NCBI GenBank assembly: GCA_016208305.1
Contig: JACQYI010000009.1
Coordinates: 124,001-188,000, forward strand
DNA length: 64,000 bases
Direction: 5' to 3'
DNA from: Oscillatoriophycideae cyanobacterium NC_groundwater_1537_Pr4_S-0.65um_50_18
GTDB taxonomy: Bacteria; Cyanobacteriota; Cyanobacteriia; Elainellales; Elainellaceae
Made by a program: the position numbers and the translations under genes. Position 1 is the first letter of the stretch, and each line of letters begins with the position of its first letter. The notes under the pieces are model-generated. The model saw only the letters and a list, made by a program, of their open reading frames with translations. It had not been told where the DNA came from and made no database searches. Below are positions 1 to 64,000 of this stretch, one piece after another.

Positions 1-207
1 TCAAAACTCTTCCTGCTCTATACCCACCCACCATTCGCCCAGGTTCATCACATCCTGGTGGATGTCGGCTAGTGCTTGGGTGTATTCTTCGGGGGTAATC
101 TGCTCCCGACGCTCTTGCAGCTTCTTCAATCGCAACTGCGCTAAAAGCCAGGGCTTCGAGATTCCGCTGGTTGCTTCAATGTATTGAGCTAAGTCTCGGC
201 TATCCAT
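1..207 (-). CDS. small conserved hypothetical protein
   Basis: A complete 68-residue reading frame that begins MDSRDLAQYIEATSG and ends just inside the left edge with TGA. The frame stays open to an ATG at 255, giving 84 residues, but the extra 16 residues look like translated leader and overlap an inverted repeat (AAGAAGG/CCTTCTT, about 231-250). That upstream ATG does have a close AGGA, so the start is not settled. The protein is soluble, Leu/Gln/Glu-rich and probably mostly helical, with a WLLAQLRLKKLQERR segment and an acidic C-terminus (GEWWVGIEQEEF). It looks like a small conserved cyanobacterial family, but I do not recognise a function. The next gene on the same strand, sodB, ends about 500 bases upstream, so the two are unlikely to be co-transcribed. 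Confidence 0.55.
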   Translation of the reverse strand: MDSRDLAQYIEATSGISKPWLLAQLRLKKLQERREQITPEEYTQALADIHQDVMNLGEWWVGIEQEEF

Positions 208-299
208 AATGCGAATGCTAAATTTGACTGAAAGAAGGATCAACCTTCTTGTCATTGATCCTGTTTAGAGGCTATCCATCGATATTTTGTCCTACAGTT

Positions 300-435
300 T
301 CAATTATTCGCTGCTACACACATTACCACCTATTTCCAAAGGGGTAATGATGTTGAGGGCACAATCCACTGAAACTATTTTCAAAACTCGCTTTCAAAAT
401 GTAGCGGACAGCTATGAGTAGCTGTCCGCCTTTTT
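300..435 (+). ncRNA. candidate small RNA or leader transcript ending in an orphan terminator
   Basis: The plus strand here carries a first stem (CATTACC ... GGTAATG) and then a textbook intrinsic terminator, but no plus-strand gene precedes it. The flanking genes (left gene and sodB) are both on the minus strand. A 24-codon ORF (ATG 347, TAG 419) starting MMLRAQSTETIFK lies inside and runs into the terminator stem, so a tiny peptide gene is the alternative. The 5' end is a guess. The structure is seen in the sequence; the existence of an RNA is inferred. Confidence 0.3.
404..435 (+). terminator. intrinsic terminator, no upstream gene
   Basis: Perfect 10-bp stem GCGGACAGCT/AGCTGTCCGC (404-413 and 420-429) with a 6-base loop, followed by C and five T residues. 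It terminates plus-strand transcription. Confidence 0.75.
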
Positions 436-495
436 AGCCTTAGGATCGCAAACTAATGAATCTAGAATAGTTCTGTTGTGTGTGCGACGCGAATC

Positions 496-637
496 GGGTA
501 CATCTCGTCGTTAGGGGAGCAGATATTTTTAGGGATGAGAGGGTGGAATGAATAGGAGAGCGAACAACGGCGATCGCATCATCCTACTCTCCCGCTCTCA
601 TAACATTTGGAGGCTCCCCCAACTGCTAGATGCGCCT
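496..637 (+). repeat. MITE-like element family 1, copy 1
   Basis: 142 bp bounded by imperfect terminal inverted repeats of about 25 bp (left end GGGTACATCTCGTCGTTAGG; the complement of the right end reads AGGCGCATCTAGCAGTTGGG). The interior is rich in GAGAGNGGGA/TCCCNCTCTC segments that can fold on each other around a central GCGATCGC. Related copies lie at 4255-4395 (inverted) and 57663-57787. It lies 79 bp 3' of sodB. No coding capacity and no clear target duplication. Confidence 0.8.
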
Positions 638-715
638 GGGCTAATCTCAGCTGCAATCTTCGCCGGAACGCCTGCTCGATCGCTTCGATAAGGCAAGAGT
701 TCGACGAGGCAAGGA

Positions 716-1318
716 CTAGGCTGCTGCTAAGTTGGCTGCTGCAAAATCCCAGTTGACCAACTGATCCAGGTAGTTTTGGATGAAGTCAGGTCTTTTGTTT
801 TGGAAATCGATATAGTATGCATGTTCCCAAACATCCAAGGTCAGCAAAGGAATTTGACCCACGGCGATCGGGTTTTCGGCATTGGAGGTTTTGGTGACTT
901 TGAGAGTGCCGTTGTCTAGCACCAGCCATGCCCAGCCACTACCAAACTGGGTAGTCGCAGCGCTCTTGAAAGATTCCTTCAGCTTGTCGAATCCGCCCAA
1001 ATCGCTATCAATTTTAGAAGCTAAAGCACCCGAAGGTGTGCCGCCACCGTTGGGCTTCATGCTGCTCCAAAAGAAGGTGTGATTCCAAGCCTGAGCGGCA
1101 TTGTTGAAGATGCCAACTTTTGCTGAGTCCTTGGCAGAAATTTTGATGACTTCTTCCAAAGGCTTGTCTGCAAGCTCGGTATCTTTGACCAAGTTGTTGA
1201 GGTTAGCAATATAGGCAGCATGGTGCTTGCCATAGTGATACTCAAAAGTTTTGGCAGACATGCCATGTGGCTCTAGGGCACCGGGATCGTAGGGAAGTGG
1301 GGCTTGTTCAAATGCCAT
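716..1318 (-). CDS. sodB: superoxide dismutase [Fe]
   Basis: Cytosolic Fe-superoxide dismutase of about 200 residues, converting superoxide to peroxide and oxygen. The four metal ligands are visible in their usual motifs: His in the N-terminal YHYGKHHAAY helix region, His in AWNHTFFW, and Asp and His in LTLDVWEHAYY. AAQAWNHTFFW carries the Gln typical of iron rather than manganese enzymes, and FGSGWAWLV is the usual family signature. I chose the ATG at 1318 (MAFEQAPLPYD) because GAGAGGA lies 9 bases upstream; the longer frame from 1348 adds ten residues translated from that leader. Monocistronic. A MITE-like repeat lies downstream and a long leader region lies upstream. Confidence 0.97.
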   Translation of the reverse strand: MAFEQAPLPYDPGALEPHGMSAKTFEYHYGKHHAAYIANLNNLVKDTELADKPLEEVIKISAKDSAKVGIFNNAAQAWNHTFFWSSMKPNGGGTPSGALASKIDSDLGGFDKLKESFKSAATTQFGSGWAWLVLDNGTLKVTKTSNAENPIAVGQIPLLTLDVWEHAYYIDFQNKRPDFIQNYLDQLVNWDFAAANLAAA

Positions 1319-2195
1319 GGTGTTTCGTTCCTCTCGTGTTTCAGTCAAACGAAGCCCCTACCTGGAAATACTGGAGTGAAGAACTTAACCCCAGCTACTC
1401 CAGAGTCTGGGTTCAGATTAAACGTGATCGTTAGTGGGGGCATTCAGCTAGCGCTATGCCTCTTTCTACATCCTATCTCAAAACATCTTTCAGTCAGAGA
1501 TTTTCTCTGTACTACGCAAGGTAGATATTTGAGGTCAGCACTTTCCACTAGACAGATATTTAGACATCGAGGTGAGAAAACCGGAGAATCGAATGTCTAT
1601 TACGCAGCCGGGTACGGCAGACTGGAAGCTGTAGTAGCGTATCATTGATCACACCGATTGGCAGCGGCTCCTGACGACACTCATGACCCAACCTGTAGGG
1701 GAGATTGATCAAAGGAACAACTCGCAGGAACAACTTCAGCAAAAGCAACGGAATTTTGCGATCGTCCTATCTCAATGAAAGAATTGTTTTGCTCACGAGG
1801 CTTTCTAACCTTTGCTTCTTCACTAACCAGTACCGGGATTCCTACAAAAGAAATCACCCAATAATCGATCGCTCTGATCAGCACCCTTTAAGTATCGTCG
1901 CTTGACCCCAAAAGTTATTGTTATTAACCAGATTGGCCTCTCCTATTTACGGTATTAAACATGGTGTTAAGCACCGATCGCAGCGTTGCTATTGGCGTAT
2001 AAACTCACATTAATCTTCCCGCTTGCACCAAAGTTGGGATTTTAGCAGCATGAAGCGTCACTAAAATCCGCTCATTGAGAAAGGCACAAGATGTGGGTAT
2101 TCAAATAAAGATACAGAAATAACTCAGTAAATTGACTCATTTGATGCACCTATAAATACAATAGGGAAATCGTGATGAATTCCTGGTGATTAAAA
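1319..2195. other. long intergenic region upstream of sodB
   Basis: About 880 bases with no intact gene. It should contain the sodB promoter and that of the downstream basic protein. The ORFs here are short and unconvincing. One frame (1593-1778) has a ribosome-binding site but two early stop codons and is listed as a possible gene remnant. Confidence 0.5.
1593..1778 (+). pseudogene. possible decayed small gene
   Basis: An ATG at 1593 is preceded at good spacing by GGAG and starts MSITQPGTADWKL. It then meets two consecutive TAG codons (1632-1637). The same frame continues open with a plausible protein-like composition (RIIDHTDWQRLLTTLMTQP...) until TGA at 1776. This is suggestive of a short gene broken by nonsense mutation, but the length is small enough for chance. 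Product unknown. Confidence 0.2.
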
Positions 2196-2741
2196 ATGGC
2201 GACTGCGACTCTCAAAAGAACTAGAGCTGGAAATGTTTCTAAGTCTGCACTCAATCAAGCCGGATCTCTGTTGCAAGATTTGCCGGAAAAACCTAGAGAT
2301 CTGTTTTCTCTGCGAGACGCTGTGGCTCAACTGCAAGATGTAATTAAAGATGCTCTTTCCAAAGGTTATAGCTACGAGGATATAGCAGTTTTGCTGGCAG
2401 AACAGACGATCGTCATCAGCCCTGCAACCCTGAAGCGCTATGTTCTTACTAACAGCAGTCGCGCAGCACAGAAGTCGTCACCTGCCAAGACAAGGGCAAA
2501 GCGGACGGCTAAAGTCCCAAGCTCTGAGGTGGCACAATCTGAGCTAGAGCCAGAAGCGATCGCGCCTACCGAGACGGCTCAGGCCACGAGAGGACGGCGT
2601 AAATCTGCACCCGCCGCACAATCTGAAGCAGTGGCAGAGAAGCCTGAAGTGAAGTCATCCCGTCGTGGGCGAACCCCTAAAACGACAGCATCTTCTCAGC
2701 GCTCCAGCGCTACTAGAGGGCGCAAAACCAACAAAGCTTAG
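2196..2741 (+). CDS. TraK-like N-terminal domain protein with basic AT-hook-like tail
   Basis: A 181-residue protein of two halves. Residues about 35-85 (LRDAVAQLQDVIKDALSKGY...ISPATLKRYV) resemble the small helical domain found in plasmid TraK-type proteins and in a widespread cyanobacterial hypothetical family. Residues about 90-181 are low-complexity and rich in Lys/Arg/Ser/Ala/Thr, with several RGR-type cores (TRGRRKS, SRRGRTPK, TRGRKTNK) that look like AT-hooks or a histone H1-like tail. I infer a DNA-binding, possibly nucleoid-associated, protein; the partner or target is unknown. The ATG at 2196 has no strong ribosome-binding site. It is followed by repeat family 2 and a 14-bp terminator shared with the convergent MFS gene. 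No conjugation genes lie nearby, so a mobile origin is not supported. Confidence 0.8.
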   Translation: MATATLKRTRAGNVSKSALNQAGSLLQDLPEKPRDLFSLRDAVAQLQDVIKDALSKGYSYEDIAVLLAEQTIVISPATLKRYVLTNSSRAAQKSSPAKTRAKRTAKVPSSEVAQSELEPEAIAPTETAQATRGRRKSAPAAQSEAVAEKPEVKSSRRGRTPKTTASSQRSSATRGRKTNKA

Positions 2742-2830
2742 GATCGCAAAATCTTCTATTTTTTCTAAAAGCTAGATTTTGGAGTTTTGTAGCCTGTGGA
2801 TCACGCCACAAAACTCTAATTTGCAATTTG
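2742..2830 (-). repeat. repeat family 2 (3'-end hairpin element), inverted copy
   Basis: Read on the minus strand, this matches 9994-10106: GCAAATTAG(A/G)GTTTTGTG, a hairpin, then TTTAGAAAAAATAGNAG and GCGATC. The copy lacks the second hairpin of the 10-kb copy. Its own stem is GAGTTTTGT/ACAAAACTC (2782-2790 and 2808-2816). It begins directly after the stop codon of the preceding gene. Confidence 0.65.
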
Positions 2831-2835
2831 ACTAG

Positions 2836-2885
2836 GGATTGGTTTTTGCTTGGGCTTTACCTATGCAAAAACCAATCCTTCCTTT
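2836..2885 (+). terminator. intrinsic terminator between convergent genes
   Basis: Perfect 14-bp stem GGATTGGTTTTTGC/GCAAAAACCAATCC (2836-2849, 2865-2878) with a 15-base loop, followed by TTCCTTTTT. It ends the plus-strand gene and lies 8 bases from the stop of the convergent MFS gene, so it may act in both directions. Confidence 0.8.
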
Positions 2886-2892
2886 TTGAGAA

Positions 2893-4095
2893 CTACCCGC
2901 GCCTAAGATTTGTGGCGCGATCGGTAAGTGCCGATCGCCTTTGTTGCCGCAAATACAGCACCGCAATTAAAGCCACTCCAATCAGGGCAAGTCCTGTATA
3001 GTTAACGACAGCCCAGCCCCAATCATTTAGCAATCGGCCTGAAAGAAACGTCGAGAAGGCTACAAAGCTCAGCATTAGAAAGTCATGCGTGGCTTGAGTC
3101 TTGGCTCGCTCCATCGTTTCGTATGTCTCTGTAAGTAGCGTAGTCGAACCGATAAACATAAAGTTCCAGCCAATGCCCAACAGCAACAGCGCTCCGAAAA
3201 AGTGTGGCGCATCTGTGCCTGCTAAATTAATGGCAATACATAATCCATTAAAAACAATGCCCGTCAAAATAATCGTTAGCACTCCGAACCGAGCGATTAA
3301 ATAGCCCGTAAACAGAGATGGCGTAAACATGCCCAGCACATGCCACTGAATCACCGAAGCGGCTGTAGGAAAAGGATGGTGAGCTGCAACCATTGCCAAC
3401 GGGGTTGCCGTCATCAGTAGCGCCATAACGCCATAGCCAATCATGCTACCCAGCACCGCCACGATGAACACAGGCTGTTGCGCGATCGCTCCCAATCCCC
3501 GTCCGACCTCCTGATGTTTTTGATCGACTAAGGGGGGAAGCTCAACCCAGCTGAGCAGAAGCAGCGTGAGAATTTGCAGCAGGGCGATCGCCACTAAACC
3601 TCCCGCAAAGGTGACGGGCAGCCAGTCTTTTGTCCAGGTTGCTAGGGCTGGCCCTAACAAAGCAGCGAGAATGCCACCCGCAATCACAAAGGAAATGGCG
3701 CGTGAACGAAACGATTCTGTAGCTACATCCGCAGCGGCAAAGCGATAATACCCGACAAATCCGTTGAAGATACCATACAGTACCGTCGCAATGTTAAACA
3801 GCACAAAGCTGCCTGTAAAGACGGCATAAACGCCCACACCTGCACCGCATAACCCAACCAATACGCCCGCGATGAAACCCGACTTACGTCCCCACTGTTT
3901 GAGAATGAATGCGGCTGGGATAGTGGTTAACATGGTTGCCAATTGCAGAAGAGCCAACGGTAAGGTCGCTAGAGATTTATCTGCGGCTAAGGTGGAACCA
4001 ATCAAAGCAGCCGTGGTAAATAGAACGATGCTTCCCGTCATGGCAAGCGCTTGGCAAAGAGCCAGCATGGAAACGGTTTTCTTCGCTTGATTCAT
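2893..4095 (-). CDS. MFS transporter
   Basis: A 400-residue polytopic inner-membrane protein with about 12 hydrophobic segments, the size and pattern of the major facilitator superfamily. The loop after TM2 reads KQWGRKSGF, a motif A-like sequence, and the central loop is short and charged (VDQKHQEVG). ATESFRSRAISFVIAGG in the region of TM5 is typical of drug/metabolite H+ antiporters in this superfamily. Substrate unknown. The ATG at 4095 has AGGTG five bases upstream. Monocistronic, convergent with the basic protein gene at 2196-2741, with a terminator between them. A hairpin and a MITE copy lie in its 5' region. Confidence 0.88.
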   Translation of the reverse strand: MNQAKKTVSMLALCQALAMTGSIVLFTTAALIGSTLAADKSLATLPLALLQLATMLTTIPAAFILKQWGRKSGFIAGVLVGLCGAGVGVYAVFTGSFVLFNIATVLYGIFNGFVGYYRFAAADVATESFRSRAISFVIAGGILAALLGPALATWTKDWLPVTFAGGLVAIALLQILTLLLLSWVELPPLVDQKHQEVGRGLGAIAQQPVFIVAVLGSMIGYGVMALLMTATPLAMVAAHHPFPTAASVIQWHVLGMFTPSLFTGYLIARFGVLTIILTGIVFNGLCIAINLAGTDAPHFFGALLLLGIGWNFMFIGSTTLLTETYETMERAKTQATHDFLMLSFVAFSTFLSGRLLNDWGWAVVNYTGLALIGVALIAVLYLRQQRRSALTDRATNLRRG

Positions 4096-4411
4096 AGATC
4101 ACCTGACTCGTGAGGCTAAAGGCTTAAGATGCCTGCTATCATGCCAGATTCTGTAGGCACCTGTGGGGCGATCGCAGAAATTAAAAAGCTGGGTCATAAA
4201 GGCACTTTGCACCTTCACAACCCAGCGGCATGGAGTTTTGTATTAGGTTTGGACGGTCGCATGTAGCAGTTAGGGGAGTCTCTAAATGTCACGAGAGCGG
4301 GAGGGTGGGATGATGCGATCGCCCTTGTTCACTCTCCCATCATCCCACTCTCCCATCACTCAAAATATCGGCTCCCCTAACAACGAGATGCACCCGATTT
4401 AGACTTCAGAT
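4096..4411. other. intergenic region with hairpin and MITE copy
   Basis: 316 bases upstream of the MFS gene. It contains a hairpin GCTGGGT ... ACCCAGC (about 4189-4231) whose loop AAGGCACTTTGCACCTT resembles the loop of repeat family 2. This is followed by the inverted copy of repeat family 1 (4255-4395). Confidence 0.6.
4255..4395 (-). repeat. MITE-like element family 1, copy 2 (inverted)
   Basis: 141 bp. Its reverse complement begins GGGTGCATCTCGTTGTTAGG and aligns over its whole length with copies at 496-637 and 57663-57787. The terminal inverted repeats are imperfect. It ends 17 bases past the stop of the gene at 4412-5026. Confidence 0.8.
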
Positions 4412-5026
4412 TTACTGAGCAGAATTTCCAGAAGCGTTTCCAGAAGCATTCCCAGAAGCGTTTCCTGAGGGGTTTGCAGAAGTGCCTGAAGGCTCTGCAC
4501 TAGAATCATTTGTACTGTTTGTTTCAGCAGAGCTTGGCTGGCTCTCAGAGGAGGTGGCAGGTGCAGCAGGTGCAGCGGCAGGTGCTGTGGCAGGTGCAGG
4601 CTGGGGTACAGTGATCTGCACATTGGGAACGCGTACATCGGGTGCAGCTTCTCTCGTGCGTTCGATCGTGCGTTCAATAATGGTGGTGTTGCGCTGAGAT
4701 TGAGGAGAAGCGGGTGCGGTCACAGGAGCTGTGGGTGCTGTGGGTGCTGTGGGCGTCTCACTGCGAGTCATGAAATACAGTGCGCCAGCCACCAGTCCTA
4801 CTAAGGCTGCAAAAGCCAGCCCGATCGCCATACCGTTAGCAACTCCGTTACTTTCACGGATTTGCTCTCTAGCATACTGATCTCTGGTGACTTGAGAGCG
4901 CTCAACAGACTGCCCTTCAACGTAGCCGTCTCGGTACGAAACTTCACCTGGTGTTACTTTGCGACCATGAATGTTGTCTTGAGAATCGTTGCTATCAAAT
5001 GAATTTGTAGGACGTTGATTAGTCAT
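4412..5026 (-). CDS. single-pass membrane protein with low-complexity extracytoplasmic tail
   Basis: A 204-residue protein. The N-terminus is polar and probably cytoplasmic (residues 1-60, with VSYRDGYVEGQSVERSQ). One membrane segment follows (about 64-86, GMAIGLAFAALVGLVAGALYF). The tail is long and rich in Pro/Ala/Thr/Ser, with APT triplets, a more conserved-looking stretch (ERTIERTREAAPDVRVPNVQ) and a terminal SGNA tandem repeat encoded by a 12-bp DNA repeat. Function unknown; an envelope or stress-related role is a guess. The repeated DNA makes its length likely to vary between strains. Palindromic elements about 100-125 bases upstream (5116-5149) may regulate it, and a MITE copy follows the stop. 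Confidence 0.75.
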   Translation of the reverse strand: MTNQRPTNSFDSNDSQDNIHGRKVTPGEVSYRDGYVEGQSVERSQVTRDQYAREQIRESNGVANGMAIGLAFAALVGLVAGALYFMTRSETPTAPTAPTAPVTAPASPQSQRNTTIIERTIERTREAAPDVRVPNVQITVPQPAPATAPAAAPAAPATSSESQPSSAETNSTNDSSAEPSGTSANPSGNASGNASGNASGNSAQ

Positions 5027-5115
5027 GAGCTTTTCAGTATCTTTGTGTTAATGCCTCGTCCTCAATGTAGCTTCTGAGACAAGCCGTTCAAGTGACTACT
5101 TAGATAGAGCTGCCT

Positions 5116-5149
5116 ACCTTCCTTAAGGTAGATCTACAGGTAGATCTAC
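5116..5149. promoter_or_regulatory. cluster of palindromes, possible operator
   Basis: TACCTT-CCTT-AAGGTA (about 5116-5131) overlaps two perfect 10-bp palindromes GTAGATCTAC at 5128-5137 and 5140-5149, spaced 12 bp apart. They lie about 100-125 bases upstream of the start at 5026. The symmetry is seen; a regulatory role is inferred. Confidence 0.4.
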
Positions 5150-5268
5150 TCAAAGACAAATCGCCTGAGCGTTTCTTTAATAGCTGAAACAAACTCTGGT
5201 TGTGCTGGCGATCGCGTTCATGGGTTTATAGTGCAACACCCTGTTGAAGCAATGACAAAAAAAATTGC

Positions 5269-5310
5269 AAAAAAAATTGCCTGACCCTATAAGCCCCCAA
5301 GGTCAGGCAA
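5269..5310 (-). terminator. strong intrinsic terminator, no upstream gene
   Basis: Read on the minus strand: TTGCCTGACC, a loop, GGTCAGGCAA, then eight T residues (A tract 5269-5276 on +). The stem is 10 bp and perfect. The nearest gene on the higher-coordinate side (5711) is on the plus strand, so the terminated transcript is unaccounted for. Confidence 0.8.
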
Positions 5311-5460
5311 CATTAACCTGTAAGTACGCTCTGTTGACCAGGAAACCAAACAACTAAATTGCCCCCTAGTTGCTCAGCCCTCTAGTCGATTGCGTTCTCC
5401 AGAAGTGAGTTCATTCTGTCCTTTGGTACCCCTGATCAGCCTAGAGACAAGTACTGAAAT
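5269..5460 (-). ncRNA. candidate small RNA
   Basis: The orphan terminator at 5269-5310 implies a minus-strand transcript starting somewhere between 5310 and 5710. No protein frame there is convincing. I could not match it to 6S RNA, SRP RNA, tmRNA, RNase P RNA or Yfr1. The 5' boundary is arbitrary. Confidence 0.3.
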
Positions 5461-5710
5461 TTGACGGCAAAGCAGACTAGAGTAGCGTTAGAAATTCCGT
5501 AGATTTACATTTACAAGTGGCGTTAGGGTATGAGTAGGCCGCTAATGCAGGGCTTGAAACCGACGACTGCCAGAGATCTACTTGCCCAAAACTCAAGTTC
5601 TGGTCAAGTTCTGGGGCAACTGCCAAAAGCTGTCGCGTAAGGCGATCGCGACAGAGTGCAAAAGGTAATGTTAGGCTCAAAGAGAACTGCGATAGCTGCT
5701 GCTAGACTTT

Positions 5711-6427
5711 ATGCTCATTTCCCTCACCCGCAAGAAATTCGAGGAACTCATCCCCAGGGTTGCTACAGGTGAACAGTACAAATACACCTGGGGCAAACTG
5801 CCCGACTTTTTGCGACGGCTGCTGATCTCAATTGTAGGATTGGTGGTTGCGCTACTGATGAATGTCGTTCTGGGGGAAGACTTGTGGGCGCTCACCTTTA
5901 CGGTGGGCATTACGGCTGGCTTTTATTGGCTTTGGAGTCCGGTGTACTGGGCCAGCTTGAAAAACTTTGAATGTCGTCGCTATCCCTACAGCGGATTTTG
6001 GCGAGGAAAAGTGCTAGATGTGTTTGTCACAGAAGAGCTGATCGGCAAAGAAGAAACCGTCAACAAGATGGGCGAGCTAGTCATCGTGGAAAACCGAGAG
6101 CGACGGCTCAACCTGGAAGTGGGAGATGAGGCGGGTTTTGTCACAGAACTTCAGGTGCCGCTTAAGCGCGATCATCGGATTATTCGCTCTGGAGACATGG
6201 CAGAGATGCTGGTCATGTCAAACCTGGCCGATCTGAGTCGAATTGGTAAAGTCTCCGATATTTACTTTCCCAACTACAATCTTTGGGTGTCGGCTTATCC
6301 GTATCTGCGTCGCGACATCTTTGTGGAGGTGAGCAAGCAGATGCGACAGCCCAAAGGAGGTAGACCCCGGCGATCGCGCAACGAACGCCGATTTAGAGAT
6401 GAAGGCTTCAGTGACGATTGGGGTTAA
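5711..6427 (+). CDS. conserved cyanobacterial membrane protein
   Basis: A 238-residue protein with two closely spaced hydrophobic segments (about 35-54 and 60-82) after a basic N-terminus, then a roughly 150-residue soluble domain. The soluble part has a beta-rich look (GKVLDVFVTEELIGKEE, LVIVENRERRLNLEVGDEAG) and ends in a strongly basic tail (GGRPRRSRNERRFRDEGF). It resembles a family found across cyanobacteria that is sometimes labelled a phosphate transporter permease, but nothing here supports transport. The ATG at 5711 has no clear ribosome-binding site. The 3' end overlaps the convergent moaB gene by 20 bases. Confidence 0.8.
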   Translation: MLISLTRKKFEELIPRVATGEQYKYTWGKLPDFLRRLLISIVGLVVALLMNVVLGEDLWALTFTVGITAGFYWLWSPVYWASLKNFECRRYPYSGFWRGKVLDVFVTEELIGKEETVNKMGELVIVENRERRLNLEVGDEAGFVTELQVPLKRDHRIIRSGDMAEMLVMSNLADLSRIGKVSDIYFPNYNLWVSAYPYLRRDIFVEVSKQMRQPKGGRPRRSRNERRFRDEGFSDDWG

Positions 6428-6920
6428 GTTGGCGAACGAGGTGAATCAACTCCGGCAAAATCAGCTTTTCTAAACCTAGACGAACGGCATTGGAAGATCC
6501 AGGCAAGGAAAAAATCAGCTTGCCCTGAAAGACTCCGGCGATCGCGCGGGATGCCATTGCCCGTGAGCCAATTTCTGAGTAGCTCAGCCAGCGAAACAGC
6601 TCACCAAAGCCAGGAAGCGTTTTATCTAGAAGCTGCTCGATCGCATCATAGGTGGTGTCTCTAGGGGCAATGCCCGTACCGCCATTGAGCAGGATCGCCT
6701 CTAGGTCAGGCCGCTGCACCCACTGCCGCAGGTGGCTCTGAATCTGCATCGGCTCATCTTTGACGAGCCTATAGTCTGCGATCGAGTGTCCGGCCTCTTG
6801 CAATAGCTGTTGAATCAGCTGACCACTGCGATCGGTTTCGGGCGATCGCGTATCGCTCACGGTAATGACTGCACAGTGAATGGCGATCGGCTGCGTATCG
6901 GGGTGAGGAACGTGAGTCAT
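6408..6920 (-). CDS. moaB: molybdenum cofactor biosynthesis protein B (MoaB/Mog family)
   Basis: A 170-residue cytosolic protein of the MoCF-binding family, which binds molybdopterin and adenylylates it or assists its adenylylation. Family motifs are in order: AVITVSDTRS near residue 20, DRSGQLI, LNGGTGIAPRDTTYDAI around 80-95 (the substrate-binding loop), LPGFGELFRWLSYSEIGSRA around 103-122, SRAIAGV and SLPGSSNAV near 140. Length matches MoaB. A short N-terminal extension precedes the fold. It overlaps the 3' end of the convergent membrane protein gene by 20 bases. psb28 lies upstream on the same strand after a 175-base gap, so separate promoters are likely. Confidence 0.93.
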   Translation of the reverse strand: MTHVPHPDTQPIAIHCAVITVSDTRSPETDRSGQLIQQLLQEAGHSIADYRLVKDEPMQIQSHLRQWVQRPDLEAILLNGGTGIAPRDTTYDAIEQLLDKTLPGFGELFRWLSYSEIGSRAMASRAIAGVFQGKLIFSLPGSSNAVRLGLEKLILPELIHLVRQLNPNRH

Positions 6921-7095
6921 AATGAAACCGAGACAGGCTGTAGATTGCAGCGCTCACGCCAACAAAAAATCATAATTCAAATATCACTGCCGCCTTGGGT
7001 TGATGCTTTAAGAAGGCTTGCGGTGTGGCTCTTCCCAAAACATCAACAGCTCCCAAAACACCAACAGCGCTCAACGGTAGGCGAGGAGAATAGCC

Positions 7096-7434
7096 CTACT
7101 CTGCTTTATTAAAGCCCAGATCATTCTTCTCTGCATAGCGTTGCATGAAGCGCATGAACCGATCCCACTCTTCGGGGTTCTTCATGACATAAAAGGCTTC
7201 TAGTCCGGCAGGTCTACCGTTGATGAATTTGGCGTTGACTTCTTTGGTCGAGATTTCGCCTTCTTCGTCAATCATATACATGCCAGTAATGTCATCGTTT
7301 CGATCGTCTCCTAAGGCTCTAGGGTTCTCGAAATAGAAAATCGCCTGTCCGTTGCTGCCATCTTTGGCACGCGTAAGGCGAACGTCTGGAACGACATCTT
7401 CGGTGACCCCTCTAGAAAACTGAATCTCAGCCAT
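7096..7434 (-). CDS. psb28: photosystem II assembly protein Psb28
   Basis: A 112-residue Psb28, matching the usual length. It binds transiently at the cytoplasmic face of photosystem II assembly intermediates near CP47 and cytochrome b559 and is absent from the mature complex. Characteristic stretches are [19 protein letters not shown] at the N-terminus, [21 protein letters not shown] and [18 protein letters not shown] at the C-terminus. The ATG at 7434 has GAGAAGA close upstream. Monocistronic on the minus strand; the TetR gene starts divergently from about 170 bases away. Confidence 0.97.
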
Positions 7435-7568
7435 GCTTCTTCTCTGCTTTTTCTTAAATGATCATTTACGTCAGCTTAAGACTATCTTCCCATCTTTTTG
7501 AATGAGGTAATAAGCACACAGAGGATAAGTTTGTTTGATACCCGCAATTCGCTAGAATAAATTACAAT

Positions 7569-7584
7569 GCAAGTAAGTACTTGC
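7569..7584. promoter_or_regulatory. putative TetR-family operator
   Basis: The inverted repeat GCAAGTA-AG-TACTTGC lies 23 bases before the TetR start codon, and a second partial palindrome ACTTAAGT (about 7596-7603) directly abuts the start. The position is typical of autoregulation, with repression of both the regulator and the exporter behind it. Confidence 0.65.
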
Positions 7585-7606
7585 TTAAATAAACACTTAA
7601 GTAAAA

Positions 7607-8236
7607 ATGACGCATCCCAAGCCTGGAAAGGAAAAAACACGCGATCGCCTCATTGAAGCTGCAATTGAGGTATTTGCCACAGCAGGAATTGTGGGAGCCA
7701 CCACCCGCGAGATTGCGCGTGTTGCAGGGGTAAATGAAGTCACGCTCTTTCGGCACTTTCAAAACAAAGAGCAGCTCTTGGGCGCGGTCGTACAGCAAGT
7801 TACGGCTTTGCAAAGCGAAACCCTGGCCAACCAGGATGAGTGGACTCAAGACCTGCGCCAAGACTTGCTGCACTATGCTTGGGTCTACACCAACATGCTC
7901 GAAACCCATGAGGCGCTGGTGCGCATGTTTATTGGTGAGGCCAAACGCCACCCCGAAGAAGCAGTCAAGGTGCTACAGCAATCTTTTCTACCGCTGCGCG
8001 ACAAGTTAACGAACTACCTCCAAAAAGGCATCGAACGAGGGACAGTTCAACCCGATGCTGATTTGTTGCTCTCTGTAGATTTATTTACGGGGATGCTGCT
8101 AGCGGGCGTGCTGCGTCGCCACACGGCTCCCGCACAGCGAGGCTATAGCCGCGATCGCTATGTCGAAGGCTGTGTCGATTTGCTCATTCGCGGCCTCTGC
8201 CCTGACATCGCGCCTGTTAACCCTCAACGACTTTAA
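7607..8236 (+). CDS. TetR/AcrR family transcriptional regulator
   Basis: A 209-residue TetR-type repressor. The N-terminal HTH is clear: TRDRLIEAAIEVFATAGIVGATTREIARVAGVNEVTLFRHFQNKEQLL (residues about 10-57), with the recognition helix in VNEVTLFRHF. The remaining all-helical domain would bind a ligand and dimerise. A palindrome lies immediately upstream, and the EmrB-type exporter begins 17 bases after its stop. The natural reading is a local repressor relieved by an exported toxic compound. The ligand is unknown. Strong DNA-binding similarity makes the family call secure; the regulatory circuit is inferred from position. Confidence 0.94.
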   Translation: MTHPKPGKEKTRDRLIEAAIEVFATAGIVGATTREIARVAGVNEVTLFRHFQNKEQLLGAVVQQVTALQSETLANQDEWTQDLRQDLLHYAWVYTNMLETHEALVRMFIGEAKRHPEEAVKVLQQSFLPLRDKLTNYLQKGIERGTVQPDADLLLSVDLFTGMLLAGVLRRHTAPAQRGYSRDRYVEGCVDLLIRGLCPDIAPVNPQRL

Positions 8237-8253
8237 ACTACTGCTACCAGATT

Positions 8254-9945
8254 ATGTCCACGCGCTCCCATCGTCTGACTAACGCCACCTCATCAAATGC
8301 TCATTCCAAGGCTCATTATGCCAATGCCAGCCCAGAGAATAGTTTAGAGACTGGTTTAGAGTCCAGTTCAGCAGCCCAGCTAGAAGCCAGCCCAGGCTAC
8401 ATTCAAGGGCATCTCAAATGGGCGATCGCTTTTACGGCTTCCTTGGGAGCCATCCTAGAAGTGATTGACACCAGCATTGTCAACGTCGCACTTACTGACA
8501 TCCAGGCCAATCTGGGAGCGACCGTCAGCGAAGTCGGCTGGGTGGTGTCGGGATATGCGATCGCCAATGTCATTCTGATTCCGCTGTCTGCCTGGTTAGG
8601 CGATTGCTTTGGCAAGAAAACCTACTTTGTTTTCTCTATGGTGGGCTTCACCGTTGCCTCGGTGCTGTGTGGCCTATCCCCCAATCTACCGCTGTTGATT
8701 CTCTTTCGGATTCTTCAGGGGCTATGCGGTGGCGGCCTGTTGGCCAAAGCCCAATCGATCTTATTTGAAACTTTTCCGCCTTCAGAACAAGGGCTGGCAC
8801 AAGCCGTATTTGGAATAGGGGTAATTGCTGGCCCTGCGATCGGCCCTACGTTGGGCGGTTACTTAACGGATAGTGTGGGCTGGCGTTGGATCTTCTTAAT
8901 CAACTTGCCTGTGGGTATTGTTGCTGTGATTATGGCGCTGCTGTTTCTGCCTCAAGATCGGAGTAGGCCATCGTCTCGCAGTCAGACGGTAGATTGGGCT
9001 GGCATTGCGCTATTGATTGTTGCGGTGGGCAGCTTTCAGTATGTTTTGGAGGAAGGCGAGCAGGATGATTGGTTCCAGTCTGGCTTAATCACCCAGCTCT
9101 CGGTAGCGGCAGCCGTGGGGCTAGGGCTGTTTATCTGGCGGGAGTTAACGACGCGATCGCCCGCTGTAGACTTGCGCGTTTTGCGCTATCGATCGCTGGC
9201 TGCTGGCAGCATCTATTCTGGCATTTTGGGGCTGGGGCTGTATGGTGCGCTGTTTGCGGTGCCGCTGTTTGCTCAAGGCGTACTGCAGTTTACGGCAACG
9301 CAGACAGGGTGGCTGCTGGCTCCGGGGGCTTTGGCCTCCGCGATCGTAATGATTTTGTTGGGCAAAATTTCCAGTAAGGTCGATGCCAGAATTTTGATTG
9401 GTCTGGGAGCGGTTGGCTCTGCGGCCGTCATGTTTAAGCTGTCTGATATCACGCCTCAGACGGGCACTGAGGATCTGTTCATGCCGCTTGTGTTGCGCGG
9501 AGCCGTGACGGTGCTGATGTTTTTGCCGCTGAGCTTGGCGACATTGGGTTCTTTGCCCAAAGCGGCGATCGCCTCCGGGTCGGGCTTCTACAATTTGACT
9601 CGGCAACTCGGCGGCAGCATTGGCATTGCCCTATTGACGACACTGCTACAGCAGCGAGAAGCATTTCACAAAGATATTTTGCTTTCTAAAATTAGCCCTT
9701 ACGATTGGGCAACCAACCAACGCCTGGATCAGCTTACAGGGGCATTTCGGAGCGGCGGTTCAGATGCAACCACTGCCCACCAGCAAGCTCTTTTGAGCCT
9801 GGAACAGATCGTTAATCAGCAGGCAGCCGTTATGTCTTATGCGGATGTGTTTCATTTTGTGGGAGTGATCTTCCTATGTTCACTGCCGCTGCTGCTGTTT
9901 CTAGACAAAGGAACTTCTGGCGGAAAAGCGCCTGCTGTTCATTAG
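8254..9945 (+). CDS. DHA2-family (EmrB/QacA-like) MFS multidrug exporter
   Basis: A 563-residue inner-membrane drug:H+ antiporter of the 14-helix DHA2 group. A polar N-terminal extension of about 55 residues precedes TM1 (AIAFTASLGAILEVIDTSIVNVAL), whose D-TSIVNVAL is the group's motif D1. Motif A appears as LGDCFGKK, and motif C as GIGVIAGPAIGPTLGGY in TM5. WRWIFLINLPVGI is also typical. No HlyD/EmrA adaptor or outer-membrane partner is adjacent, although an HlyD gene belongs to the secretion locus 5 kb away. It is co-transcribed with the TetR gene 17 bases upstream. The downstream double hairpin (repeat family 2) probably ends transcription. Confidence 0.94.
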   Translation: MSTRSHRLTNATSSNAHSKAHYANASPENSLETGLESSSAAQLEASPGYIQGHLKWAIAFTASLGAILEVIDTSIVNVALTDIQANLGATVSEVGWVVSGYAIANVILIPLSAWLGDCFGKKTYFVFSMVGFTVASVLCGLSPNLPLLILFRILQGLCGGGLLAKAQSILFETFPPSEQGLAQAVFGIGVIAGPAIGPTLGGYLTDSVGWRWIFLINLPVGIVAVIMALLFLPQDRSRPSSRSQTVDWAGIALLIVAVGSFQYVLEEGEQDDWFQSGLITQLSVAAAVGLGLFIWRELTTRSPAVDLRVLRYRSLAAGSIYSGILGLGLYGALFAVPLFAQGVLQFTATQTGWLLAPGALASAIVMILLGKISSKVDARILIGLGAVGSAAVMFKLSDITPQTGTEDLFMPLVLRGAVTVLMFLPLSLATLGSLPKAAIASGSGFYNLTRQLGGSIGIALLTTLLQQREAFHKDILLSKISPYDWATNQRLDQLTGAFRSGGSDATTAHQQALLSLEQIVNQQAAVMSYADVFHFVGVIFLCSLPLLLFLDKGTSGGKAPAVH

Positions 9946-9993
9946 ATCGCCTGCATCAATGCTTTTTGAACAGCGTAAAGCTCTATCCAGATG

Positions 9994-10106
9994 GATCGCA
10001 AATTAGGGTTTTGTGACGCGCGCCACAAAACCCTAAAGGCTGGATTTCAAAGGCGCTTTGCACTTTTGAAATCCAGCCTTTAGAAAAAATAGGAGGGCTT
10101 AGCGAT
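9994..10106 (+). repeat. repeat family 2, fullest copy: double-hairpin 3'-end element
   Basis: Two perfect hairpins in tandem. The first is TTAGGGTTTTGTG/CACAAAACCCTAA (10003-10015, 10024-10036). The second is a 17-bp stem AAAGGCTGGATTTCAAA and its complement (10035-10051, 10065-10081). A shared block TTTAGAAAAAATAGGAGGGC follows. Related copies are at 2742-2830 (inverted) and 56581-56668. It lies between two convergent transporter genes and probably terminates both. Confidence 0.75.
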
Positions 10107-10115
10107 CTCCTAATA

Positions 10116-11522
10116 TCAGTTGCTTTCGTCTATGGGGTTAAAGGGCAGGTTGCGTTTTGGGTACCGTAGCGTTAACCGATGAAATCTCCACATAAAGATC
10201 AATCCAGCCACGGCGACTCCGATCGATTGTCCCATCCACAATCCCACGCCTTCTAGCCCTAGGGGAAACCCCAATACATATCCACTCGTCAAGCCCACAC
10301 CCCAAAAGGCAAATCCGCTCAGCAGCATAGGAATATGGATATCTTGAAGCCCATAGAGCGCACCCATTGCCACCCGCTGTATGCCATCTAGAAGCTGTGC
10401 TAGGGCTGCAATAAACAGCATGGGAACCGCTAACGCTACAACGCTGGCATTGGCAGGGTTATGGATATCGATATAAATCCCGATCACTTGCCGACGACCC
10501 AGGAAGATGGCGATCGTCATCGCCAGCATAAAGGCGGCTACAACGGCTATACCCACATATCCCGCTCGGCGGGCATTGCTCAGATCTCGTTGACCCAACC
10601 ATTGACCTACACGCGCCGTCACAGCATAGGACATGCCTAACGGAACCATGAAAATAACATACATCGTTTGGTAAACCGTTTGATGGGCTGCAAGGATCTC
10701 AGTTCCCAAAATGCCCATTAGAAATGTAACCATAGCAAACAAGCCATATTCCAGGGCAATGGTGACAGCGATCGCCCCGCCAATTGCCCCCAGCCGTTGC
10801 AGAATTTGGGGCTTTAATTGCTGTAAATTGCGGAGAAATCGATATTCTTTCAACTGCGGATGTTTGAGCGTGTAGACCAGAAAAATTAAGAACATCAGCC
10901 AGAAGCTGAGTCCACTGGCTAAGCCTATCCCTGCTAACTCCATGCGGGGGAAGCCAAATTTGCCGAATCCCAACACATAGTTACCTGCAATGTTGCATAG
11001 CGTTCCAACCATGACAATCCCAATGACAACGTGAGCTTGAGCAATAGCCGAGACATAGCCTCTCAGCATGGCAAAGCCCAAGGCCGGGAAAATGCCCCAC
11101 AGAATAAAGTGAAAATAGGGCGCAGACAGATGGGCGATCGGTGCGGGTTGCCCCAGCATCAGCAAAACTGCATCGAGATGGGCGATCGTCCCCATGAGGG
11201 GAATACTCAGAAACAGCGATAGCCAAAGTCCTTGGCGAACGATCTGCTCAATTTGCGTTTTGCGGCCTGCTCCGTAGGCTTCCGCGACGAGTGGACTAAC
11301 TGCCATGATAAAGCCGCTTGCCGTATTTAACAAAAGCTGAAAGGTGGTTGAGGCCAGTCCGCCTGCTGCCAGACTTTCTGTGCCCAAATGTCCCATCATG
11401 ATCGTATCGACCAATCCCACCGCAGCTTGGGCAACTTGGGCACTGGCCAGCGGGATTGCCAGTTTGAGGAAGGCTCGGACTTCTGTGCCTAGGGTAGATG
11501 GAGTAACGACGTTAGGGATCAT
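10116..11522 (-). CDS. MATE family efflux transporter
   Basis: A 468-residue membrane protein with about 12 hydrophobic segments arranged as two homologous halves, the size of NorM/MdtK-type Na+ or H+ coupled multidrug exporters. The N-terminal half starts with FLKLAIPLASAQVAQAAVGLVDTIMMGHLGTESLAA, the family's most conserved region. The counterpart in the second half is LEYGLFAMVTFLMGILGTEILAAHQ. The ATG at 11522 lacks a strong ribosome-binding site. Substrate unknown. Convergent with the DHA2 exporter and divergent from the AraC-type regulator, which may control it, though no shared operator is evident. Confidence 0.95.
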   Translation of the reverse strand: MIPNVVTPSTLGTEVRAFLKLAIPLASAQVAQAAVGLVDTIMMGHLGTESLAAGGLASTTFQLLLNTASGFIMAVSPLVAEAYGAGRKTQIEQIVRQGLWLSLFLSIPLMGTIAHLDAVLLMLGQPAPIAHLSAPYFHFILWGIFPALGFAMLRGYVSAIAQAHVVIGIVMVGTLCNIAGNYVLGFGKFGFPRMELAGIGLASGLSFWLMFLIFLVYTLKHPQLKEYRFLRNLQQLKPQILQRLGAIGGAIAVTIALEYGLFAMVTFLMGILGTEILAAHQTVYQTMYVIFMVPLGMSYAVTARVGQWLGQRDLSNARRAGYVGIAVVAAFMLAMTIAIFLGRRQVIGIYIDIHNPANASVVALAVPMLFIAALAQLLDGIQRVAMGALYGLQDIHIPMLLSGFAFWGVGLTSGYVLGFPLGLEGVGLWMGQSIGVAVAGLIFMWRFHRLTLRYPKRNLPFNPIDESN

Positions 11523-11694
11523 TGCGGTGTCTTTTTGCTGTAGCGCTAATTCACGGCTTACAGTCTAAAAAATAACCCTGACACCAAACTACTCAAACGT
11601 TGCCTAACTATCAGAATCTTGCTGCGTGTTTTTCTCTGCTGGCAGTTGTCGCGCTACAATCCAGTCAGCCAAGCGTATAGCAAGAGTTTCTGCC

Positions 11695-12612
11695 ATGCTG
11701 TCAGCCATGCCCCCTGTGACGAAGATAGTGCGATCGCCCCAAGGGGGGCTTCAGCCTCCCATCGTTTCTAGTCAAGGATATGGTTGGAAGAACATTTTGG
11801 TTGAGGAGTTTTATCAACCGCCAGGTGAGGAAATGTATCAAAGCGCGACTGAACATACGCTTTGTTTCTCGCTAAATCAGCGACCCTCGCGGTTATCTCA
11901 AAAGATTGGCGATCGTTCTCATACCAGCCTCTTTACCAAAGGCGATTTCTCTATTGCTCCTGCCGACTTATCGCTGTTTAGCCAGTGGAATCAGGACGAT
12001 CAATATCTGCGAATTAGGATTGCATCTGAGTTTCTAGCGCAAGTAGCTCACAGTGAAATTGGCTTAAGTCAGATTGAGCTATTACCAGAGTTCCGAACCA
12101 GAAACCCACAGATCGAACAAATTAGCATGATGCTCTTAACCGAGCTGCGCAAAGGGGGAGCGGCAGGGCGGCTATATGTAGAATCGTTGACGAATGTGTT
12201 AGCGGTACATCTGCTGAGGAACTATTCTGCGGTACAGCCTTGTGTTGCGGTACATCTAGGGGGACTGAGCGATTACCAATTACTGCAAGTCGTAGATTAC
12301 ATCAGCGATCGCTTAGCCGATGATATTCAGCTCTCTGATTTAGCGACTTTACTGGGTCTAAGCCAGTTTCATTTTAGTCGTCTGTTTAAACAAACAACGG
12401 GAGTATCGCCTTATCAATATGTCCTGCAACAGCGAGTGGAACGCGCAAAGCAACTGCTTAGAACCACAGATTTAACTGTAATGGATATTGCTTTACTCTG
12501 CGGATTTAGTAGCCACAGCCATTTGGGTAAATGGTTTCGCCAATGCACAGGGATCTCTCCTAAGGCATTTCGCGGTGCATCGGGCAATCGCTTTTTTGAG
12601 CAGAGCGATTGA
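11695..12612 (+). CDS. AraC family transcriptional regulator
   Basis: About 305 residues. An N-terminal cupin-like sensing region (ILVEEFYQPPGEEMYQSATEHTLCF) precedes a C-terminal double-HTH AraC domain (roughly the last 105 residues: VVDYISDRLADDIQLSDLATLLGLSQFHFSRLFK..., then RAKQLLRTTDLTVMDIALLCGFSSHSHLGKWFRQ). The GISPKAFR ending is standard. I chose ATG 11695 (MLSAMPPVTK); the frame is open back to an ATG at 11626, but those residues look like leader. ATG 11707 is another option. The closest candidate target is the divergent MATE gene. Effector unknown. Confidence 0.9.
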   Translation: MLSAMPPVTKIVRSPQGGLQPPIVSSQGYGWKNILVEEFYQPPGEEMYQSATEHTLCFSLNQRPSRLSQKIGDRSHTSLFTKGDFSIAPADLSLFSQWNQDDQYLRIRIASEFLAQVAHSEIGLSQIELLPEFRTRNPQIEQISMMLLTELRKGGAAGRLYVESLTNVLAVHLLRNYSAVQPCVAVHLGGLSDYQLLQVVDYISDRLADDIQLSDLATLLGLSQFHFSRLFKQTTGVSPYQYVLQQRVERAKQLLRTTDLTVMDIALLCGFSSHSHLGKWFRQCTGISPKAFRGASGNRFFEQSD

Positions 12613-12755
12613 AAGTTAGACCGAAGGCGATTGCCTCAAAAACGGCCTACCGCTAGGCAAAGCCGAAACTCTAGAGCGGGTAGAGCGGATGTTTAACGAT
12701 CTTGCGGCTATGGCGATCCTTGCCCAGTGATGAACGGGGTGCAGGGGTGGAATCT

Positions 12756-13454
12756 CTAAATCAGCGTAGACAGATATGAATTGCGCTGTTGGAGAAACAT
12801 GAGTAGATGCTGGGGATAATCCTCGGTTACGGCATGTTGAATTGATGGGCGATCGTGGAGCTGTTTTCTCCAATTTTTAACTTTTGGGGTACCAGCAAAA
12901 ACGCCAAACTCGTCGATTGTATCAAGCACATCGAAGTAACGGAAGATTGTTCCGTAAACTGCGTCAACGAGCGAAAACGTTACACCCGCAAAGTAACCCT
13001 CATCGCTCAGATACCGCTCGATCCAGAGAAATTTACGGGTCAATTCATCACGCTTCTGCTCAAAGCTCTCTTGGTTAGGAGCATTGTAGAATCCAGCAAT
13101 AGTATTGAGAATACCAGAGCCAAACTCAATCCAACTCCGATGCTTTGCTTTTTGCAATGCGTCATCTGGGTGCAATGATCCAGGTGTAATCTCATTCAAA
13201 TATTCGCAAATCACTGCTGACTCAAATAGGACTTCCTCATCAACTTTCAATAAAGGAACTTTGCCTAACGGTGAAATCTGGTGAAACCAATCTGGCTTAT
13301 TCGATAGATCAATGTAGGTTCGTTCATGAGGGATGTTTTTTTCGAGCAAGGTGATGACGGCTCGTTGAACATAAGGGCAAAGGGGATGACTAATCAGCTC
13401 TAGCTTAGGGATTGACAGAGTAGAGCCGCTAAGTAAATTCTCATCCAGACTCAT
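12756..13454 (-). CDS. glutathione S-transferase family protein
   Basis: A 232-residue cytosolic GST. The thioredoxin-like N-terminal domain begins at about residue 15 and carries HPLCPYVQRA, with a Cys at the position used by omega/beta-like GSTs rather than Tyr or Ser, then the glutathione-contacting KVPLL and ESAVICEYL. The C-terminal all-helical domain follows from about residue 95. It probably conjugates or reduces electrophiles using glutathione. The ATG at 13454 has GAGGTG five bases upstream. It is divergent from a MarR-type gene, and the 133-base gap contains three copies of TTGCANNTGCAA, so it is very likely under that regulator. Confidence 0.95.
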   Translation of the reverse strand: MSLDENLLSGSTLSIPKLELISHPLCPYVQRAVITLLEKNIPHERTYIDLSNKPDWFHQISPLGKVPLLKVDEEVLFESAVICEYLNEITPGSLHPDDALQKAKHRSWIEFGSGILNTIAGFYNAPNQESFEQKRDELTRKFLWIERYLSDEGYFAGVTFSLVDAVYGTIFRYFDVLDTIDEFGVFAGTPKVKNWRKQLHDRPSIQHAVTEDYPQHLLMFLQQRNSYLSTLI

Positions 13455-13474
13455 GGTTCACCTCAGCTAATTAA

Positions 13475-13564
13475 TTGCAACTGCAACTTGTTTGGGTATA
13501 TCCTCATAATGATTGCACTTGCAACTATACGGACTTGAGTCGTTACAAATCGTTGCAACTGCAA
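13475..13564. promoter_or_regulatory. three MarR-type operators in a divergent promoter
   Basis: Perfect palindromes TTGCA-NN-TGCAA occur at 13475-13486, 13513-13524 and 13553-13564, spaced 38 and 40 bp apart start to start (about four helical turns). They fill the gap between gst and the MarR gene. The sequence is seen; binding by the neighbouring MarR protein is inferred. Confidence 0.75.
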
Positions 13565-13587
13565 CTATATTAACTTCAATTAAGCCT

Positions 13588-14037
13588 ATGCCTGTCAAAC
13601 TGAGTAAAGCCCATAACCTTGCGTGGCGAAAGTTTTTAATCGCCCAGGTTACGCTGATTGAGCAAATTGAGCGAGATCTAGCCCAAGCAGAATTACCCCC
13701 GCTCAGCTGGTATGACGTTCTGTTTACGCTATCAGAAGCGGCTGAACACAAACTTCGGCTCTATGAACTTGCTCAAGCCGTTCTCCTCAGCCGTAGTAAT
13801 GTCACCCGCCTAGTTGATCGTCTGGAAGTGGCAGGACTCATTCAGCGAGAACAGTGTCCTAGCGATCGCCGTGGGGCGTTCGCAGTCATCACGGACAAAG
13901 GATTTAAGATGCTCGATCGCATGTGGGAGGTGTATGGTCGGGGAATTGAGAAATACTTTGCTTGTCACCTTGATGCAAACGAAGTGAGGTTTCTCGTAAA
14001 AATTCTAAATAAAATAACGAATGCTACAGATAGCTGA
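13588..14037 (+). CDS. MarR family transcriptional regulator
   Basis: About 149 residues from ATG 13588 (MPVKLSKAHNLAWRKF). The frame is open upstream to 13513, but that extension would translate two of the TTGCANNTGCAA palindromes, so it is almost certainly leader. The winged HTH is clear: HKLRLYELAQAVLLSRSNVTRLVDRLEVAGLIQRE, then the wing CPSDRRGAFAVITDKG with the conserved D-R-R. MarR dimers bind such palindromes and release them when the protein binds an electrophile or phenolic ligand. The divergent GST is the obvious target along with its own gene. No Cys is prominent in the sensor region, so a ligand-binding mechanism is more likely than redox. Confidence 0.94.
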   Translation: MPVKLSKAHNLAWRKFLIAQVTLIEQIERDLAQAELPPLSWYDVLFTLSEAAEHKLRLYELAQAVLLSRSNVTRLVDRLEVAGLIQREQCPSDRRGAFAVITDKGFKMLDRMWEVYGRGIEKYFACHLDANEVRFLVKILNKITNATDS

Positions 14038-14337
14038 AAGCGGTACTTGCTTTTCTGAGTTTTGGAGGATTTCTTGGCTTGATGTTATGTCCTAACAGCT
14101 TAAGGCTGAAGTGACACCCAACCCCAAAACTAGGAACATAACTTGAATTAACCCACTTTGTCCCAGTCTAATCTTGGGCGTTCCTTCAATAAATTTGTAA
14201 CCCTAAGTTCGCCCTTAAGTTGACCCTTGCGATCGCACAGGAGGGCTAGGCTAACGGCAGAGACGCGCTCAATTGAGCGATTGGAGTGACATTCTGGTTC
14301 ACGGAGCAAACGGATCAATAGGACTATTAAGAGACAA
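14038..14337. other. intergenic region
   Basis: 300 bases with no gene. A perfect 14-bp palindrome CGCTCAATTGAGCG lies at 14266-14279, 58 bases before the next start, and is a possible operator. Nothing else stands out. Confidence 0.5.
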
Positions 14338-14982
14338 ATGAGGATTGGTATTATTGGCGCTGGCAATATGGGCGCTGCCCTGGGTAAGCTTTGGGCCAAG
14401 GCGGGACATCAAGTGATCTTTTCGTACTCGCGGGATGAAGCTAAGCTGAGTCAGCTTGCAGCATCAGCAGGGGTGACAGCAAAAGCTGGAACCCTTCAGG
14501 AAGCGGCGCAAAGCGATGTAATCTTACTGGCCGTTTGGCTACCCGTCTTAGCAGAAGTGATGCAAGCAGCAGGTTCTCTAGAAGGCAAAGTGATTATTAC
14601 CTGCGTTAGCGGACTCCAGCCAGACTTTACTGGACAAACGATCGGCCTAGCCACAGATTTAACTCTCTCTGTCGCTGAAACCATTCAGCAGCTTGCACCC
14701 CATGCAAAGGTCGTAGAGGCGTTTAACACGACCTTTGCCGAAATCATTGCTTCCGATTCCAGACAGTTTGGTGCTGACATTCCCAGTGTTTTTTACTGCG
14801 GTGATGATCTTGAAGCCAAAGAAAAGGTTGCCGGACTGATCGCAGACTGTGGCTACGCAGCCGTAGATGCAGGTAGCTTACAGGTCGCGCGCACTTTGGA
14901 AACACTGGCAACTGCTTGGGTGCAGTTTGCAGTCGCCAGCCAGCAATTTCCAAACCTGGGTCTGAAGGCGTTGCGCCGCTGA
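14338..14982 (+). CDS. NADPH-dependent F420 reductase-like / NAD(P)-binding protein
   Basis: A 214-residue Rossmann-fold protein beginning directly with the dinucleotide motif MRIGIIGAGNMGAALG, followed by SYSRDEAKL at the end of beta-2, where the Ser-Arg suggests NADP preference. The second half carries VVEAFNTTFAEII and SVFYCGDDLEAKEKVAGLI, the pattern of the F420-NADP oxidoreductase family. These enzymes pass hydride between F420 and NADP, but many bacterial homologues act on other substrates, and no F420 biosynthesis gene is visible here. The 14-bp palindrome upstream could be a regulatory site. Confidence 0.82.
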   Translation: MRIGIIGAGNMGAALGKLWAKAGHQVIFSYSRDEAKLSQLAASAGVTAKAGTLQEAAQSDVILLAVWLPVLAEVMQAAGSLEGKVIITCVSGLQPDFTGQTIGLATDLTLSVAETIQQLAPHAKVVEAFNTTFAEIIASDSRQFGADIPSVFYCGDDLEAKEKVAGLIADCGYAAVDAGSLQVARTLETLATAWVQFAVASQQFPNLGLKALRR

Positions 14983-15008
14983 GCAAGGGTACCAAAAGCC
15001 ACAGGCTT

Positions 15009-16454
15009 CTAGCGAATAGACTGCATCCCGTCAAAGGCACGAATCAGCTCATCAGCCACATAGCTAATCGGAGCACGCGATCGCACCTTAATATTCGCGA
15101 TCAATGTCATCCCTGGCGTTAGGGTCAGCGGTTTGGCTCGGCTAGATAAGAATTGCTGGTCAATTTGCACCTCCACTGGAAAAACGGCCTGTCCTGCTGT
15201 TTGCTCGTTTCTCACAGCCTCATTTCCAATTTGAGAAACGGTGCCTTGGACTGCGCCAAATTCAGTAAAGGGATAGGCATCAATCCGTACATCGACGGGC
15301 ATCCCTTGACGAATGTTGGCGATATCGGTGTTGGCTACCTGAACCCGTGCCGTCAGGGTTTCGCTAGGCACTACCTGAAGTAGCACCTGTCCCGGTTGTG
15401 CCACCATGCCCGGCAGCTTCGGCCCCAGGTTAAACACAACGCCATCAGCAGGCGCATGTAAGTCTTGATCCTTCAAATTGAGCTGAATCTGATTGATCTG
15501 AGAAGCAATCTGAATCAACTGCTGCTGATTGTTTTTAATCGTGGCATCAAATTCTGCATCTAGCGCTGCGAGCTGACTCTGCAAATTCTGATAGTCTGCG
15601 CTAATCTGCTGCCTCGTCTGCACCTGCGTCTGAATCTGATTCAACTGAAGCTGGCTTCTTTGTAGGTCGCCTTGATTGGCCTGACTTTGCAGGGCATTGA
15701 TGCCGACGACGCGCTGCAAAAACTCTGTGCGAGAGATAGCGCCTTGCTCTAGCAGCGGCTGCAACTGACTTACTAATTTCTGCTCTACATCCCGCTGAAA
15801 TTCGGTTTGGGCGAGCTGTGATTCGGTGGCGGCGACTTGAGCCTGCAAGCTTGATCCCTGAAGTTCGTTGATGGCAAGGCGATCTTGCATCTGCTGCTGA
15901 AACAAGTTATACCGCTGAAACTGCTCTGGGCTAAGACCGCTGGGATCGCCAGAAATTTGCGCGACTAAGAGCGATCGCGTTTCTACCCGATTAAGCAATT
16001 CTGGAGAAATTTTGGCACCGCTCTGGATCAGCGCACTGGCGGAAGCCCCTTGGCTGGCCTGCTGCAATACCGCCACTTCTGTCACCATTAGATCTTGTTG
16101 CACCAAAAGAGACTGAAGCTGATTTCGTAATTCGGCTTTGTCGAGTTGCAGCAAAAGATCGCCTTGCTTAACGCGCTGGCCTTCGCGCACCGCAACTGTC
16201 GTCACAACCCCACCTACTTTGGACTGCACAGCCTGAGACTGCGACAAAGGCTCTAGCTTGCCCTGAGCGGCAATCACTACATCTACCCGTGCCAAGACAG
16301 ACCAGGTTCCGGCAGCGGTCAGCCCCAGCAAGATCACAAAAACCAGGCGCTTTGTCCAGGCGGCAGGCTGCGGCAGGCTTAATCCGCCCGTCCCCATGTT
16401 GTGTTCCACCTTATCGATCGCCGTTTGCCAACTAAAGAGCCGATTAAGACGCAT
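15009..16454 (-). CDS. HlyD family secretion adaptor (type I secretion membrane fusion protein)
   Basis: A 481-residue periplasmic adaptor. It has a short cytoplasmic N-terminus, one membrane anchor (about residues 35-55, RLVFVILLGLTAAGTWSVL), a lipoyl/barrel half (GKLEPLSQSQAVQSKVGGVV...VREGQRVKQGDLLLQLD), a long Gln-rich alpha-helical hairpin (about 110-330) and the returning lipoyl half (DLHAPADGVVFNLG...GMVAQPGQVLLQVVP). It would bridge the ABC exporter and an outer-membrane channel. ATG 16454 has GGAG eight bases upstream. It is the last gene of the minus-strand secretion operon, 52 bases after the ABC exporter. No TolC-like gene is in the window, so a genome-wide shared channel is expected. 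Confidence 0.95.
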   Translation of the reverse strand: MRLNRLFSWQTAIDKVEHNMGTGGLSLPQPAAWTKRLVFVILLGLTAAGTWSVLARVDVVIAAQGKLEPLSQSQAVQSKVGGVVTTVAVREGQRVKQGDLLLQLDKAELRNQLQSLLVQQDLMVTEVAVLQQASQGASASALIQSGAKISPELLNRVETRSLLVAQISGDPSGLSPEQFQRYNLFQQQMQDRLAINELQGSSLQAQVAATESQLAQTEFQRDVEQKLVSQLQPLLEQGAISRTEFLQRVVGINALQSQANQGDLQRSQLQLNQIQTQVQTRQQISADYQNLQSQLAALDAEFDATIKNNQQQLIQIASQINQIQLNLKDQDLHAPADGVVFNLGPKLPGMVAQPGQVLLQVVPSETLTARVQVANTDIANIRQGMPVDVRIDAYPFTEFGAVQGTVSQIGNEAVRNEQTAGQAVFPVEVQIDQQFLSSRAKPLTLTPGMTLIANIKVRSRAPISYVADELIRAFDGMQSIR

Positions 16455-16506
16455 AATATCTCCAAATCAATGAGGTCAGGTGAAGCCAATTCAATCAGGT
16501 CATCTC

Positions 16507-19500
16507 TTACAGACGAGATTGCTGTGCGTACAGACAGTAGTAAAGCTGACGACGCATCATTAAATCTTGATGGGTACCTTGTTCGACAACGATGCCGGAC
16601 TCCATAAAGACAATCCAGTCTGCCTTAGTGAGCGTATTGAGTCGATGTGTAATGAAGAAAACTGTGCGATCGCTAAATCGATGCATCAGATTATCAAATA
16701 CGCGACGCTCAGTTTCAAAGTCTAAAGCGCTGGTAGCCTCATCAAAGACCAGTAAGCGCGGATCAGTTGCAACAGTTCGGGCGATCGCAATTCGCTGGCG
16801 CTGTCCTCCTGAGAGCGTACCGCCGCGCTCTCCGACTTTGGTGCTGTAGCCTTGAGGCAACTGCATGATGAACTCATGGGCATCGGCAATTCGAGCGGCC
16901 TCAATCACAGCGTCATCTGATAAGTCACTAAACAGAGCAATGTTGTCGCGAATGGTGCCCTCAAACAGCACTGCATCTTGAGGCACATAGCCCAGTTGAT
17001 GCCGTAGAGAATCTAGCTTGACTTTGTTAACGTCAAAGCCATCGATATAGATGCTACCTGAGTTAGGGACATACAAGCGAGGCAGCAGCTTCATCAGCGT
17101 ACTTTTCCCAGAGCCACTTTGACCTACCACACCCACAAAGGAACCAGCCGGAATATCGAGACTGACGTTAGAAAGCTGCTGCTGTCCGGGGGCAAACCCA
17201 AACGTAATATCGCAATACTGAACGCGACCCTGAATAAGAGGCATCTGCACATTTGCAGCTTCAGGTAATTCCTCAGTGGTTGAGTCGGCAATATCTGCCA
17301 ATAGCTCCATTGAGAGAGAGGTTTCCTGAAAGCGCTGCCACAGACCCGCCAACCGAATCATGGGGCCTGTCACATATCCTGCCAAGATCCGAAAGGCAAT
17401 CAGCCCACCCAGAGATAATTTCCCTTCAAGCACCAGGCTGGCTCCGACCCACAGCACCAAAAAGCTGCTGGTGGTATTGAGAAATTGGTTGAACGATCCA
17501 AAAATAGTGCTAACGGTTGCCGTCGTGAAACCGCTCCCCAGATAATTCACGTAGCGATCGCGCCAAGTCGCCTCTACCAAAGACTCCATGTTCTGCGCTT
17601 TCACCGTAAACATGCCGTTGAGAACTTCGATAAGGTAGGACTGCACCTTAGCCCCATGATCGGATTTGACACGAATCAGCTTTTTCTGCACAGACGCAAC
17701 CGCTAATGTCGAAAGGACGATCACAGGAATCGTCAAGAGAACACATAGCGTCAGCGTCGGGCTATACAAAAACATAACGCCGATATACATAACAGAGAAA
17801 ATAACGTCCAAAACGCCAGTTAGCGCAGTGCCCGTTAAAAACTGACGAATATTTTCCAGCTCATCCAGCCGCGATGAAAGTTCTCCTACGGGACGCTTAT
17901 CAAAAAAGCTCAGAGGCAGGCGCAACAAATGCCGCACAATCTCAATGCTTAACCGTAGATCAAGACGAGTTGTGGTGCTGGCAAAGAGATACATCCGCAG
18001 AATCGTTAATACGCCTTCTAGAAAAGCAAAGGAAATCAGCAGTATCCCAAACATCGGCACGACTCCGATGTTGGCATTGATGATGACCTTATCAATCACC
18101 TGCTGCACCAGAAGTGGATTGGCTAAACCCAACACCTGAATAAAGACAGAGGCAATTAAGACCTGAGTTAGAATACCGCCCTGAGCGGCCAGCATCGGGA
18201 TAAACCAGCTAAATCCAAACCGCTTTGTGGGGGTGCGGGGCAGGCGTTCTAGGGTGACGGCCTCACAGGTAGGCGTGGGATTCGTCAGTGAGGCAGGAGC
18301 ATCGGGCGTCAGCCGCGAAGCCAGTTGGTCAGCCGACAGCCGCAACAATCCAGTGCGGGGTGAGCCGACGACTGCTCCGGTTGCCGTGACCTCATAAATC
18401 ACCGTGAGAATATCATGACAGCGGACAATTGCTGGCAGACTTAACCGATTCAGCCCTCCAATAGTGGGGGTAAAGTGCATGACTTGCGCATTCAACCCGA
18501 CAGCCTGACCAATCCGCAGACAGAGATCGAGCGGCTCAAACTCCTCAAGCGATCGCTGTTTGAGTAATTTGCGCAGGCTGTCTGGGCGATAGGGCACCTG
18601 CAAAAGCTCACAAACCATACCAAAACAGGCGATCGCATCTTCTGCCACTTCGGGTACAGGCGATCGACGAATGGGATAGTTGTGTGTGCGCGCAGACTCC
18701 CGACTGGGCGCACCGGAGACATAACCAGGGGGGTGTAAGGTGTGACTTGAGGTGTGACTTGAAGTGTAATTGGGGACATCAGTAGAAGCCTGACCCGGAA
18801 CAGGCTTAAACGCTCGGCTGAGGGCACTGGTTGAAGGATTGGGCGGCAATGTGCCGCTGTTCTTGCCGTTAGAGCCGTTAGAGCCGTTAGAGCCGTTATG
18901 GGCACCCGTGTTTGGGTCATGCAGAATAATAGGCGGGGAATTTAACCCTGGATCGCCTCCCGGCAGCATGCGAGATTCATCGACCCCCGTCACATCTGTT
19001 GGAATCGCACCGCTGAGCAGTGCCGACGCCAAGAAACTCCGTTCAATGCCTAGCAGCCGCACCGGGAAAAGCGAAGGGCGAATTTGCTGGAGTAATTGAG
19101 GGCTGGTAACGGGCGTTCCGATCGCCAGATTGACCGGAGCGCCACCGCTGACCAGCCAAACCTGATCCGCAGAAGGCTGCACAAAAAAATCATCTGGTCG
19201 ATCGGGGTACCAATGTTGCACAACGGCAAGCTGCTCTTGCTCGATATATTGCACCACATCTTTAAGATTGACGCCTGAGAACCGAGAAGGCATGGATGCC
19301 AAAAAGCAAGAGAGGGTATCAAAAAGTTCGCTGAGGCTGACCTGTTCTGCTAAGGCAGGCATCAAGTGCTGAAGCGCCAAAGACTCAAATACATCGGCAG
19401 GAATAGCCACCGTTAAGATTTCTGCCTCTTCACCCAGAGCCGCGCGGGCAGATCCGCCTGCCACCCGTCGCATTAGCGCATCCCAGCCGATCACAGTTCC

Positions 19501-19749
19501 TTTACCGGCAATGGCCAAGGTTGGACTTTGATAGGACATTGCGCCTAAAATTCTGACCTTCCCCTGCACGATACAGTGAACGGCTGAAGGTAGCTCGGTA
19601 GGCTGGTAAATAAACTGTCCAGGCCGAAAAGAACAGAGTCTGAGCTTTAAGGCTATCTGCTTTCGCATAGCAGTCGGAATCGAGTCAAACGGCCATGCGT
19701 CAAAAAAACTGCGGAGAAATAGCGAAATCTGGGCATCAAGCTCAGCCAT
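16507..19749 (-). CDS. type I secretion ABC exporter with cNMP-binding-like N-terminus and degenerate C39 domain
   Basis: A 1080-residue fusion. Residues about 15-140 form a Crp-like cyclic-nucleotide-binding fold (FRPGQFIYQPTELPSAVHCIVQGKVRIL). A low-complexity linker (about 270-350) contains SNG repeats encoded by a 9-bp tandem repeat. A C39-like domain follows (about 360-490, starting DAIACFGMVCELL). It keeps a Cys, but the catalytic His position looks replaced, and the usual DP reads SP in VVGSPRTG, so it is probably non-proteolytic. Then come six membrane helices (about 520-800) and an ATPase with Walker A GQSGSGKST, LSGGQRQR and LLVFDEATSALD. HetC of heterocyst formers has a similar architecture. 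It probably exports the divergent RTX protein using its C-terminal signal. Confidence 0.95.
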   Translation of the reverse strand: MAELDAQISLFLRSFFDAWPFDSIPTAMRKQIALKLRLCSFRPGQFIYQPTELPSAVHCIVQGKVRILGAMSYQSPTLAIAGKGTVIGWDALMRRVAGGSARAALGEEAEILTVAIPADVFESLALQHLMPALAEQVSLSELFDTLSCFLASMPSRFSGVNLKDVVQYIEQEQLAVVQHWYPDRPDDFFVQPSADQVWLVSGGAPVNLAIGTPVTSPQLLQQIRPSLFPVRLLGIERSFLASALLSGAIPTDVTGVDESRMLPGGDPGLNSPPIILHDPNTGAHNGSNGSNGSNGKNSGTLPPNPSTSALSRAFKPVPGQASTDVPNYTSSHTSSHTLHPPGYVSGAPSRESARTHNYPIRRSPVPEVAEDAIACFGMVCELLQVPYRPDSLRKLLKQRSLEEFEPLDLCLRIGQAVGLNAQVMHFTPTIGGLNRLSLPAIVRCHDILTVIYEVTATGAVVGSPRTGLLRLSADQLASRLTPDAPASLTNPTPTCEAVTLERLPRTPTKRFGFSWFIPMLAAQGGILTQVLIASVFIQVLGLANPLLVQQVIDKVIINANIGVVPMFGILLISFAFLEGVLTILRMYLFASTTTRLDLRLSIEIVRHLLRLPLSFFDKRPVGELSSRLDELENIRQFLTGTALTGVLDVIFSVMYIGVMFLYSPTLTLCVLLTIPVIVLSTLAVASVQKKLIRVKSDHGAKVQSYLIEVLNGMFTVKAQNMESLVEATWRDRYVNYLGSGFTTATVSTIFGSFNQFLNTTSSFLVLWVGASLVLEGKLSLGGLIAFRILAGYVTGPMIRLAGLWQRFQETSLSMELLADIADSTTEELPEAANVQMPLIQGRVQYCDITFGFAPGQQQLSNVSLDIPAGSFVGVVGQSGSGKSTLMKLLPRLYVPNSGSIYIDGFDVNKVKLDSLRHQLGYVPQDAVLFEGTIRDNIALFSDLSDDAVIEAARIADAHEFIMQLPQGYSTKVGERGGTLSGGQRQRIAIARTVATDPRLLVFDEATSALDFETERRVFDNLMHRFSDRTVFFITHRLNTLTKADWIVFMESGIVVEQGTHQDLMMRRQLYYCLYAQQSRL

Positions 19750-19884
19750 ATTTTTTCACTCCCTTCAGTAATAGGGTGTAGCTGATTCTGGGTAAAGACT
19801 ATTTTTTTGGGGCTGTTTGCCCGAAAAATCTAAAGCAATTTTTGAAAAAGGTTATGCACGCTCAAGACAGGTAGATGGGCAACG

Positions 19885-20664
19885 CTAAGTTAAAGAGGCG
19901 ATCGGCGGGGCTTGGCTAGCATCAGCCTGAATGGCGATCGCTCCTGGAGTCGAGGTCACGCTTCTCACCTGAGACTGGAGCCAGCGGTCATACAGACGAT
20001 TAATTAGGCTGGCACGGGTTGCCTCAGTCAAGCGAGCGCTGGTCAGATGCTCTAGCCGCACAATCCAAAAGCAATCGCCGATGGGGATAGGGCCATAAAT
20101 GGCTTGAGGTTGACCGCTGCGAAACAGCATAGCCACCTCAACGGGCAAGCTAGACAGGGCGACAGGGCCAACCCAGCCGCCGGATACCCGCTCGCTCCCT
20201 AAAGAATGCTGCTGAGCCAGTTGCTCGAAGCTAGCGCCATCGTCCCGCAGCTGAAAATAGACCTCTTGCGCCAGCAGCAGATCCGTCATTTGAATCAGTG
20301 AATATTCCACCTGATCAAAGTCCAGCTTGTTTCGTAAAAACTCCGATTCCACTTGATTGCCGAAACAGATCTCCTTAAATTTTTCGATGCGCAAATCCCG
20401 CAGCATAACGGCACTAAAGTATTCTGGAGTCACACTTTTCTGCTGACACCACTGCGCCAAGAAAGCGCGAAAATCCTCTGGTATTTCCGCGTCTGTTGCT
20501 CCCACCAAGGCATAAAACACTTCTTGCTCAGTCAAAGGAATTTCTTCAACCACTTTGTCAAGCACCACCTGCCCCACCAACGACTCCAGCAGCTTGTACT
20601 GCACCAGAGCCGAAACCACCTGATCGCTATCAAACGAGCGATCGCCAATTTTCAAAATACCCAT
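19885..20664 (-). CDS. parvulin-type peptidylprolyl isomerase
   Basis: About 259 residues resembling SurA/PrsA-type parvulins. A helical N-terminal part (VVSALVQYKLLESLVGQVVLDKVVEEI) is followed by a degenerate rotamase domain near residues 125-220 (LLAQEVYFQLRDDGASFEQLAQQHS, SGGWVGPVALSSLP, FWIVRLEHL). There is no signal peptide, so it should be cytoplasmic, fitting a role in keeping a secretion substrate unfolded. I prefer ATG 20664 (MGILKIGDRSF) to the TTG at 20676. It is first in the secretion operon, 135 bases before the exporter gene. Such isomerases recur beside exporters of this type in cyanobacteria; the chaperone role here is inferred. Confidence 0.85.
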   Translation of the reverse strand: MGILKIGDRSFDSDQVVSALVQYKLLESLVGQVVLDKVVEEIPLTEQEVFYALVGATDAEIPEDFRAFLAQWCQQKSVTPEYFSAVMLRDLRIEKFKEICFGNQVESEFLRNKLDFDQVEYSLIQMTDLLLAQEVYFQLRDDGASFEQLAQQHSLGSERVSGGWVGPVALSSLPVEVAMLFRSGQPQAIYGPIPIGDCFWIVRLEHLTSARLTEATRASLINRLYDRWLQSQVRSVTSTPGAIAIQADASQAPPIASLT

Positions 20665-21372
20665 ACCTTGTTCCAAGTTCCAATATTGCGAACTAGCAAG
20701 CTTTTGTGAGCAATAGAATGGTCAGCAATAGATTTGTCAGTCTAGAATAGGACTGAGGATCAAGAGCGAAGGCAAGATTTGCAGAAGGCTTAGCAGTAGC
20801 GCACCAGAATCACTTAAACCGCATCCTCAGCAGTAGCGCACCAAACCCGCCTAAACTTCCCTAAACTTCACTGTATCTATTTATAACCTATTATTTTCAT
20901 GTTATCCACTAATTAGAACTCAATTGCAACTTAGAATTCTAATTAATCGAAAAAACTGCCTTTCCCCATTGACGATAGCTTCAGCTTGGCTATAATGGGC
21001 GAAGTGCCGCGCTTAAAGTTAATGCGCAAGTGCAAAACCAAGACTCCAATCTAGTCAATTAGCTCAACTCAGCCATTCTGAGTCTACTGGGTCAATCTCA
21101 GAGGCCGTTCTTTCACCTGCTTTGATGTGTGGACATTGGCATCCTTACACTGAAACAGGCTGCAAGTCACTCCTGCGATCGATACCAGTCTACAGAATTA
21201 CGCCTGGGCTTGTCATCTTTTCTCTGTTCAACCTTTCATCAGCCCTGATATTGGAAACCCTGATATTGGAAACCCTAAGCTGATTTGTCCTGAAGTCTCA
21301 CGAGCTTCAGGCTCAGGTTGATGACTCTAGATCCACAGATCCACATTCGCAATTAATCACCAGGAGACAACT
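20665..21372. other. divergent promoter region of secretion operon and RTX gene
   Basis: 708 bases without a gene. It contains two direct repeats AGCAGTAGCGCACCA (20792-20806, 20829-20843) and a tandem duplication of CCCTGATATTGGAAA (21243-21257, 21258-21272). Promoters for both directions must lie here. Confidence 0.6.
21243..21272 (+). repeat. 15-bp tandem repeat upstream of RTX gene
   Basis: Two exact adjacent copies of CCCTGATATTGGAAA, about 100 bases before the RTX start codon. It could be a duplicated regulator site or a slippage product. Confidence 0.6.
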
Positions 21373-22917
21373 ATGAGCCTTACCACACAAAAAGGGCTAG
21401 ATGCGCTTTTGTCTTTGCTTGAAAACAGCCCAGTCAGACGTGCTAGCAATCGTCGTAAATTCAACGGTCAAAATAGTAACGATGTATTCTCTGGCGATGC
21501 CAAAAACAATACAGGCAAAGGCGGTCGAGGCGATGACGCGCTGCTAGGCAACAATGGTAACGATCGCTTGCAAGGAGACAATGGCAGAGATGTGCTCTTT
21601 GGTGGAATCGGGAACGATCGCCTCTTGGGCGGCAACAGCAACGACATGCTGTTTGGCGAAGCCGGAGACGACTCCCTCGATGGCGGCAATAATAATGACA
21701 TGCTCGATGGTGGCATAGGGCTAGATGTCTTGATAGCCGGAGGGGGCAATGACCTGTTGGTTGGCGGTGCAGGCGTTGATACCATGACAGGCGGCAGCGG
21801 TCGCGATCAGTTTGGCTATGATGGCAAACTGTTCGCCAACGGAATCGTTGCTCCGGCAGGAAACACAGGCATCAATGTGTTAAACCAGCCAGACATTATT
21901 AGAGACTTCAACGTCGCAGAAGATTCGTTTACCTTAGATGCTCAGGCTCTCGGCATCGATAACCTCGTGTTTCAAAAAGGTCAATCTTCTCAAATTGCCG
22001 ATGGCAATGTGATTGTGCTGTCCGATAGCTTTGCGGCTGCCGGAGCAGCTGCCCGCGCCATTGCCAATAACAGCAACATTACCGCCGATGCAGGTGTCTT
22101 CCTCTACTTTAATACCACGCTAGGGTTGAACCGCTTGGTCTACTCCAAAGACTTGGCTGGCGGTGGCGATATTAGCGTGTTGGCTAATCTAGACAACCAG
22201 CGGGGAGCCACAGGACAAGCAGATTTGGCCAAGTTTACGGTTGGCAACTTTAACCTTTCTAATGGTGACTCCAACCGCACAGCAGATGCTAACAGCGATG
22301 TGCTATTTGGCGATGCTGGAACCAATGTGCTTAATGGCGGCAGCGGTGATGATTCTGTTGATGGCCGAGTGGGCAACGATACCCTCACAGGCGGCAACGG
22401 CAACGATTTCATCGTGGGCGGTGCCGGGGTTGATAGCCTCACGGGTGGCAGCGGTCGCGACCAGTTTGTTTACCGAGGCAACGTCTTTGCGAACGGCACA
22501 GCGGCTCCAGCAGGTACCACAGGCATCAACGTTTTGAATCAGCCCGATAGAATCACTGACTTTACGATCGCAGATGATCAAATCACCTTAGATGGTTCAG
22601 ATTTGAACATTGGGACAGTCACCTTCCAAAAAGGACAGTCTTCTCAGCTGGCCAACGGCAATGTGATTGTGTTGACAGATGGTTTTGCTGCGGCGGGTGC
22701 TGCCGCTCGCGCCATTGCCAACAATACCAACATCACTGCCGATGCAGGGGTGTTTGCCTACTTCAACACCACGTTGGGGCTGACTCGCGTAGTCTACTCC
22801 GAGAATTTAGGAGATGGCGGCGACATCAGCGTTCTGGCGAATTTGGAAAATCAGCAGGGCGCAGCAGGACTAACCAATATTGCTAGCTTCACGGCTACCA
22901 ACTTTAACATCGTTTAG
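21373..22917 (+). CDS. RTX calcium-binding secreted protein with internal duplication
   Basis: 514 residues, no Sec signal. About ten glycine/aspartate RTX nonapeptides (GGxGxDxLx type) span residues 48-145 and fold into a calcium beta-roll. A roughly 165-residue module starting at GGAGVDTMTGGSGRDQF follows. A second short RTX block (about 308-365) and a second copy of that module then end the protein. The two modules are nearly parallel (QPDIIRDFN/QPDRITDFT, FAAAGAAARAIANN twice, ISVLANL twice). The DNA repeat is offset by about 654 bases. ATG 21373 has AGGAG six bases upstream. It is the probable substrate of the divergent type I system, exported unfolded and folding outside on calcium. The module resembles C-terminal secretion domains common in cyanobacterial RTX proteins. 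Confidence 0.95.
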   Translation: MSLTTQKGLDALLSLLENSPVRRASNRRKFNGQNSNDVFSGDAKNNTGKGGRGDDALLGNNGNDRLQGDNGRDVLFGGIGNDRLLGGNSNDMLFGEAGDDSLDGGNNNDMLDGGIGLDVLIAGGGNDLLVGGAGVDTMTGGSGRDQFGYDGKLFANGIVAPAGNTGINVLNQPDIIRDFNVAEDSFTLDAQALGIDNLVFQKGQSSQIADGNVIVLSDSFAAAGAAARAIANNSNITADAGVFLYFNTTLGLNRLVYSKDLAGGGDISVLANLDNQRGATGQADLAKFTVGNFNLSNGDSNRTADANSDVLFGDAGTNVLNGGSGDDSVDGRVGNDTLTGGNGNDFIVGGAGVDSLTGGSGRDQFVYRGNVFANGTAAPAGTTGINVLNQPDRITDFTIADDQITLDGSDLNIGTVTFQKGQSSQLANGNVIVLTDGFAAAGAAARAIANNTNITADAGVFAYFNTTLGLTRVVYSENLGDGGDISVLANLENQQGAAGLTNIASFTATNFNIV

Positions 22918-22930
22918 ACTGCTTGTTTTT

Positions 22931-22971
22931 AACCCTGTTGGGTTGGTTTCCGGGCTTAATCGTCCGGAAAT
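22931..22971 (+). terminator. possible terminator after RTX gene
   Basis: Two small hairpins, AACCC/GGGTT (22931-22944) and TTTCCGG/CCGGAAA (22947-22970), directly follow the stop codon. There is no good T tract, so termination is uncertain. Confidence 0.4.
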
Positions 22972-23064
22972 CAGCCCAGGCTTACCTCCTGTAATTAGTC
23001 CCCCCTCATAGAGGGCTAATTGAGTGCTAAAGCTATCAATCCGTCGTTTCGGGAGCTTTTAATT

Positions 23065-24342
23065 ATGAACCGTTGGCTATTCAGTAGTGGGGCGATCGTT
23101 TCTTCCGCAGTAGCACTTTATGGCTGGATGAACCCATCTACCTTTAATCTGACTCTCTTGAGCGCCCAGCTGGATCAGGATTCAAAGCCCCTACCTGGAG
23201 AGATAGAAGGGCTTTACGATCGCATGCTGAAAAAGGCGCGAACGGTCGCAACAGATGATCAGCTTGCAGAAGCCATTACTGCGGTTGCTGGAATTCCGAA
23301 AAACAGTCGCTCCTATGGAGAAGCTCAGCAACTCCAGGAAGACTGGACACAGGAATTGCTCCAGCGTGCCCGTGACCAATACAAGCAAGCGAATTGCAGT
23401 ATGGCAATCTGGATGCTGAAGGCGATTCCGCCTAACAGCGAACGCTACGAGCGCGCCACAGAATTGCAACAGCGTTGGACAAAAGAATGGTCTACTTTTC
23501 GACAAGCCTCTGCTGCCAAAAAGCAGGGAGATTGGAAAGGTGTGATGACTTCTCTGGCATCGCTAAAAGACTCAGTGCTGTATCAAAGCTTTCCGGCTCA
23601 GGAGATGCTACAGCAGGCGACAGCGAACCTGTATAGCGCAGATAAGACTCTGGTACAGATTAACTCTGTTCCTGTTGATCAGGCGGTCATGGTTCCAGCT
23701 ATACCCTCCACAGCAGAGCTAGATACCGCATCTTTACCCATGTCTGCTACGTCACCCAATCTCTTGATCGGGCGCTCTCAGGCTCTAGCATGGGCAGAAC
23801 CTCCCGCTTTAATGGCTGGCTCTCCGACAGGTATGCGATCGTATTCCAATGGAAGCATGCCTCGGAGTGGTGCGTCTGCGCCTGAGTTTGTGCCGTTGGA
23901 ATGGGCACCGCCTGCCCTTGCCCCAAGCTTGCCCGAAGCTTCTCAACCGACCAAGCCTTTAGGCAATGGAGATGGAAACACTAACGGTAGCCCAGATAAC
24001 ATGGCTGATCGTTCGCTAGATCCCATATCTGAGCCTTCTGCTATCTCTCAACCGACATCTCCCTCCTCTAATCCGATTGCGCCGACCGACTGGATGGGAT
24101 TTCTCCCTCTCGATCTCATGCCCTCCGCAGAAACACCCGCAGAGAGAACTAATCCTGTAGATGGCGATCGCTTGATGGAGATGTATTCTGTGCCGATCGC
24201 CCCTGCCCAAATGTCTTGGGGCAAGAGCGTGACCGAAAAACCAACCCCGATTCGCAATGGTCAAACCTCTACAATTTGCCCCTCAGCGGTTTGCAACTCT
24301 TCCCAACCTCAGGTGCTTCCCATTAATACGCCTAACCTTTAG
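23065..24342 (+). CDS. exported or anchored protein of unknown function
   Basis: About 425 residues from ATG 23065 (MNRWLFSSGAIVSSAVALYG), chosen because GGGAG lies 8 bases upstream; the frame is open to 23020. The N-terminal hydrophobic stretch is a signal peptide or anchor. Residues about 45-190 hold helical repeats in the style 'A..A...IP.NS..Y.EA..LQ..W', seen in other cyanobacterial envelope proteins. The remaining 230 residues are Pro/Ser/Ala-rich and apparently unstructured. Two Cys near the C-terminus (TICPSAVCN) may form a disulfide. It follows the RTX gene by 148 bases in the same direction, so a surface-related role is possible. I do not recognise the family. Confidence 0.75.
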   Translation: MNRWLFSSGAIVSSAVALYGWMNPSTFNLTLLSAQLDQDSKPLPGEIEGLYDRMLKKARTVATDDQLAEAITAVAGIPKNSRSYGEAQQLQEDWTQELLQRARDQYKQANCSMAIWMLKAIPPNSERYERATELQQRWTKEWSTFRQASAAKKQGDWKGVMTSLASLKDSVLYQSFPAQEMLQQATANLYSADKTLVQINSVPVDQAVMVPAIPSTAELDTASLPMSATSPNLLIGRSQALAWAEPPALMAGSPTGMRSYSNGSMPRSGASAPEFVPLEWAPPALAPSLPEASQPTKPLGNGDGNTNGSPDNMADRSLDPISEPSAISQPTSPSSNPIAPTDWMGFLPLDLMPSAETPAERTNPVDGDRLMEMYSVPIAPAQMSWGKSVTEKPTPIRNGQTSTICPSAVCNSSQPQVLPINTPNL

Positions 24343-25658
24343 GCTGCTTACAAAATTAAAACCAAGAAAGTTTGTGGGAGGGGCGCACTGTGCCCCTCCC
24401 ACAAACTTTATGACTCATTGAGCGACGATAGAGATTAAGCAGTAACCACAGCTATAGAGAAAATGGGAGAACGCTGCGATTTGCTGAGATTGTAAAGAAA
24501 TAACGGCAGTATGGGTAAAACCGGAAAACTATACTGATCAGGAATTAGACCTACTCTGACACCTGTTTTGAACTATAAAGATACAGCTTCAGAGTAGGGT
24601 TAACAAATTTCACTAAAATTACAGGCTGGATGTCAAATATAGGGTTTACCAATCCCCGACTACTGAAGATGATGACAGCATTAACTATCTAGGCTCCGAT
24701 CGCTGCTCATCAGGGAGTTGAACCGTTGAGCGAATTTCAGACCGCTGAAACACGGCTCATATCTTGCACTGGGGCGTTTTGCAAAATATGAGCATAAGCA
24801 AGGTATAACAATGATGGCTCCATCCGCTCAACGCTACAAGCAGGACAGCACATACATCTGACTCGATCGCCTTCGCTCATTGCGCAATCAAAATCATCCC
24901 CGTCCTACGGGTTGATCGTAACTGTACAAAAGCCCAGTCTTCCCATCCGGAAAACGCACTCAAATTTCACAGGAAAGGCAAAGCTGCTGTTTGTGGGATA
25001 CACTTCAAGACTTTGGGTATGGGCAGGCTGGAGCGATCGCTCAAATCCAGATTGCTCCTATACAATTCTCCTACTCACTTCCAGAATTTTTCCAGCTTGG
25101 CGGCGGATTCCCTCACTGAAAACAGGCTGTTAGCGCTGATTTGTGTATATTTTTTTTATAAATCTCTAGCACTTCCATTCCTGAATACGTTAAAAATATA
25201 GCATCGATATCAGATAGATAAAGGAACCTTACACAGTCAAATTGACTACATGTAAGTTTCCAATTCATATGACGCTACACAAAATTAAATCTATCAATTT
25301 GGCTAACTAAAAAATTCTTGAAAGGCTTGAAATTTTGTCTGTTGGGTTAGCGTCGCCCAACGCAATCGGTTCCTCTATTGAGTTTTGAGCTATTACATCC
25401 TAATCCTCAAAAGAGGGTATATAAGTTGGCAGTTAGACAGAATAACAAAGAAATAACGAAGAAATAAAATTTTGTAAATGATATTTAAAGATAGGGTGAA
25501 AACTTTTTCCTTGCTGCGGATATCTACATCTTCGGTGAGATTGCTCTCATTCCTTCAATTCTTAAGATGACCGCAATGGGTTAAGAAAATTAATTATTGT
25601 TCATTAGGAATTGTTGATTATCAGAAAGAAATTGTTTACTACCCTAGGGGCATAGCTA
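24343..25658. other. 1.3-kb interval without a convincing gene
   Basis: It begins with a strong hairpin at 24367-24409. The rest becomes AT-rich towards the right and contains only short ORFs without ribosome-binding sites or protein-like composition. I see no repeats or RNA gene I can name. The promoter of the glycosyltransferase should be at its right end. Confidence 0.5.
24367..24409 (+). terminator. long perfect hairpin, probable terminator
   Basis: 18-bp perfect stem AAAGTTTGTGGGAGGGGC and its complement (24367-24384, 24392-24409) with a 7-base loop, 25 bases after the stop at 24342. There is no T tract, so it may act as an mRNA 3' stabiliser as much as a terminator. Confidence 0.65.
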
Positions 25659-26825
25659 ATGTTATTCACAAGCATAAGAGCACTATTATCATTAATCGAT
25701 CGCTCGAAAAGTAAGGCGTTGGCAGCCAATGTGTCCACGCCTATGTCCGCCAGTAATGAGTCAATTTTCATCGGTCAGTCTATCCCTCTCCATGCGCTCC
25801 CTAAGCCAGCGTCTGTCGTTTGCTGCACCGTTGCGACGGAGACGGATTGGAGATGGTTTGCTGATGAATTTCCTGCCGAAAAGATTAATTGGTATTTTAC
25901 CTACTGCAAATCGACAGGTATCCTCAAAAAACTGATCAAACGCCCTGACTTAGCTAAGGTTTACTCTAGTCTTCAAGCCGTCAAGCTCGCCAAAGAAAAA
26001 AATGCCGATCTTTTGATTAGCCATGAGGCAGAGCTAACCTTCTGGTGTGCTTTGTTTGGCAAGCTTTTGGGCATGAAAACAGAGCATATCGCTTATGCGT
26101 TTAACTACCCGTTCATACCTAACTTTTTTCGGCGTCTCGTCATGACGCAAGCTCTAGATGGCGTGAGTCATTTCTTCGTTTCTTCGGGTGTGGAAAAACG
26201 GCTTTATCAGCAGTACTTTAAGATACCCGCAGATAAAATCGACATTCAACTTTGGAAAATGGGCGATATTGGCTATGCACCGGAAGAACCTGTAGAACCC
26301 GGAGACTATATCTGCGCTTTGGGGCAGTATGGTCGTGACTATGCAACGCTAATGGCGGCAATGGAAAGATTGCCTGATATTCATTTAATTGTGGTTGCTA
26401 AACCTCACAATGTGGCACATCTTAGCGTTCCACCAAACGTTAAACTCCTGACGAATGCTGAAGGAGACTATGTGATGAACATCTTGAAGTTTTCCCGCTT
26501 TATGGTGCTGCCGCTAGCCAACTCTGAGATGCCCGCAGGTCATATCACCCTAGTCTCCGCCATGAAATTGGGTAAGGGCGTGGTCATCACTCACTCTAGC
26601 GGCATTATCGACTACATCCAGGATGGCTACACTGCATTAACTTACGAAGCTGCTGATGTAGATTCTCTGACTCAAGTTTTGCGCGATCTCTGGAATGATC
26701 CGCATCAGTCTCAGCGCCTTGGAGAAAATGCAAAGCAGTTTGCTGAAGAGCACTGTTCGGAAGCGTCTGCCGTTAAGCACCTCCAGACTCTTCTGACTCA
26801 AAGAGGTCTACTGAGCGGTCTTTAG
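25659..26825 (+). CDS. GT-B glycosyltransferase (group 1-like)
   Basis: A 388-residue protein of the GT-B fold. The N-terminal half is an acceptor-type domain (SVVCCTVATETDWRWFADEF...INWYFTYCKS). The C-terminal half is a nucleotide-sugar domain with YICALGQYGRDYATLMAAM, HLIVVAKPHN, VKLLTN and the conserved C-terminal block LPLANSEMPAGHITLVSAMKLGKGVVITHSSGIIDYIQDG, in which E and the following G/S residues usually contact the sugar nucleotide. A final LGENAKQFAEEHCS helix is standard for GT4-like enzymes. No signal peptide, so it is cytoplasmic. Donor and acceptor unknown. It stands alone between a long gap and a strong terminator. Confidence 0.87.
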   Translation: MLFTSIRALLSLIDRSKSKALAANVSTPMSASNESIFIGQSIPLHALPKPASVVCCTVATETDWRWFADEFPAEKINWYFTYCKSTGILKKLIKRPDLAKVYSSLQAVKLAKEKNADLLISHEAELTFWCALFGKLLGMKTEHIAYAFNYPFIPNFFRRLVMTQALDGVSHFFVSSGVEKRLYQQYFKIPADKIDIQLWKMGDIGYAPEEPVEPGDYICALGQYGRDYATLMAAMERLPDIHLIVVAKPHNVAHLSVPPNVKLLTNAEGDYVMNILKFSRFMVLPLANSEMPAGHITLVSAMKLGKGVVITHSSGIIDYIQDGYTALTYEAADVDSLTQVLRDLWNDPHQSQRLGENAKQFAEEHCSEASAVKHLQTLLTQRGLLSGL

Positions 26826-26837
26826 CCAAACGGCTCT

Positions 26838-26880
26838 GAAGAAGCCCTCGATCGTCAAGCGATCGAGGGCTTCTTCTTTT
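26838..26880 (+). terminator. intrinsic terminator of the glycosyltransferase gene
   Basis: 17-bp perfect stem GAAGAAGCCCTCGATCG/CGATCGAGGGCTTCTTC (26838-26854, 26860-26876), loop TCAAG, then TTTT. Confidence 0.92.
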
Positions 26881-26883
26881 AAA

Positions 26884-26906
26884 GGCTCTGCAAAGCTTTC
26901 AGAGCC
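26884..26906 (-). terminator. terminator of the FHA-reductase gene
   Basis: Stem GGCTCTG/CAGAGCC. Read on the minus strand it is followed by TTTAAAAG. It lies just past the stop codon at 26928. Confidence 0.55.
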
Positions 26907-26927
26907 AACTTCTAGGTTGATTTATCC

Positions 26928-28508
26928 CTAAGCCTCTACAACCAGGCGATCGACTGGACGAGCAATGCAGCATAGAATATAGCCCGCTGCGCGATCGGCA
27001 TCACTGAGTGCGATCGGCTGGCCTTCATACTGAACTTGACCTTCTCGGGCTAAGACCTTGCAAGCTCCGCAGGAACCCACCCGACAAGCGTTCCGAATGC
27101 TGATGCCCTCTTGTTCTGCGAGTTCCAAAACAGAGGTATTACCATCGGCTGGAACGCTGCGATCGGAATTAGCAAATTTCACGAGAGGGGCAACTTTAAT
27201 TGCAGCATTACCCCCAGCGGGATTGGTTAACAGCTCAGGTGAAGACTTACTTTGACCATTGCGGCTGGTCGCAGCCATTGCCGGAGCTGGTGCAGTCTTA
27301 GCCACTGCCGCTCTATTAGCGGTGGGTGCTTGATTCACGCCGCTGATGGTGGCAGTGGCTGGCTCTTTGATGGCAGCCGTCTTACCAGCGGGCTTGCCGC
27401 CAAAGCTCTCTTGCTTGTATTGCTGCATGGGAAAGTTAACGGATTCTAACAGAGACTTAAAGGTTGTCACAAATCCATCAGGCCCACAGGCATAGACAGC
27501 GCGATCGAGCAGATCAGGCACCACCACATGCAGCATTGATTTAGAAATCCGTCCCGTTAGCCCCATCCAAGAATGTCTGGCAGAAGGCTGAGTAGTGGTG
27601 ATGGCTAGCCGGAAATTCGGCATTTGTGCCGACATCAGCGCTAGCTCTTCGCGGAAAATAATGTCTTCAGGTCGGCGGGCGCTGTGGAGAAACACAATGT
27701 CGCTATCTGCCAAGGTATCCTGTACCCAACGCGACATCGACATCATGGGCGTAATACCGCTACCTGCCGAAATCAGCAGCATTTTAGGAGGTAGGTCGGG
27801 CAGACAGGTAAAGTGTCCGAGGGGAGTTCCAATCAGCTTTACCCGATCGCCTACTTTAAAGGAGCTATGGAGCCAGCTAGAAACCAGTCCTGGACGAGCT
27901 GGATCGGAAGCTTCTCGTTTTACGGTGAGATTAATGGAATAGGGGCGAGTAGGCGATGAAGAAATAGAGTAGGGGCGCAAAATGGGCTTGCCGTCAATCT
28001 CGACCTCTATGTTGACAAACTGCCCCGGCTTGTAATTAAACAGCATGGGCGGTTCTGCAACAAAGCAAAACGTCTTCACATCCGGCGTTTCGTCAATAAT
28101 ACGGCAACAGCGCACCTGCAAATCTCCGGTTGACCACGGTTGTTCTATAGCAGGAATTGATGAGCCTGTATTAGATACGGCGAGAGAGGGTGGCTCCATC
28201 TCCTCAACGTGAATATAGGTTTCTCCAATTTGGAGTAAGTCTCCTACCCGTAGCGATCGCTTATCGTTGGGTTCTAAAATCTCTCCATTGAGTGATGACC
28301 CCGAAGTACTGCCATCATCTATAAAGTAGTAGGTGTCATCCTGGTAAAGAATTTTTCCATGAACCCGACTGACTTCTTGAGCTGATAGTACAAGGTCGCA
28401 GGTCGCATATCTACCGATTACCCACTCTAACTGCTCAGGATGAGTCTGGGTAAGGATATGAGTTCCAAACTCTTGTTGCTCAAAGTTTACTGACTTAAGT
28501 TTCAGCAT
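26928..28508 (-). CDS. FHA domain - flavin/NAD(P)H oxidoreductase - [2Fe-2S] ferredoxin fusion
   Basis: 526 residues from ATG 28508 (GGGAG upstream; the frame is open to 28553). An FHA phosphothreonine-binding domain occupies about 26-97, with G32-R33, S47-R-V-H50 and N74-G in the usual places. A ferredoxin-NADP reductase-type unit follows: RPYS at 178-181 binds flavin, SAGSGITPM at 247-255 and YACGPDGF at 339-346 bind NAD(P)H. An Ala/Thr/Lys-rich linker (about 370-445) leads to a plant-type [2Fe-2S] domain with C475, C480, C483 and C513/514. The reductase-ferredoxin order matches Hcr- and CbaB-like one-electron transfer chains; the FHA part is unusual. The kinase two genes upstream is the likely source of its phospho-partner. 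Soluble. Confidence 0.93.
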   Translation of the reverse strand: MLKLKSVNFEQQEFGTHILTQTHPEQLEWVIGRYATCDLVLSAQEVSRVHGKILYQDDTYYFIDDGSTSGSSLNGEILEPNDKRSLRVGDLLQIGETYIHVEEMEPPSLAVSNTGSSIPAIEQPWSTGDLQVRCCRIIDETPDVKTFCFVAEPPMLFNYKPGQFVNIEVEIDGKPILRPYSISSSPTRPYSINLTVKREASDPARPGLVSSWLHSSFKVGDRVKLIGTPLGHFTCLPDLPPKMLLISAGSGITPMMSMSRWVQDTLADSDIVFLHSARRPEDIIFREELALMSAQMPNFRLAITTTQPSARHSWMGLTGRISKSMLHVVVPDLLDRAVYACGPDGFVTTFKSLLESVNFPMQQYKQESFGGKPAGKTAAIKEPATATISGVNQAPTANRAAVAKTAPAPAMAATSRNGQSKSSPELLTNPAGGNAAIKVAPLVKFANSDRSVPADGNTSVLELAEQEGISIRNACRVGSCGACKVLAREGQVQYEGQPIALSDADRAAGYILCCIARPVDRLVVEA

Positions 28509-28555
28509 ATGGAGTCTCCCAGATTGCTTGTATGGAGTAGTGTGGTGTCTCAACT

Positions 28556-28612
28556 ATGCTGTTTATTTTCTGAAAAGCTTACGGTGCACACCTTTCAGAA
28601 AATAAACAGCAT
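28556..28612 (-). other. 20-bp inverted repeat inside the kinase-NapH-FHA cluster
   Basis: A perfect 20-bp stem (ATGCTGTTTATTTTCTGAAA at 28556-28575, complement at 28593-28612) with a 17-base loop lies between the NapH-like stop and the FHA gene start. There is no T tract on the minus strand, so I read it as an intercistronic RNA hairpin that could set different mRNA stability or act as an attenuator. Confidence 0.7.
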
Positions 28613-28680
28613 GCTTAGAACATGACCGCCTCACTTTTGAGGGAGGACTTTGGAAAAGTTGCGCTCAGAGGTAAGTTGAG

Positions 28681-30408
28681 TTAGCGCCGCCGTTTGTGAG
28701 GAGAAATAGAACGGGCGATCGTTCGATTGGTTGGTTTTTTGGCAACGGTTCTTGCCAGCGTTTCTGTATCTTCACTGACTGCCGATCGCGGTGTTGCAGC
28801 CTCCAAGAGTTCTGGGTTACTGGTTGCGATCGTCTGAATAGCGGTGAAGTGATCGGAATCCTGAATCTGGAGGTCTTGACGCAGCTTCTTGCAAAACTCA
28901 AAGCTTTGGGATGGATCGGTCACGCGCTGCTCTAGCAAGTCCTGCACCACGCCTGTATAAGTTTGTAAGCGAACCTGCTGCGAGACGCCCAGTAAGACTT
29001 TTGCCAAGGTGTAAACCTCGTTAGAGGTGAGTTCATCGAGAGAGCGTCCGTCCAGCAGCGTGGGATCGATCGGGAACTGCTGAAGCTGCTTCCGCAGACT
29101 GGTAGACATGCTCTCGCGGTTGTATTGGGCGTGGGTGCGGCTCAGGGTTCGATAAAGCCAAATTGCGCCTACCAAAACAATCAGTGCATTAAATCCTAGC
29201 AGCAGCAAGCTGGGCAAGCGGTTAAGCGAAGGACGCGCACCATACGAAAAGAACGTCCAGAATGATATAGCGGTGAATAGCGTGAAAACAACATGCTGAG
29301 CCTGTTCTGCTGAGGCGGGTTTCTTTCGCCATACGGTATATCTGCGATAGAGTTTCTCTAGAATCAATCCCCAGAACAATGTAATGGACAGCAGAACGAA
29401 GTACGTAATGAAGACTGCGATGAACTTAGGAATCGCGATAGATTGACCCTGAATGTAGAAGCCTGGATCAAAGACGCGGGAGAGCAAATCTCTCTCATGA
29501 GTCCATGCGCCCGTGAAATAATAGTCCCAGTTACCAGAGTAGAGGTAATAGTAGAAGTAAAAGGCGATGACCATGCCGAGATATCCATACTGCACCAAGC
29601 GCCGACCGGGTTTTCGTAGCTCTTGCCAGTAGGTTTTTTCCGCATCAATATCGATACAGGGTAGTTTACAGCCAACACAAGCACTGACCTCTTTCCCCGT
29701 CTTAGAATCGATTGTGCGGCACATCGATTGCGTCACACTTGGCTTTGGTGTTGTGTGAGCTTGGCTGCCCAGCAGCGATCGCGGCCCTGTGTAAATCATT
29801 TGCACCGGAGCCATAGGACAGAAGTAATTGCACCAGCTCTTTCCAGCATAAAGATAGCCGATGAGAATCGCAGAAACGATCGTGAATATCAAAAAGTAGC
29901 CCAGAGCTTTGTGATCGCCATTCACAAATAGAATCCGTAGTCCCAGCCCCAAAAAGAATAGCCCAAACTGCACATAGAGATGATTTTTCCCAAGCCAGGA
30001 ATTCTCACCGATCGTCACCAATTCATATCGCACTTCTTGAGTGGTTGGATTGACAATCTTGCGCTTCCGTTGAATCTTTAGGGCACGCGGAATTTGCGAC
30101 AAGAAGGAAAGGGGGCAAATGCGTCGCCAAAATTCATGTCCAAACACTAGCAAAATGAAGATACCCGCAGGCACAATCATCGCCCACCATATCAAGACAG
30201 TCATCGAGTAGGGTTCTTGGGGCAAGCAGGTTTCTCGAATCTTGACGCACTGCTCAAGATTGATGCGAAAGGGGCTAGCAAAATTGTCAGGTTGGGTAAA
30301 AGCTGGTGTGATCGGGTCATAAAATAAGGATGCAATCAGCACTAGCCAGCCTAACGTCAGGAGCCACCGAACTCGGTGCATTATCGGTTCCGAAACTTTG
30401 TTTAGCAT
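28681..30408 (-). CDS. NapH/CcoG-like [4Fe-4S] membrane protein
   Basis: A 575-residue inner-membrane protein with about 8 hydrophobic segments. It has the paired 'CP' signatures of NapH/NosR/RdxA-type quinol-linked electron carriers: RRICPL at 95-100 and WCNYFCPMAP at 192-201. A cytoplasmic cluster site follows (C230, C244, C247, C251; SACVGCKLPCIDID). That gives ligands for a single [4Fe-4S]. The N-terminal loop also carries C54 and C61. The last 150 residues are soluble, helical and of unknown role, ending in a basic RKRR-like tail. It is sandwiched between a Ser/Thr kinase gene and an FHA-flavin-[2Fe-2S] gene on the same strand. I infer electron transfer between that reductase and the membrane. 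TTG/ATG alternatives exist; ATG 30408 was kept. Confidence 0.88.
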   Translation of the reverse strand: MLNKVSEPIMHRVRWLLTLGWLVLIASLFYDPITPAFTQPDNFASPFRINLEQCVKIRETCLPQEPYSMTVLIWWAMIVPAGIFILLVFGHEFWRRICPLSFLSQIPRALKIQRKRKIVNPTTQEVRYELVTIGENSWLGKNHLYVQFGLFFLGLGLRILFVNGDHKALGYFLIFTIVSAILIGYLYAGKSWCNYFCPMAPVQMIYTGPRSLLGSQAHTTPKPSVTQSMCRTIDSKTGKEVSACVGCKLPCIDIDAEKTYWQELRKPGRRLVQYGYLGMVIAFYFYYYLYSGNWDYYFTGAWTHERDLLSRVFDPGFYIQGQSIAIPKFIAVFITYFVLLSITLFWGLILEKLYRRYTVWRKKPASAEQAQHVVFTLFTAISFWTFFSYGARPSLNRLPSLLLLGFNALIVLVGAIWLYRTLSRTHAQYNRESMSTSLRKQLQQFPIDPTLLDGRSLDELTSNEVYTLAKVLLGVSQQVRLQTYTGVVQDLLEQRVTDPSQSFEFCKKLRQDLQIQDSDHFTAIQTIATSNPELLEAATPRSAVSEDTETLARTVAKKPTNRTIARSISPHKRRR

Positions 30409-30428
30409 CTGGATGATTTCTCTCTACT

Positions 30429-30464
30429 TATGGGCAAGTATTTCTTTATGGGCAAGCATTTCTG
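30429..30464 (-). repeat. 18-bp tandem repeat between kinase and NapH-like genes
   Basis: Two adjacent near-identical copies of TATGGGCAAG(T/C)ATTTCTN lie in the 96-base gap. Either slippage or a duplicated protein/RNA-binding site. Confidence 0.5.
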
Positions 30465-30504
30465 AATGCTTATGTAACTTGCAAGTTCTGCGCGAGCTAA
30501 AAAT

Positions 30505-32373
30505 TTAGGGAATAGCGCGGGAACTAATTTGCCAGATTCGCAGTCGTTTATCTTGGTTAAATCCCACGAGATAGCGATGATTAGGGCCAAGGGCAACTGC
30601 AACATCCTGACCGCATTTGCTGGGCAACGTCGCCATCAGACTTCCTTTCGGACTCCAGACGCGAATATTGCCGTCATTGTGGACAGTTACAGCGTGCTGC
30701 TTTCCCAACAGCGTCGTCACAAGCTGGGCAGAATTTTCGGGAAATGCCCGCATCAAGCCTTCTTGCTGCAAATCCCAAACCAGGGTTCGATCTTCGCCAA
30801 AGCTAAACAGCGTGTGTTCATCCGCCATACGAAGGCTGACAATGGGCGCTTTATGTCCGGCAAAGGTGCGCCGGAGCTGTCCGGTGGGTAGATCCCAGAG
30901 CTGCAATTCATCTTGGGTACTGGCGCTAACCAGGCGATCGGAATTGCCCCCATAGGTCAGGGCAGTCACGGGGTGCGTGGTAGACAGCGTGTGTAAGGGT
31001 TCGCCAGTTTGCAAATTCCAAACTCGCAGGGTTCCATCTTCGCCACTGCTGGCGATCGATTGTCCATCGGGGCTAATGGCAATCGCAGCTACGGCTCCTG
31101 CATGCGCCTCAATGCTCCAGATGGGTTTACCGGAGGTCGTATCCCAAAGCCGCAGCGTCCGATCTTTACTGCCGCTGACCAATAGACGGCCATCTTGACT
31201 CACATCTAAAGCCGTTATGGTACCCGTATGCCCTGACAGGGTTTGGAGGGCGGCTCCGGTGGGCAGTGCCCAGAGATGCAACCCATAATCAGACTCTGCG
31301 GTGACTAAAAAGCGATTTTCGGGCGCAATCAACATACGATCGACACCTGAGGGCAGCGTCATGTCATGCACCAAGGTGATGTCTTTGTCTGAGCGAGAAA
31401 CAAAGTGCTCAGCTTGAGACAGCATTGCACCCGCTTGCTCAATTCGGCTAGAGCCGTACCATCCCCCCATGAGCAGCAGCGCTGCAACCGTCGGTTTCCA
31501 GAGCTGCCGGACTGACATCCTGCGCTTGGGAGGCCGCTGCTTGACAGGGGTCGATTTCAGAGCGGCTAAAACTTCAGCAGCATAGGCAAAGCGCAATCGC
31601 GGATGGCGTTGTACCATGCGACTAAGAATGGTGGCTAAGTGAGGGTCAATCGATCGCCCTTGCAAATGCACCTGCCAATCTAGCTCGCCTGAAATCGGAT
31701 CTTGCTGAAAATCCTGGGGGTGGATGCCCGTCATCATCTGAATGACGGATACGCCCAACGCATAGATATCACTGCCAAACTCTGCCATGCCGAGGAGCTG
31801 TTCATCCGGCATATAGCCTGGAGTTCCAATGGCCAGACCCGCACTAGCCGCATGGGTCTCAGAGGCCGAATGGGTTTCTGAGACAGAGCAAGCAGCGCCA
31901 AAATCGATTAAAACGATTGTATTTTTGCTGTAAATCAGATGACTTGGCTTGATATCTCGGTGAATCACCTGCTGAGCATGAATATAGTCCAATATGGGTA
32001 AGACTTGTTTCAATAAGCCGATCGCTGCTTCTGAGCTGAGATACTGTCCTTGAACGATCGCATCTCCCAGATTTTCGCCCTCAATGTATTCCTGAATTTG
32101 GTAAATCCATTCTTGCTCGCGGCAATAGGCATACAAAGTGGGAATTTGAGCATGGTTTTGCCCAAAGCGATCGAGGATTTGAGCCTCCGTTTCAAAGAGC
32201 TGTTGCGCCGTTTCTTCTGAAATCGCGCTGCTGGGCGATAGCTGGAAACGCTTGACGACGCACAGGGGATGACAGGGTAAATATTTATCCCGCGCCAAAT
32301 AGGTTTCGCTAAATCCACCAGATCCAAGTTTCTCTAGAATCAGATATCGGTCAGCTAAGAGTTGCCCAATCAT
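30505..32373 (-). CDS. serine/threonine protein kinase with C-terminal WD40 propeller
   Basis: About 622 residues from ATG 32373 (a TTG three codons earlier is the alternative). The kinase domain (about 10-275) shows the Gly loop G17SGGFSETY, K41, HRDIKPSH at 138-145, DFG at 157-159 and GTPGYMPDEQ. The HRD loop has His where the magnesium-binding Asn is normally found (position 145), which could reduce or alter activity. The activation loop carries a SETH(S)A repeat rich in Ser/Thr. After a hydrophobic segment (about 290-305), WD40 repeats fill residues about 335-620 and probably form a seven-bladed propeller outside the membrane or as a docking platform. It is first in a cluster with a NapH-like protein and an FHA reductase. 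Confidence 0.94.
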   Translation of the reverse strand: MIGQLLADRYLILEKLGSGGFSETYLARDKYLPCHPLCVVKRFQLSPSSAISEETAQQLFETEAQILDRFGQNHAQIPTLYAYCREQEWIYQIQEYIEGENLGDAIVQGQYLSSEAAIGLLKQVLPILDYIHAQQVIHRDIKPSHLIYSKNTIVLIDFGAACSVSETHSASETHAASAGLAIGTPGYMPDEQLLGMAEFGSDIYALGVSVIQMMTGIHPQDFQQDPISGELDWQVHLQGRSIDPHLATILSRMVQRHPRLRFAYAAEVLAALKSTPVKQRPPKRRMSVRQLWKPTVAALLLMGGWYGSSRIEQAGAMLSQAEHFVSRSDKDITLVHDMTLPSGVDRMLIAPENRFLVTAESDYGLHLWALPTGAALQTLSGHTGTITALDVSQDGRLLVSGSKDRTLRLWDTTSGKPIWSIEAHAGAVAAIAISPDGQSIASSGEDGTLRVWNLQTGEPLHTLSTTHPVTALTYGGNSDRLVSASTQDELQLWDLPTGQLRRTFAGHKAPIVSLRMADEHTLFSFGEDRTLVWDLQQEGLMRAFPENSAQLVTTLLGKQHAVTVHNDGNIRVWSPKGSLMATLPSKCGQDVAVALGPNHRYLVGFNQDKRLRIWQISSRAIP

Positions 32374-33169
32374 ATATATCAAAACCTCAGTACAGCCGTC
32401 CTGATGCAGAACTTAGTTCGGCATCAATTGTCTTGATAATGCGCTAGTCGTCAGTCATGCTTTATGTGACGGTTTTAAGGCGAGTGGGAAAATACGGGTG
32501 TAATCATCCCTCATGCCCCTCAGCGGCTTACGCCAGTAAAATCAACGAATTTGGTCAGAAGATAGAATGCAACGCCTGACGCTATAGAACCTGACGCTAC
32601 AGAACCTCATTTCATGACGGTGAGGCTTCTTTAGCCAGTTTCCTGCCCTTTGCTCATACCACTTATAGCAGTTAGAATGGATGACAATGTGATTCTAGTC
32701 ACACCTTCAAGCCAGTGGAGTTCACGCTCTCACTAATTGGAACCCTTGAAATAATTCTATTCCAATTAATTTTGTTTCGCCACTTTTGCTTGCAATCATT
32801 TTACTTGCGATCATCCGTAGTTACCCGTGAGGCATGGCTTCATCCGCCTATAAAATCAGCGATGCCCTTGTAATAGAGTGACCCATGATGGGCAAACAAG
32901 AGATAGCGGGGTAGGAGCAACCTTAAAAAGTAGTCGGTAACACAATTGATAGCGGCTTGGCTTGCCCCATCATGGCTACTATAAACTAATTTCTTAATTG
33001 GAACAAGTTCTAATAAAGCGTTCTAAGGAAAAAATCTATTTTGCAGCCTAACTCGAAGCATGACAGCCCCTACTCTGACCTGCTGATGACCTTCAGCCTC
33101 TTGTCTTGCAGGCACTCAAAGTTGAGGGAGAGGCGATCGCCTCTCCCTGAAGAAAATGGCCTAGCCCGC
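32374..33169. other. 796-base intergenic region
   Basis: No gene found on either strand. It should contain the promoter of the kinase-NapH-FHA cluster. A short direct repeat CCTGACGCTA(T/C)AGAACCT lies near 32575-32610. Otherwise nothing recognised. Confidence 0.5.
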
Positions 33170-34486
33170 CTATGTCGAGTAGGGCGTGGGTAAAAATACA
33201 TTCTTCGGGAGGGCGGCATGGCAGCCTTGCCGGATATCTACCACCTGCGTTACGCCAAAGTCTACTGCCACCGAAATGAGCGAGTAGGCTTCATCAGCCG
33301 TCATGCTCCGTTTGGTTTGCAGGAAGTTGAGCATCTGGTCAGCCGATTGCCGCATCGCTTTGTTGAGGTCTTCATTAAAGCCATGCGTGATCCAATGGGT
33401 TTCCGTTTCCAAGATAGGATTGGTGATGGGGAAGTCTTTAATCACAAAGATTTGCAGATAGGCATTCATCGAAGCCTCGATCGCCGTCCCCGAAAGCTCT
33501 GCATCGCCCTGGGCCATATGCGTGTCGCCCACATAGAAGTTTGCTCCACGATTGAAGACAGGGTAGTACATAGTCGCCCCTGCGCCATTTCGCCAGTTGT
33601 CAATGTTGCCGCCAAACGGCCCTGGTGGAATGCTGTTAATTCGCCCGCTCTCTTGAGGCGCTACTCCCATTACCCCAAAGTGAGGCCGCATAGGAATCGC
33701 CACCTTTGTTTTAATCACTTCCCGAGCGTTGGCATCGGGAGCCGTGATAAATCCTGGCGTGTCGTAGACGGGTCTGCCCTTAAAGTCGTAAGCAAAAGCA
33801 GGCTCAGCCAGATTGGCTTCAGCATCGATCTTGTAAATTGTGATCCGCTCTTTCTTGAAGCTGTCGTAGAGGTAGCCCCAGTTTGCCGCAATGTTACTGC
33901 CATAGGCGAGTCGAGGCTGGGTCTTCAGCACACGCACCATCAATGTGTCACCGACCTCAGCCCCTCGCACAGCGATCGGCCCTGTCATAATGTGAACCCC
34001 TGGCCCGCGATCGGTCACGCTTTCATAAACGGCTCTAACCCCATCATCCATCAGCAGGTCAGGTGCATCTCCAGCATGGTGGGTCAAGGCTTCTACATAA
34101 ACAATATCGCCGGAGTTAATCGTCATTACGGGCGGCAAGTCTTTGTCAAAGTAGCCCCAAAAGCAATTTTCGGGTGTGGCTTTCAAGACGTGAATATTGC
34201 CTGCATCGCGAATAGAGTCGGCGGCTTGCAGCGTTTGGGCTTTGGCTTCTTGGGGGTTGCGTAAGAAACCAACCATGTTAGTGCCCAGAGCCGTCGCAGC
34301 ACCCAGCGAAGTCAGGAAAACCCGTCGCGACTGCTTAGAGAGAAACTGGGAGGGATGATGAGCAGGGTTGTCTGATGCTTCTGGCTCTGCTGATGATAGC
34401 TCAGCGGAGCTACCCTTAGAACCGCAGTGGGGGCAAGCGTGAGAATGGGGGTGCGAAGGATCATGGGAGTCAGGGAACTCTGGCAT
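33170..34486 (-). CDS. Tat-exported acetamidase/formamidase family protein
   Basis: 438 residues. The N-terminal 45 residues are His/Ser/Pro-rich with HPHSHACPHCGS, a possible metal-binding tail. A Tat signal follows (SRRVFLTSLGAATALG, about 53-72). The FmdA_AmdA domain begins near residue 95 and includes INSGDIVYVEALTHHAGDAPDLL, TGPIAVRGAEVGDTLMVRVL, MRPHFGVMGVAP, PPGPFGGNIDNW, GANFYVGDTHMAQGDAELSGTAIEASM and a C-terminal QVVDIRQGCHAALPK. These zinc-type amidases hydrolyse small amides to ammonium and acid. Export with a folded metal site fits the Tat route. It is divergent from a response regulator and close to an ABC importer, suggesting use of external amides as a nitrogen source; that is inference. 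Confidence 0.93.
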   Translation of the reverse strand: MPEFPDSHDPSHPHSHACPHCGSKGSSAELSSAEPEASDNPAHHPSQFLSKQSRRVFLTSLGAATALGTNMVGFLRNPQEAKAQTLQAADSIRDAGNIHVLKATPENCFWGYFDKDLPPVMTINSGDIVYVEALTHHAGDAPDLLMDDGVRAVYESVTDRGPGVHIMTGPIAVRGAEVGDTLMVRVLKTQPRLAYGSNIAANWGYLYDSFKKERITIYKIDAEANLAEPAFAYDFKGRPVYDTPGFITAPDANAREVIKTKVAIPMRPHFGVMGVAPQESGRINSIPPGPFGGNIDNWRNGAGATMYYPVFNRGANFYVGDTHMAQGDAELSGTAIEASMNAYLQIFVIKDFPITNPILETETHWITHGFNEDLNKAMRQSADQMLNFLQTKRSMTADEAYSLISVAVDFGVTQVVDIRQGCHAALPKNVFLPTPYST

Positions 34487-34547
34487 ATTCTTGGGTCAGT
34501 GAATAAATGAATAGATTCACAGATATAGGAATAAGCCTCTATAGAAA

Positions 34548-34563
34548 TGTGTTCTAGATCACA
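34548..34563. promoter_or_regulatory. CRP-like binding site
   Basis: TGTGTTCTAGATCACA differs at one base from the CRP/SyCRP1 consensus TGTGA-N6-TCACA. It lies 62 bases before the amidase start, in the divergent region with the response regulator. The motif match is seen; cAMP control is inferred. Confidence 0.5.
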
Positions 34564-34784
34564 TAAGGCACATTTTCTATCGGTAATGCCACTGCTAGCG
34601 ATTTTCGACCCATTCAGTAGAGCTTGAATGTCTTTCTGCCTCCTCTCACGCAGGAGAGCGTGCCCAAATGGATGGGTTTAGACATCTGCCTGGGTCAGAT
34701 AGGTGAAACGGTGCGAAACTCGACGGATTCTGTGAGATGGCAGGAATATAATTCTAGTGCCCGATTCATTCAGCAAACGAGACA

Positions 34785-35468
34785 ATGCGAATTCTGCTAG
34801 TAGAAGACGATCGCCAATTGGCAGAATCTCTGACTGAAGCGCTTGCAGCGCAGCGGTATAGTGTGGACTTGTCTAGAGATGGGGAGTCAGCCTGGGACAA
34901 AACCCAAGCCTGTGTTTACGACCTCATTGTGTTGGATGTCACCCTACCTAAACTAGATGGCCTTCGCCTCTGTGAGCGGTTGCGCGATCGCGGCTATTCT
35001 TCCCCCATCCTAATGCTGACGGCTAGAGATACCAGCTTGGATAAGGTCATAGGGCTAGATGCAGGAGCCGATGCCTATATGGTCAAGCCGTTTAATTTAC
35101 AGGAGCTACTGGCACAGATTCGAGCCTTGTTGCGTCGTGGCCAGTCGGGTACAAGCCCAATTTTAAGCTGGGGGGAACTGTCGCTCGATCCTGCCAGCTA
35201 TGAAGTCATGTATGGGCGATCACCCATACGCCTGACGCCTAAAGAATTTGCTTTGATGGAGGCTCTACTGCGCTATGGCAAGCGAGTCCTGAGCCGGACT
35301 GCCATTATGGAACAGATCTGGACATGGCAAGAGTCTCCCGAAGAAGACACAATCAAAACCTATATTAAAAATCTACGGGCAAAGCTAAGAGATGCAGGCG
35401 CCCCCAAAGATTTGATCGAAACAGTGCATGGTGTAGGCTATCGATTAAAACCTTTAGATCTAAACTAG
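34785..35468 (+). CDS. OmpR/PhoB family response regulator
   Basis: 227 residues: receiver domain (1-115) and winged-helix DNA-binding domain (about 125-223). The acidic pocket E7-D8-D9, the phospho-acceptor D51 in IVLDVTLPKLDG, the conserved Thr in LMLTARD and the Lys in YMVKPFN are all present, so this is a phosphorylation-competent receiver. The output domain has RLTPKEFALMEALL, the recognition helix in IKTYIKNLRAKL and the closing GVGYRL. No kinase is directly adjacent; the CHASE kinase at 38615-40363 flanks the same transporter and is a plausible partner. Divergent from the amidase. Confidence 0.95.
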   Translation: MRILLVEDDRQLAESLTEALAAQRYSVDLSRDGESAWDKTQACVYDLIVLDVTLPKLDGLRLCERLRDRGYSSPILMLTARDTSLDKVIGLDAGADAYMVKPFNLQELLAQIRALLRRGQSGTSPILSWGELSLDPASYEVMYGRSPIRLTPKEFALMEALLRYGKRVLSRTAIMEQIWTWQESPEEDTIKTYIKNLRAKLRDAGAPKDLIETVHGVGYRLKPLDLN

Positions 35469-35934
35469 AGATAGGATATTAACGCTGTTAAAAGGGTAAA
35501 AATTTTCGTTGCAAGAACTTTGCCTGTGCGGCAAGAAATATCATGCAATTACCGTTAATAGGATATTCAAACGACTCGTTAAGCTAGAAGTCTGTAATCC
35601 ATTTGGATGTTAGATTAGACTCGCTTGAAAACCCATGTCTGGTTTTAGCTCTGTTTTAGCGCTTAGCGTCAGCGTTTCTCTAACGTCCGAGTAACGAACA
35701 TCGCGTTACCGCCAGGGAATGTAGAGAAACCCTGACATTCTCCACGATTTCTCCACGAGAACATCCTTAAAGTTTCTACGCTTACTCTATACGCTGAGTC
35801 CATTAGTTTCGATGCAGGCCACGCAGCAGAGTACAGAAAAGAGATGGCTAGCAGTACAGAATAGAGTACATCAAAATTCTGTATCTTATGATGCAATTTT
35901 AAGCCCAACTCAACTCATTTGTAAAGGGGAATTT
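35469..35934. other. intergenic region before the ABC importer operon
   Basis: 466 bases. No gene; an open frame upstream of 35935 appears to be leader. It has three GTAC words near 35828-35872 (GTACAGAA twice) that could be an operator. No NtcA consensus (GTA-N8-TAC) was seen. Confidence 0.5.
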
Positions 35935-36951
35935 ATGAGAATTCGGAGAAGACAGTTTCTTCACCTGAGCGCCAGTGCCGCAGTCGCGATCGCTGCCCAC
36001 GGCTGTACTCAGCCTCAAGCTTCTAGCTCATCTGCGGTGACTGGCGCAGAAAATCCGGGCAAAATTTCTATTGGATTTTGGCCTGTTGCCGCAGGATTGC
36101 CTCTGTTTATTGCCGAAAAGAAAGGGTACTTCAAAGAGGCCGGATTGGATGTAGAAGTGGTGAAATTTGCCTCGGCTAACCAAGTGGCAGAATCTCTGAT
36201 TGCAGGACGGCTTCAGGGCACCGGAAACGGAGTTGCTAGCGGGGCACTAGGACTCTCAGAAATTGCGTCTCCCGGATTGTTCAAAATCATTGCGGCGAAT
36301 CCCAGCAATGCCGATTACAAGCTAGAGCAAATCATTGTGGCAAAAGACAGCCCGATCCAGTCGATTGCCGATCTGAAAGGTAAGAAAGTCGCGTCTGGGC
36401 CAGGAGCACAAAACCTGGCGATCGCCCAAGCCATTCTATCCAAAGCTGGAATCAGCGATCCGCAAGTGCAGCAACTTGAAATTCGGCAGCATGTCGCCGC
36501 GCTGGAATCCGGTCAAATTGATGCGGCCTACACGTTAGAGCCGACGGGGACGGTGGGTGAAATGAAAGGCATTGCCCGCGTGCTGGAATATGGCGTGGTT
36601 TCCAAATACATTTTGGACAATCCTAAAGCGCCCTGGTTTGGCGGTGCCGCAGCCCTCAGCAGTAAATTCATTCAGCAGTTTCCAGAAGCCACCCAGACCT
36701 ATGTAGAAGCCTACCGTCGCGCCATCGAAGATATCCGCGCCAATCCCGATCAGGTGAGGCAATATCTGGTGGGCTACACGGCGATCGAAGGGGAGTTGGT
36801 TCAGAAAGTTCCTTTGGTCGGCTACACGCTGTACGACGAGTTTAAGCCAGATGATGTGGCCTATTTCCAGAAATTCTTTGACTTCATGACGGATAAACAG
36901 GTGTTTGCCAAACAGGTTGATGTTGCCAGCCTCTTGTACAAGCCTGCGTAG
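35935..36951 (+). CDS. ABC transporter substrate-binding lipoprotein (NMT1/SsuA-like)
   Basis: About 338 residues from ATG 35935 (AGGGGA upstream; the frame is open to 35812). The N-terminus MRIRRRQFLHLSASAAVAIAAHGC combines a twin-arginine-like start with a lipobox ending in Cys, so it is probably a membrane-anchored periplasmic lipoprotein. The mature part is the two-lobed NMT1/THI5-like fold: ISIGFWPVAAGLPLFIAEKKGYFKEAGLDVEVV, QVAESLIAGRLQGTGNG, DLKGKKVASGPGAQNLAIAQAIL, GQIDAAYTLEP. The group carries sulfonates, nitrate, taurine, or thiamine/riboflavin precursors; the ligand is not decidable here. It is first gene of a three-gene importer with the ATPase and permease following. Confidence 0.94.
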   Translation: MRIRRRQFLHLSASAAVAIAAHGCTQPQASSSSAVTGAENPGKISIGFWPVAAGLPLFIAEKKGYFKEAGLDVEVVKFASANQVAESLIAGRLQGTGNGVASGALGLSEIASPGLFKIIAANPSNADYKLEQIIVAKDSPIQSIADLKGKKVASGPGAQNLAIAQAILSKAGISDPQVQQLEIRQHVAALESGQIDAAYTLEPTGTVGEMKGIARVLEYGVVSKYILDNPKAPWFGGAAALSSKFIQQFPEATQTYVEAYRRAIEDIRANPDQVRQYLVGYTAIEGELVQKVPLVGYTLYDEFKPDDVAYFQKFFDFMTDKQVFAKQVDVASLLYKPA

Positions 36952-37010
36952 GATTGGCGTTGCTGATTTCTGGCGATGCCAGATTTTGATGAATACTGGG
37001 AGAACCTTTG

Positions 37011-37805
37011 ATGATGATCAACTCTGTAACCACCCCCACGATCGCCCCACCAGAACACTTTATTTCTGTACAGGGGTTGTGCAAGTCGTTTGCAGGGCTA
37101 CCGCTCTACGAAGACTTTAACCTCGATTTGCCTAACAACCAGCTTGTTTCGATTTTTGGCCCCAACGGATGCGGCAAGTCTACCCTGATCAACATGATTA
37201 GCGGCCTGATTCCCATCGATCGTGGGGAGATTCGCATTCACGGCAAACCTATTCGCCGTGCCAAAATCGGCTATGTGTTTCAAAACTACCGAGATTCCAT
37301 GTTTCCCTGGATGAGCGCCTACGATAACATCGCCTATCCGCTGCGGGTCAAAGGCATGGCAGAGCCAGAATGTCGCGATCGCGTCGAACGGCTGATCAGC
37401 ACCTTCAACATCCGGTTGGATCTGAAACGCTACCCTTACAGCTTTTCTGGAGGTCAGCAGCAGTTGGTTTCCATCCTGCGGGCGCTGGTGGCCGATCCAG
37501 AAGTCCTGTTTTTGGATGAACCCTTTTCGGCACTGGACTTTGAAACCACCCTGTTTGTGCGCGATAAGCTTCAGGAAATTTTCATGGCGACCTCTATTCC
37601 CATGTTAATGGTGGTTCACAATCTGGAAGAGGCGGTGTTTTTGGCCGATACAGTGCTGCTGCTCAGCAAGCGCCCCACCCATCTTGTCGAGGCGGTTCCC
37701 TTCACGGTGCCTCGGCCTCGGACACCCGATACGCTCACCTCTCCAGAATTTATTGAGGTCAGCCGTCACTGTTTAGAAATCTTTCGTCAGGAGATGCGGA
37801 AATGA
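37011..37805 (+). CDS. ABC transporter ATP-binding protein (SsuB/TauB/NrtD-like)
   Basis: About 264 residues. Walker A GPNGCGKST near residue 50, Q-loop in YVFQNYRDSMFPWM, signature FSGGQQQ (first residue F rather than L), Walker B VLFLDEPFSALD and the H-switch VVHNLEEAVFLAD. The FPWM after the Q-loop and the C-terminal RPRTPDTLTSPEF segment are typical of the nitrate/sulfonate/bicarbonate family. ATG 37011 is chosen with GGGAGA upstream; TTG 37008 and ATG 37014 are possible. It follows the binding-protein gene and overlaps the permease start by four bases (ATGA), showing translational coupling. Confidence 0.96.
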   Translation: MMINSVTTPTIAPPEHFISVQGLCKSFAGLPLYEDFNLDLPNNQLVSIFGPNGCGKSTLINMISGLIPIDRGEIRIHGKPIRRAKIGYVFQNYRDSMFPWMSAYDNIAYPLRVKGMAEPECRDRVERLISTFNIRLDLKRYPYSFSGGQQQLVSILRALVADPEVLFLDEPFSALDFETTLFVRDKLQEIFMATSIPMLMVVHNLEEAVFLADTVLLLSKRPTHLVEAVPFTVPRPRTPDTLTSPEFIEVSRHCLEIFRQEMRK

Positions 37806-38611
37806 CTGCCTCTAGCGTTCGTTCATCCCAGAATCAAGTTCGACGGTTTCCGTTTGCTCAGGTGGTCGATCGCCTGTTGCCCCTGGTGGGAGTCTTGGTG
37901 CTGTTTGGCGTCTGGTGGCTGATCGCGGTTTCTGGGCTGATCAACCCCGTGTTGCTGCCTACGCCGATCGCCACCTTGGGCACCCTGATCACAGGAATGT
38001 TGACAGGGACGATGTTGCCCGATTTCTTCGCCACCGTGTTACGCACCTTTAGCGCCTTTTTAATGGCGGCTGTGGTCGGCGTTCCGGTAGGGGTGGCCTT
38101 GGGCAGTTCCGAGAAACTCTATCGCAGCATGGAGTTTTTAATTGATTTTTTCCGTTCCACCCCTGCTAGCGCCTTGATTCCCCTATTCATTCTCTTTTTT
38201 GGGGTAAGCGACTTCTCCAAAATTGTGATTGCGGCCTTCAGTGCATTCCTGCTGATTGTGTTTAACAGCGCCTATGGCGTAATTAACGCCAAGCAATCAC
38301 GTATCTTGGCAGCAAAGGTGATGGGAGCCAATCGCTGGCGCGTCTTCAAAGATGTCCTACTCCTGGAAAGCTTGCCTCAAACCTTTATTGGCCTACGGAG
38401 CGGCATCAGCATCTCGCTAGTGATCGTGATTGTGGCCGAGATGTTCATCGGCACCGATCAAGGATTGGGAAAACGCATTATTGATGCCCAGCAGGTGCTT
38501 AACGTCAGCGATATGTACGCCTCGATTCTCGTCACCGGAATTTTGGGATACGTCCTGAATATGCTGTTCTTGATCCTTGAGAAACGGTTTGTTCACTGGA
38601 GCGGTAAATAA
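37802..38611 (+). CDS. ABC transporter permease (SsuC/TauC-like)
   Basis: 269 residues with about six membrane helices. The EAA-type loop that docks to the ATPase reads AAKVMGANRWRVFKDVLLLESLPQ near residues 160-185. The PTPIATL segment after TM1 and FFRSTPASALIPLFILFFGVSDFSKI are typical of the nitrate/taurine/sulfonate permease group. It completes the importer begun at 35935. The stop is only 3 bases from the stop of the convergent histidine kinase, leaving no room for a terminator between them, so the transcripts probably overlap. Confidence 0.96.
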   Translation: MTASSVRSSQNQVRRFPFAQVVDRLLPLVGVLVLFGVWWLIAVSGLINPVLLPTPIATLGTLITGMLTGTMLPDFFATVLRTFSAFLMAAVVGVPVGVALGSSEKLYRSMEFLIDFFRSTPASALIPLFILFFGVSDFSKIVIAAFSAFLLIVFNSAYGVINAKQSRILAAKVMGANRWRVFKDVLLLESLPQTFIGLRSGISISLVIVIVAEMFIGTDQGLGKRIIDAQQVLNVSDMYASILVTGILGYVLNMLFLILEKRFVHWSGK

Positions 38612-38614
38612 GCC

Positions 38615-40363
38615 TTACTCCAATGGCAATTGCACTGTTACCGTTGTGCCCTCTCCGACCTGACTCTCGATCGCCCAATGCCCCTGATGCAGCTCAACGC
38701 AAGCTTTGACCACGGCTAAGCCTAAGCCTGTTCCGGCTACTTCTCCAACATTGCTGCCGCGATAGAAAGGCTCACAGAGGCGGGATTGTTCAGCGGTGGG
38801 AATGCCCAAGCCGCGATCGCTAACTTGGAAAATGGCGAGATTGGAATCGCACCTTAAGCTGAACTGAATTGGGACATCGGGCGGTGAATACTTGGCGGCA
38901 TTCGAGAGTAGGTTTGTGAGGAGCGATCGCAGCAGATTTTTGTCTAGAAAGGCTTTCGTGGGGCCTGTGCTGGCAAACTGAATCGGCTGGCTCGCTTCTA
39001 GCTGTACCTCTTCTAAAATCTGCTGGCAGAGGCTTTCTAGCTCTAGGAGTTCCGGATGAAATTCTAACTTCCCCACCTCTGATCGGGTCAAGGTCAATAA
39101 GTCTGCGATTTGCTGACTCATGCGCTTAGCCGTCAGATGAATTCGCTGAATGTTGGTTTGCTTTTGAGCCTCTGTCAGCCGATCGTGATTGAGTTGCAGA
39201 GACTCACTGGAGAGCAGGATGGTGCTGAGGGGCGTTCGCAATTCATGGGATGCCATTGAGAAAAAGCGAAACCTTAAGTTGCTTAAACTTTGGGTTTGTT
39301 CTAACTCACGATTTAACTGATGCAATACCATGACTAAACCAATAGTTAGCAACAGTCCCGTGACCAAAGTAGCGATCGCGCCATATTGGTTATCAACGGC
39401 ATATTGGCTAGAGGGCGAAAAGGCGATCGACCACTGCCGCTGCCCCACGCTCAAGGTCTGATGGCAATCTTCAGGGGAGGGACAGACCGTTGATTTAATC
39501 CAGATAGGAGGCAATTTACTTTTGAGCGTTGTCACCTGTTTGCGTTCGGCATTATAGCGTCCCAAAAACTGCTCTGTTCGGTCAGCACTGCGATCGTAAA
39601 GGGTGAAATCGATCTCATATTGCAGTCCCTGCAAGGATTCCTCTACGACATCTGAGACGCGAAAGACGCCCAGCAGCACCCCATTAAACCGCTGACGACG
39701 CAGCGTAGGTAAGGCCGGAGTTTGATGATTTTGATAAACCGGGAGGAACATCAAAAACCCAAACTGATCGCGGTTTTCCTGCACCAGCCGAATTCGCCCA
39801 GTCGCAGTAATATCGCCTGTGTCTCTCGCCTGAGCGATCGCAGTGGCGCGGGTGACATTAGAGTGCAGGTCATACCCCAACGCCGATTCGTTCCTCAAGA
39901 ACGGCTCTACATAAGTCACCGGAACATAGTAGGGGCGCTGAGCCGCTCTGATTAAGCTGCCATCTCCCCCTAGCTCGGTAATTTTGAAGCCAGAATAGCC
40001 TTCAGACTGCACTTTTTGCTCATAGGCCAGCCGATCGGTTTGCTGTACCAACGGTGCCCATTCCAGCGCCTGAATGCCAGAGTAGGTCTGGAGCGATCGC
40101 CCCACAAAGCTCGCGAAAGTGGGACGGTTGACAGGCGATTGCTCCGCAGCATAATAATCGCCCAAGAAGGCTAACAGATCGCTGTATCGGTTCAGACTCC
40201 GCTGGAGGGCAGTCGCTAAATTCTCAATCTGCCGTTGGAAGCGGTATTGCCGATTAGACACCTCCCACCGACTCACGAGTGCGGTCGCTAAAACCGTCAA
40301 TCCGATGCCTACACTGAGGGTCAACCCCAGTGCGGCTCGACGATGTAGAAAAGCTTTTGGCAT
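38615..40363 (-). CDS. CHASE-domain sensor histidine kinase
   Basis: 582 residues. TM1 (about 12-31) and TM2 (about 325-347) bracket an extracytoplasmic CHASE domain (about 75-250; FASFVGRSLQTYSGIQALEWAPLV, YVEPFLRNESALGYDL, a characteristic CHASE pair) that would bind a small ligand. The cytoplasmic part has the H-box SMASHELRTPLS, N-box LLTNLLSNAAKYS, G1 DRGLGIPT and G2 GTGLGLAVV. All catalytic motifs are intact. No response regulator is fused. It is convergent with the ABC importer with 3 bases between stops. The OmpR-type regulator 3 kb away may be its partner. The ligand is unknown; amides or the importer substrate are speculative candidates. Confidence 0.95.
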   Translation of the reverse strand: MPKAFLHRRAALGLTLSVGIGLTVLATALVSRWEVSNRQYRFQRQIENLATALQRSLNRYSDLLAFLGDYYAAEQSPVNRPTFASFVGRSLQTYSGIQALEWAPLVQQTDRLAYEQKVQSEGYSGFKITELGGDGSLIRAAQRPYYVPVTYVEPFLRNESALGYDLHSNVTRATAIAQARDTGDITATGRIRLVQENRDQFGFLMFLPVYQNHQTPALPTLRRQRFNGVLLGVFRVSDVVEESLQGLQYEIDFTLYDRSADRTEQFLGRYNAERKQVTTLKSKLPPIWIKSTVCPSPEDCHQTLSVGQRQWSIAFSPSSQYAVDNQYGAIATLVTGLLLTIGLVMVLHQLNRELEQTQSLSNLRFRFFSMASHELRTPLSTILLSSESLQLNHDRLTEAQKQTNIQRIHLTAKRMSQQIADLLTLTRSEVGKLEFHPELLELESLCQQILEEVQLEASQPIQFASTGPTKAFLDKNLLRSLLTNLLSNAAKYSPPDVPIQFSLRCDSNLAIFQVSDRGLGIPTAEQSRLCEPFYRGSNVGEVAGTGLGLAVVKACVELHQGHWAIESQVGEGTTVTVQLPLE

Positions 40364-40454
40364 CCTGATTTTGAACTAGCGCTTCAGATCCAGTAGCCGC
40401 ATAATACACTGCCTGAGCCATGCGTGAACCATGCCTGAACCAAGCAAGCCGCTT

Positions 40455-42020
40455 CTATTTCATCCGATCTTTCAAGTGGTCGCCCACCCGTAACGCATTG
40501 GCGATAATGGTTAGCGTTGGATTAACACCAGAATTGGACGGGAAGAAGCCACCATCCACGACATAGAGGTTATCGATATCATGGGTGCGGCAGTTCAAAT
40601 CGAGGACTGACGTTGTGGGGTCTTCGCCAAAGCGACAGGTGCCACATTGATGCCCTACAGCCTGCAAGGGAATGCTGTTACGGGGGTAGATCCCCATTGG
40701 AACAATGTGAGACTGCGTTGAGTGATCGATCGCCTTTAAGACCTGCATCCATCGCTGAATCAAGCGATCGTGGGGCTTTGTATTGTTCGGTTTGTATTCC
40801 AGGCAGACCTTATCACCCATCACGCGAACCCGATTGTTAGCATCAGGTAAATCTTCCGATTGCAGCCACCATCCCGTTGAATGGCTGGCAATTTGATCGA
40901 GTCCAAACCCCGGAACCAGTTTGACAAGCGGCGCTAAGACAGCGGGTGCTTCAGCCGGAATCATCTCACCTAAAACATTGCCCGTATTTTGCACTTGCCC
41001 CATCGGATAGGGAAAGTCTGGCTCTCCCCAGTAGAAATCATTGATGGCGATCGTCTTTTGATAGACTGCAGGATTGGGCTGAGCATTGATCGCCAGGATC
41101 GCCGTTGCCAGATGCTTCATAAAGTTACGCCCGACCTGATCTGAGCGATTGGCCAGACCGTTAGGATGCTGATCATTGGCCGATCGCAGCAGCAGCAGGG
41201 CAGAGTTGATCGCGCCACAGGCCACTACCACAATATCGCTAGCGAACAAGTGCGATCGCCCCTCCATTTCTACGGCAACTGCCGTTACTTCTCGCCCGGA
41301 CGGGCTGGTCTGTAGCCCCACCACCTGAGCCGCAGTGATTAACGTTACGTTGGGGTGTTGTTGCGCCAGTCGCATAGCACTGACCTCAGCATCGGCTTTG
41401 GCCTGAACGAGGCAAGGAAAGCCATCGCAGGTGTTGCAGCGAATGCAGGGGCTGGCCGGGTTGGATTCATCCAGCTTGATCCCCAGCGGCAAATGAAACG
41501 GCCGCAGTCCGTGATGCTGGAAACCCTCACAAAACTCTTGCATCCGGGGTTCGTGGCTGACAGGCGGATGGGGATAGCCTTGGCTGCGAGGCGGTTCGAT
41601 CGGGTCTTCGCCCTGTAACCCATGCACGCTATAAAGGCTCTCGGCTTCGGTGTAATAAGGCTCAAAATCCTCATACTTGAGCGGCCAAGCCGGAGAAACG
41701 CCATCCTGGTGAGAGACAGCATCAAAGTCCTGTTGCCGCAGCCGCAGCAGCGCCGCCCCGTAAACCTTCGTATTGCCCCCGACCCAGTAGCCTGTACCCG
41801 GACGAAAAGGCCGCCCTTGGCGATCGTACCAAGACTCATGGGTGTGGTAGCGTTCTTTCTGATAAACCTCCTTGGCATCCCAATTCGCCTTTTCACGCGG
41901 CAAGAAACCGCCCCGCTCCAAGATTAGAATCTGCTTGCCTGTCGCAGCCAGTTTGTAGGCCAGCGTGCCGCCGCCCGCTCCTGTTCCAATGATGATGACA
42001 TCGTAATGCTGTGGGGTCAT
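40455..42020 (-). CDS. GMC family oxidoreductase
   Basis: 521 residues. The FAD-binding dinucleotide motif is at the N-terminus (DVIIIGTGAGGGTLAYKLA), GMC signature 1 region follows (GTGYWVGGNTKVYGAALLR), and the C-terminal catalytic segment (HQCGTCRFGEDPTTSVLD...LYVVDGGFFPSNSGVNPTLTIIANA) supplies the active-site His and Asn. CIRCNTCDGFPC near residues 192-203 is a Cys group common in bacterial GMC members but absent from glucose and choline oxidases. It probably oxidises an alcohol or sugar; the acceptor is unknown. No signal peptide. Last of a four-gene operon, 33 bases after the aquaporin gene. Confidence 0.94.
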   Translation of the reverse strand: MTPQHYDVIIIGTGAGGGTLAYKLAATGKQILILERGGFLPREKANWDAKEVYQKERYHTHESWYDRQGRPFRPGTGYWVGGNTKVYGAALLRLRQQDFDAVSHQDGVSPAWPLKYEDFEPYYTEAESLYSVHGLQGEDPIEPPRSQGYPHPPVSHEPRMQEFCEGFQHHGLRPFHLPLGIKLDESNPASPCIRCNTCDGFPCLVQAKADAEVSAMRLAQQHPNVTLITAAQVVGLQTSPSGREVTAVAVEMEGRSHLFASDIVVVACGAINSALLLLRSANDQHPNGLANRSDQVGRNFMKHLATAILAINAQPNPAVYQKTIAINDFYWGEPDFPYPMGQVQNTGNVLGEMIPAEAPAVLAPLVKLVPGFGLDQIASHSTGWWLQSEDLPDANNRVRVMGDKVCLEYKPNNTKPHDRLIQRWMQVLKAIDHSTQSHIVPMGIYPRNSIPLQAVGHQCGTCRFGEDPTTSVLDLNCRTHDIDNLYVVDGGFFPSNSGVNPTLTIIANALRVGDHLKDRMK

Positions 42021-42053
42021 AGATAAATTCCTGGGGTATGAACTTTATTGCAT

Positions 42054-42869
42054 TTATTGCAGCAGGCGATCGCTCAAATCAAATTCACTCTGACGCTGAT
42101 AGTCGCAGTGAAAAATACAGCGCTTGTGAGTATGGTGATTGAGCTTGGCGCACTTGACGGCATGCCGACCCAAGCGAGATTGATAAAGGGCAGCCGCAAA
42201 AAACATGCCCGTTAGCGGAGCCACCACATAGAGCGGAAAAGCGGTCCAGATTTGGGCGGGCAAGGCAGAGGCCAAACTCCGGGCAGGATTCATGCCAAAC
42301 CCAGAAAGGGGCGCTTCTAGAAAGACGTAGAGCATCACCAAACCTCCAGCAAACCCACCCGTGTAGGGACTGAGTTTCCGGCTGTTGCTGGTGAGCAAAA
42401 CCATCATCATCATGATGAATGCAATGGTTAACTCACCCAAGAGAGCCGCAATCCAGCCGAGTTGCCCCGGCACTGTGACAATGTAATTAATCGGAGGTTG
42501 CGTAAAGATATTACCCAAGAGCAGCATGACCAAGACAACGCCTGCCAACCCTCCCAAACACTGAAACAGAACATAAAAAATTGCATCTAGACGATCGATC
42601 TTGCCTAAACGGTAGAAGGTCAGCGTAACTGCCGGATTGAGATGGGCACCAGACTGCTTGCCCCAAGGCGAATAAATCAGAGATGCTGCCGTCACCCCCA
42701 TCGCGATGCCGATTAGCAGTCGGCGGAGATCTGCGTTAGGAATAACTTGATGAACGGGCGAACCTGGATATTCAAACAAACAGGTAAACATGCCCGCTGA
42801 AACCATGAACAGACCCAGTTCGGCAGCCTCCATCAGGTATTCTGGCCAATGCTGCTTAAAGGTTTCCAC
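42054..42869 (-). CDS. aquaporin / MIP family channel
   Basis: About 271 residues with six membrane helices and both NPA boxes intact: [10 protein letters not shown] and GFGMNPARS. The residue patterns do not let me separate water from glycerol specificity. I favour the GTG start at 42869, since GGGAGG lies five bases upstream and the overlap with the glucosidase stop shrinks to 14 bases; the alternative ATG at 42899 would overlap by 44. The C-terminus is unusual, with a His/Cys cluster ([19 protein letters not shown]) that could bind metal. It is third in the SDR-glucosidase-MIP-GMC operon, which suggests transport of a small polyol or osmotic adjustment. Confidence 0.94.
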
Positions 42870-45519
42870 GCTCACCTCCCTTTGTCCGATGTTCGACATT
42901 CTGCAGAATCAGAGCGGCTACCAATCCCGTCCACCCGGTTTGATGGCTGGCTCCCAACCCTGCGCCATTATCGCCGTGAAAATACTCGTGAAATAGAACA
43001 TAGTCCCGCCAGTGGGGATCAGACTGAAACACCTCTAGCCCGGTGTAGACCGGACGCTGACCTGCCTCATCTTGCTTAAAGATGCTGACAAGGCGATGCG
43101 AGAGGGCGATCGCCACTTCCCGTAGCGTCATTTCTTGCCCAGAACCCGTCGGACATTCCACCCGGAATTCATCGCCAAAGTAATGATAAAACTGCCATAG
43201 GGCTTCAATGATCAGGTAATTTACCGGAAACCAAATTGGCCCACGCCAGTTGGAATTGCCGCCAAACAGCCCCGTTGTCGATTCCGCTGGCTCATAGTCT
43301 ACAGAGTATTGCTCTCCCGGACATTGCAGCGTATAGGGATGCGCCTGATGGTACTTGGAGAGGGCGCGAATCCCGTGGGGGCTAAAAAACTCGCTCTCAT
43401 CGAGCATGCGCTGCAAAATGCGCCGCAGTTTCGTCCCATAGACGATCGCCAACAAGCGCCTTGCGCCTATGCCTGGAGTTTCCATACAGGCCACTTTGTT
43501 TTTTAGCTCTGGGCGATTGTGGATAAACCACTGCATGCGTTTTTTGAAGCCTGGAAACTGTTCTAAAGTCTTCAACTCCAAGACGGTAACGGCAAACAGA
43601 GGAATTAACCCAACCATCGATCGCACCCTTAAGGGGAACTGATGACCATTGGGCATGCGCAGAGCGTCATAGTAGAACCCATCTTCCTCATCCCACAGGG
43701 CAATATCTGCGTCGCCAATGCCGTCGATCGCATCGGCAATGTAAAGAAAATGCTCAAAGAATTTACTGGCAATATCTTCATAGGAATTATCTTCTTTGGC
43801 CAGCTCAAGCGCGATCGCCAGCATGTTCAAACAATACATTCCCATCCAGCTCGTGCCATCGGCCTGATTCAGATAGCCGCCTGTAGGCAGTTCCTTGCTG
43901 CGATCGAACACTCCAATGTTGTCTAGCCCCAAAAACCCGCCCTGAAAGACATTCTTGCCCTCCATATCTTTGCGGTTTACCCACCAGGTAAAGTTGAGCA
44001 GCAGCTTGTGAAAGACCCGCTGGAGAAACTGGCGATCGCTACGCCCGTAAATCTTTTGCTCGATCTGGTACACGCGCAACGCAGCCCAAGCCTGCACAGG
44101 CGGATTGACATCCCCAAAAGCCCATTCATAAGCAGGCAATTGACCGTTAGGCTGCATATACCACTCGCGGGTGAGGCGATCGAGTTGCAGCTTGGCAAAG
44201 TCTGGATCAACCACCACGAGCGGAATCAAGTGAAAGGCCAGATCCCAGGCGGCAAACCAGGGATATTCCCACTTGTCGGGCATGGACAGAATATCTTCGC
44301 TAAACAAATTGATCCATTCAGCGTTGCGTCCTGTTTTCCGTTCGGGTGCTGGGGAAGGCTGCCCCGGATCTCCATTTAACCAATCCTGCACAACATAGTG
44401 ATAGTACTGCTTGCTCCAGAGCAACCCTGCAAAAGCCTGCCGTTGAATATTGCGTTCATCCTCTGCCATAGTGTAAGGACAAATGCGGTGATAGAACTCA
44501 TCTGCCTCCTGTTGGCGCTGTTGAAACACCTGATCAAATTCGGTGCCCAAGGGGGCAGCCAGATCGGGCTGGTCGCTCAAGCGAAGACAAATAACCTGCG
44601 TTTCTCCTGGCGCAAACGATAGTGAATAATTGGCTGCAAACTTGGTGCCCAGGCGATCGGGATTGACCTTATCCTGCTGTCCCTGCACAACGTAATCATG
44701 AATGCCATCTTTGACGTAAGGGGATTCATTGTCGGCATCAAACAGCCGCTTATAGTTTGTCTCATTGTTCGTGAAAAGCAGCTCTGCATCACCTTGACAA
44801 TAGAGCCAGCGGTTTCCGAGCGTGGGATGAGAAGCCTCAATGACGCTGTCCTCGTTAGCGACTTTTATCCAGGGTTTTTCATCCCCATTCCAATCCCAGG
44901 TATTGCGAAACCAAAGCGTCGGCAGCAGGTACAGCCGATGAGCTTCCGATCCTCGATTGGCGATCGTGATTCGAATTAAGATATCCTCTGGCGAGGCTTT
45001 AGCGTACTCGACGAAGACATCAAAATATCGATCTCCAGTAAAAATTCCGGTATCAATTAGCTCAAATTCTGGTTCAGATTTACCCCTGCGACGATTCTCT
45101 TCAATTAGCTCTGTATAGGGAAAAGCCTGCTGAGGATACTTATACAGGCACTTCATGTAGGAATGGGTGGGCGTGCTGTCGAGATAGAAGTAGCATTCTT
45201 TGACATCCTCGCCATGATTGCCTTCTGTGCCCGTTAAGCCAAACAGCCGCTCTTTCAAAATCGGATCATGCCCATTCCAAAGGGCGATCGCAAAACATAG
45301 CCGCTGACGGCTATCCGAAATTCCAGCAATGCCATCTTCGCCCCACCGATAGGTGCGCGAACGAGACTGATCATGCGAGAAATAATCCCAGGCCGAACCG
45401 TAAGGGCTGTAATCTTCCCGTACCGTTCCCCACTGCCGTTCGCTCAGGTAAGGCCCCCAGCGTTTCCAGTAGGCGGTGCGTTCTCGGTCTTGCTGCAATC
45501 GAAGTTCTTCGGGCGTCAT
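42856..45519 (-). CDS. GH63/MGH1-like glucosidase
   Basis: 887 residues, a large (alpha/alpha)6-barrel glycoside hydrolase of the GH63-like group often annotated as glucosidase. The N-terminal beta-sandwich ([52 protein letters not shown]) is characteristic. The catalytic barrel contains [58 protein letters not shown] and [20 protein letters not shown], regions holding the general acid Asp and base Glu. No signal peptide, so the substrate is cytoplasmic, possibly a glucosylglycerol- or glucosylglycerate-type compatible solute. It follows the SDR gene by 12 bases and overlaps the aquaporin start. Confidence 0.92.
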
Positions 45520-45531
45520 GGTTCCTGATTC

Positions 45532-46314
45532 CTACTGTTCCTGATAATTCCAGAGCAAACCCCCATCCACAAAAAAGGTTGTGCCTGTAACGTAATCGGA
45601 CTCAGCAGAGGCTAAAAAGGCCACGATCGAGGCTACATCACTGGGTTTACCCAATCGCCCCAGGGGAATATTTTTGAGTAGCGCCCCTAGCTTCTCAGAA
45701 TCGTTGAGCAATTTGGTATTGATCGGTGTTTCGATCGCCCCCGGAGCCACATTATTAACTGTGATTCCCCAAGGAGCCAGTTCAACAGACAGATTGCGGG
45801 TGAGCATTTTCAATCCCCCTTTGCTAGCACAGTAGGCCGAAAAGTGAGGAAAGGGTAGTTCTTCATGCACCGAACTGATGTTGATCACCTTTCCAGGCTG
45901 CTGAGTCTCCCGCAAATGTTTGACCAAAGCCTGAGTCGCAAAGAATACACCCTTAAGGTTCACATTCATCACCGCATCGTAATCGGCTTCGGTCACATCC
46001 CAAAAGTCAGCACTTTTCTCAATTCCAGCATTATTAACCAAAATATCCAGTTTGCCAAAGTGTTCAACGCTGTCTGCCACCATGCGCTGCACATCCTGCA
46101 CCATTCCGGTATCGGCCTGAATGGTAAACCCTTCGACCATGTGACATTGCCCCCCCGCCGCTTTGACCTTTGACAGCGTTTCTTCCGCTCCCTCTGGATG
46201 AGAACGATAGTTGATCACCACATCGGCTCCTTCTTGAGCAAGTCGTATGGCGATCGCTTGTCCAATTCCTTGACTACTGCCTGTAACCAGCGCAACTTTT
46301 CCGGACAGTTTCAT
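45532..46314 (-). CDS. SDR family glucose 1-dehydrogenase-like oxidoreductase
   Basis: About 260 residues from ATG 46314 (MKLSGKVALVTGSSQGIG, with GGAG seven bases upstream; TTG 46326 is the alternative). Classical short-chain dehydrogenase: TGSSQGIG cofactor loop, NYRSH at the NADP-discriminating position, LVNNAGI, the catalytic Ser in INISSVHE, YCASK and the PGAIETPINT loop. The sequence style matches bacterial glucose 1-dehydrogenases, which turn beta-D-glucose into gluconolactone with NAD(P). First gene of the SDR-glucosidase-MIP-GMC operon: a glucosidase and a glucose-type dehydrogenase together suggest oxidation of released sugar. Confidence 0.93.
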   Translation of the reverse strand: MKLSGKVALVTGSSQGIGQAIAIRLAQEGADVVINYRSHPEGAEETLSKVKAAGGQCHMVEGFTIQADTGMVQDVQRMVADSVEHFGKLDILVNNAGIEKSADFWDVTEADYDAVMNVNLKGVFFATQALVKHLRETQQPGKVINISSVHEELPFPHFSAYCASKGGLKMLTRNLSVELAPWGITVNNVAPGAIETPINTKLLNDSEKLGALLKNIPLGRLGKPSDVASIVAFLASAESDYVTGTTFFVDGGLLWNYQEQ

Positions 46315-46558
46315 AGTTTGCTCCAATAAGGGTTGAGAAATACTGTAATTAGGTAGGCTAGCTACCTCTCAAAAGCGCATCCAACGCCAGCAATTTTGGT
46401 ATCAATTTTGGTGTTGCTGAATACTCATCTGAAATTGGGGAACTTTGCAGGGTTCGGCAGTCCTTTAGAATGCGGGCTGAGCGCTTGCGGCAAGCCAGAA
46501 AGGGGTAAATCTTCCGGTTTCCAGGCAGAAATCGTCCGTCATTGCAGAAATCGCAGAA

Positions 46559-47167
46559 TCAAGCCGATTCTTCGAGCAGAATGATCCGTCGTTTTTTTCG
46601 AGCGATCGCTCCTCCTACCACCAGTTGAGTCAGTGTTCGAGAAAGGACTTCCGGACTCATACCCAGATCAGAGGCAATATTTTTGAGCGGCTGCTCCAAT
46701 ACGACTGTGTTTTTTTCTGAGGGCGTCATTAAGCGCAAATAATGAAGAACTCGCTCTTGAGCAGAGCGAATACTGCGCAACTCTACCATTGCTTTTGTTG
46801 TATTCAATCGACAGGATAATTGCATCATAAATGCAACGGCAAAATCAGGATTGTGCTGCACCATACTTAAAAAGATTTGTTTGGGAAAGGCTAACACTTG
46901 GGTGGGTTCTTCTGCGATCGCACTACAAGTATAGGCATCTAGAAACAACGCTGTCTCATCGCAGATTTCACCCCCATGCACGGTGCAATAACTGATGGAT
47001 TGACCTCTCTGGGTATAGTGTAGCAATCGAATTTGTCCAGATTTCACAACGTACATCTTTTGGGATGGTTCATTGCGATGAAATAGCACCTGTCCGCTGC
47101 ATAAGGAGTTATAGGTCGCGGCTTTCTGTAAGACTTCAGGTAACTTGTTGATTTCTGAAAAATCCAT
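46559..47167 (-). CDS. Crp/Fnr family transcriptional regulator
   Basis: 202 residues. An N-terminal cyclic-nucleotide-binding-type beta-roll (SLCSGQVLFHRNEPSQKMYVVKSGQIRLLHY...GEICDETALF) leads through a dimer helix to a C-terminal winged HTH (LKNIASDLGMSPEVLSRTLTQLVVGGAIARKKRRIILL). The phosphate-binding RXS core of true cAMP receptors is not evident (ALFLDAYTCSA), and there is no N-terminal Cys cluster as in FNR, so it probably senses another effector or none. It lies on the same strand 245 bases upstream of the SDR operon, a candidate target. Confidence 0.92.
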   Translation of the reverse strand: MDFSEINKLPEVLQKAATYNSLCSGQVLFHRNEPSQKMYVVKSGQIRLLHYTQRGQSISYCTVHGGEICDETALFLDAYTCSAIAEEPTQVLAFPKQIFLSMVQHNPDFAVAFMMQLSCRLNTTKAMVELRSIRSAQERVLHYLRLMTPSEKNTVVLEQPLKNIASDLGMSPEVLSRTLTQLVVGGAIARKKRRIILLEESA

Positions 47168-47825
47168 AGCTTCTGGAAGAATAGCGATCGCGTTTCACCA
47201 GGGTACTGATGGGGTACTGATCTGGCTGAGATAGGGTGCTGATGTCTATTCTAAAAATATTTGAATGGACGAGGCATCTCTATAATCTTGCCTGATTTGC
47301 CTGTCATTCAGGTCTACTTTTTGATTGAAGATAAGGAGAATTTTAAGCTTGAACTTACTGACTTCCCGCTTTCATTGATTCACTTTAGAGGATGTTTGAA
47401 AAGTCCAACTGTGGGTAGCGAAACGTTTCAGATCCCCCTAAATCCCCCTTCAAAAGGGGGACTTTGAATTCATTTCCCCCCTTTTGAAGGGGGGCAGGGG
47501 GGATCAACAGGTGCCTAAAATCACAGCCGACCCTTTTCAAACATCCTCATACGATCGCTTCAGGAAGTCAATCAGGTTTTAGTTATAAAGCGTGCTCCAT
47601 AACTAAAAACCAATCTGTCGAATTAATCAGGCAGTAGAGAAGAGAATTTCATAAAAATCTGTCCCCAGATTTAGTGATGCCGTTCCGTCATCTCTCTGCG
47701 TAAGTTTTTAGGATTCTTTCCAAAGATAGACGATCGCACGAATAGAATTCTCTACTTTGAGAGTAAAGCTACTGTGGCAGCCAAGCTAACTGTAGCGTCA
47801 AGTTCATGTCTTTTAGGCGGTACTC
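47168..47825. other. intergenic region with MITE-like insertion
   Basis: 658 bases between divergent Crp-type and crtO genes. The middle is taken by the 161-bp inverted-repeat element at 47388-47548. No gene seen. Confidence 0.6.
47388..47548. repeat. MITE-like element with perfect 16-bp terminal inverted repeats
   Basis: 161 bp bounded by GAGGATGTTTGAAAAG and its exact complement (47388-47403, 47533-47548). The interior has C-rich/G-rich blocks (ATCCCCCTTCAAAAGGGGGA, then TTTTGAAGGGGGGCAGGG) that form a second inner hairpin. Such G/C-run elements are common in cyanobacterial intergenic DNA. No coding capacity; the target duplication is not clear. Confidence 0.8.
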
Positions 47826-49523
47826 ATGCAGTCATACGATGTCATTATTATTGGAGCGGGACACAACGGGCTAACTTGTGCTGCTTATTTGCTGAAGGCA
47901 GGCTATAGCGTTCTACTTCTAGAAAAGCGTCCTATTCCAGGTGGTGGCGCAACGACCGAAGAGTTGATGCCAGATGAAGCGCCAGGATTTAGATTCAACC
48001 GTTGCGCGATCGATCATGAGTTTATCCACTTAGGGCCTGTGGTCGAAGAATTAGAGTTGACTAAATACGGCTTAGAATATCTCTACTGCGATCCGGTTGT
48101 ATTTTGTCCTCACCCCGACGGCAAGTACTTCTTGGCGCATGCCTCTGTTGAGAAGACTTGTGCAGAGATTGCTCGATTTAGCCCCAGAGATGCCCAAAAA
48201 TACGCTGAATTCATTGATTTCTGGCAGCGACTTTTATTTGGCATTATTCCTATTTTTAATGCGCCTCCTAAATCTATCATTGACATTATCGGCAATTATG
48301 ATGTGCCGAAACTCAAGAACTTACTCTCGGTCGTCGGATTTTCCAACAAAACGCTGGACTTATTTCGTACCCTCTTGGGCAGCGCCGAAGATAATCTGAA
48401 TGAATGGTTTGATTCCGAGTTTCTTAAGGCTCCTCTGGTTCGTTTAGCGTCAGAGCTAGGCGCACCCCCCAGCAGCAAAAACATGGCGATCGGAGCCATT
48501 ATGATGGCAATGCGGCACAACCCTGGCATGGCACGTCCTAAGGGAGGCACAGGGGCACTCACTCAGGCTCTGCTCAACTTGGTGCAACACCTAGGGGGCA
48601 AGGTCTTAACCGATCAATCTGTTGAACAAGTGCTAATTGATGACGGTCGGGCTGTGGGCGTTCGGGTCGCTGGAGGGACGGAGTATCGAGCTACTCACGG
48701 AGTCATTTCTAATATTGATGCTAAGCGTTTGTTTTTGCAGATGCTTGATCCTAGCGATACCGATTCTGCCGATCCCGACCTGCGCGAACGGCTAGAGCGA
48801 CGGATTGTAAACAACAATGAGACAATCCTCAAGATCGACTGTGCCCTATCAGAACCCTTGCGCTTTGAACATCACCAGCACCAAGATCAGTATCTCATGG
48901 GTTCTGTGTTGATTGCAGATTCTGTTAAACAAGTTGAACTGGCTCATAGCGAACCTGCGATCGGTCGAATTCCTGATTCTGATCCTTCTATGTATATTGT
49001 GCAGCCCACAATGCTTGACCCCAGCATGGCTCCTCCAGGATGCCACACGCTATGGATTGAGTTCTTTGCGCCTTACAAAATTGAGGGATTAGAAGGCACA
49101 GGACAGCAAGGCACAGGCTGGACAGAAGAACTCAAGAACAAAGTTGCCGATCGCGTTTTAGATAAGCTGGCAGATTATGCGCCTAACCTGAAGCAGGCCA
49201 TAATTGCCCGTCAGGTCGAAAGCCCTGCCGAATTGGGCGACCGCCTCGGCGCATACAACGGCAACTACTATCACATTGATATGACCCTAGAGCAGATGAT
49301 CCTCTTCCGCCCTCTGCCTGAACTTGCCAACTATGAAACCCCCATTAAGGGTCTTTACTTGACGGGAGCCGGAACTCACCCAGGCGGATCTATTTCGGGT
49401 ATGCCCGGTCGCAACTGTGCCCGTGCCTTCCTCAAATCTCAGCAGCCTCTGGTGCAGATATTTAAGGACATGCAGGATTCGTTCAAAACAACGGTTGACT
49501 CTGTCCTAAAACGTGAGAATTAA
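47826..49523 (+). CDS. crtO: beta-carotene ketolase, CrtO type
   Basis: 565 residues, an FAD enzyme of the phytoene-desaturase-like superfamily that introduces 4-keto groups into beta-carotene to give echinenone or canthaxanthin. From memory it tracks Synechocystis CrtO closely: N-terminal DVIIIGAGHNGLTCAAYLL, PGGGATTEELMP, RFNRCAIDHEFIHLGPV, LNEWFDSE, ARPKGGTGALTQAL, ISNIDAKRLFLQ, HTLWIEFFAPY and the C-terminal LYLTGAGTHPGGSISGMPGRNCAR. Echinenone is the pigment of orange carotenoid protein, so this gene feeds photoprotection. AGGCGG lies near the ATG. The upstream region holds a MITE-like element, and a hairpin follows the stop. Confidence 0.92.
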   Translation: MQSYDVIIIGAGHNGLTCAAYLLKAGYSVLLLEKRPIPGGGATTEELMPDEAPGFRFNRCAIDHEFIHLGPVVEELELTKYGLEYLYCDPVVFCPHPDGKYFLAHASVEKTCAEIARFSPRDAQKYAEFIDFWQRLLFGIIPIFNAPPKSIIDIIGNYDVPKLKNLLSVVGFSNKTLDLFRTLLGSAEDNLNEWFDSEFLKAPLVRLASELGAPPSSKNMAIGAIMMAMRHNPGMARPKGGTGALTQALLNLVQHLGGKVLTDQSVEQVLIDDGRAVGVRVAGGTEYRATHGVISNIDAKRLFLQMLDPSDTDSADPDLRERLERRIVNNNETILKIDCALSEPLRFEHHQHQDQYLMGSVLIADSVKQVELAHSEPAIGRIPDSDPSMYIVQPTMLDPSMAPPGCHTLWIEFFAPYKIEGLEGTGQQGTGWTEELKNKVADRVLDKLADYAPNLKQAIIARQVESPAELGDRLGAYNGNYYHIDMTLEQMILFRPLPELANYETPIKGLYLTGAGTHPGGSISGMPGRNCARAFLKSQQPLVQIFKDMQDSFKTTVDSVLKREN

Positions 49524-50182
49524 TCTCAGGCCATCGTAAGGCGCAATATCCAGATTCTAAAACCCTGATTTCTGCCTACCAGTGCAGAAGTTAGGGTTTT
49601 AGGCTTAAGTACGCGACTTGATAGCCTAAGTGTTGACATGCCAGTTCGCATGAAAATAAAAATTAGCATCTACTCGATAATTGAAAGGAGATAACGTTTG
49701 AATTAGTTAGGATAACGAGAATTTTCCAAATTTCAAGCTTTAGATACTCTTTGTGCATATAAAAGAAACTTGTTTGTGACCGCAATTATTCAAGATGAAT
49801 GATAATTATTAGCTCTACCGAATGATTGGTTTTTCTGTAGGCTGGATTGAACAAAGCGAAACCCAACATTTTAGACTTGCCGCGCTACTAAGCAGGAATA
49901 ATGTTTTCGGTAGTTTTGTCAATTAGATCATGAATGCCAATAACTCCAATATCCTCTCGCAGCTTTATTTGAGATGTGATTGAAGTGTGAAATTCTGTAA
50001 ATAAAATTGCTAAAACAAATTAGACACCTCAAAAATTCGTCAAACCTAAGGACGCTTCTCCCGACATAGAGACTAATGGGGCTAACGGAAGATAAGGCAT
50101 CTAAGCCTAGTGTGTAACGTTTAAGTCAAGGCAATAAAACCACCTTGCTGATAGACCCGTTACTCACACAGGAGACGAAACA
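49524..50182. other. intergenic region after crtO
   Basis: 659 bases. It begins with the hairpin at 49558-49602; the remainder is AT-rich with no gene or named motif. It must contain the promoter of the PRC-barrel gene. Confidence 0.5.
49558..49602 (+). terminator. probable terminator of crtO
   Basis: Long near-perfect stem pairing CTAAACCCTGATTTCTGC with GCAGAAGTTAGGGTTTTAG around an 8-base loop, with two mismatched or wobble positions, about 35 bases after the stop codon. Confidence 0.65.
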
Positions 50183-51082
50183 ATGTCACTTCAAAAAATT
50201 AAAGACTTTGACCCTAACTACCGCGATCACTTTGGCGACGAAGACATTTTGGGCTACGACCTGTATGCAGGGACAGAGAAAGTCGGCAACGTTGACGATA
50301 TGCTAGTTGATGAGACAGGCAATATTCGCTATCTCGTGATCAACACTGGATTCTGGGTTTTAGGCAAGCAATTTCTGCTGCCGATCGGTCGTGCCCAGCT
50401 TGACAACAGAAGCCGTCGCGTGACGGTAGCTGGACTGACGCGGGCACAAGTTGAAGCCCTGCCTCAGTACGATGGCAAAATGCCCGTTGATTACGACTAT
50501 GAAGAGAAAGTGCGCGGCGTTTACCGTCCAATGGGTAATCAACCCCTTGATAGTAATCAACCCGTCGAGAGTACTAGAGCCGTCGGAGAAACTGCTGTAC
50601 GGAACCACGATCGCAACACCTACGCTTACGATCGCGACCCAGCTCTCTACAACCTGGACGATCGCGCTCATCAAAATCTGCGGCTCTATGAAGAGCGGTT
50701 GATTGCTAACAAAACCCGCGCCAAGACGGGTGAGGTTGCGGTAGGCAAGCATGTAGAAACCAAGAATGCCAAGGTTTCTGTGCCGATCGATAAAGAGCGT
50801 GTTGTGATTGAACGCCACACTCTTGCGGGCGGTGCCGCCGTTACCCCAGGAGACAGAGCTTTCCAGTCAGGGGAAGTTGCCCGTGTGGAAGTCTACGAAG
50901 AAACTCCAGACATTCGCAAGGAGGCATTTGTGCGGGAAGAAGTTAACGTCCGCAAAGAGACGAATCGAGAAACCGTCAATGCTGAGGAAACGATACGCCG
51001 GGAGGAGCTAGATATTGATACCAAAGGGAATCCTCTTGTGGACAAAGGGGAAAATGTGAGTCGTCCTAGAAATCGCACCTGA
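50183..51082 (+). CDS. PRC-barrel and DUF2382 (YsnF/AvaK-like) stress protein
   Basis: 299 residues, soluble. A PRC-barrel occupies about 18-100 (DILGYDLYAGTEKVGNVDDMLVDETGNIRYLVINTG). A polar linker follows, then a DUF2382 domain (about 165-280) with the typical LYEERLIANKTRAKTGEVAVGKHVETKNAKVSVPI and a charged RKEAFVREEVNVRKETNRE stretch. The family is linked with general stress and desiccation responses in cyanobacteria (AvaK-like) and Firmicutes (YsnF), but the biochemistry is unknown. ATG 50183 has AGGAG nine bases upstream. A second DUF2382 gene follows 281 bases downstream. Confidence 0.94.
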   Translation: MSLQKIKDFDPNYRDHFGDEDILGYDLYAGTEKVGNVDDMLVDETGNIRYLVINTGFWVLGKQFLLPIGRAQLDNRSRRVTVAGLTRAQVEALPQYDGKMPVDYDYEEKVRGVYRPMGNQPLDSNQPVESTRAVGETAVRNHDRNTYAYDRDPALYNLDDRAHQNLRLYEERLIANKTRAKTGEVAVGKHVETKNAKVSVPIDKERVVIERHTLAGGAAVTPGDRAFQSGEVARVEVYEETPDIRKEAFVREEVNVRKETNRETVNAEETIRREELDIDTKGNPLVDKGENVSRPRNRT

Positions 51083-51363
51083 TCCAAATAACCTGCTGAA
51101 GGTTTTTGACGGTTCGCAGATTCAGTAGATTACAAACGGGTGTTGGGCTGCGCGTAGCGTAGCCCAAACATCTAAAAAGTTGATTTTCAAAAAATGAACA
51201 GGCATTTGTAATCTGCTGAGATCCGTAAACCTATCATCGGTTTTTGGAAATATTGCACTTTCAAAAAACGATTGGGGTTTATCTAATCCATCCTCTAAGT
51301 CAGTATTCGCAGTCCAGGCAGAGCCATCCGCTCTGCCTAAAATATTTTTTGAGGGATATCATC

Positions 51364-52041
51364 ATGACATTTTCAAAACCAGAAGATCATCAACCGGGTA
51401 CGGTAGAGTTCTCTGCACCGTTAGAAACTTCAGTTCCCCTAGAAGCTCCTAGACCAGTCCATATTCCTGCTGCTACCCATATTCCTGCTTCTACAACGCC
51501 ATCTGCTCCCCCGAAGCCCGATCGCGTGCAATCCGATCGAGAACAGTTTCAGAGAGCTAATACACCTGTGCCTCCTGCTGTGTCACCGATCGCTTCTACC
51601 TCGGTCGTTTCTGAGGAAACTATTCGATTGCTAGAAGAGCGGCTAGTGGTTAACCGCATTCGGCGTAAAGTGGGTGAAGTTATCGTTCGTAAAGAAATTG
51701 AGACTCGAATGATAGAGGTTCCCATTCGTCGTGAAAAGCTGATTGTCGAACAGGTCAGTCCTAGTCATCAGCAGCTTGCCGTCATTGATTTGGGACAGTC
51801 GCAAGAAACTGAATTCGACCCGGCTCTTGGCTGGGCACAGACGGCTGGCTCACCTGCGTCGCCTTCTACCATTGAGGGCAAGTTCACTTCTGTCCATGCA
51901 GCCATGAAATTTTTAGACGCGATCGCCCATCACTCAAGTCCAGGTCTGCAAAGTATCCAGGTCAGCATCGTTTTGGAAGATGCCCATTCTCAGCCAGAGT
52001 ATCAGCGTTGGCTAGAGAATAACGATCGCGCTTCTCAATAA
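51364..52041 (+). CDS. DUF2382-containing stress protein
   Basis: About 225 residues from ATG 51364 (MTFSKPEDHQPGTVEF; GAGGGA upstream; the frame is open to 51244). A Pro/Ala/Ser-rich N-terminal third is followed by a shortened DUF2382 motif (TIRLLEERLVVNRIRRKVGEVIVRKEIETRMIEVPIRREKLIVEQV, about 110-160) that parallels the one in the preceding gene. The C-terminal part (KFTSVHAAMKFLDAIAHHSSPGLQSIQVSIVLED) is of unknown type. Probably a paralogous stress protein regulated together with its neighbour. Confidence 0.88.
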   Translation: MTFSKPEDHQPGTVEFSAPLETSVPLEAPRPVHIPAATHIPASTTPSAPPKPDRVQSDREQFQRANTPVPPAVSPIASTSVVSEETIRLLEERLVVNRIRRKVGEVIVRKEIETRMIEVPIRREKLIVEQVSPSHQQLAVIDLGQSQETEFDPALGWAQTAGSPASPSTIEGKFTSVHAAMKFLDAIAHHSSPGLQSIQVSIVLEDAHSQPEYQRWLENNDRASQ

Positions 52042-52223
52042 AACGGGCAAGCCTGAGTCTAGAGCCTCGATAGCTCAGAGCCTTAGAAATTCCAAAGCCT
52101 CAAAACAGGTCAAGTGCAGCCAGCAAGACCTAAAGCCATACATCCACCCTAAGAGAGATGGACGTAGGAAAGTTTTTATTGAACAGTTTTATATAGTGCG
52201 TTATAGCGTGTGATGACTTGACG

Positions 52224-52487
52224 ATGACCTTACATCGACAGCCCCGATTGCCCATAGCCAAACAGCCTGAAATTGGCAGACTGGTGTGGAATCTCCGCCA
52301 AGAGCTGAACCTGACCCAGGAAAAGTTCGCGGCAAAGTTAGGTGTTGCCTTCCCGACCCTCAATCGTTGGGAAAAGGGACGATCGACTCCTTCGCCCTTG
52401 GCAATGGAAAAAATTGAGAGTTTACTGCATCAGCTTGGCGATCGCAGTCAAGTTCTTTTGGCGGAATGCTTTCCTGAAGAGTCATGA
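52224..52487 (+). CDS. XRE-type helix-turn-helix protein
   Basis: About 87 residues consisting almost entirely of one HTH: EIGRLVWNLRQELNLTQEKFAAKLGVAFPTLNRWEKGRSTPSPLAMEKIESLL. No toxin-like or sensor domain is attached, and no toxin gene is adjacent, so I do not call it an antitoxin. ATG 52224 is chosen; TTG 52218 is in frame. It lies 86 bases before the hybrid kinase on the same strand, so the two may be co-transcribed. DNA target unknown. Confidence 0.85.
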   Translation: MTLHRQPRLPIAKQPEIGRLVWNLRQELNLTQEKFAAKLGVAFPTLNRWEKGRSTPSPLAMEKIESLLHQLGDRSQVLLAECFPEES

Positions 52488-52573
52488 GATTTCAAAGACT
52501 AACGAGGTAACGAAGATAACGTAATGGACGCAGAAAAGCGCAGAGTGAGGGTTTCTAATAAGGAGCGGCAGAT

Positions 52574-55500
52574 GTGACCGATCGATTGAGAGCTGCTAGA
52601 TCTAGATGGGCAGGTAATCCTGCTGCGCTCTATGGCATAACAGTACTGTCTGTCGCTTTAGCGTTGGCCGTTACCTTGCTGTTGGGTTCACTGATGCAGG
52701 CAACCCCGTTGCAGCTGTTTTTTCTCGCGGTTATGGTAAGCGGCTGGTATGGGGGGTGGCAACAAGGATTGGTGGCAACAGCGTTGTCTGCTTTAGTGGT
52801 CAAATACTTCTTGATTGAACCGTATTACTCCCTAGAGATTACAAGTTCGGGCGTTGTCTTTAGGTTGAGTACATTTATCTTAGCGTCGGTGATTGTGAGT
52901 TGGCTCAACCAATCGCGGCAAACGGCTCAGAGCAAAGCTGAAAGAGCCTTTAAAGCCCTGCGTGAGAGTGAGGCTAGGTTTGGATGTTTGGCTGAGTCCA
53001 ACATCATTGGCATGATCGTGAGCGATCTAAAAGGTTTGATTTTAGAAGCCAATAACGCCTTTCTCAAAATTGTGGGCTACACCCAGCAAGACTTGCGATC
53101 GAGCCGATTGCGCTGGAGCGACATGACGCCTCCTGAATACCTGCCAATCACGGAACAGTCTCTGCAAGAACTCAGATCTACCGGAGTCTGCCCTCCCTTT
53201 GAGAAAGAATATATCCGTAAAGATGGGTCGCGAGTGCCTATTCTAATTGGCTCTGTCATGAAAGAAGAGACAGCCATTGGTTTTGTCTTAGATTTGAGTG
53301 AACGTAAACAAATAGAAGCCGCAAAGATGGAAGCCGCACAGCGAGAGCAAGCGCTGCATGCTGAAATTCAGACGGCAAGAGATCGGCTGGAAAATGTCTT
53401 GACCTGTATCAACGATCCATTTGTTGTGTTGGATCAGGATTGGTGCTACCTCTATATCAACGATCGCTTTGCCGAACTCGCCGGACAACCCAAGGCCAAC
53501 TTACTAGGCCGATGCATCTGGGACTTGTTTCCCGATACGGTGGGCAGTCAGCTTTACACCGAGGCATATCGCGCCTTCGCCGATCAGACACAGCGGCACC
53601 ATGAGTATTTTTATGCGCCTTGGCAGCGCTGGTTTGAAAACCACATTTATCCTTCGGCTCAAGGCGTGGCGATCCTGGCAACCGATATTACTGAGCGCAA
53701 GCGTATAGAAGACGATCGCAGGCGAGCAGAGGCAGAACTGCGCGAAAGTGAAGCCCGGTTTCGCAACATGGCAGATACCGCGCCTGTGCTGATCTGGATG
53801 TCGGGTGTTGACAAACTCTGCAATTACTTTAACCAGCCCTGGCTAGACTTTACAGGGCGCACAGTAGAGCAGGAAATGGGCAACGGCTGGTCAGAAGGAC
53901 TGCATCCCGACGATCGCCAACGCTGCTTAGATACTTATTTCGCTGCCTTTGATACCCGTCAGCCGTTTCAACTGGAGTATCGCTTTAGGCGCTTTGACGG
54001 CATATATCGTTGGATTGTTGATGTTGCCGTTCCCCGATTTACCTCAGAGGGCGATTTCTTAGGCTATATCGGTTCCTGCATTGATATAGAAGATCGCAAG
54101 CAGGCTGAAGGGGCTTTGCGTGAGAGCGAGGAGCGCTTCCGAACTCTGGCAGACAATATTTCTCAGTTGGCCTGGATGACGAACGCTAGCGGCTGGATCT
54201 TTTGGTACAACCAGCGTTGGTTTGACTACACAGGAACTACCTTAGAAGAAACGCAGGGCTGGGGTTGGCAGCAGGTGCATCACCCAGACCATGTCGATCG
54301 CGTCGTTGAAAGTTTCCACCGCTCTATTACAACAGGCGAACCCTGGGAAGATACCTTCCCGCTGCGCAGTAAAGATGGCACCTATCGCTGGTTTCTCTCT
54401 CAGGCGCGACCCATCCGAGACGAGTCTGGACGGATTCTGCGCTGGTTTGGCACCAATACCGACATTACCGATCGCAAACAAGCCGAAGAAGCCCTGCGCG
54501 ACAGCGAATCTCGGTTTCGCCTCATCGTGGAGAGCGCCAAGGAGTATGCCATTCTCACGATGGATATGGAAGCTCGAATTACCCAGTGGAATGCTGGAGC
54601 AGAGCGCCTTCTGGGCTACTGCGAAGCCGAAATTGTCGGGCAAAAAGGCCATCTGATCTTCACGCCGGAAGACAAAGCGCGGGGGGTCGCAGACCAAGAG
54701 CTGCAAACGGCGTGGCAAATGGGCGAAGCCAAGGATGAGCGCTGGCACCAACGCAAGGATGGTAGCCGCTTTTGGGCCAGTGGGTTGATGATGCCCCTGC
54801 TCAATGAAGCAGGGCAGATTCAAGGGTTCATGAAAATCCTGCGCGATATGACGGCAGAGAAGCAGGCGAGCGAGAGACTGCAATTGCTATACGAAACAGC
54901 CAGCAACTTGCTTTCGACTGAGCAGCCGCTCGCGTTAATGAATAGCTTGTTTGACAAAGTTTCTAGCTTGATGGATGTACAGGTTTACTTTAACTTTCTA
55001 GTCGATGAACGGGACGGTCGCCCCATGTTGCGATTAGAGTCCTTTGGCGGCATTTCAGAAGAAGCTGCTGAAACCATTCGCTGGCTAGAATTTGGTCAAG
55101 GCATGTGCGGATTTGCTGCACAGGAGCAGCGTCAAATCGTCATTCATGATGTGCCCAACTCCAGCGAACCCAATGCCCATATCCTCGGCGCTTTTGATCT
55201 GTTGGCTTATGCCGGACAGCCTCTGATTGCGCAAGGAAAACTGTTGGGTGTCTTGTCTTTTGCCAGCCGGACGCGAACCCACTTCACTCAGGCAGAGGCA
55301 GATCTGCTGCAAGCCGCATCTGACCAGATGGCGGTAGCCATGGAACGCGCCAATCTCATGCAATCGCTGCGGCAGCAGGCCGAACAGCTTTCTCAAGCCA
55401 ACCGCATCAAGGATGATTTTTTGGCGGTGCTCTCTCACGAGCTGCGCACCCCGTTGAATCCTATTTTGGGCTGGTCAAAACTCTTGCGGAGCAAGAAGCT

Positions 55501-56533
55501 AAACGAAGCCACGGTGAATCGTGCCTTAGAAACGATCGAGCGCAATGCCCAACTGCAAACCCAGTTGATCGAGGATTTGCTCGATGTTTCCCGCATTTTG
55601 CAAGGAAAGCTGAGTCTGAATGTCAGCCTAGTAGACTTGGAGTTTATCATTCAAGCTGCTATGGAAACGGTGCAGCTAGCGGCTGAGGTCAAATCTATTC
55701 AAATTCAGACCCTAATTGCACCGGATGTAGGTCAAGTTTTAGGAGATTCCAGTCGCTTACAGCAGGTTATTTGGAATTTGTTGTCTAACGCAGTGAAGTT
55801 TACCCCCAACGGCGGCCGGGTCGATGTTCGGCTAGAACGCTACGATAACCAAGTGCAGGTCATCGTTAGCGATACCGGAAAGGGAATTTCTCCTGAGTTT
55901 TTGCCCTATGTCTTTGACTATTTTCGTCAGGCAGACAGTGCCACGACCCGCAAATTTGGCGGCTTAGGGCTGGGGTTGGCGATCGTCCGAAAAATTGTTG
56001 AGCTGCATGGTGGCAGAGTCTTTGTTGAAAGCCTGGGAGAAGGACAGGGTGCCACCTTTACCGTTACCCTACCGCATTCTTCAAGACCCGAACAGAGAAA
56101 TCATTCAAACCAAACGCCACCGCTGAGTGCCCCCTCTTCCTTAGCAGGATTACGCGTCTTAGTTGTGGATGACGAGGCCGATTCTCGTGAATTCATTGCC
56201 TTTGTGCTGGAACAGGAGCAGGCCGAAGTCATAGCGCTTGCTTCTGCCTTAAAAGCGGTGCAGACTATAGAGCAATACAAACCTGATGTGCTGCTGAGCG
56301 ATATTGGGATGCCCGATATGGATGGCTATATGCTAATGCGACAAGTCAGAGCGTTGCCTCCAGAGCAAGGTGGACGAATTGCGGCGATCGCACTTACAGC
56401 CTATGTGGGAGAGCTTGACCAACAGCAGGCTCTCACTGCGGGCTTTCAGATTCATTTGTCAAAACCGATCGATCCAGAACAACTTGTGCTGGCGATCGCC
56501 CAAGTTACGGGAAGAAGACGAGTCAGTTCTTAG
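52574..56533 (+). CDS. multi-PAS/GAF hybrid histidine kinase with receiver
   Basis: 1319 residues from GTG 52574, with AGGAG eight bases upstream. An N-terminal four-helix membrane unit of the KdpD DUF4118 type (about 18-110) is followed by five PAS/PAC modules (about 130-240, 265-375, 390-510, 515-635, 640-760; each linked by 'ERKQIE'/'DRKQAE' helices), a GAF domain (about 775-920, ERGD...GMCGFAAQEQRQIVIHDVP), the H-box FLAVLSHELRTPLNPILGWS, an ATPase with N-box LLSNAVKFTPNGG, DTGKGIS and GGLGLGLAIV, and a C-terminal receiver (VVDDEADSREF, LLSDIGMPDMDG, ALTAY, SKPID). All catalytic residues seem intact. Signal unknown; tandem PAS suggests redox, light or small-ligand sensing. Confidence 0.96.
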   Translation: MTDRLRAARSRWAGNPAALYGITVLSVALALAVTLLLGSLMQATPLQLFFLAVMVSGWYGGWQQGLVATALSALVVKYFLIEPYYSLEITSSGVVFRLSTFILASVIVSWLNQSRQTAQSKAERAFKALRESEARFGCLAESNIIGMIVSDLKGLILEANNAFLKIVGYTQQDLRSSRLRWSDMTPPEYLPITEQSLQELRSTGVCPPFEKEYIRKDGSRVPILIGSVMKEETAIGFVLDLSERKQIEAAKMEAAQREQALHAEIQTARDRLENVLTCINDPFVVLDQDWCYLYINDRFAELAGQPKANLLGRCIWDLFPDTVGSQLYTEAYRAFADQTQRHHEYFYAPWQRWFENHIYPSAQGVAILATDITERKRIEDDRRRAEAELRESEARFRNMADTAPVLIWMSGVDKLCNYFNQPWLDFTGRTVEQEMGNGWSEGLHPDDRQRCLDTYFAAFDTRQPFQLEYRFRRFDGIYRWIVDVAVPRFTSEGDFLGYIGSCIDIEDRKQAEGALRESEERFRTLADNISQLAWMTNASGWIFWYNQRWFDYTGTTLEETQGWGWQQVHHPDHVDRVVESFHRSITTGEPWEDTFPLRSKDGTYRWFLSQARPIRDESGRILRWFGTNTDITDRKQAEEALRDSESRFRLIVESAKEYAILTMDMEARITQWNAGAERLLGYCEAEIVGQKGHLIFTPEDKARGVADQELQTAWQMGEAKDERWHQRKDGSRFWASGLMMPLLNEAGQIQGFMKILRDMTAEKQASERLQLLYETASNLLSTEQPLALMNSLFDKVSSLMDVQVYFNFLVDERDGRPMLRLESFGGISEEAAETIRWLEFGQGMCGFAAQEQRQIVIHDVPNSSEPNAHILGAFDLLAYAGQPLIAQGKLLGVLSFASRTRTHFTQAEADLLQAASDQMAVAMERANLMQSLRQQAEQLSQANRIKDDFLAVLSHELRTPLNPILGWSKLLRSKKLNEATVNRALETIERNAQLQTQLIEDLLDVSRILQGKLSLNVSLVDLEFIIQAAMETVQLAAEVKSIQIQTLIAPDVGQVLGDSSRLQQVIWNLLSNAVKFTPNGGRVDVRLERYDNQVQVIVSDTGKGISPEFLPYVFDYFRQADSATTRKFGGLGLGLAIVRKIVELHGGRVFVESLGEGQGATFTVTLPHSSRPEQRNHSNQTPPLSAPSSLAGLRVLVVDDEADSREFIAFVLEQEQAEVIALASALKAVQTIEQYKPDVLLSDIGMPDMDGYMLMRQVRALPPEQGGRIAAIALTAYVGELDQQQALTAGFQIHLSKPIDPEQLVLAIAQVTGRRRVSS

Positions 56534-56580
56534 GCGAGAGCCAGATTGGGTCGATCGCCAACGGTTTGGACTAAGCTACG

Positions 56581-56668
56581 CGCAGCCCAAAACCCTAAAA
56601 ACTGGATTTCAAAAGCGCTTCGAGCCTCTGAAATCCAGCTTTTAGAAAAAAATAGGAGGGCTTTGTAA
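56581..56668 (+). repeat. repeat family 2, third copy
   Basis: Contains CCCAAAACCCTAAAA, a stem AAAACTGGATTTCA/TGAAATCCAGCTTT (56598-56611, 56629-56642) and the family block TTTAGAAAAAAATAGGAGGG. It matches the second hairpin and tail of the 9994-10106 copy. It again lies between convergent genes and probably terminates both. Confidence 0.72.
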
Positions 56669-56686
56669 TCTACTGAGGACAGGAGA

Positions 56687-57463
56687 TTAAGCTGATTCTC
56701 TCCTCAGGGCAGAATCAAACTCATAACCGTATTGGGGATCTTGGGTGCCGAGTAACTTATCCCAAAACGTAAAGTATAGGCCGTAATGCACTGTGTACTT
56801 GCGGTGATGAAGCGAGTGATGGGTGGGGCCAATAAACCACTTTGTAAACCAATGGTGGGGAAAGGAGGGAGGAAATAACTCAAATCCTAAATGATTCCAT
56901 ACCGTCCATATCGTCATAGTCATCACCACGCTGATCAAAGTGATGAAATGGAGCGGCAAAATGAAAACGATGCCGATTAGGAAAAAAGCTTGAACGATCG
57001 CCTCAGGTAGGTCAAACGCAAAGGATGTCCAGGGGGTGGGATCACCTGAGCGATGGTGCCCCCGGTGAAACCACTTGAAGAGACTGGGGTGATGAAATAT
57101 CCGATGAGCGAAGTAAAAATAAGCATCCTGAAGGATGAGCACTGCCGCAAAGCTGAATCCTAAATACCACAAGCCATGCTGATAGGGATTGCTGTATAAG
57201 AGGGTCATGCCGCGATCGTACATCGATATAACAAAGGCTGCACCCAGCGCAAAAACCACCGTTGAAAGACTCGACAGTTTGATGTCTCTGAGCATGGACT
57301 GTCTGAGGGGAGGCTTCAGGCGCAACCGCCGACTGCTAACAGACTTCCTTAGAACCGAATAAAATAGCCAGTGCGCGCCTCCAGCAATGAGAAAGTATCG
57401 GGTGAGGATAATCCAAAAGAAGGCAAGCAGGTAGAACCAGAATGAATGGGTTATTAATCTCAA
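56687..57463 (-). CDS. sterol desaturase / fatty acid hydroxylase superfamily protein
   Basis: 258 residues with about five hydrophobic segments and the three His clusters that bind a di-iron site: HRIFHH near 119-124, HRGHH near 132-136, and THHSLHHRKY in the last third. It is an integral membrane oxygenase that may act on sterol-like, carotenoid or fatty acyl substrates; the carotenoid hydroxylase CrtR has a different His pattern. The predicted start is TTG 57463, since no upstream ATG exists before a stop, and the first membrane helix begins within ten residues. Convergent with the hybrid kinase, with repeat family 2 between the two. Confidence 0.93.
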   Translation of the reverse strand: MRLITHSFWFYLLAFFWIILTRYFLIAGGAHWLFYSVLRKSVSSRRLRLKPPLRQSMLRDIKLSSLSTVVFALGAAFVISMYDRGMTLLYSNPYQHGLWYLGFSFAAVLILQDAYFYFAHRIFHHPSLFKWFHRGHHRSGDPTPWTSFAFDLPEAIVQAFFLIGIVFILPLHFITLISVVMTMTIWTVWNHLGFELFPPSFPHHWFTKWFIGPTHHSLHHRKYTVHYGLYFTFWDKLLGTQDPQYGYEFDSALRRESA

Positions 57464-57813
57464 AATATGGGTTGCGATTGCAAATTCAAGCCAAATAAAT
57501 CAGCATTTCTGCCTCAATAGTGCCATTGTAGGTTAAGAGCCTTGGGTGAATCGTGTCCGCAACAAAGATTGTGCCTAATTTCAACCTTTAGTCGATAGTA
57601 TGGATGATCTGCATATTGAGGGCAAAGCCTATTGCCTGCTTTCCATAAGGAAGGGTGAGCAAGGGTACATCTCATCGTTAGGGGAGCAGATATTTTGAGT
57701 GATGGGAGAGTGGAATAACGGCGATCGCATTATCCCCCCTCTCGCTCTCGTAACATTGAGAGACTCTCTCAACTGCTAGATGCGCCCATAAGCGACATTC
57801 TGAGCGGCTAGGC
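57464..57813. other. intergenic region with MITE copy
   Basis: 350 bases. It holds copy 3 of repeat family 1 (57663-57787), just past the STAND gene stop. No gene. Confidence 0.6.
57663..57787 (+). repeat. MITE-like element family 1, copy 3
   Basis: 125 bp with GGGTACATCTCATCGTTAGG at the left end and GCTAGATGCGCCC at the right, aligned with copies 1 and 2 but lacking about 14 central bases. It lies 27 bases 3' of the STAND ATPase gene. Confidence 0.8.
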
Positions 57814-59352
57814 TTAAGCAGTCGTATGCTGATTGAACACGATCTTAAGCTTTGACTTAGACAAGCTTGACTTAGACAAGAAGGTGTCTTGCTGTTCGCT
57901 AAGACATTCATTGACATAAAGGTGGATCATTCGATCAAGGGTGATATAGGTTCCCTGCCGATGCAAAAACGATCGCCGACTGAGAGAGTCTAACCCTTCT
58001 AGTAAGCCCTGCGGATTCATCAATGAGGCGATTTCATCGCGCAATCGTGATACTGCGACGGGCTGGTGATACCGGGCTAGATGATAAGCCAACTCCCGCT
58101 CTAAGTGAGAGAGGCGATCGAACTGTTGACTCAAGAGTTCACGCAAGTTGTTGAACAGGAACTGTCCATCTTTGAGAGACTTCAGATAGTCCGAGATGTG
58201 CCCATCAAAATAATGCTGGATGTGGATTGCAACTATTTTCAATATCAATGGATTACCGTTGTATTGATCAACAAGCGACTGCCAATGGTCTGTCGAGCCG
58301 ATGAGATGATCACAGGTTTTGAGCATCTGCTGGCAGTCTGAAACTGATAAACCGTCAAGCTGGAGCGATCGCACATAGTTGCCTGCGGTGAGGCCAATAG
58401 CTCTCGGTTTCTCTCGACTGGTGATGATTAAACAACTCTGGTGAGAGACTTCTGCAACGACTTTCAGGAGTTCACCATAGCCTTCATATCCGGGACGACA
58501 GTAGCCAGCATATTGCTCACCTGACAAGATGGAATTGAAGTGATCAAAAACTATCAAACAGCGATAATTCTGAAGCTTTTCGATCAATAGCCCTGTCAAT
58601 TCTTCAAGATGAGCCGGGAGTTCTATCTTTTCTCCAGTTTGTTGCATCAGAGATTGCAGCATACTGCTCACAACCGTCTGAAGGGCAGGCGCATGGTTGA
58701 GAGACTTCCAAATCACAACCTCAAATTCAGGCTGCATTTGCTTCGCTAACAACGTTGCCAACGCCGTTTTTCCTGATCCAGCCATGCCCAAAATCTTGAC
58801 TAGGCGGCAATGTTCTGTGACGATGGCCTGTCTGAGTTGAGCCGATTCCTCAACCCGACCGTAAAGCCTTGCTCCATCCAATACCTCGCTCCACTCTTGA
58901 CGTTTGGGCAAGGCTGTTTCTAAAGTGCGTTCTATGCCTGTTTCAGATGACTCTAGAGATGGTTCTAAAGGCAGTTCGGCAGGTGATTCTATGGGTGATT
59001 CTGCGGGCGATTCTGCGGGCAGTTCGGTAGGGGCTGCTTGCGCTTCAACGCCTCGCTGATATAACCCAGCATGGGCGCAGTCCCCATCGTCGAGCTGAAG
59101 TTGCAATACGTGAAAAACAAGCTGAATCGATCGCTTATCTACTCCATGAACTCCATTGAGGATTTTTCTCACGGTGATGGGGTGAATACCGTTAGGCTCG
59201 CTCAATTGCACTCGCTCCGCTATGGTTCGAGGGCTTTGTCGCAAGCGAGTTTGGGTTTCTAACTGTTTGACGCGCTCACGGAGCTTTTGCAAACCTGCAC
59301 GAGTCAGAACAAAGCCACGATATCGTTGGGGGTTATGTAGCGCTTGTGTCAT
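57814..59352 (-). CDS. STAND / NB-ARC-like ATPase without repeat domain
   Basis: 512 residues. The N-terminal 85 residues look like a DNA-binding or effector-associated helical domain (LQKLRERVKQLETQTRLRQSPRTIAERVQLS...TVRKILNG). A PAESPAESPIESPAELP low-complexity linker follows (about 110-140). The NTPase begins near 165: Walker A ILGMAGSGKTAL, Walker B CLIVFDHF, sensor IITSREKP and a winged-helix region. Cyanobacterial proteins of this type usually carry C-terminal WD40 or TPR sensor repeats; here the protein stops soon after the winged helix, ending in a Ser/Lys-rich duplication (LSKSSLSKS). A MITE copy lies 27 bases after the stop. Possibly truncated, or a genuinely short signalling ATPase. 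Confidence 0.88.
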   Translation of the reverse strand: MTQALHNPQRYRGFVLTRAGLQKLRERVKQLETQTRLRQSPRTIAERVQLSEPNGIHPITVRKILNGVHGVDKRSIQLVFHVLQLQLDDGDCAHAGLYQRGVEAQAAPTELPAESPAESPIESPAELPLEPSLESSETGIERTLETALPKRQEWSEVLDGARLYGRVEESAQLRQAIVTEHCRLVKILGMAGSGKTALATLLAKQMQPEFEVVIWKSLNHAPALQTVVSSMLQSLMQQTGEKIELPAHLEELTGLLIEKLQNYRCLIVFDHFNSILSGEQYAGYCRPGYEGYGELLKVVAEVSHQSCLIITSREKPRAIGLTAGNYVRSLQLDGLSVSDCQQMLKTCDHLIGSTDHWQSLVDQYNGNPLILKIVAIHIQHYFDGHISDYLKSLKDGQFLFNNLRELLSQQFDRLSHLERELAYHLARYHQPVAVSRLRDEIASLMNPQGLLEGLDSLSRRSFLHRQGTYITLDRMIHLYVNECLSEQQDTFLSKSSLSKSKLKIVFNQHTTA

Positions 59353-59689
59353 AGCGGATCAACTCCAGGCTATTCTAACGGCTGTCGTTATCATGACTGG
59401 GTATTCTGAGAAGATCCTTAATTTAGCGACCGATTTCTTTCCAATTTTGGAAAAATACAGGTCTAATTTGGGAATTTACATGATATCTAAGTTAGATACT
59501 GAGAATATATGAAGCTATGTGGAGAATTGTATGCAAAAAGAGAAGATCTTTAAAACACATCATCAGCGTTAGGTGCAATTTGTTTGAAGCCCTCCAAAAA
59601 TATTCCTGCCCTAACCGCTAGGATTACGGCGATAGGTTGGGCGTAGCCCTTCACGCTGCACCAAATCTGGACTGTTCGATCGCCTAAGG
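59353..59689. other. intergenic region
   Basis: 337 bases between the STAND gene start and the NarL-type regulator stop. No gene, repeat or strong hairpin seen. It should contain the STAND gene promoter. Confidence 0.5.
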
Positions 59690-60322
59690 CTAGAGATTGG
59701 CAATTCCTCGCTTAAGAGCCATGAGTACGGCTTGAGTGCGATCGCTCACACTTAGCTTACTCAAGATATTGTTGACATGATATTTGACGGTATTCTCCGT
59801 AATGTGCAAGCTATCTGCAATATCTTGATTACTTTTACCTTGTGCCATCAGTTGCAGCACATCGCGTTCGCGTTCACTCAACTGAGGTCGGCTGAGTCGC
59901 TCTGCTAGTTTTGCCCCCACCTCCGGAGGAATATATTGCTGACCGGCGTGAACGGTGCGAATCGCTTTCAGCAGCTCATCCAGAGGTGCGTCTTTGAGGA
60001 TATACCCCTTTGCTCCAGTTTGCAGTCCCCGGTAGATATCTTCGTCGGTATCATAGGTCGTTAAAATGACGATCCGAGCTGTGGGGAAATCCTGGCGGAT
60101 GGCAGCAATAACCTCTACACCGTTCATATCACCTAGCCGCAAATCCATCAGCGTCACATCCGGCTGATAGCGCCGAAACTGCTCGATCGCCTCAGCCCCA
60201 CTACTGGCTTCTGCCAGAGTTTCCATCCCAGATTCATATTTAACCATCAGCGCTAGGCCATTGCGGACGATCGGGTGATCATCAACAATGAGAATCCGAA
60301 TGGGAGAAGAGGAGGATGTCAT
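59690..60322 (-). CDS. NarL/LuxR family response regulator
   Basis: 210 residues. Receiver (about 7-122) with the acidic pair in ILIVDDHPIV, the phospho-acceptor Asp in VTLMDLRLGDMNG, Thr in VILTTYD and Lys in YILKDAP. The LuxR-type HTH (about 143-205) reads LSERERDVLQLMAQGKSNQDIADSLHITENTVKYHVNNILSKLSV. All key residues present. It overlaps the upstream GAF histidine kinase gene by four bases, so the two form a translationally coupled two-component system. Downstream targets are not identifiable here. Confidence 0.97.
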   Translation of the reverse strand: MTSSSSPIRILIVDDHPIVRNGLALMVKYESGMETLAEASSGAEAIEQFRRYQPDVTLMDLRLGDMNGVEVIAAIRQDFPTARIVILTTYDTDEDIYRGLQTGAKGYILKDAPLDELLKAIRTVHAGQQYIPPEVGAKLAERLSRPQLSERERDVLQLMAQGKSNQDIADSLHITENTVKYHVNNILSKLSVSDRTQAVLMALKRGIANL

Positions 60323-62319
60323 AAAGATTCAACAGGTACCTGAATGCAAATGTGGGTTCCCTGACCTAGCCGGCTCTGAATCGTCAGATGCCCGTTGATG
60401 CGATCGGCTCGTTCGGATAAACTAATCAATCCAAAACCGCCTGTATCTGAGGGAAACAGGAAGCCGCGCCCGTTGTCTTGAACGCATAGGCTGACGCTTT
60501 GAGTTTCGTAAGTTAATTTGACCTGAAGCTGAGTGGCATGCGCATGTTTGAGGGTATTGGTGATAGCCTCCTGCCCGATCCGCAGAAGATTTTTGCCAAC
60601 CAGAGGGGTTAGCGATCGCGGAGTGCCTTCAATCTCCATCTGAAATTGAATCGCAGTGCCTTGCGTCATTTGCTCAACACATTGAGAGAGCTTTGTCGCC
60701 AAATCTGCAAACTCTTCAGCCGTTGGATGCAGCGCCCATACAGAGCGTCGCGCTTTAGATAGAGCCGTGTTTGTCAGCGCCATAACGCGATCGAGAATCT
60801 GCGCGACTTCATCTGGCTCATGTTGTGCGATGCGCTTGGCCACACCTAGCTGGATTGAAATAGCCGTAAAGGCTTGGGCCAGGGTGTCATGAATCTCGCC
60901 TGCTAAGCGGTTCCGTTCTTGCAGCAAAGCCGACTGCTTGGCCTCGTCAGCCAAATGGGTCAGCCGAATCACCAGCGCCATTTGATGCGCTAGCGCCAAA
61001 ATTAGCTCCTCATCAACCGGGCGCAGCACAATCTGCTCTGAAAACGCCATTGCCAACAGTCCTAGAGGCTGATCGCCAATCATCAACACACAGCTACTCG
61101 TAGACTGGTAGCCTTTTGCCTGAAACCATTCTGCCACCCCCGTCCACAGCTCTGTCTCAAATTGCTCTGGTCGAAGAATAGCCAGCCTGGGCTGCTGGCA
61201 GAGTGCGGTAAAAATTGGAGTCCGGATAACTGAAATGGGCGATCGAAACAGGGCAGGTTCATCCTCTGCTGCCACCCAAAAGGCTTGTTCCTCTCGGCAG
61301 CGCATCCCCAGAGATAAGGTAGCGGTGGCAGCATCGTAGAAAAAGATGTGCCCCACTACGGCTTTGGCGTGCTGCACCACCTCTACCAGCAGATGACCCA
61401 ACACATCACTGAGGTCAGGCGTGCTAGACAGGTATCTCAAGCTGTTGCGTAAGAGCTGATTGGTGCGGGCAAGCTCTACGGCTTGGGCTTTCGCCGCATT
61501 TTCTTTCTCTTGGGCGATCGCTGCCTGCTGGGCTTCTTCTGCGAGGCGAGTTAACTCCATCGCCAAGACGGCATGATTGGCTAAAGCATGGGCTAGCTCG
61601 GCTTCTTCTGGATTGAAAGAATGGCGATCGGCAAACCTGAGGACTAGAATTCCGCGCAGTTCGTCATCTAGAAACATCGGAATCTTGAGTGCCGACTTGA
61701 TTCCTCGCTGCTTGAAGTAATCTCGAAACTGCTCGTAAGCGGGGCGAGTCTCAAAATCTTCTTCGTAATCGGCCACAATCTCTCGCTTGCGTAAGCGGGT
61801 CAGCACATCTTGATTGCGAATGTTTTTGGCAATTTCTGGGCTAAATCCAGGGTGAGCCATCTCCGATCGCATCTTAATGGCTGCGTCTTCGTAGGAGACA
61901 AATAGGCGAAAAATGCCATTTTCATAGCGCCAGAGTCCGGCTTCTGCCGCCGAAAATCTCTCTGTGCAGACCGTGAGCAAATGCCCCAGAAATTTCTCTA
62001 GCTCTGGTTCTTCTGCCAATTTTTGCAGAGAAGCCTGCAAGACCTCGTTGGCTTTACTGAGTTCTGCAACTCGCCTTTGCGCGGATTGCTCCTGGTCACG
62101 GATAAAGCCTTCCCGCCGCCTAAATTCTGAAACCTCTAGCTGTAAGGCAGCATGAGCCGCTTCTAAACTGGCACCCTGAACGGGAACGGGCGATCGCGAA
62201 TCATGGAGTTGCGATCGCAGCTTAGCGTTCTCTAGTTCCAGAGCCGCAATGTGTGCCTGAAGTTGAGCGATGGATTCATCAGGTTGCAGCGGAAAGTTTG
62301 ACACAGCGATCTTGATCAT
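60319..62319 (-). CDS. GAF-domain sensor histidine kinase (NarX/LiaS-like, HisKA_3)
   Basis: 666 residues, soluble with no membrane helices. An N-terminal coiled coil (about 14-45) is followed by a GAF domain (about 90-265; LEKFLGHLLTVCTERFSAAEAGLWRYENGIFRLF), a helical linker, a second GAF-like domain (about 290-450; LSDVLGHLLVEVVQHAKAVVGHIFFYD) and a HisKA_3 core. The phospho-accepting His is in NRLAGEIHDTLAQAFTAISIQL. The ATPase shows NTLKHAHATQ, DNGRGF and GGFGLISLSERA. It is coupled to the NarL-type regulator (ATGA overlap). GAF domains suggest a cytosolic signal such as redox, nitric oxide or a cyclic nucleotide; none is proved. ATG 62319 was kept as start. Confidence 0.95.
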   Translation of the reverse strand: MIKIAVSNFPLQPDESIAQLQAHIAALELENAKLRSQLHDSRSPVPVQGASLEAAHAALQLEVSEFRRREGFIRDQEQSAQRRVAELSKANEVLQASLQKLAEEPELEKFLGHLLTVCTERFSAAEAGLWRYENGIFRLFVSYEDAAIKMRSEMAHPGFSPEIAKNIRNQDVLTRLRKREIVADYEEDFETRPAYEQFRDYFKQRGIKSALKIPMFLDDELRGILVLRFADRHSFNPEEAELAHALANHAVLAMELTRLAEEAQQAAIAQEKENAAKAQAVELARTNQLLRNSLRYLSSTPDLSDVLGHLLVEVVQHAKAVVGHIFFYDAATATLSLGMRCREEQAFWVAAEDEPALFRSPISVIRTPIFTALCQQPRLAILRPEQFETELWTGVAEWFQAKGYQSTSSCVLMIGDQPLGLLAMAFSEQIVLRPVDEELILALAHQMALVIRLTHLADEAKQSALLQERNRLAGEIHDTLAQAFTAISIQLGVAKRIAQHEPDEVAQILDRVMALTNTALSKARRSVWALHPTAEEFADLATKLSQCVEQMTQGTAIQFQMEIEGTPRSLTPLVGKNLLRIGQEAITNTLKHAHATQLQVKLTYETQSVSLCVQDNGRGFLFPSDTGGFGLISLSERADRINGHLTIQSRLGQGTHICIQVPVESL

Positions 62320-62598
62320 CCATGAAAGCCTACAAAACGGAAATCAGACTACAGATGCATCCGCCTTTACTTTGCCGCAGTTGCCAGCTGGATTACAACC
62401 CCTGAGCATATCAATTACCCCACAGCAGGTTCAGACTGATCGAAAGTTGGGGTTTTTGCCCCTCCTTAAGGCTAGATTTGACCTAACGATTTAAGGGGGC
62501 AAAGACAATTCCTTCAGGGGGGGACATTTTGCCGTTAGCTTTGTAAGCTTTCCTATAACGAGCTGCGTCACCGAAATTTTTCAGATTGAACAAAACAC

Positions 62599-63354
62599 AT
62601 GCCAGCCCCTCTCCCCGAAGATTTGCCCAACCGCTCAGGCTTGACTCGTATTTTAATCATCAGACAAGAGGCGAGGCAAAGTGCGGCAGAGTTGCAGGCG
62701 ATCGAAACGGGGCTGCGTCGGCAAGGTTATCACGTTGACAAGGTCAATTCCGACAAGCTAGGGCTTTTGGCTGCGCATAAAGCTTTCTCAGATCTAAGGG
62801 TTACAGATTTAAGGGTTCCAGATTTGATTGTTTTAGATGGTCTGTATCCCCAATTATCGAGCCTGGAGGTTTGCCGTCGCCTACGGGCAATCATGCGTCA
62901 AGTACCCATTATTTTATTGACGCCAACCTATGAGCTAAGCGATTCCATCACAGAGTATGAGGCGGGTGCCGATGATTGCATTGTTCGACCGTTCAAGATC
63001 GAAGATCTGTTGGTGAGAATTCGAGTTCGTCTGCGCCATACCCGGACTGAAAAGCCTCCTATTCTGCGGTTGGGTGGCTTAACGTTAGATTGTCAAAAAC
63101 GCGAAGCCTACTGGCAGGTTCAAGCCATCCAATTAACTTCTAAAGAGTTTGATTTACTCAAATATTTGATCCTTCACTATCAGCAGGTTGTGCCTCGTCA
63201 TGAGTTAATTGATCATCTTTGGGGCGCTGAATATGACGTGGGGTTTAGCACGATCGATACCTATGTCTGTCGATTGCGCTCTAAGCTAGAACAGTTTAGC
63301 CAGAAACGTCTGATTCAAACGGTGTATGGTGTGGGGTATAGATTGTGCTGCTAA
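62599..63354 (+). CDS. OmpR-family regulator with degenerate receiver domain
   Basis: 251 residues. The C-terminal winged helix is intact (LTLDCQKREAYWQVQAIQLTSKEFDLLKYLIL... TIDTYVCRLRSKLEQFSQKRLIQTVYGVGYRL). The receiver is altered: the acidic pair normally after beta-1 reads IIRQEAR, and the conserved Lys is Arg in IVRPFKIEDL. The Asp of LIVLDGLYP and the Thr of LLTPTYE remain. This suggests weak or no phosphorylation and a constitutive or ligand-controlled output. A short internal duplication (DLRVTDLRVPDL) sits before the Asp. The gene starts divergently from the GAF kinase at 62319. A MITE-like element begins 4 bases after its stop codon. Confidence 0.92.
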   Translation: MPAPLPEDLPNRSGLTRILIIRQEARQSAAELQAIETGLRRQGYHVDKVNSDKLGLLAAHKAFSDLRVTDLRVPDLIVLDGLYPQLSSLEVCRRLRAIMRQVPIILLTPTYELSDSITEYEAGADDCIVRPFKIEDLLVRIRVRLRHTRTEKPPILRLGGLTLDCQKREAYWQVQAIQLTSKEFDLLKYLILHYQQVVPRHELIDHLWGAEYDVGFSTIDTYVCRLRSKLEQFSQKRLIQTVYGVGYRLCC

Positions 63355-63357
63355 ATA

Positions 63358-63464
63358 GACCTGTTGCGGAATAAGAGATCCACGCTATCGATAGCGCCTG
63401 AAAAGTCAGAAAATTGGATTTTTGGGTCTACATAAAGCGTAGCTTTGCTATTCCGCAACACGTC
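63358..63464. repeat. 107-bp MITE-like element flanked by TA
   Basis: Terminal inverted repeats GACCTGTTGCGGAATA (63358-63373) and TATTCCGCAACACGTC (63449-63464) pair over 16 bp with one mismatch. TA dinucleotides flank both ends (63356-63357, 63465-63466), as expected for TA-target transposons of the IS630 or IS427-like type. No coding capacity. It inserted just after the stop codon of the regulator. Confidence 0.78.
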
Positions 63465-63537
63465 TAATATTTTGGCGCTGCGGAATTGAAAGGACGGGCT
63501 TTGCAAATAGCTTTGTGCTGCTCTACCCGATAATTTG

Positions 63538-64000
63538 CTAAACCCGCCCCTGCTGCTGACTCATTGCCTGCGCTCTCATGACCGGAATTTCTATAATAAA
63601 CTCCGTTCCTTGTCCGGGCGTCGAGACACAGTGCATCGTACCCTGATGTCTCTCCACCACAATTTGATGGCTAATAGACAGTCCTAATCCGGTACCCGAT
63701 CCTACAGGCTTCGTTGTAAAAAATGGATCAAACAGATGCTTGAGCACTTCTTCATTCATGCCAGCCCCATTGTCTGAAATGTGAATAGCAATCCGATCGC
63801 CCAGAGACACAGTTTTGATCTGAATGCGAGCAGTTGGCATATTCGGATCGTTCAGTGCCCAATCTCCTCTGCTCTCTTCTAAAGCATCGATCGCATTACT
63901 CAACACATTCATAAATACTTGATTTAGCTGTCCGGCGTAGCACTCTACCAGCGGTAAATTACCGTACTCTTTAATGATTTCGATACCTTGACTGCTGCGG
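63538..64000 (-). CDS. sensor histidine kinase, C-terminal ATPase part (cut by window edge)
   Basis: Only the catalytic end is present; the frame is open without a stop to base 64000, so the gene begins outside the window. Visible motifs are the N-box (VFMNVLSNAIDALEES), G1 (ISDNGAGMNEE), the F-box (LFDPFFTTKPVGSG) and G2 (GTGLGLSISHQIV), and GQGTEFIIEIPV near the end. The N-box spacing and FFTTKPVGSGTGLGL style are typical of NtrB- and multi-PAS kinases of the HisKA type. Sensor domains are unknown. It is convergent with the degenerate-receiver regulator. Confidence 0.93.
   Translation of the reverse strand, partial: RSSQGIEIIKEYGNLPLVECYAGQLNQVFMNVLSNAIDALEESRGDWALNDPNMPTARIQIKTVSLGDRIAIHISDNGAGMNEEVLKHLFDPFFTTKPVGSGTGLGLSISHQIVVERHQGTMHCVSTPGQGTEFIIEIPVMRAQAMSQQQGRV

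Follow-up and report, generated by a model that had tools for sequence, protein, structure and literature searches.

Does a Ser/Thr kinase switch an electron-transfer chain in this cyanobacterium? The question is raised by three consecutive minus-strand genes at 26928–32373 of the window, the 64,000-nucleotide stretch of DNA that we analysed, which an earlier note had read as a kinase with a WD40 propeller, a NapH-like membrane iron-sulfur protein, and a reductase-ferredoxin fusion carrying a phosphothreonine-binding FHA domain. All three genes are present and run in the order kinase, membrane Fe-S protein, reductase. In our preferred reading, to which we give a probability of roughly 0.55, they encode a phosphorylation-switched electron-transfer module in which the FHA-reductase docks on the phosphorylated tail of the membrane protein. 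Of the earlier reading, the gene order and the link between kinase and FHA-reductase hold up, whereas NapH membership does not, and the kinase has lost its catalytic-loop Asn in the window genus.

Separation of the three genes in related genomes, which the earlier note had named as grounds for abandoning its reading, is not what we observe. In the window's own clade (clade A; 35 distinct loci, Leptolyngbyales), the reductase gene follows the membrane protein gene within 500 bp in 34 of 35 loci, and 28 of the 33 informative loci have a kinase on the same strand no more than 500 bp upstream, both being raw counts that ignore kinship. Since the genome contains only about 31 Pkinase matches, a kinase beside the module this often is beyond chance. 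Across long homologues, a kinase occurs within 7.5 kb in 14 of the 23 that have an FHA-reductase versus 0 of the 43 that lack one (kinship again ignored). The intergenic gaps are small, at times 2–4 bp, and on sequence grounds such short same-strand gaps favour co-transcription of the three genes. The same genome also encodes a second, paralogous module that includes a separate kinase and FHA-reductase and whose tail motifs follow the pattern [DE]xT[VIL]xRP. FmdA and an SsuA-like ABC transporter, encoded upstream of the kinase, were considered as further parts of the system and dismissed, as neither recurs beside the module in relatives.

The co-occurrence counts weigh against the view that the kinase is a chance neighbour and that the true unit comprises only the membrane protein and the reductase, as does the finding that separate clades have taken up kinases that are not orthologues of one another. 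The CHASE2 kinases of Nostocales share 40–42% identity with the window kinase and are no nearer to it than its own paralogues (41%), which led us to reject orthology across clades; kinases of the second system stand at about 27%. Because the kinases of separate clades are non-orthologous, the link between kinase and module arose more than once, and one locus (L198) pairs the module with a kinase of another build, Pkinase plus the periplasmic-binding domain Peripla_BP_6. What speaks for a chance neighbour is that three loci lack an adjacent kinase, two of them retaining the tail motif described below (L096, L098) and one lacking its residue T554 (L100), and that catalytic residues are substituted in several clade A kinases; we regard this explanation as highly improbable.

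The kinase gene itself (30505–32373, minus strand) has the domains that the earlier note assigned to it, with Pfam matches to Pkinase (3.3e-33) and WD40 (2.6e-38). The kinase domain (~31585–32340) is separated from the WD40 propeller (~30527–31350), predicted to lie outside the cytosol, by a single transmembrane or hydrophobic segment near residue 300. The VAIK Lys (here CVVK), the catalytic Asp and the DFG motif are kept, but the catalytic-loop Asn, retained in most relatives, has given way to His in the window genus (HRDIKPSH). Because of this substitution, and because other clade A kinases differ at the Arg or Lys of the HRD region (HCD, HGD, HHD, HRDIT), the kinase of the window genus may be weak or a pseudokinase.

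The soluble reductase (26928–28508, minus strand, 526 aa) is likewise the fusion that had been proposed, comprising an FHA domain (28221–28427; 9e-15), FNR-type FAD- and NAD(P)H-binding domains (27399–28124; FAD_binding_6 6e-10, NAD_binding_1 8e-17) and a plant-type [2Fe-2S] ferredoxin domain (26931–27191; Fer2 1.4e-13). Translation probably starts at the ATG at 28508, a TTG at 28553 being an unlikely alternative. The cluster cysteines C475, C480, C483 and C514 are invariant, and the predicted structure (pLDDT 87) places a disordered, Thr-rich linker at residues 377–434. The FHA domain probably reads phosphothreonine, given its Gly-Arg, Ser-x-x-His and Asn contacts: across 64 homologues, R33, S47, R48, H50 and N74 each reach at least 90% conservation, and G32 is invariant. 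The catalytic layout of FAD, NAD and [2Fe-2S] is that of the FNR-ferredoxin reductases GbcB, Hcr and BenC, from which the window protein differs in its N-terminal FHA domain, long linker and membrane Fe-S neighbour. Assignment to the closest named model, GbcB (NF058606), was rejected, the best scores of 339–391 bits, 339 for the window protein, falling under the curated cut-off of 500 and the partner being a membrane Fe-S protein in place of a Rieske oxygenase such as GbcA. Na+-NQR subunit F and Rnf also use NAD(P)H, FAD and [2Fe-2S] to feed a membrane complex, but their domain order differs, no NQR or Rnf subunits lie beside the module, and the reductase reaches 68 bits on the nqrF model, whose cut-off is 295.

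The membrane protein (28681–30408, minus strand) has 575 residues and eight predicted transmembrane helices, and its AlphaFold2 model is confident (pLDDT 89, pTM 0.87). An alignment of 88 relatives reveals seven invariant cysteines (C98, C193, C197, C230, C244, C247, C251) and only two invariant histidines, H91 at the end of TM2 and H520 in a modelled helical C-terminal domain on the cytosolic side. A positive-inside reading of the loops would place the seven cysteines and H91 on the cytosolic side and the near-invariant pair C54/C61 outside. The resemblance to NapH that the earlier note had seen is real, the protein being polytopic like NapH and CcoG (Fer4_5) and having a CX3CP segment plus additional cluster cysteines, but family membership had to be given up: the sole Pfam match is Fer4_5 just under its cut-off (E=3e-4, 21.0 bits against 22, which some relatives exceed, one at 26.3 bits), NCBIfam returns only CcoG (E=0.0095) and no NapH model, and no napA, napB or napG lies in the window or the annotated neighbourhoods. 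A fold search of the PDB gave no match at E<=0.001, and the protein represents a conserved family without a relative of solved fold. The electron chain described earlier as complete stands from NAD(P)H through flavin and [2Fe-2S] to this protein, but not for the membrane acceptor step; a passage of electrons across the membrane is hard to explain, the conserved cluster cysteines all being placed on the cytosolic side and no obvious transmembrane cofactor being present.

Where might the FHA domain dock? The membrane protein ends in a tail (residues 541–571, pLDDT below 50) that is predicted to be disordered and cytosolic and that carries three Thr motifs, T550-LAR, T554-VAK and T563-IAR (28711–28761, minus strand), the proposed phospho-docking marks. 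T554 is at least 90% conserved in 18 members of clades A and A'. Among 55 tails, the pattern T[VIL]x[RK] occurs 83 times against 8.05 expected (maximum 19 in 1000 shuffles) and in 47 tails against 7.6 expected, kinship being ignored in both comparisons, and it is concentrated in homologues with an FHA partner. In two loci (L103, L104), the SRxH of the FHA domain and the tail motif are both gone. The docking model gains support from these tail-specific motifs, the modelled disorder and cytosolic position of the tail, and the conserved FHA contacts.

The FHA domain might instead read phosphothreonine elsewhere, on the kinase or on its own linker, in the manner of OdhI and GarA, FHA proteins that are switched by autoinhibition. 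The Thr-rich, disordered linker would suit such a mechanism, but T[VIL]x[RK] is not enriched in reductase linkers (0 against 2.9 and 15 against 7.5 expected) or in the kinase juxtamembrane region (3 against 2.4 expected) or activation segments, all inside the shuffle ranges, and we judge this alternative unlikely. Of the other segments examined, only the folded C-terminal domain of the membrane protein is also enriched, through a conserved YTLAK that fits the pattern. As the module would, OdhI and GarA link a Ser/Thr kinase to the control of a redox enzyme through a bacterial FHA protein. They differ in being stand-alone inhibitors bound to their own phosphothreonine; in the module, enzyme and FHA domain form one polypeptide, and it is the membrane partner that carries the conserved Thr motif.

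Tail phosphorylation, docking and the direction of electron flow are what we infer from these features, and the docking model would work as follows. The membrane kinase, responding to a signal through its outward sensor part (WD40 in the window), would phosphorylate the Thr of T[VIL]x[RK] in the tail, a step that another kinase may perform in the window genus. Through its FHA domain, the reductase would bind the phosphothreonine and so set the path from NAD(P)H via FAD to [2Fe-2S] against the membrane protein's [4Fe-4S] side in the cytosol; the membrane protein would then hand the electrons into or across the membrane. The output might be superoxide or H2O2 outside the cell, formed directly or via the quinone pool, as peroxidase and SOD neighbours in sister clades hint.

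These neighbours, which the earlier note did not mention, are of several kinds. A VCPO-type haloperoxidase gene lies 131 bp after the reductase in one locus (L210) and adjoins the module in five Moorena loci; an algal-type V-bromoperoxidase lies 347 bp before the NapH-like gene in L189 and also occurs in L198; a further V-haloperoxidase (L155) and an animal haem peroxidase-RTX protein (L183) are found beside the module. VCPO_2nd is present in 19 of 386 cyanobacterial genomes, and in the only two of these with an FHA-reductase (G339, G394) the genes are adjacent. A Cu/Zn SOD gene follows the module on the same strand in 14 Nostocales loci and is the genome's only copy in five of the genomes checked. 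Secreted H2O2-using enzymes and SOD nearby suggest a phospho-controlled generator of extracellular superoxide or H2O2, a more specific version of the docking model: a regulated NAD(P)H oxidase-like system would supply secreted peroxidases, SOD converting the superoxide. Against it, the peroxidase links fall mostly within one sister clade and the SOD synteny within one order, neither Cu/Zn SOD nor VCPO gives a match in the window genome, the clade A RTX proteins, considered as hidden peroxidases, lack a peroxidase domain, and the membrane protein has no Pfam match to the Ferric_reduct haem domain or FRD and no transmembrane His pairs conserved in the 88 relatives, which also excludes membership of the NOX/ferric reductase-like oxidases. 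We hold the oxygen-output version tentatively, as less likely than not.

Two other destinations for the electrons were weighed. The module could be a phospho-controlled NAD(P)H:plastoquinone reductase for redox poise, the SOD and peroxidases nearby being merely protective or accidental. Seven apparently cytosolic cysteines and no transmembrane cofactor would fit quinone delivery at the inner face; NapH, which has the Fer4_5-type segment in common, works in quinol oxidation; and related long homologues lie directly 3' of the nrtABCD nitrate-transport genes. Yet no quinone site was identified, and this reading alone does not account for the SOD and the three unrelated families of peroxidase found next to the module; we find it possible but doubtful. 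Alternatively, outward electrons could mend oxidised envelope proteins in an MsrPQ-like manner through C54/C61, a near-invariant pair with a predicted outside position, and nearby oxidant-making haloperoxidases would cause such damage, but no methionine-sulphoxide reductase or thioredoxin-like gene is among the annotated neighbours, and we consider envelope repair very unlikely.

On the docking model, the module resembles NOX2/p47phox and DUOX in the phosphorylation-driven assembly of a cytosolic electron supplier on a membrane carrier, and its sister clades share with them peroxidases and SOD as partners. The membrane part, however, is non-homologous and has Fe-S clusters instead of haems, FHA and phosphothreonine take the place of SH3/PX, and O2 reduction by the module is only putative. 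It is a speculative idea, doubtful at present, that filamentous cyanobacteria possess a bacterial analogue of the phagocyte NADPH oxidase, unrelated to it by descent: a kinase-switched Fe-S machine making extracellular superoxide or H2O2. That secreted haloperoxidases, haem peroxidases and SOD draw on its products is just as conjectural.

This conserved three-part cyanobacterial machine is, as the earlier note supposed, apparently undescribed. The open literature, as distinct from subscription papers, yielded no description of cyanobacterial FHA domains combined with ferredoxin reductase, NapH or 4Fe-4S, and a 2026 review on redox signalling in cyanobacteria mentions neither FHA nor Hanks kinases nor NADPH oxidase. 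If the docking model is true, phosphothreonine/FHA docking that directly controls an electron-transfer chain would join bacterial Ser/Thr kinase signalling to redox biology, and FHA domains, together with some of the numerous orphan kinases of cyanobacteria, would gain a clear role. Should the output be extracellular superoxide or H2O2, the module would offer a supply of H2O2 for cyanobacterial haloperoxidases and, in genetic terms, a testable origin of the reactive oxygen known to be released by cyanobacteria outside the cell (PMC6247811).

Some minor features of the locus remain. Promoter and terminator scans gave matches at chance level. A perfect long hairpin lies between the membrane protein and reductase genes (28556–28612, minus strand; -33.7 kcal/mol for an 86-nt stretch, z -6.0); it was rejected as an RNA element, having no Rfam family and no second copy in the genome, and its absence from an 89%-identical relative marks it as a local insertion. 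On the plus strand, an RTX calcium-binding protein of uncertain role in the system (21373–22917; HemolysinCabind 1e-31) is followed by U440 (23020–24342), a protein with an N-terminal transmembrane segment, helical repeat-like structure and no Pfam match. The two genes are co-conserved and recur beside the module in many clade A loci, and U440 was noted in eleven loci, but adjacency to an RTX gene is weak evidence by itself because RTX repeat matches number at least 171 in the genome, spread over dozens of genes. A type I secretion set at 15009–20676, comprising HlyD (15009–16454), a cNMP/C39-like/ABC protein (16507–19749) and a PPIC rotamase (19885–20676), all on the minus strand, also occurs near the module in six other loci.

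The earlier note had described a run of three minus-strand genes, and at 26928-32373 we found their parts and order as claimed: a kinase-TM-WD40 protein (30505-32373), a membrane iron-sulphur protein (28681-30408) and an FHA-FAD-NAD-[2Fe-2S] reductase (26928-28508). The gene order and parts of this module are near certain. The reductase most likely begins at the ATG at 28508, the start shared by most relatives. Between the membrane-protein and reductase genes lies a perfect long hairpin (28556-28612), present in a single genomic copy and missing in the closest relative, which could attenuate reductase expression.

The window (G000:C41:124001-188000) belongs to a 6.9-Mb genome. Drouetiella hepatica (L128) is the nearest relative with a name, its membrane protein being 89% identical, so that the host is taken as Drouetiella-like, among relatives that mostly bear the name Leptolyngbya or similar ones. 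Across the window's clade (clade A, Leptolyngbyales), 35 distinct loci with 57–89% identity in the membrane protein were sampled. The three-gene order is kept among these relatives: the reductase is found no more than 500 bp after the membrane protein in 34 of 35 loci. Of the 33 loci that extend far enough to look for a kinase, 28 have one on the same strand at most 500 bp upstream (29 if the limit is 2.5 kb). These counts take no account of phylogeny. Intergenic gaps are short, only 2–4 bp in L103 and L153.

The association extends beyond this clade. The window's genome (G000) carries a second, paralogous module, with its membrane protein at G000:C41:660294-661880; its companions are an adjoining FHA-reductase, plus a kinase other than that of the first module, a WD40 protein and an RTX gene on the opposite strand. 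Other genera show the same layout. The Nostocales version of the membrane protein reaches about 1100 aa and ends in FHA and cNMP domains (L158, L042); after it come an FHA-reductase and, a few genes away at most, a CHASE2-Ser/Thr kinase. In the Xenococcaceae locus L198 the adjacent gene encodes a kinase carrying a periplasmic binding domain. The kinases of the different clades are not orthologous to one another, and the kinase–module association therefore arose repeatedly. A telling control, in raw counts that ignore kinship, is that a kinase lies within 7.5 kb of 14/23 long homologues with an FHA-reductase versus 0/43 without. We put the probability that kinase, FHA-reductase and membrane protein form one functional system at roughly 0.85.

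The membrane protein has Fer4_5 as its sole match, below threshold, and membership tests speak against the label 'NapH-like', given by the earlier note, as a family assignment. Eight residues are invariant in 88 relatives (C98, C193, C197, C230, C244, C247, C251 and H91), and C54 and C61 are nearly so. A good AlphaFold2 model (pLDDT 89) combines eight long hydrophobic helices with a helical C-domain and, from residue 541 on, a disordered tail; a fold search against the PDB gave no match. From the positive-inside rule, we infer that the N-terminus, the seven cysteines, the C-domain and the tail are cytosolic, with C54/C61 outside. Other variants of the membrane protein (L041:847-3057, L074:79-1749, L073:8478-10346) finish in a pair of EF-hands (a Pfam match in L041, a similar sequence in L074) or in a [2Fe-2S] ferredoxin, so that, depending on the lineage, one core is coupled to calcium, cyclic nucleotide, FHA or ferredoxin inputs. 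A long homologue with a C-terminal cNMP-binding domain sits after nrtABCD-type nitrate transporter genes at L054, L120, L064, L059, L047, L187 and L200, which ties this Fe-S protein family to nitrate uptake by gene order. The 'NapH1' and 'NapH3' of PDB entries 3w35 and 8cxl are vanadium haloperoxidases, unrelated to nitrate reductase NapH.

NapH, GbcB, NQR and OdhI/GarA were ruled out by membership tests as the identity of the module. On the proposed model it works like p47phox-driven NOX assembly, yet with no haem domain it does not count as a NOX. The earlier note knew of no described system with this composition, and we found none in the open literature searched; we regard the system as new in kind, with two reservations: each component belongs to a familiar type, and subscription papers lay outside the search.

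Where the reductase would dock is suggested by the tail. Clade-A tails share TLA[RK]T[IV]A[KR]; those of clade A', the group of the second module, are otherwise dissimilar, yet bear one to several copies of [DE]xT[VIL]xRP, and T554 is at least 90% conserved over both. Of 55 tails with an FHA partner, 47 bear the common core T[VIL]x[RK], whereas shuffling the tails predicts 7.6 (maximum 17). Counting every copy in these tails, the core is present 83 times, where 8.05 would be expected (maximum 19). Of 15 tails for which no neighbouring FHA partner is known, 4 bear it (1.7 expected), and two of these (L113, L203) come from groups whose other members possess one. Reductase linkers and kinase juxtamembrane and activation segments showed no enrichment; as a caution, YTLAK, a conserved helix of the folded C-domain, also matches the pattern. 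The FHA contact residues reach at least 90% conservation across 64 reductases, and in L103/L104 the FHA Ser/His pair is lost together with the tail motif. L100 lacks T554 and an adjacent kinase; L096/L098 lack the kinase and retain the motif. We lean slightly towards phospho-docking of the FHA-reductase on the tail.

The main weakness of the earlier note's docking model for this genome, in which the kinase would write the mark, is the non-canonical kinase itself. The catalytic loop in the window's genus reads HRDIKPSH as against HRDIKPSN, and the window kinase may for this reason be weak, altered in mechanism, or a scaffold, with the phosphorylation left to another of the genome's ~30 kinases. 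Several clade-A kinases deviate elsewhere (HCD, HGD, HHD, HRDIT) and retain the catalytic Asp, VAIK Lys and DFG; by their residues, the drifted kinases are possibly pseudokinases or of altered chemistry. Such drift (N to H, R to C/G/H, K to T) is seen at window 30505-32373, L088, L102/L150, L097 and L101, and also at L131-L134, L139, L141, L147, L149 and L154. Elsewhere in the genome, FHA and kinase domain matches lie close together at G000:C60:149877-151022, and this kinase is the closest own-genome relative (52%) of the Nostocales module kinases.

Neighbouring genes gave an unexpected hint of the output. One sister clade of the membrane protein, well supported at SH-aLRT 100, has modules adjoining secreted enzymes that use H2O2 and come from unrelated families. 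These are VCPO-type haloperoxidases, found in Moorena and also in an unrelated family (L210, where the gene lies on the same strand, 131 bp past the reductase), an algal-type vanadium bromoperoxidase (L189, L198) and, at L183, a haem peroxidase of animal type with RTX fused to it. A further vanadium haloperoxidase flanks L155, elsewhere in the tree. The peroxidase-flanked loci, with vanadium haloperoxidases of two kinds or the animal-type haem peroxidase, comprise L189, L198, L194, L196, L199, L203, L208, L210, L155 and L183. Among 386 genomes surveyed, 19 have a VCPO domain, 15 an FHA-reductase and two both, side by side in each; peroxidase-flanked modules are possible H2O2 suppliers for cyanobacterial halogenation. 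In Nostocales, close to the window's clade in the tree (SH-aLRT 95), the module is followed at 14 loci (L156:15544-16113, L158:16432-17007, L211:7453-8022 and 11 more) by a same-strand gene for a Cu/Zn superoxide dismutase whose start resembles that of a lipoprotein; it is the genome's only one in the five checked (G420-G424). Searches of the window's genome for Cu/Zn superoxide dismutase and VCPO gave no match. Judged from these sister clades, the peroxidase and dismutase neighbours favour an oxygen-directed output, namely superoxide or H2O2 formation outside the cell, direct or via membrane quinol, which we hold possible but less likely than not. Since no trans-membrane cofactor is obvious, electrons may pass through a quinone, or a cofactor may have escaped detection. 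The window's own conserved neighbours are an RTX protein, U440 (23020..24342, plus strand; N-terminal TM and helical repeat-like) and a type I secretion set, and at 15009-24342 the neighbourhood of HlyD, cNMP-C39-like ABC, PPIC rotamase, RTX and U440 is kept with the module in many Leptolyngbyales.
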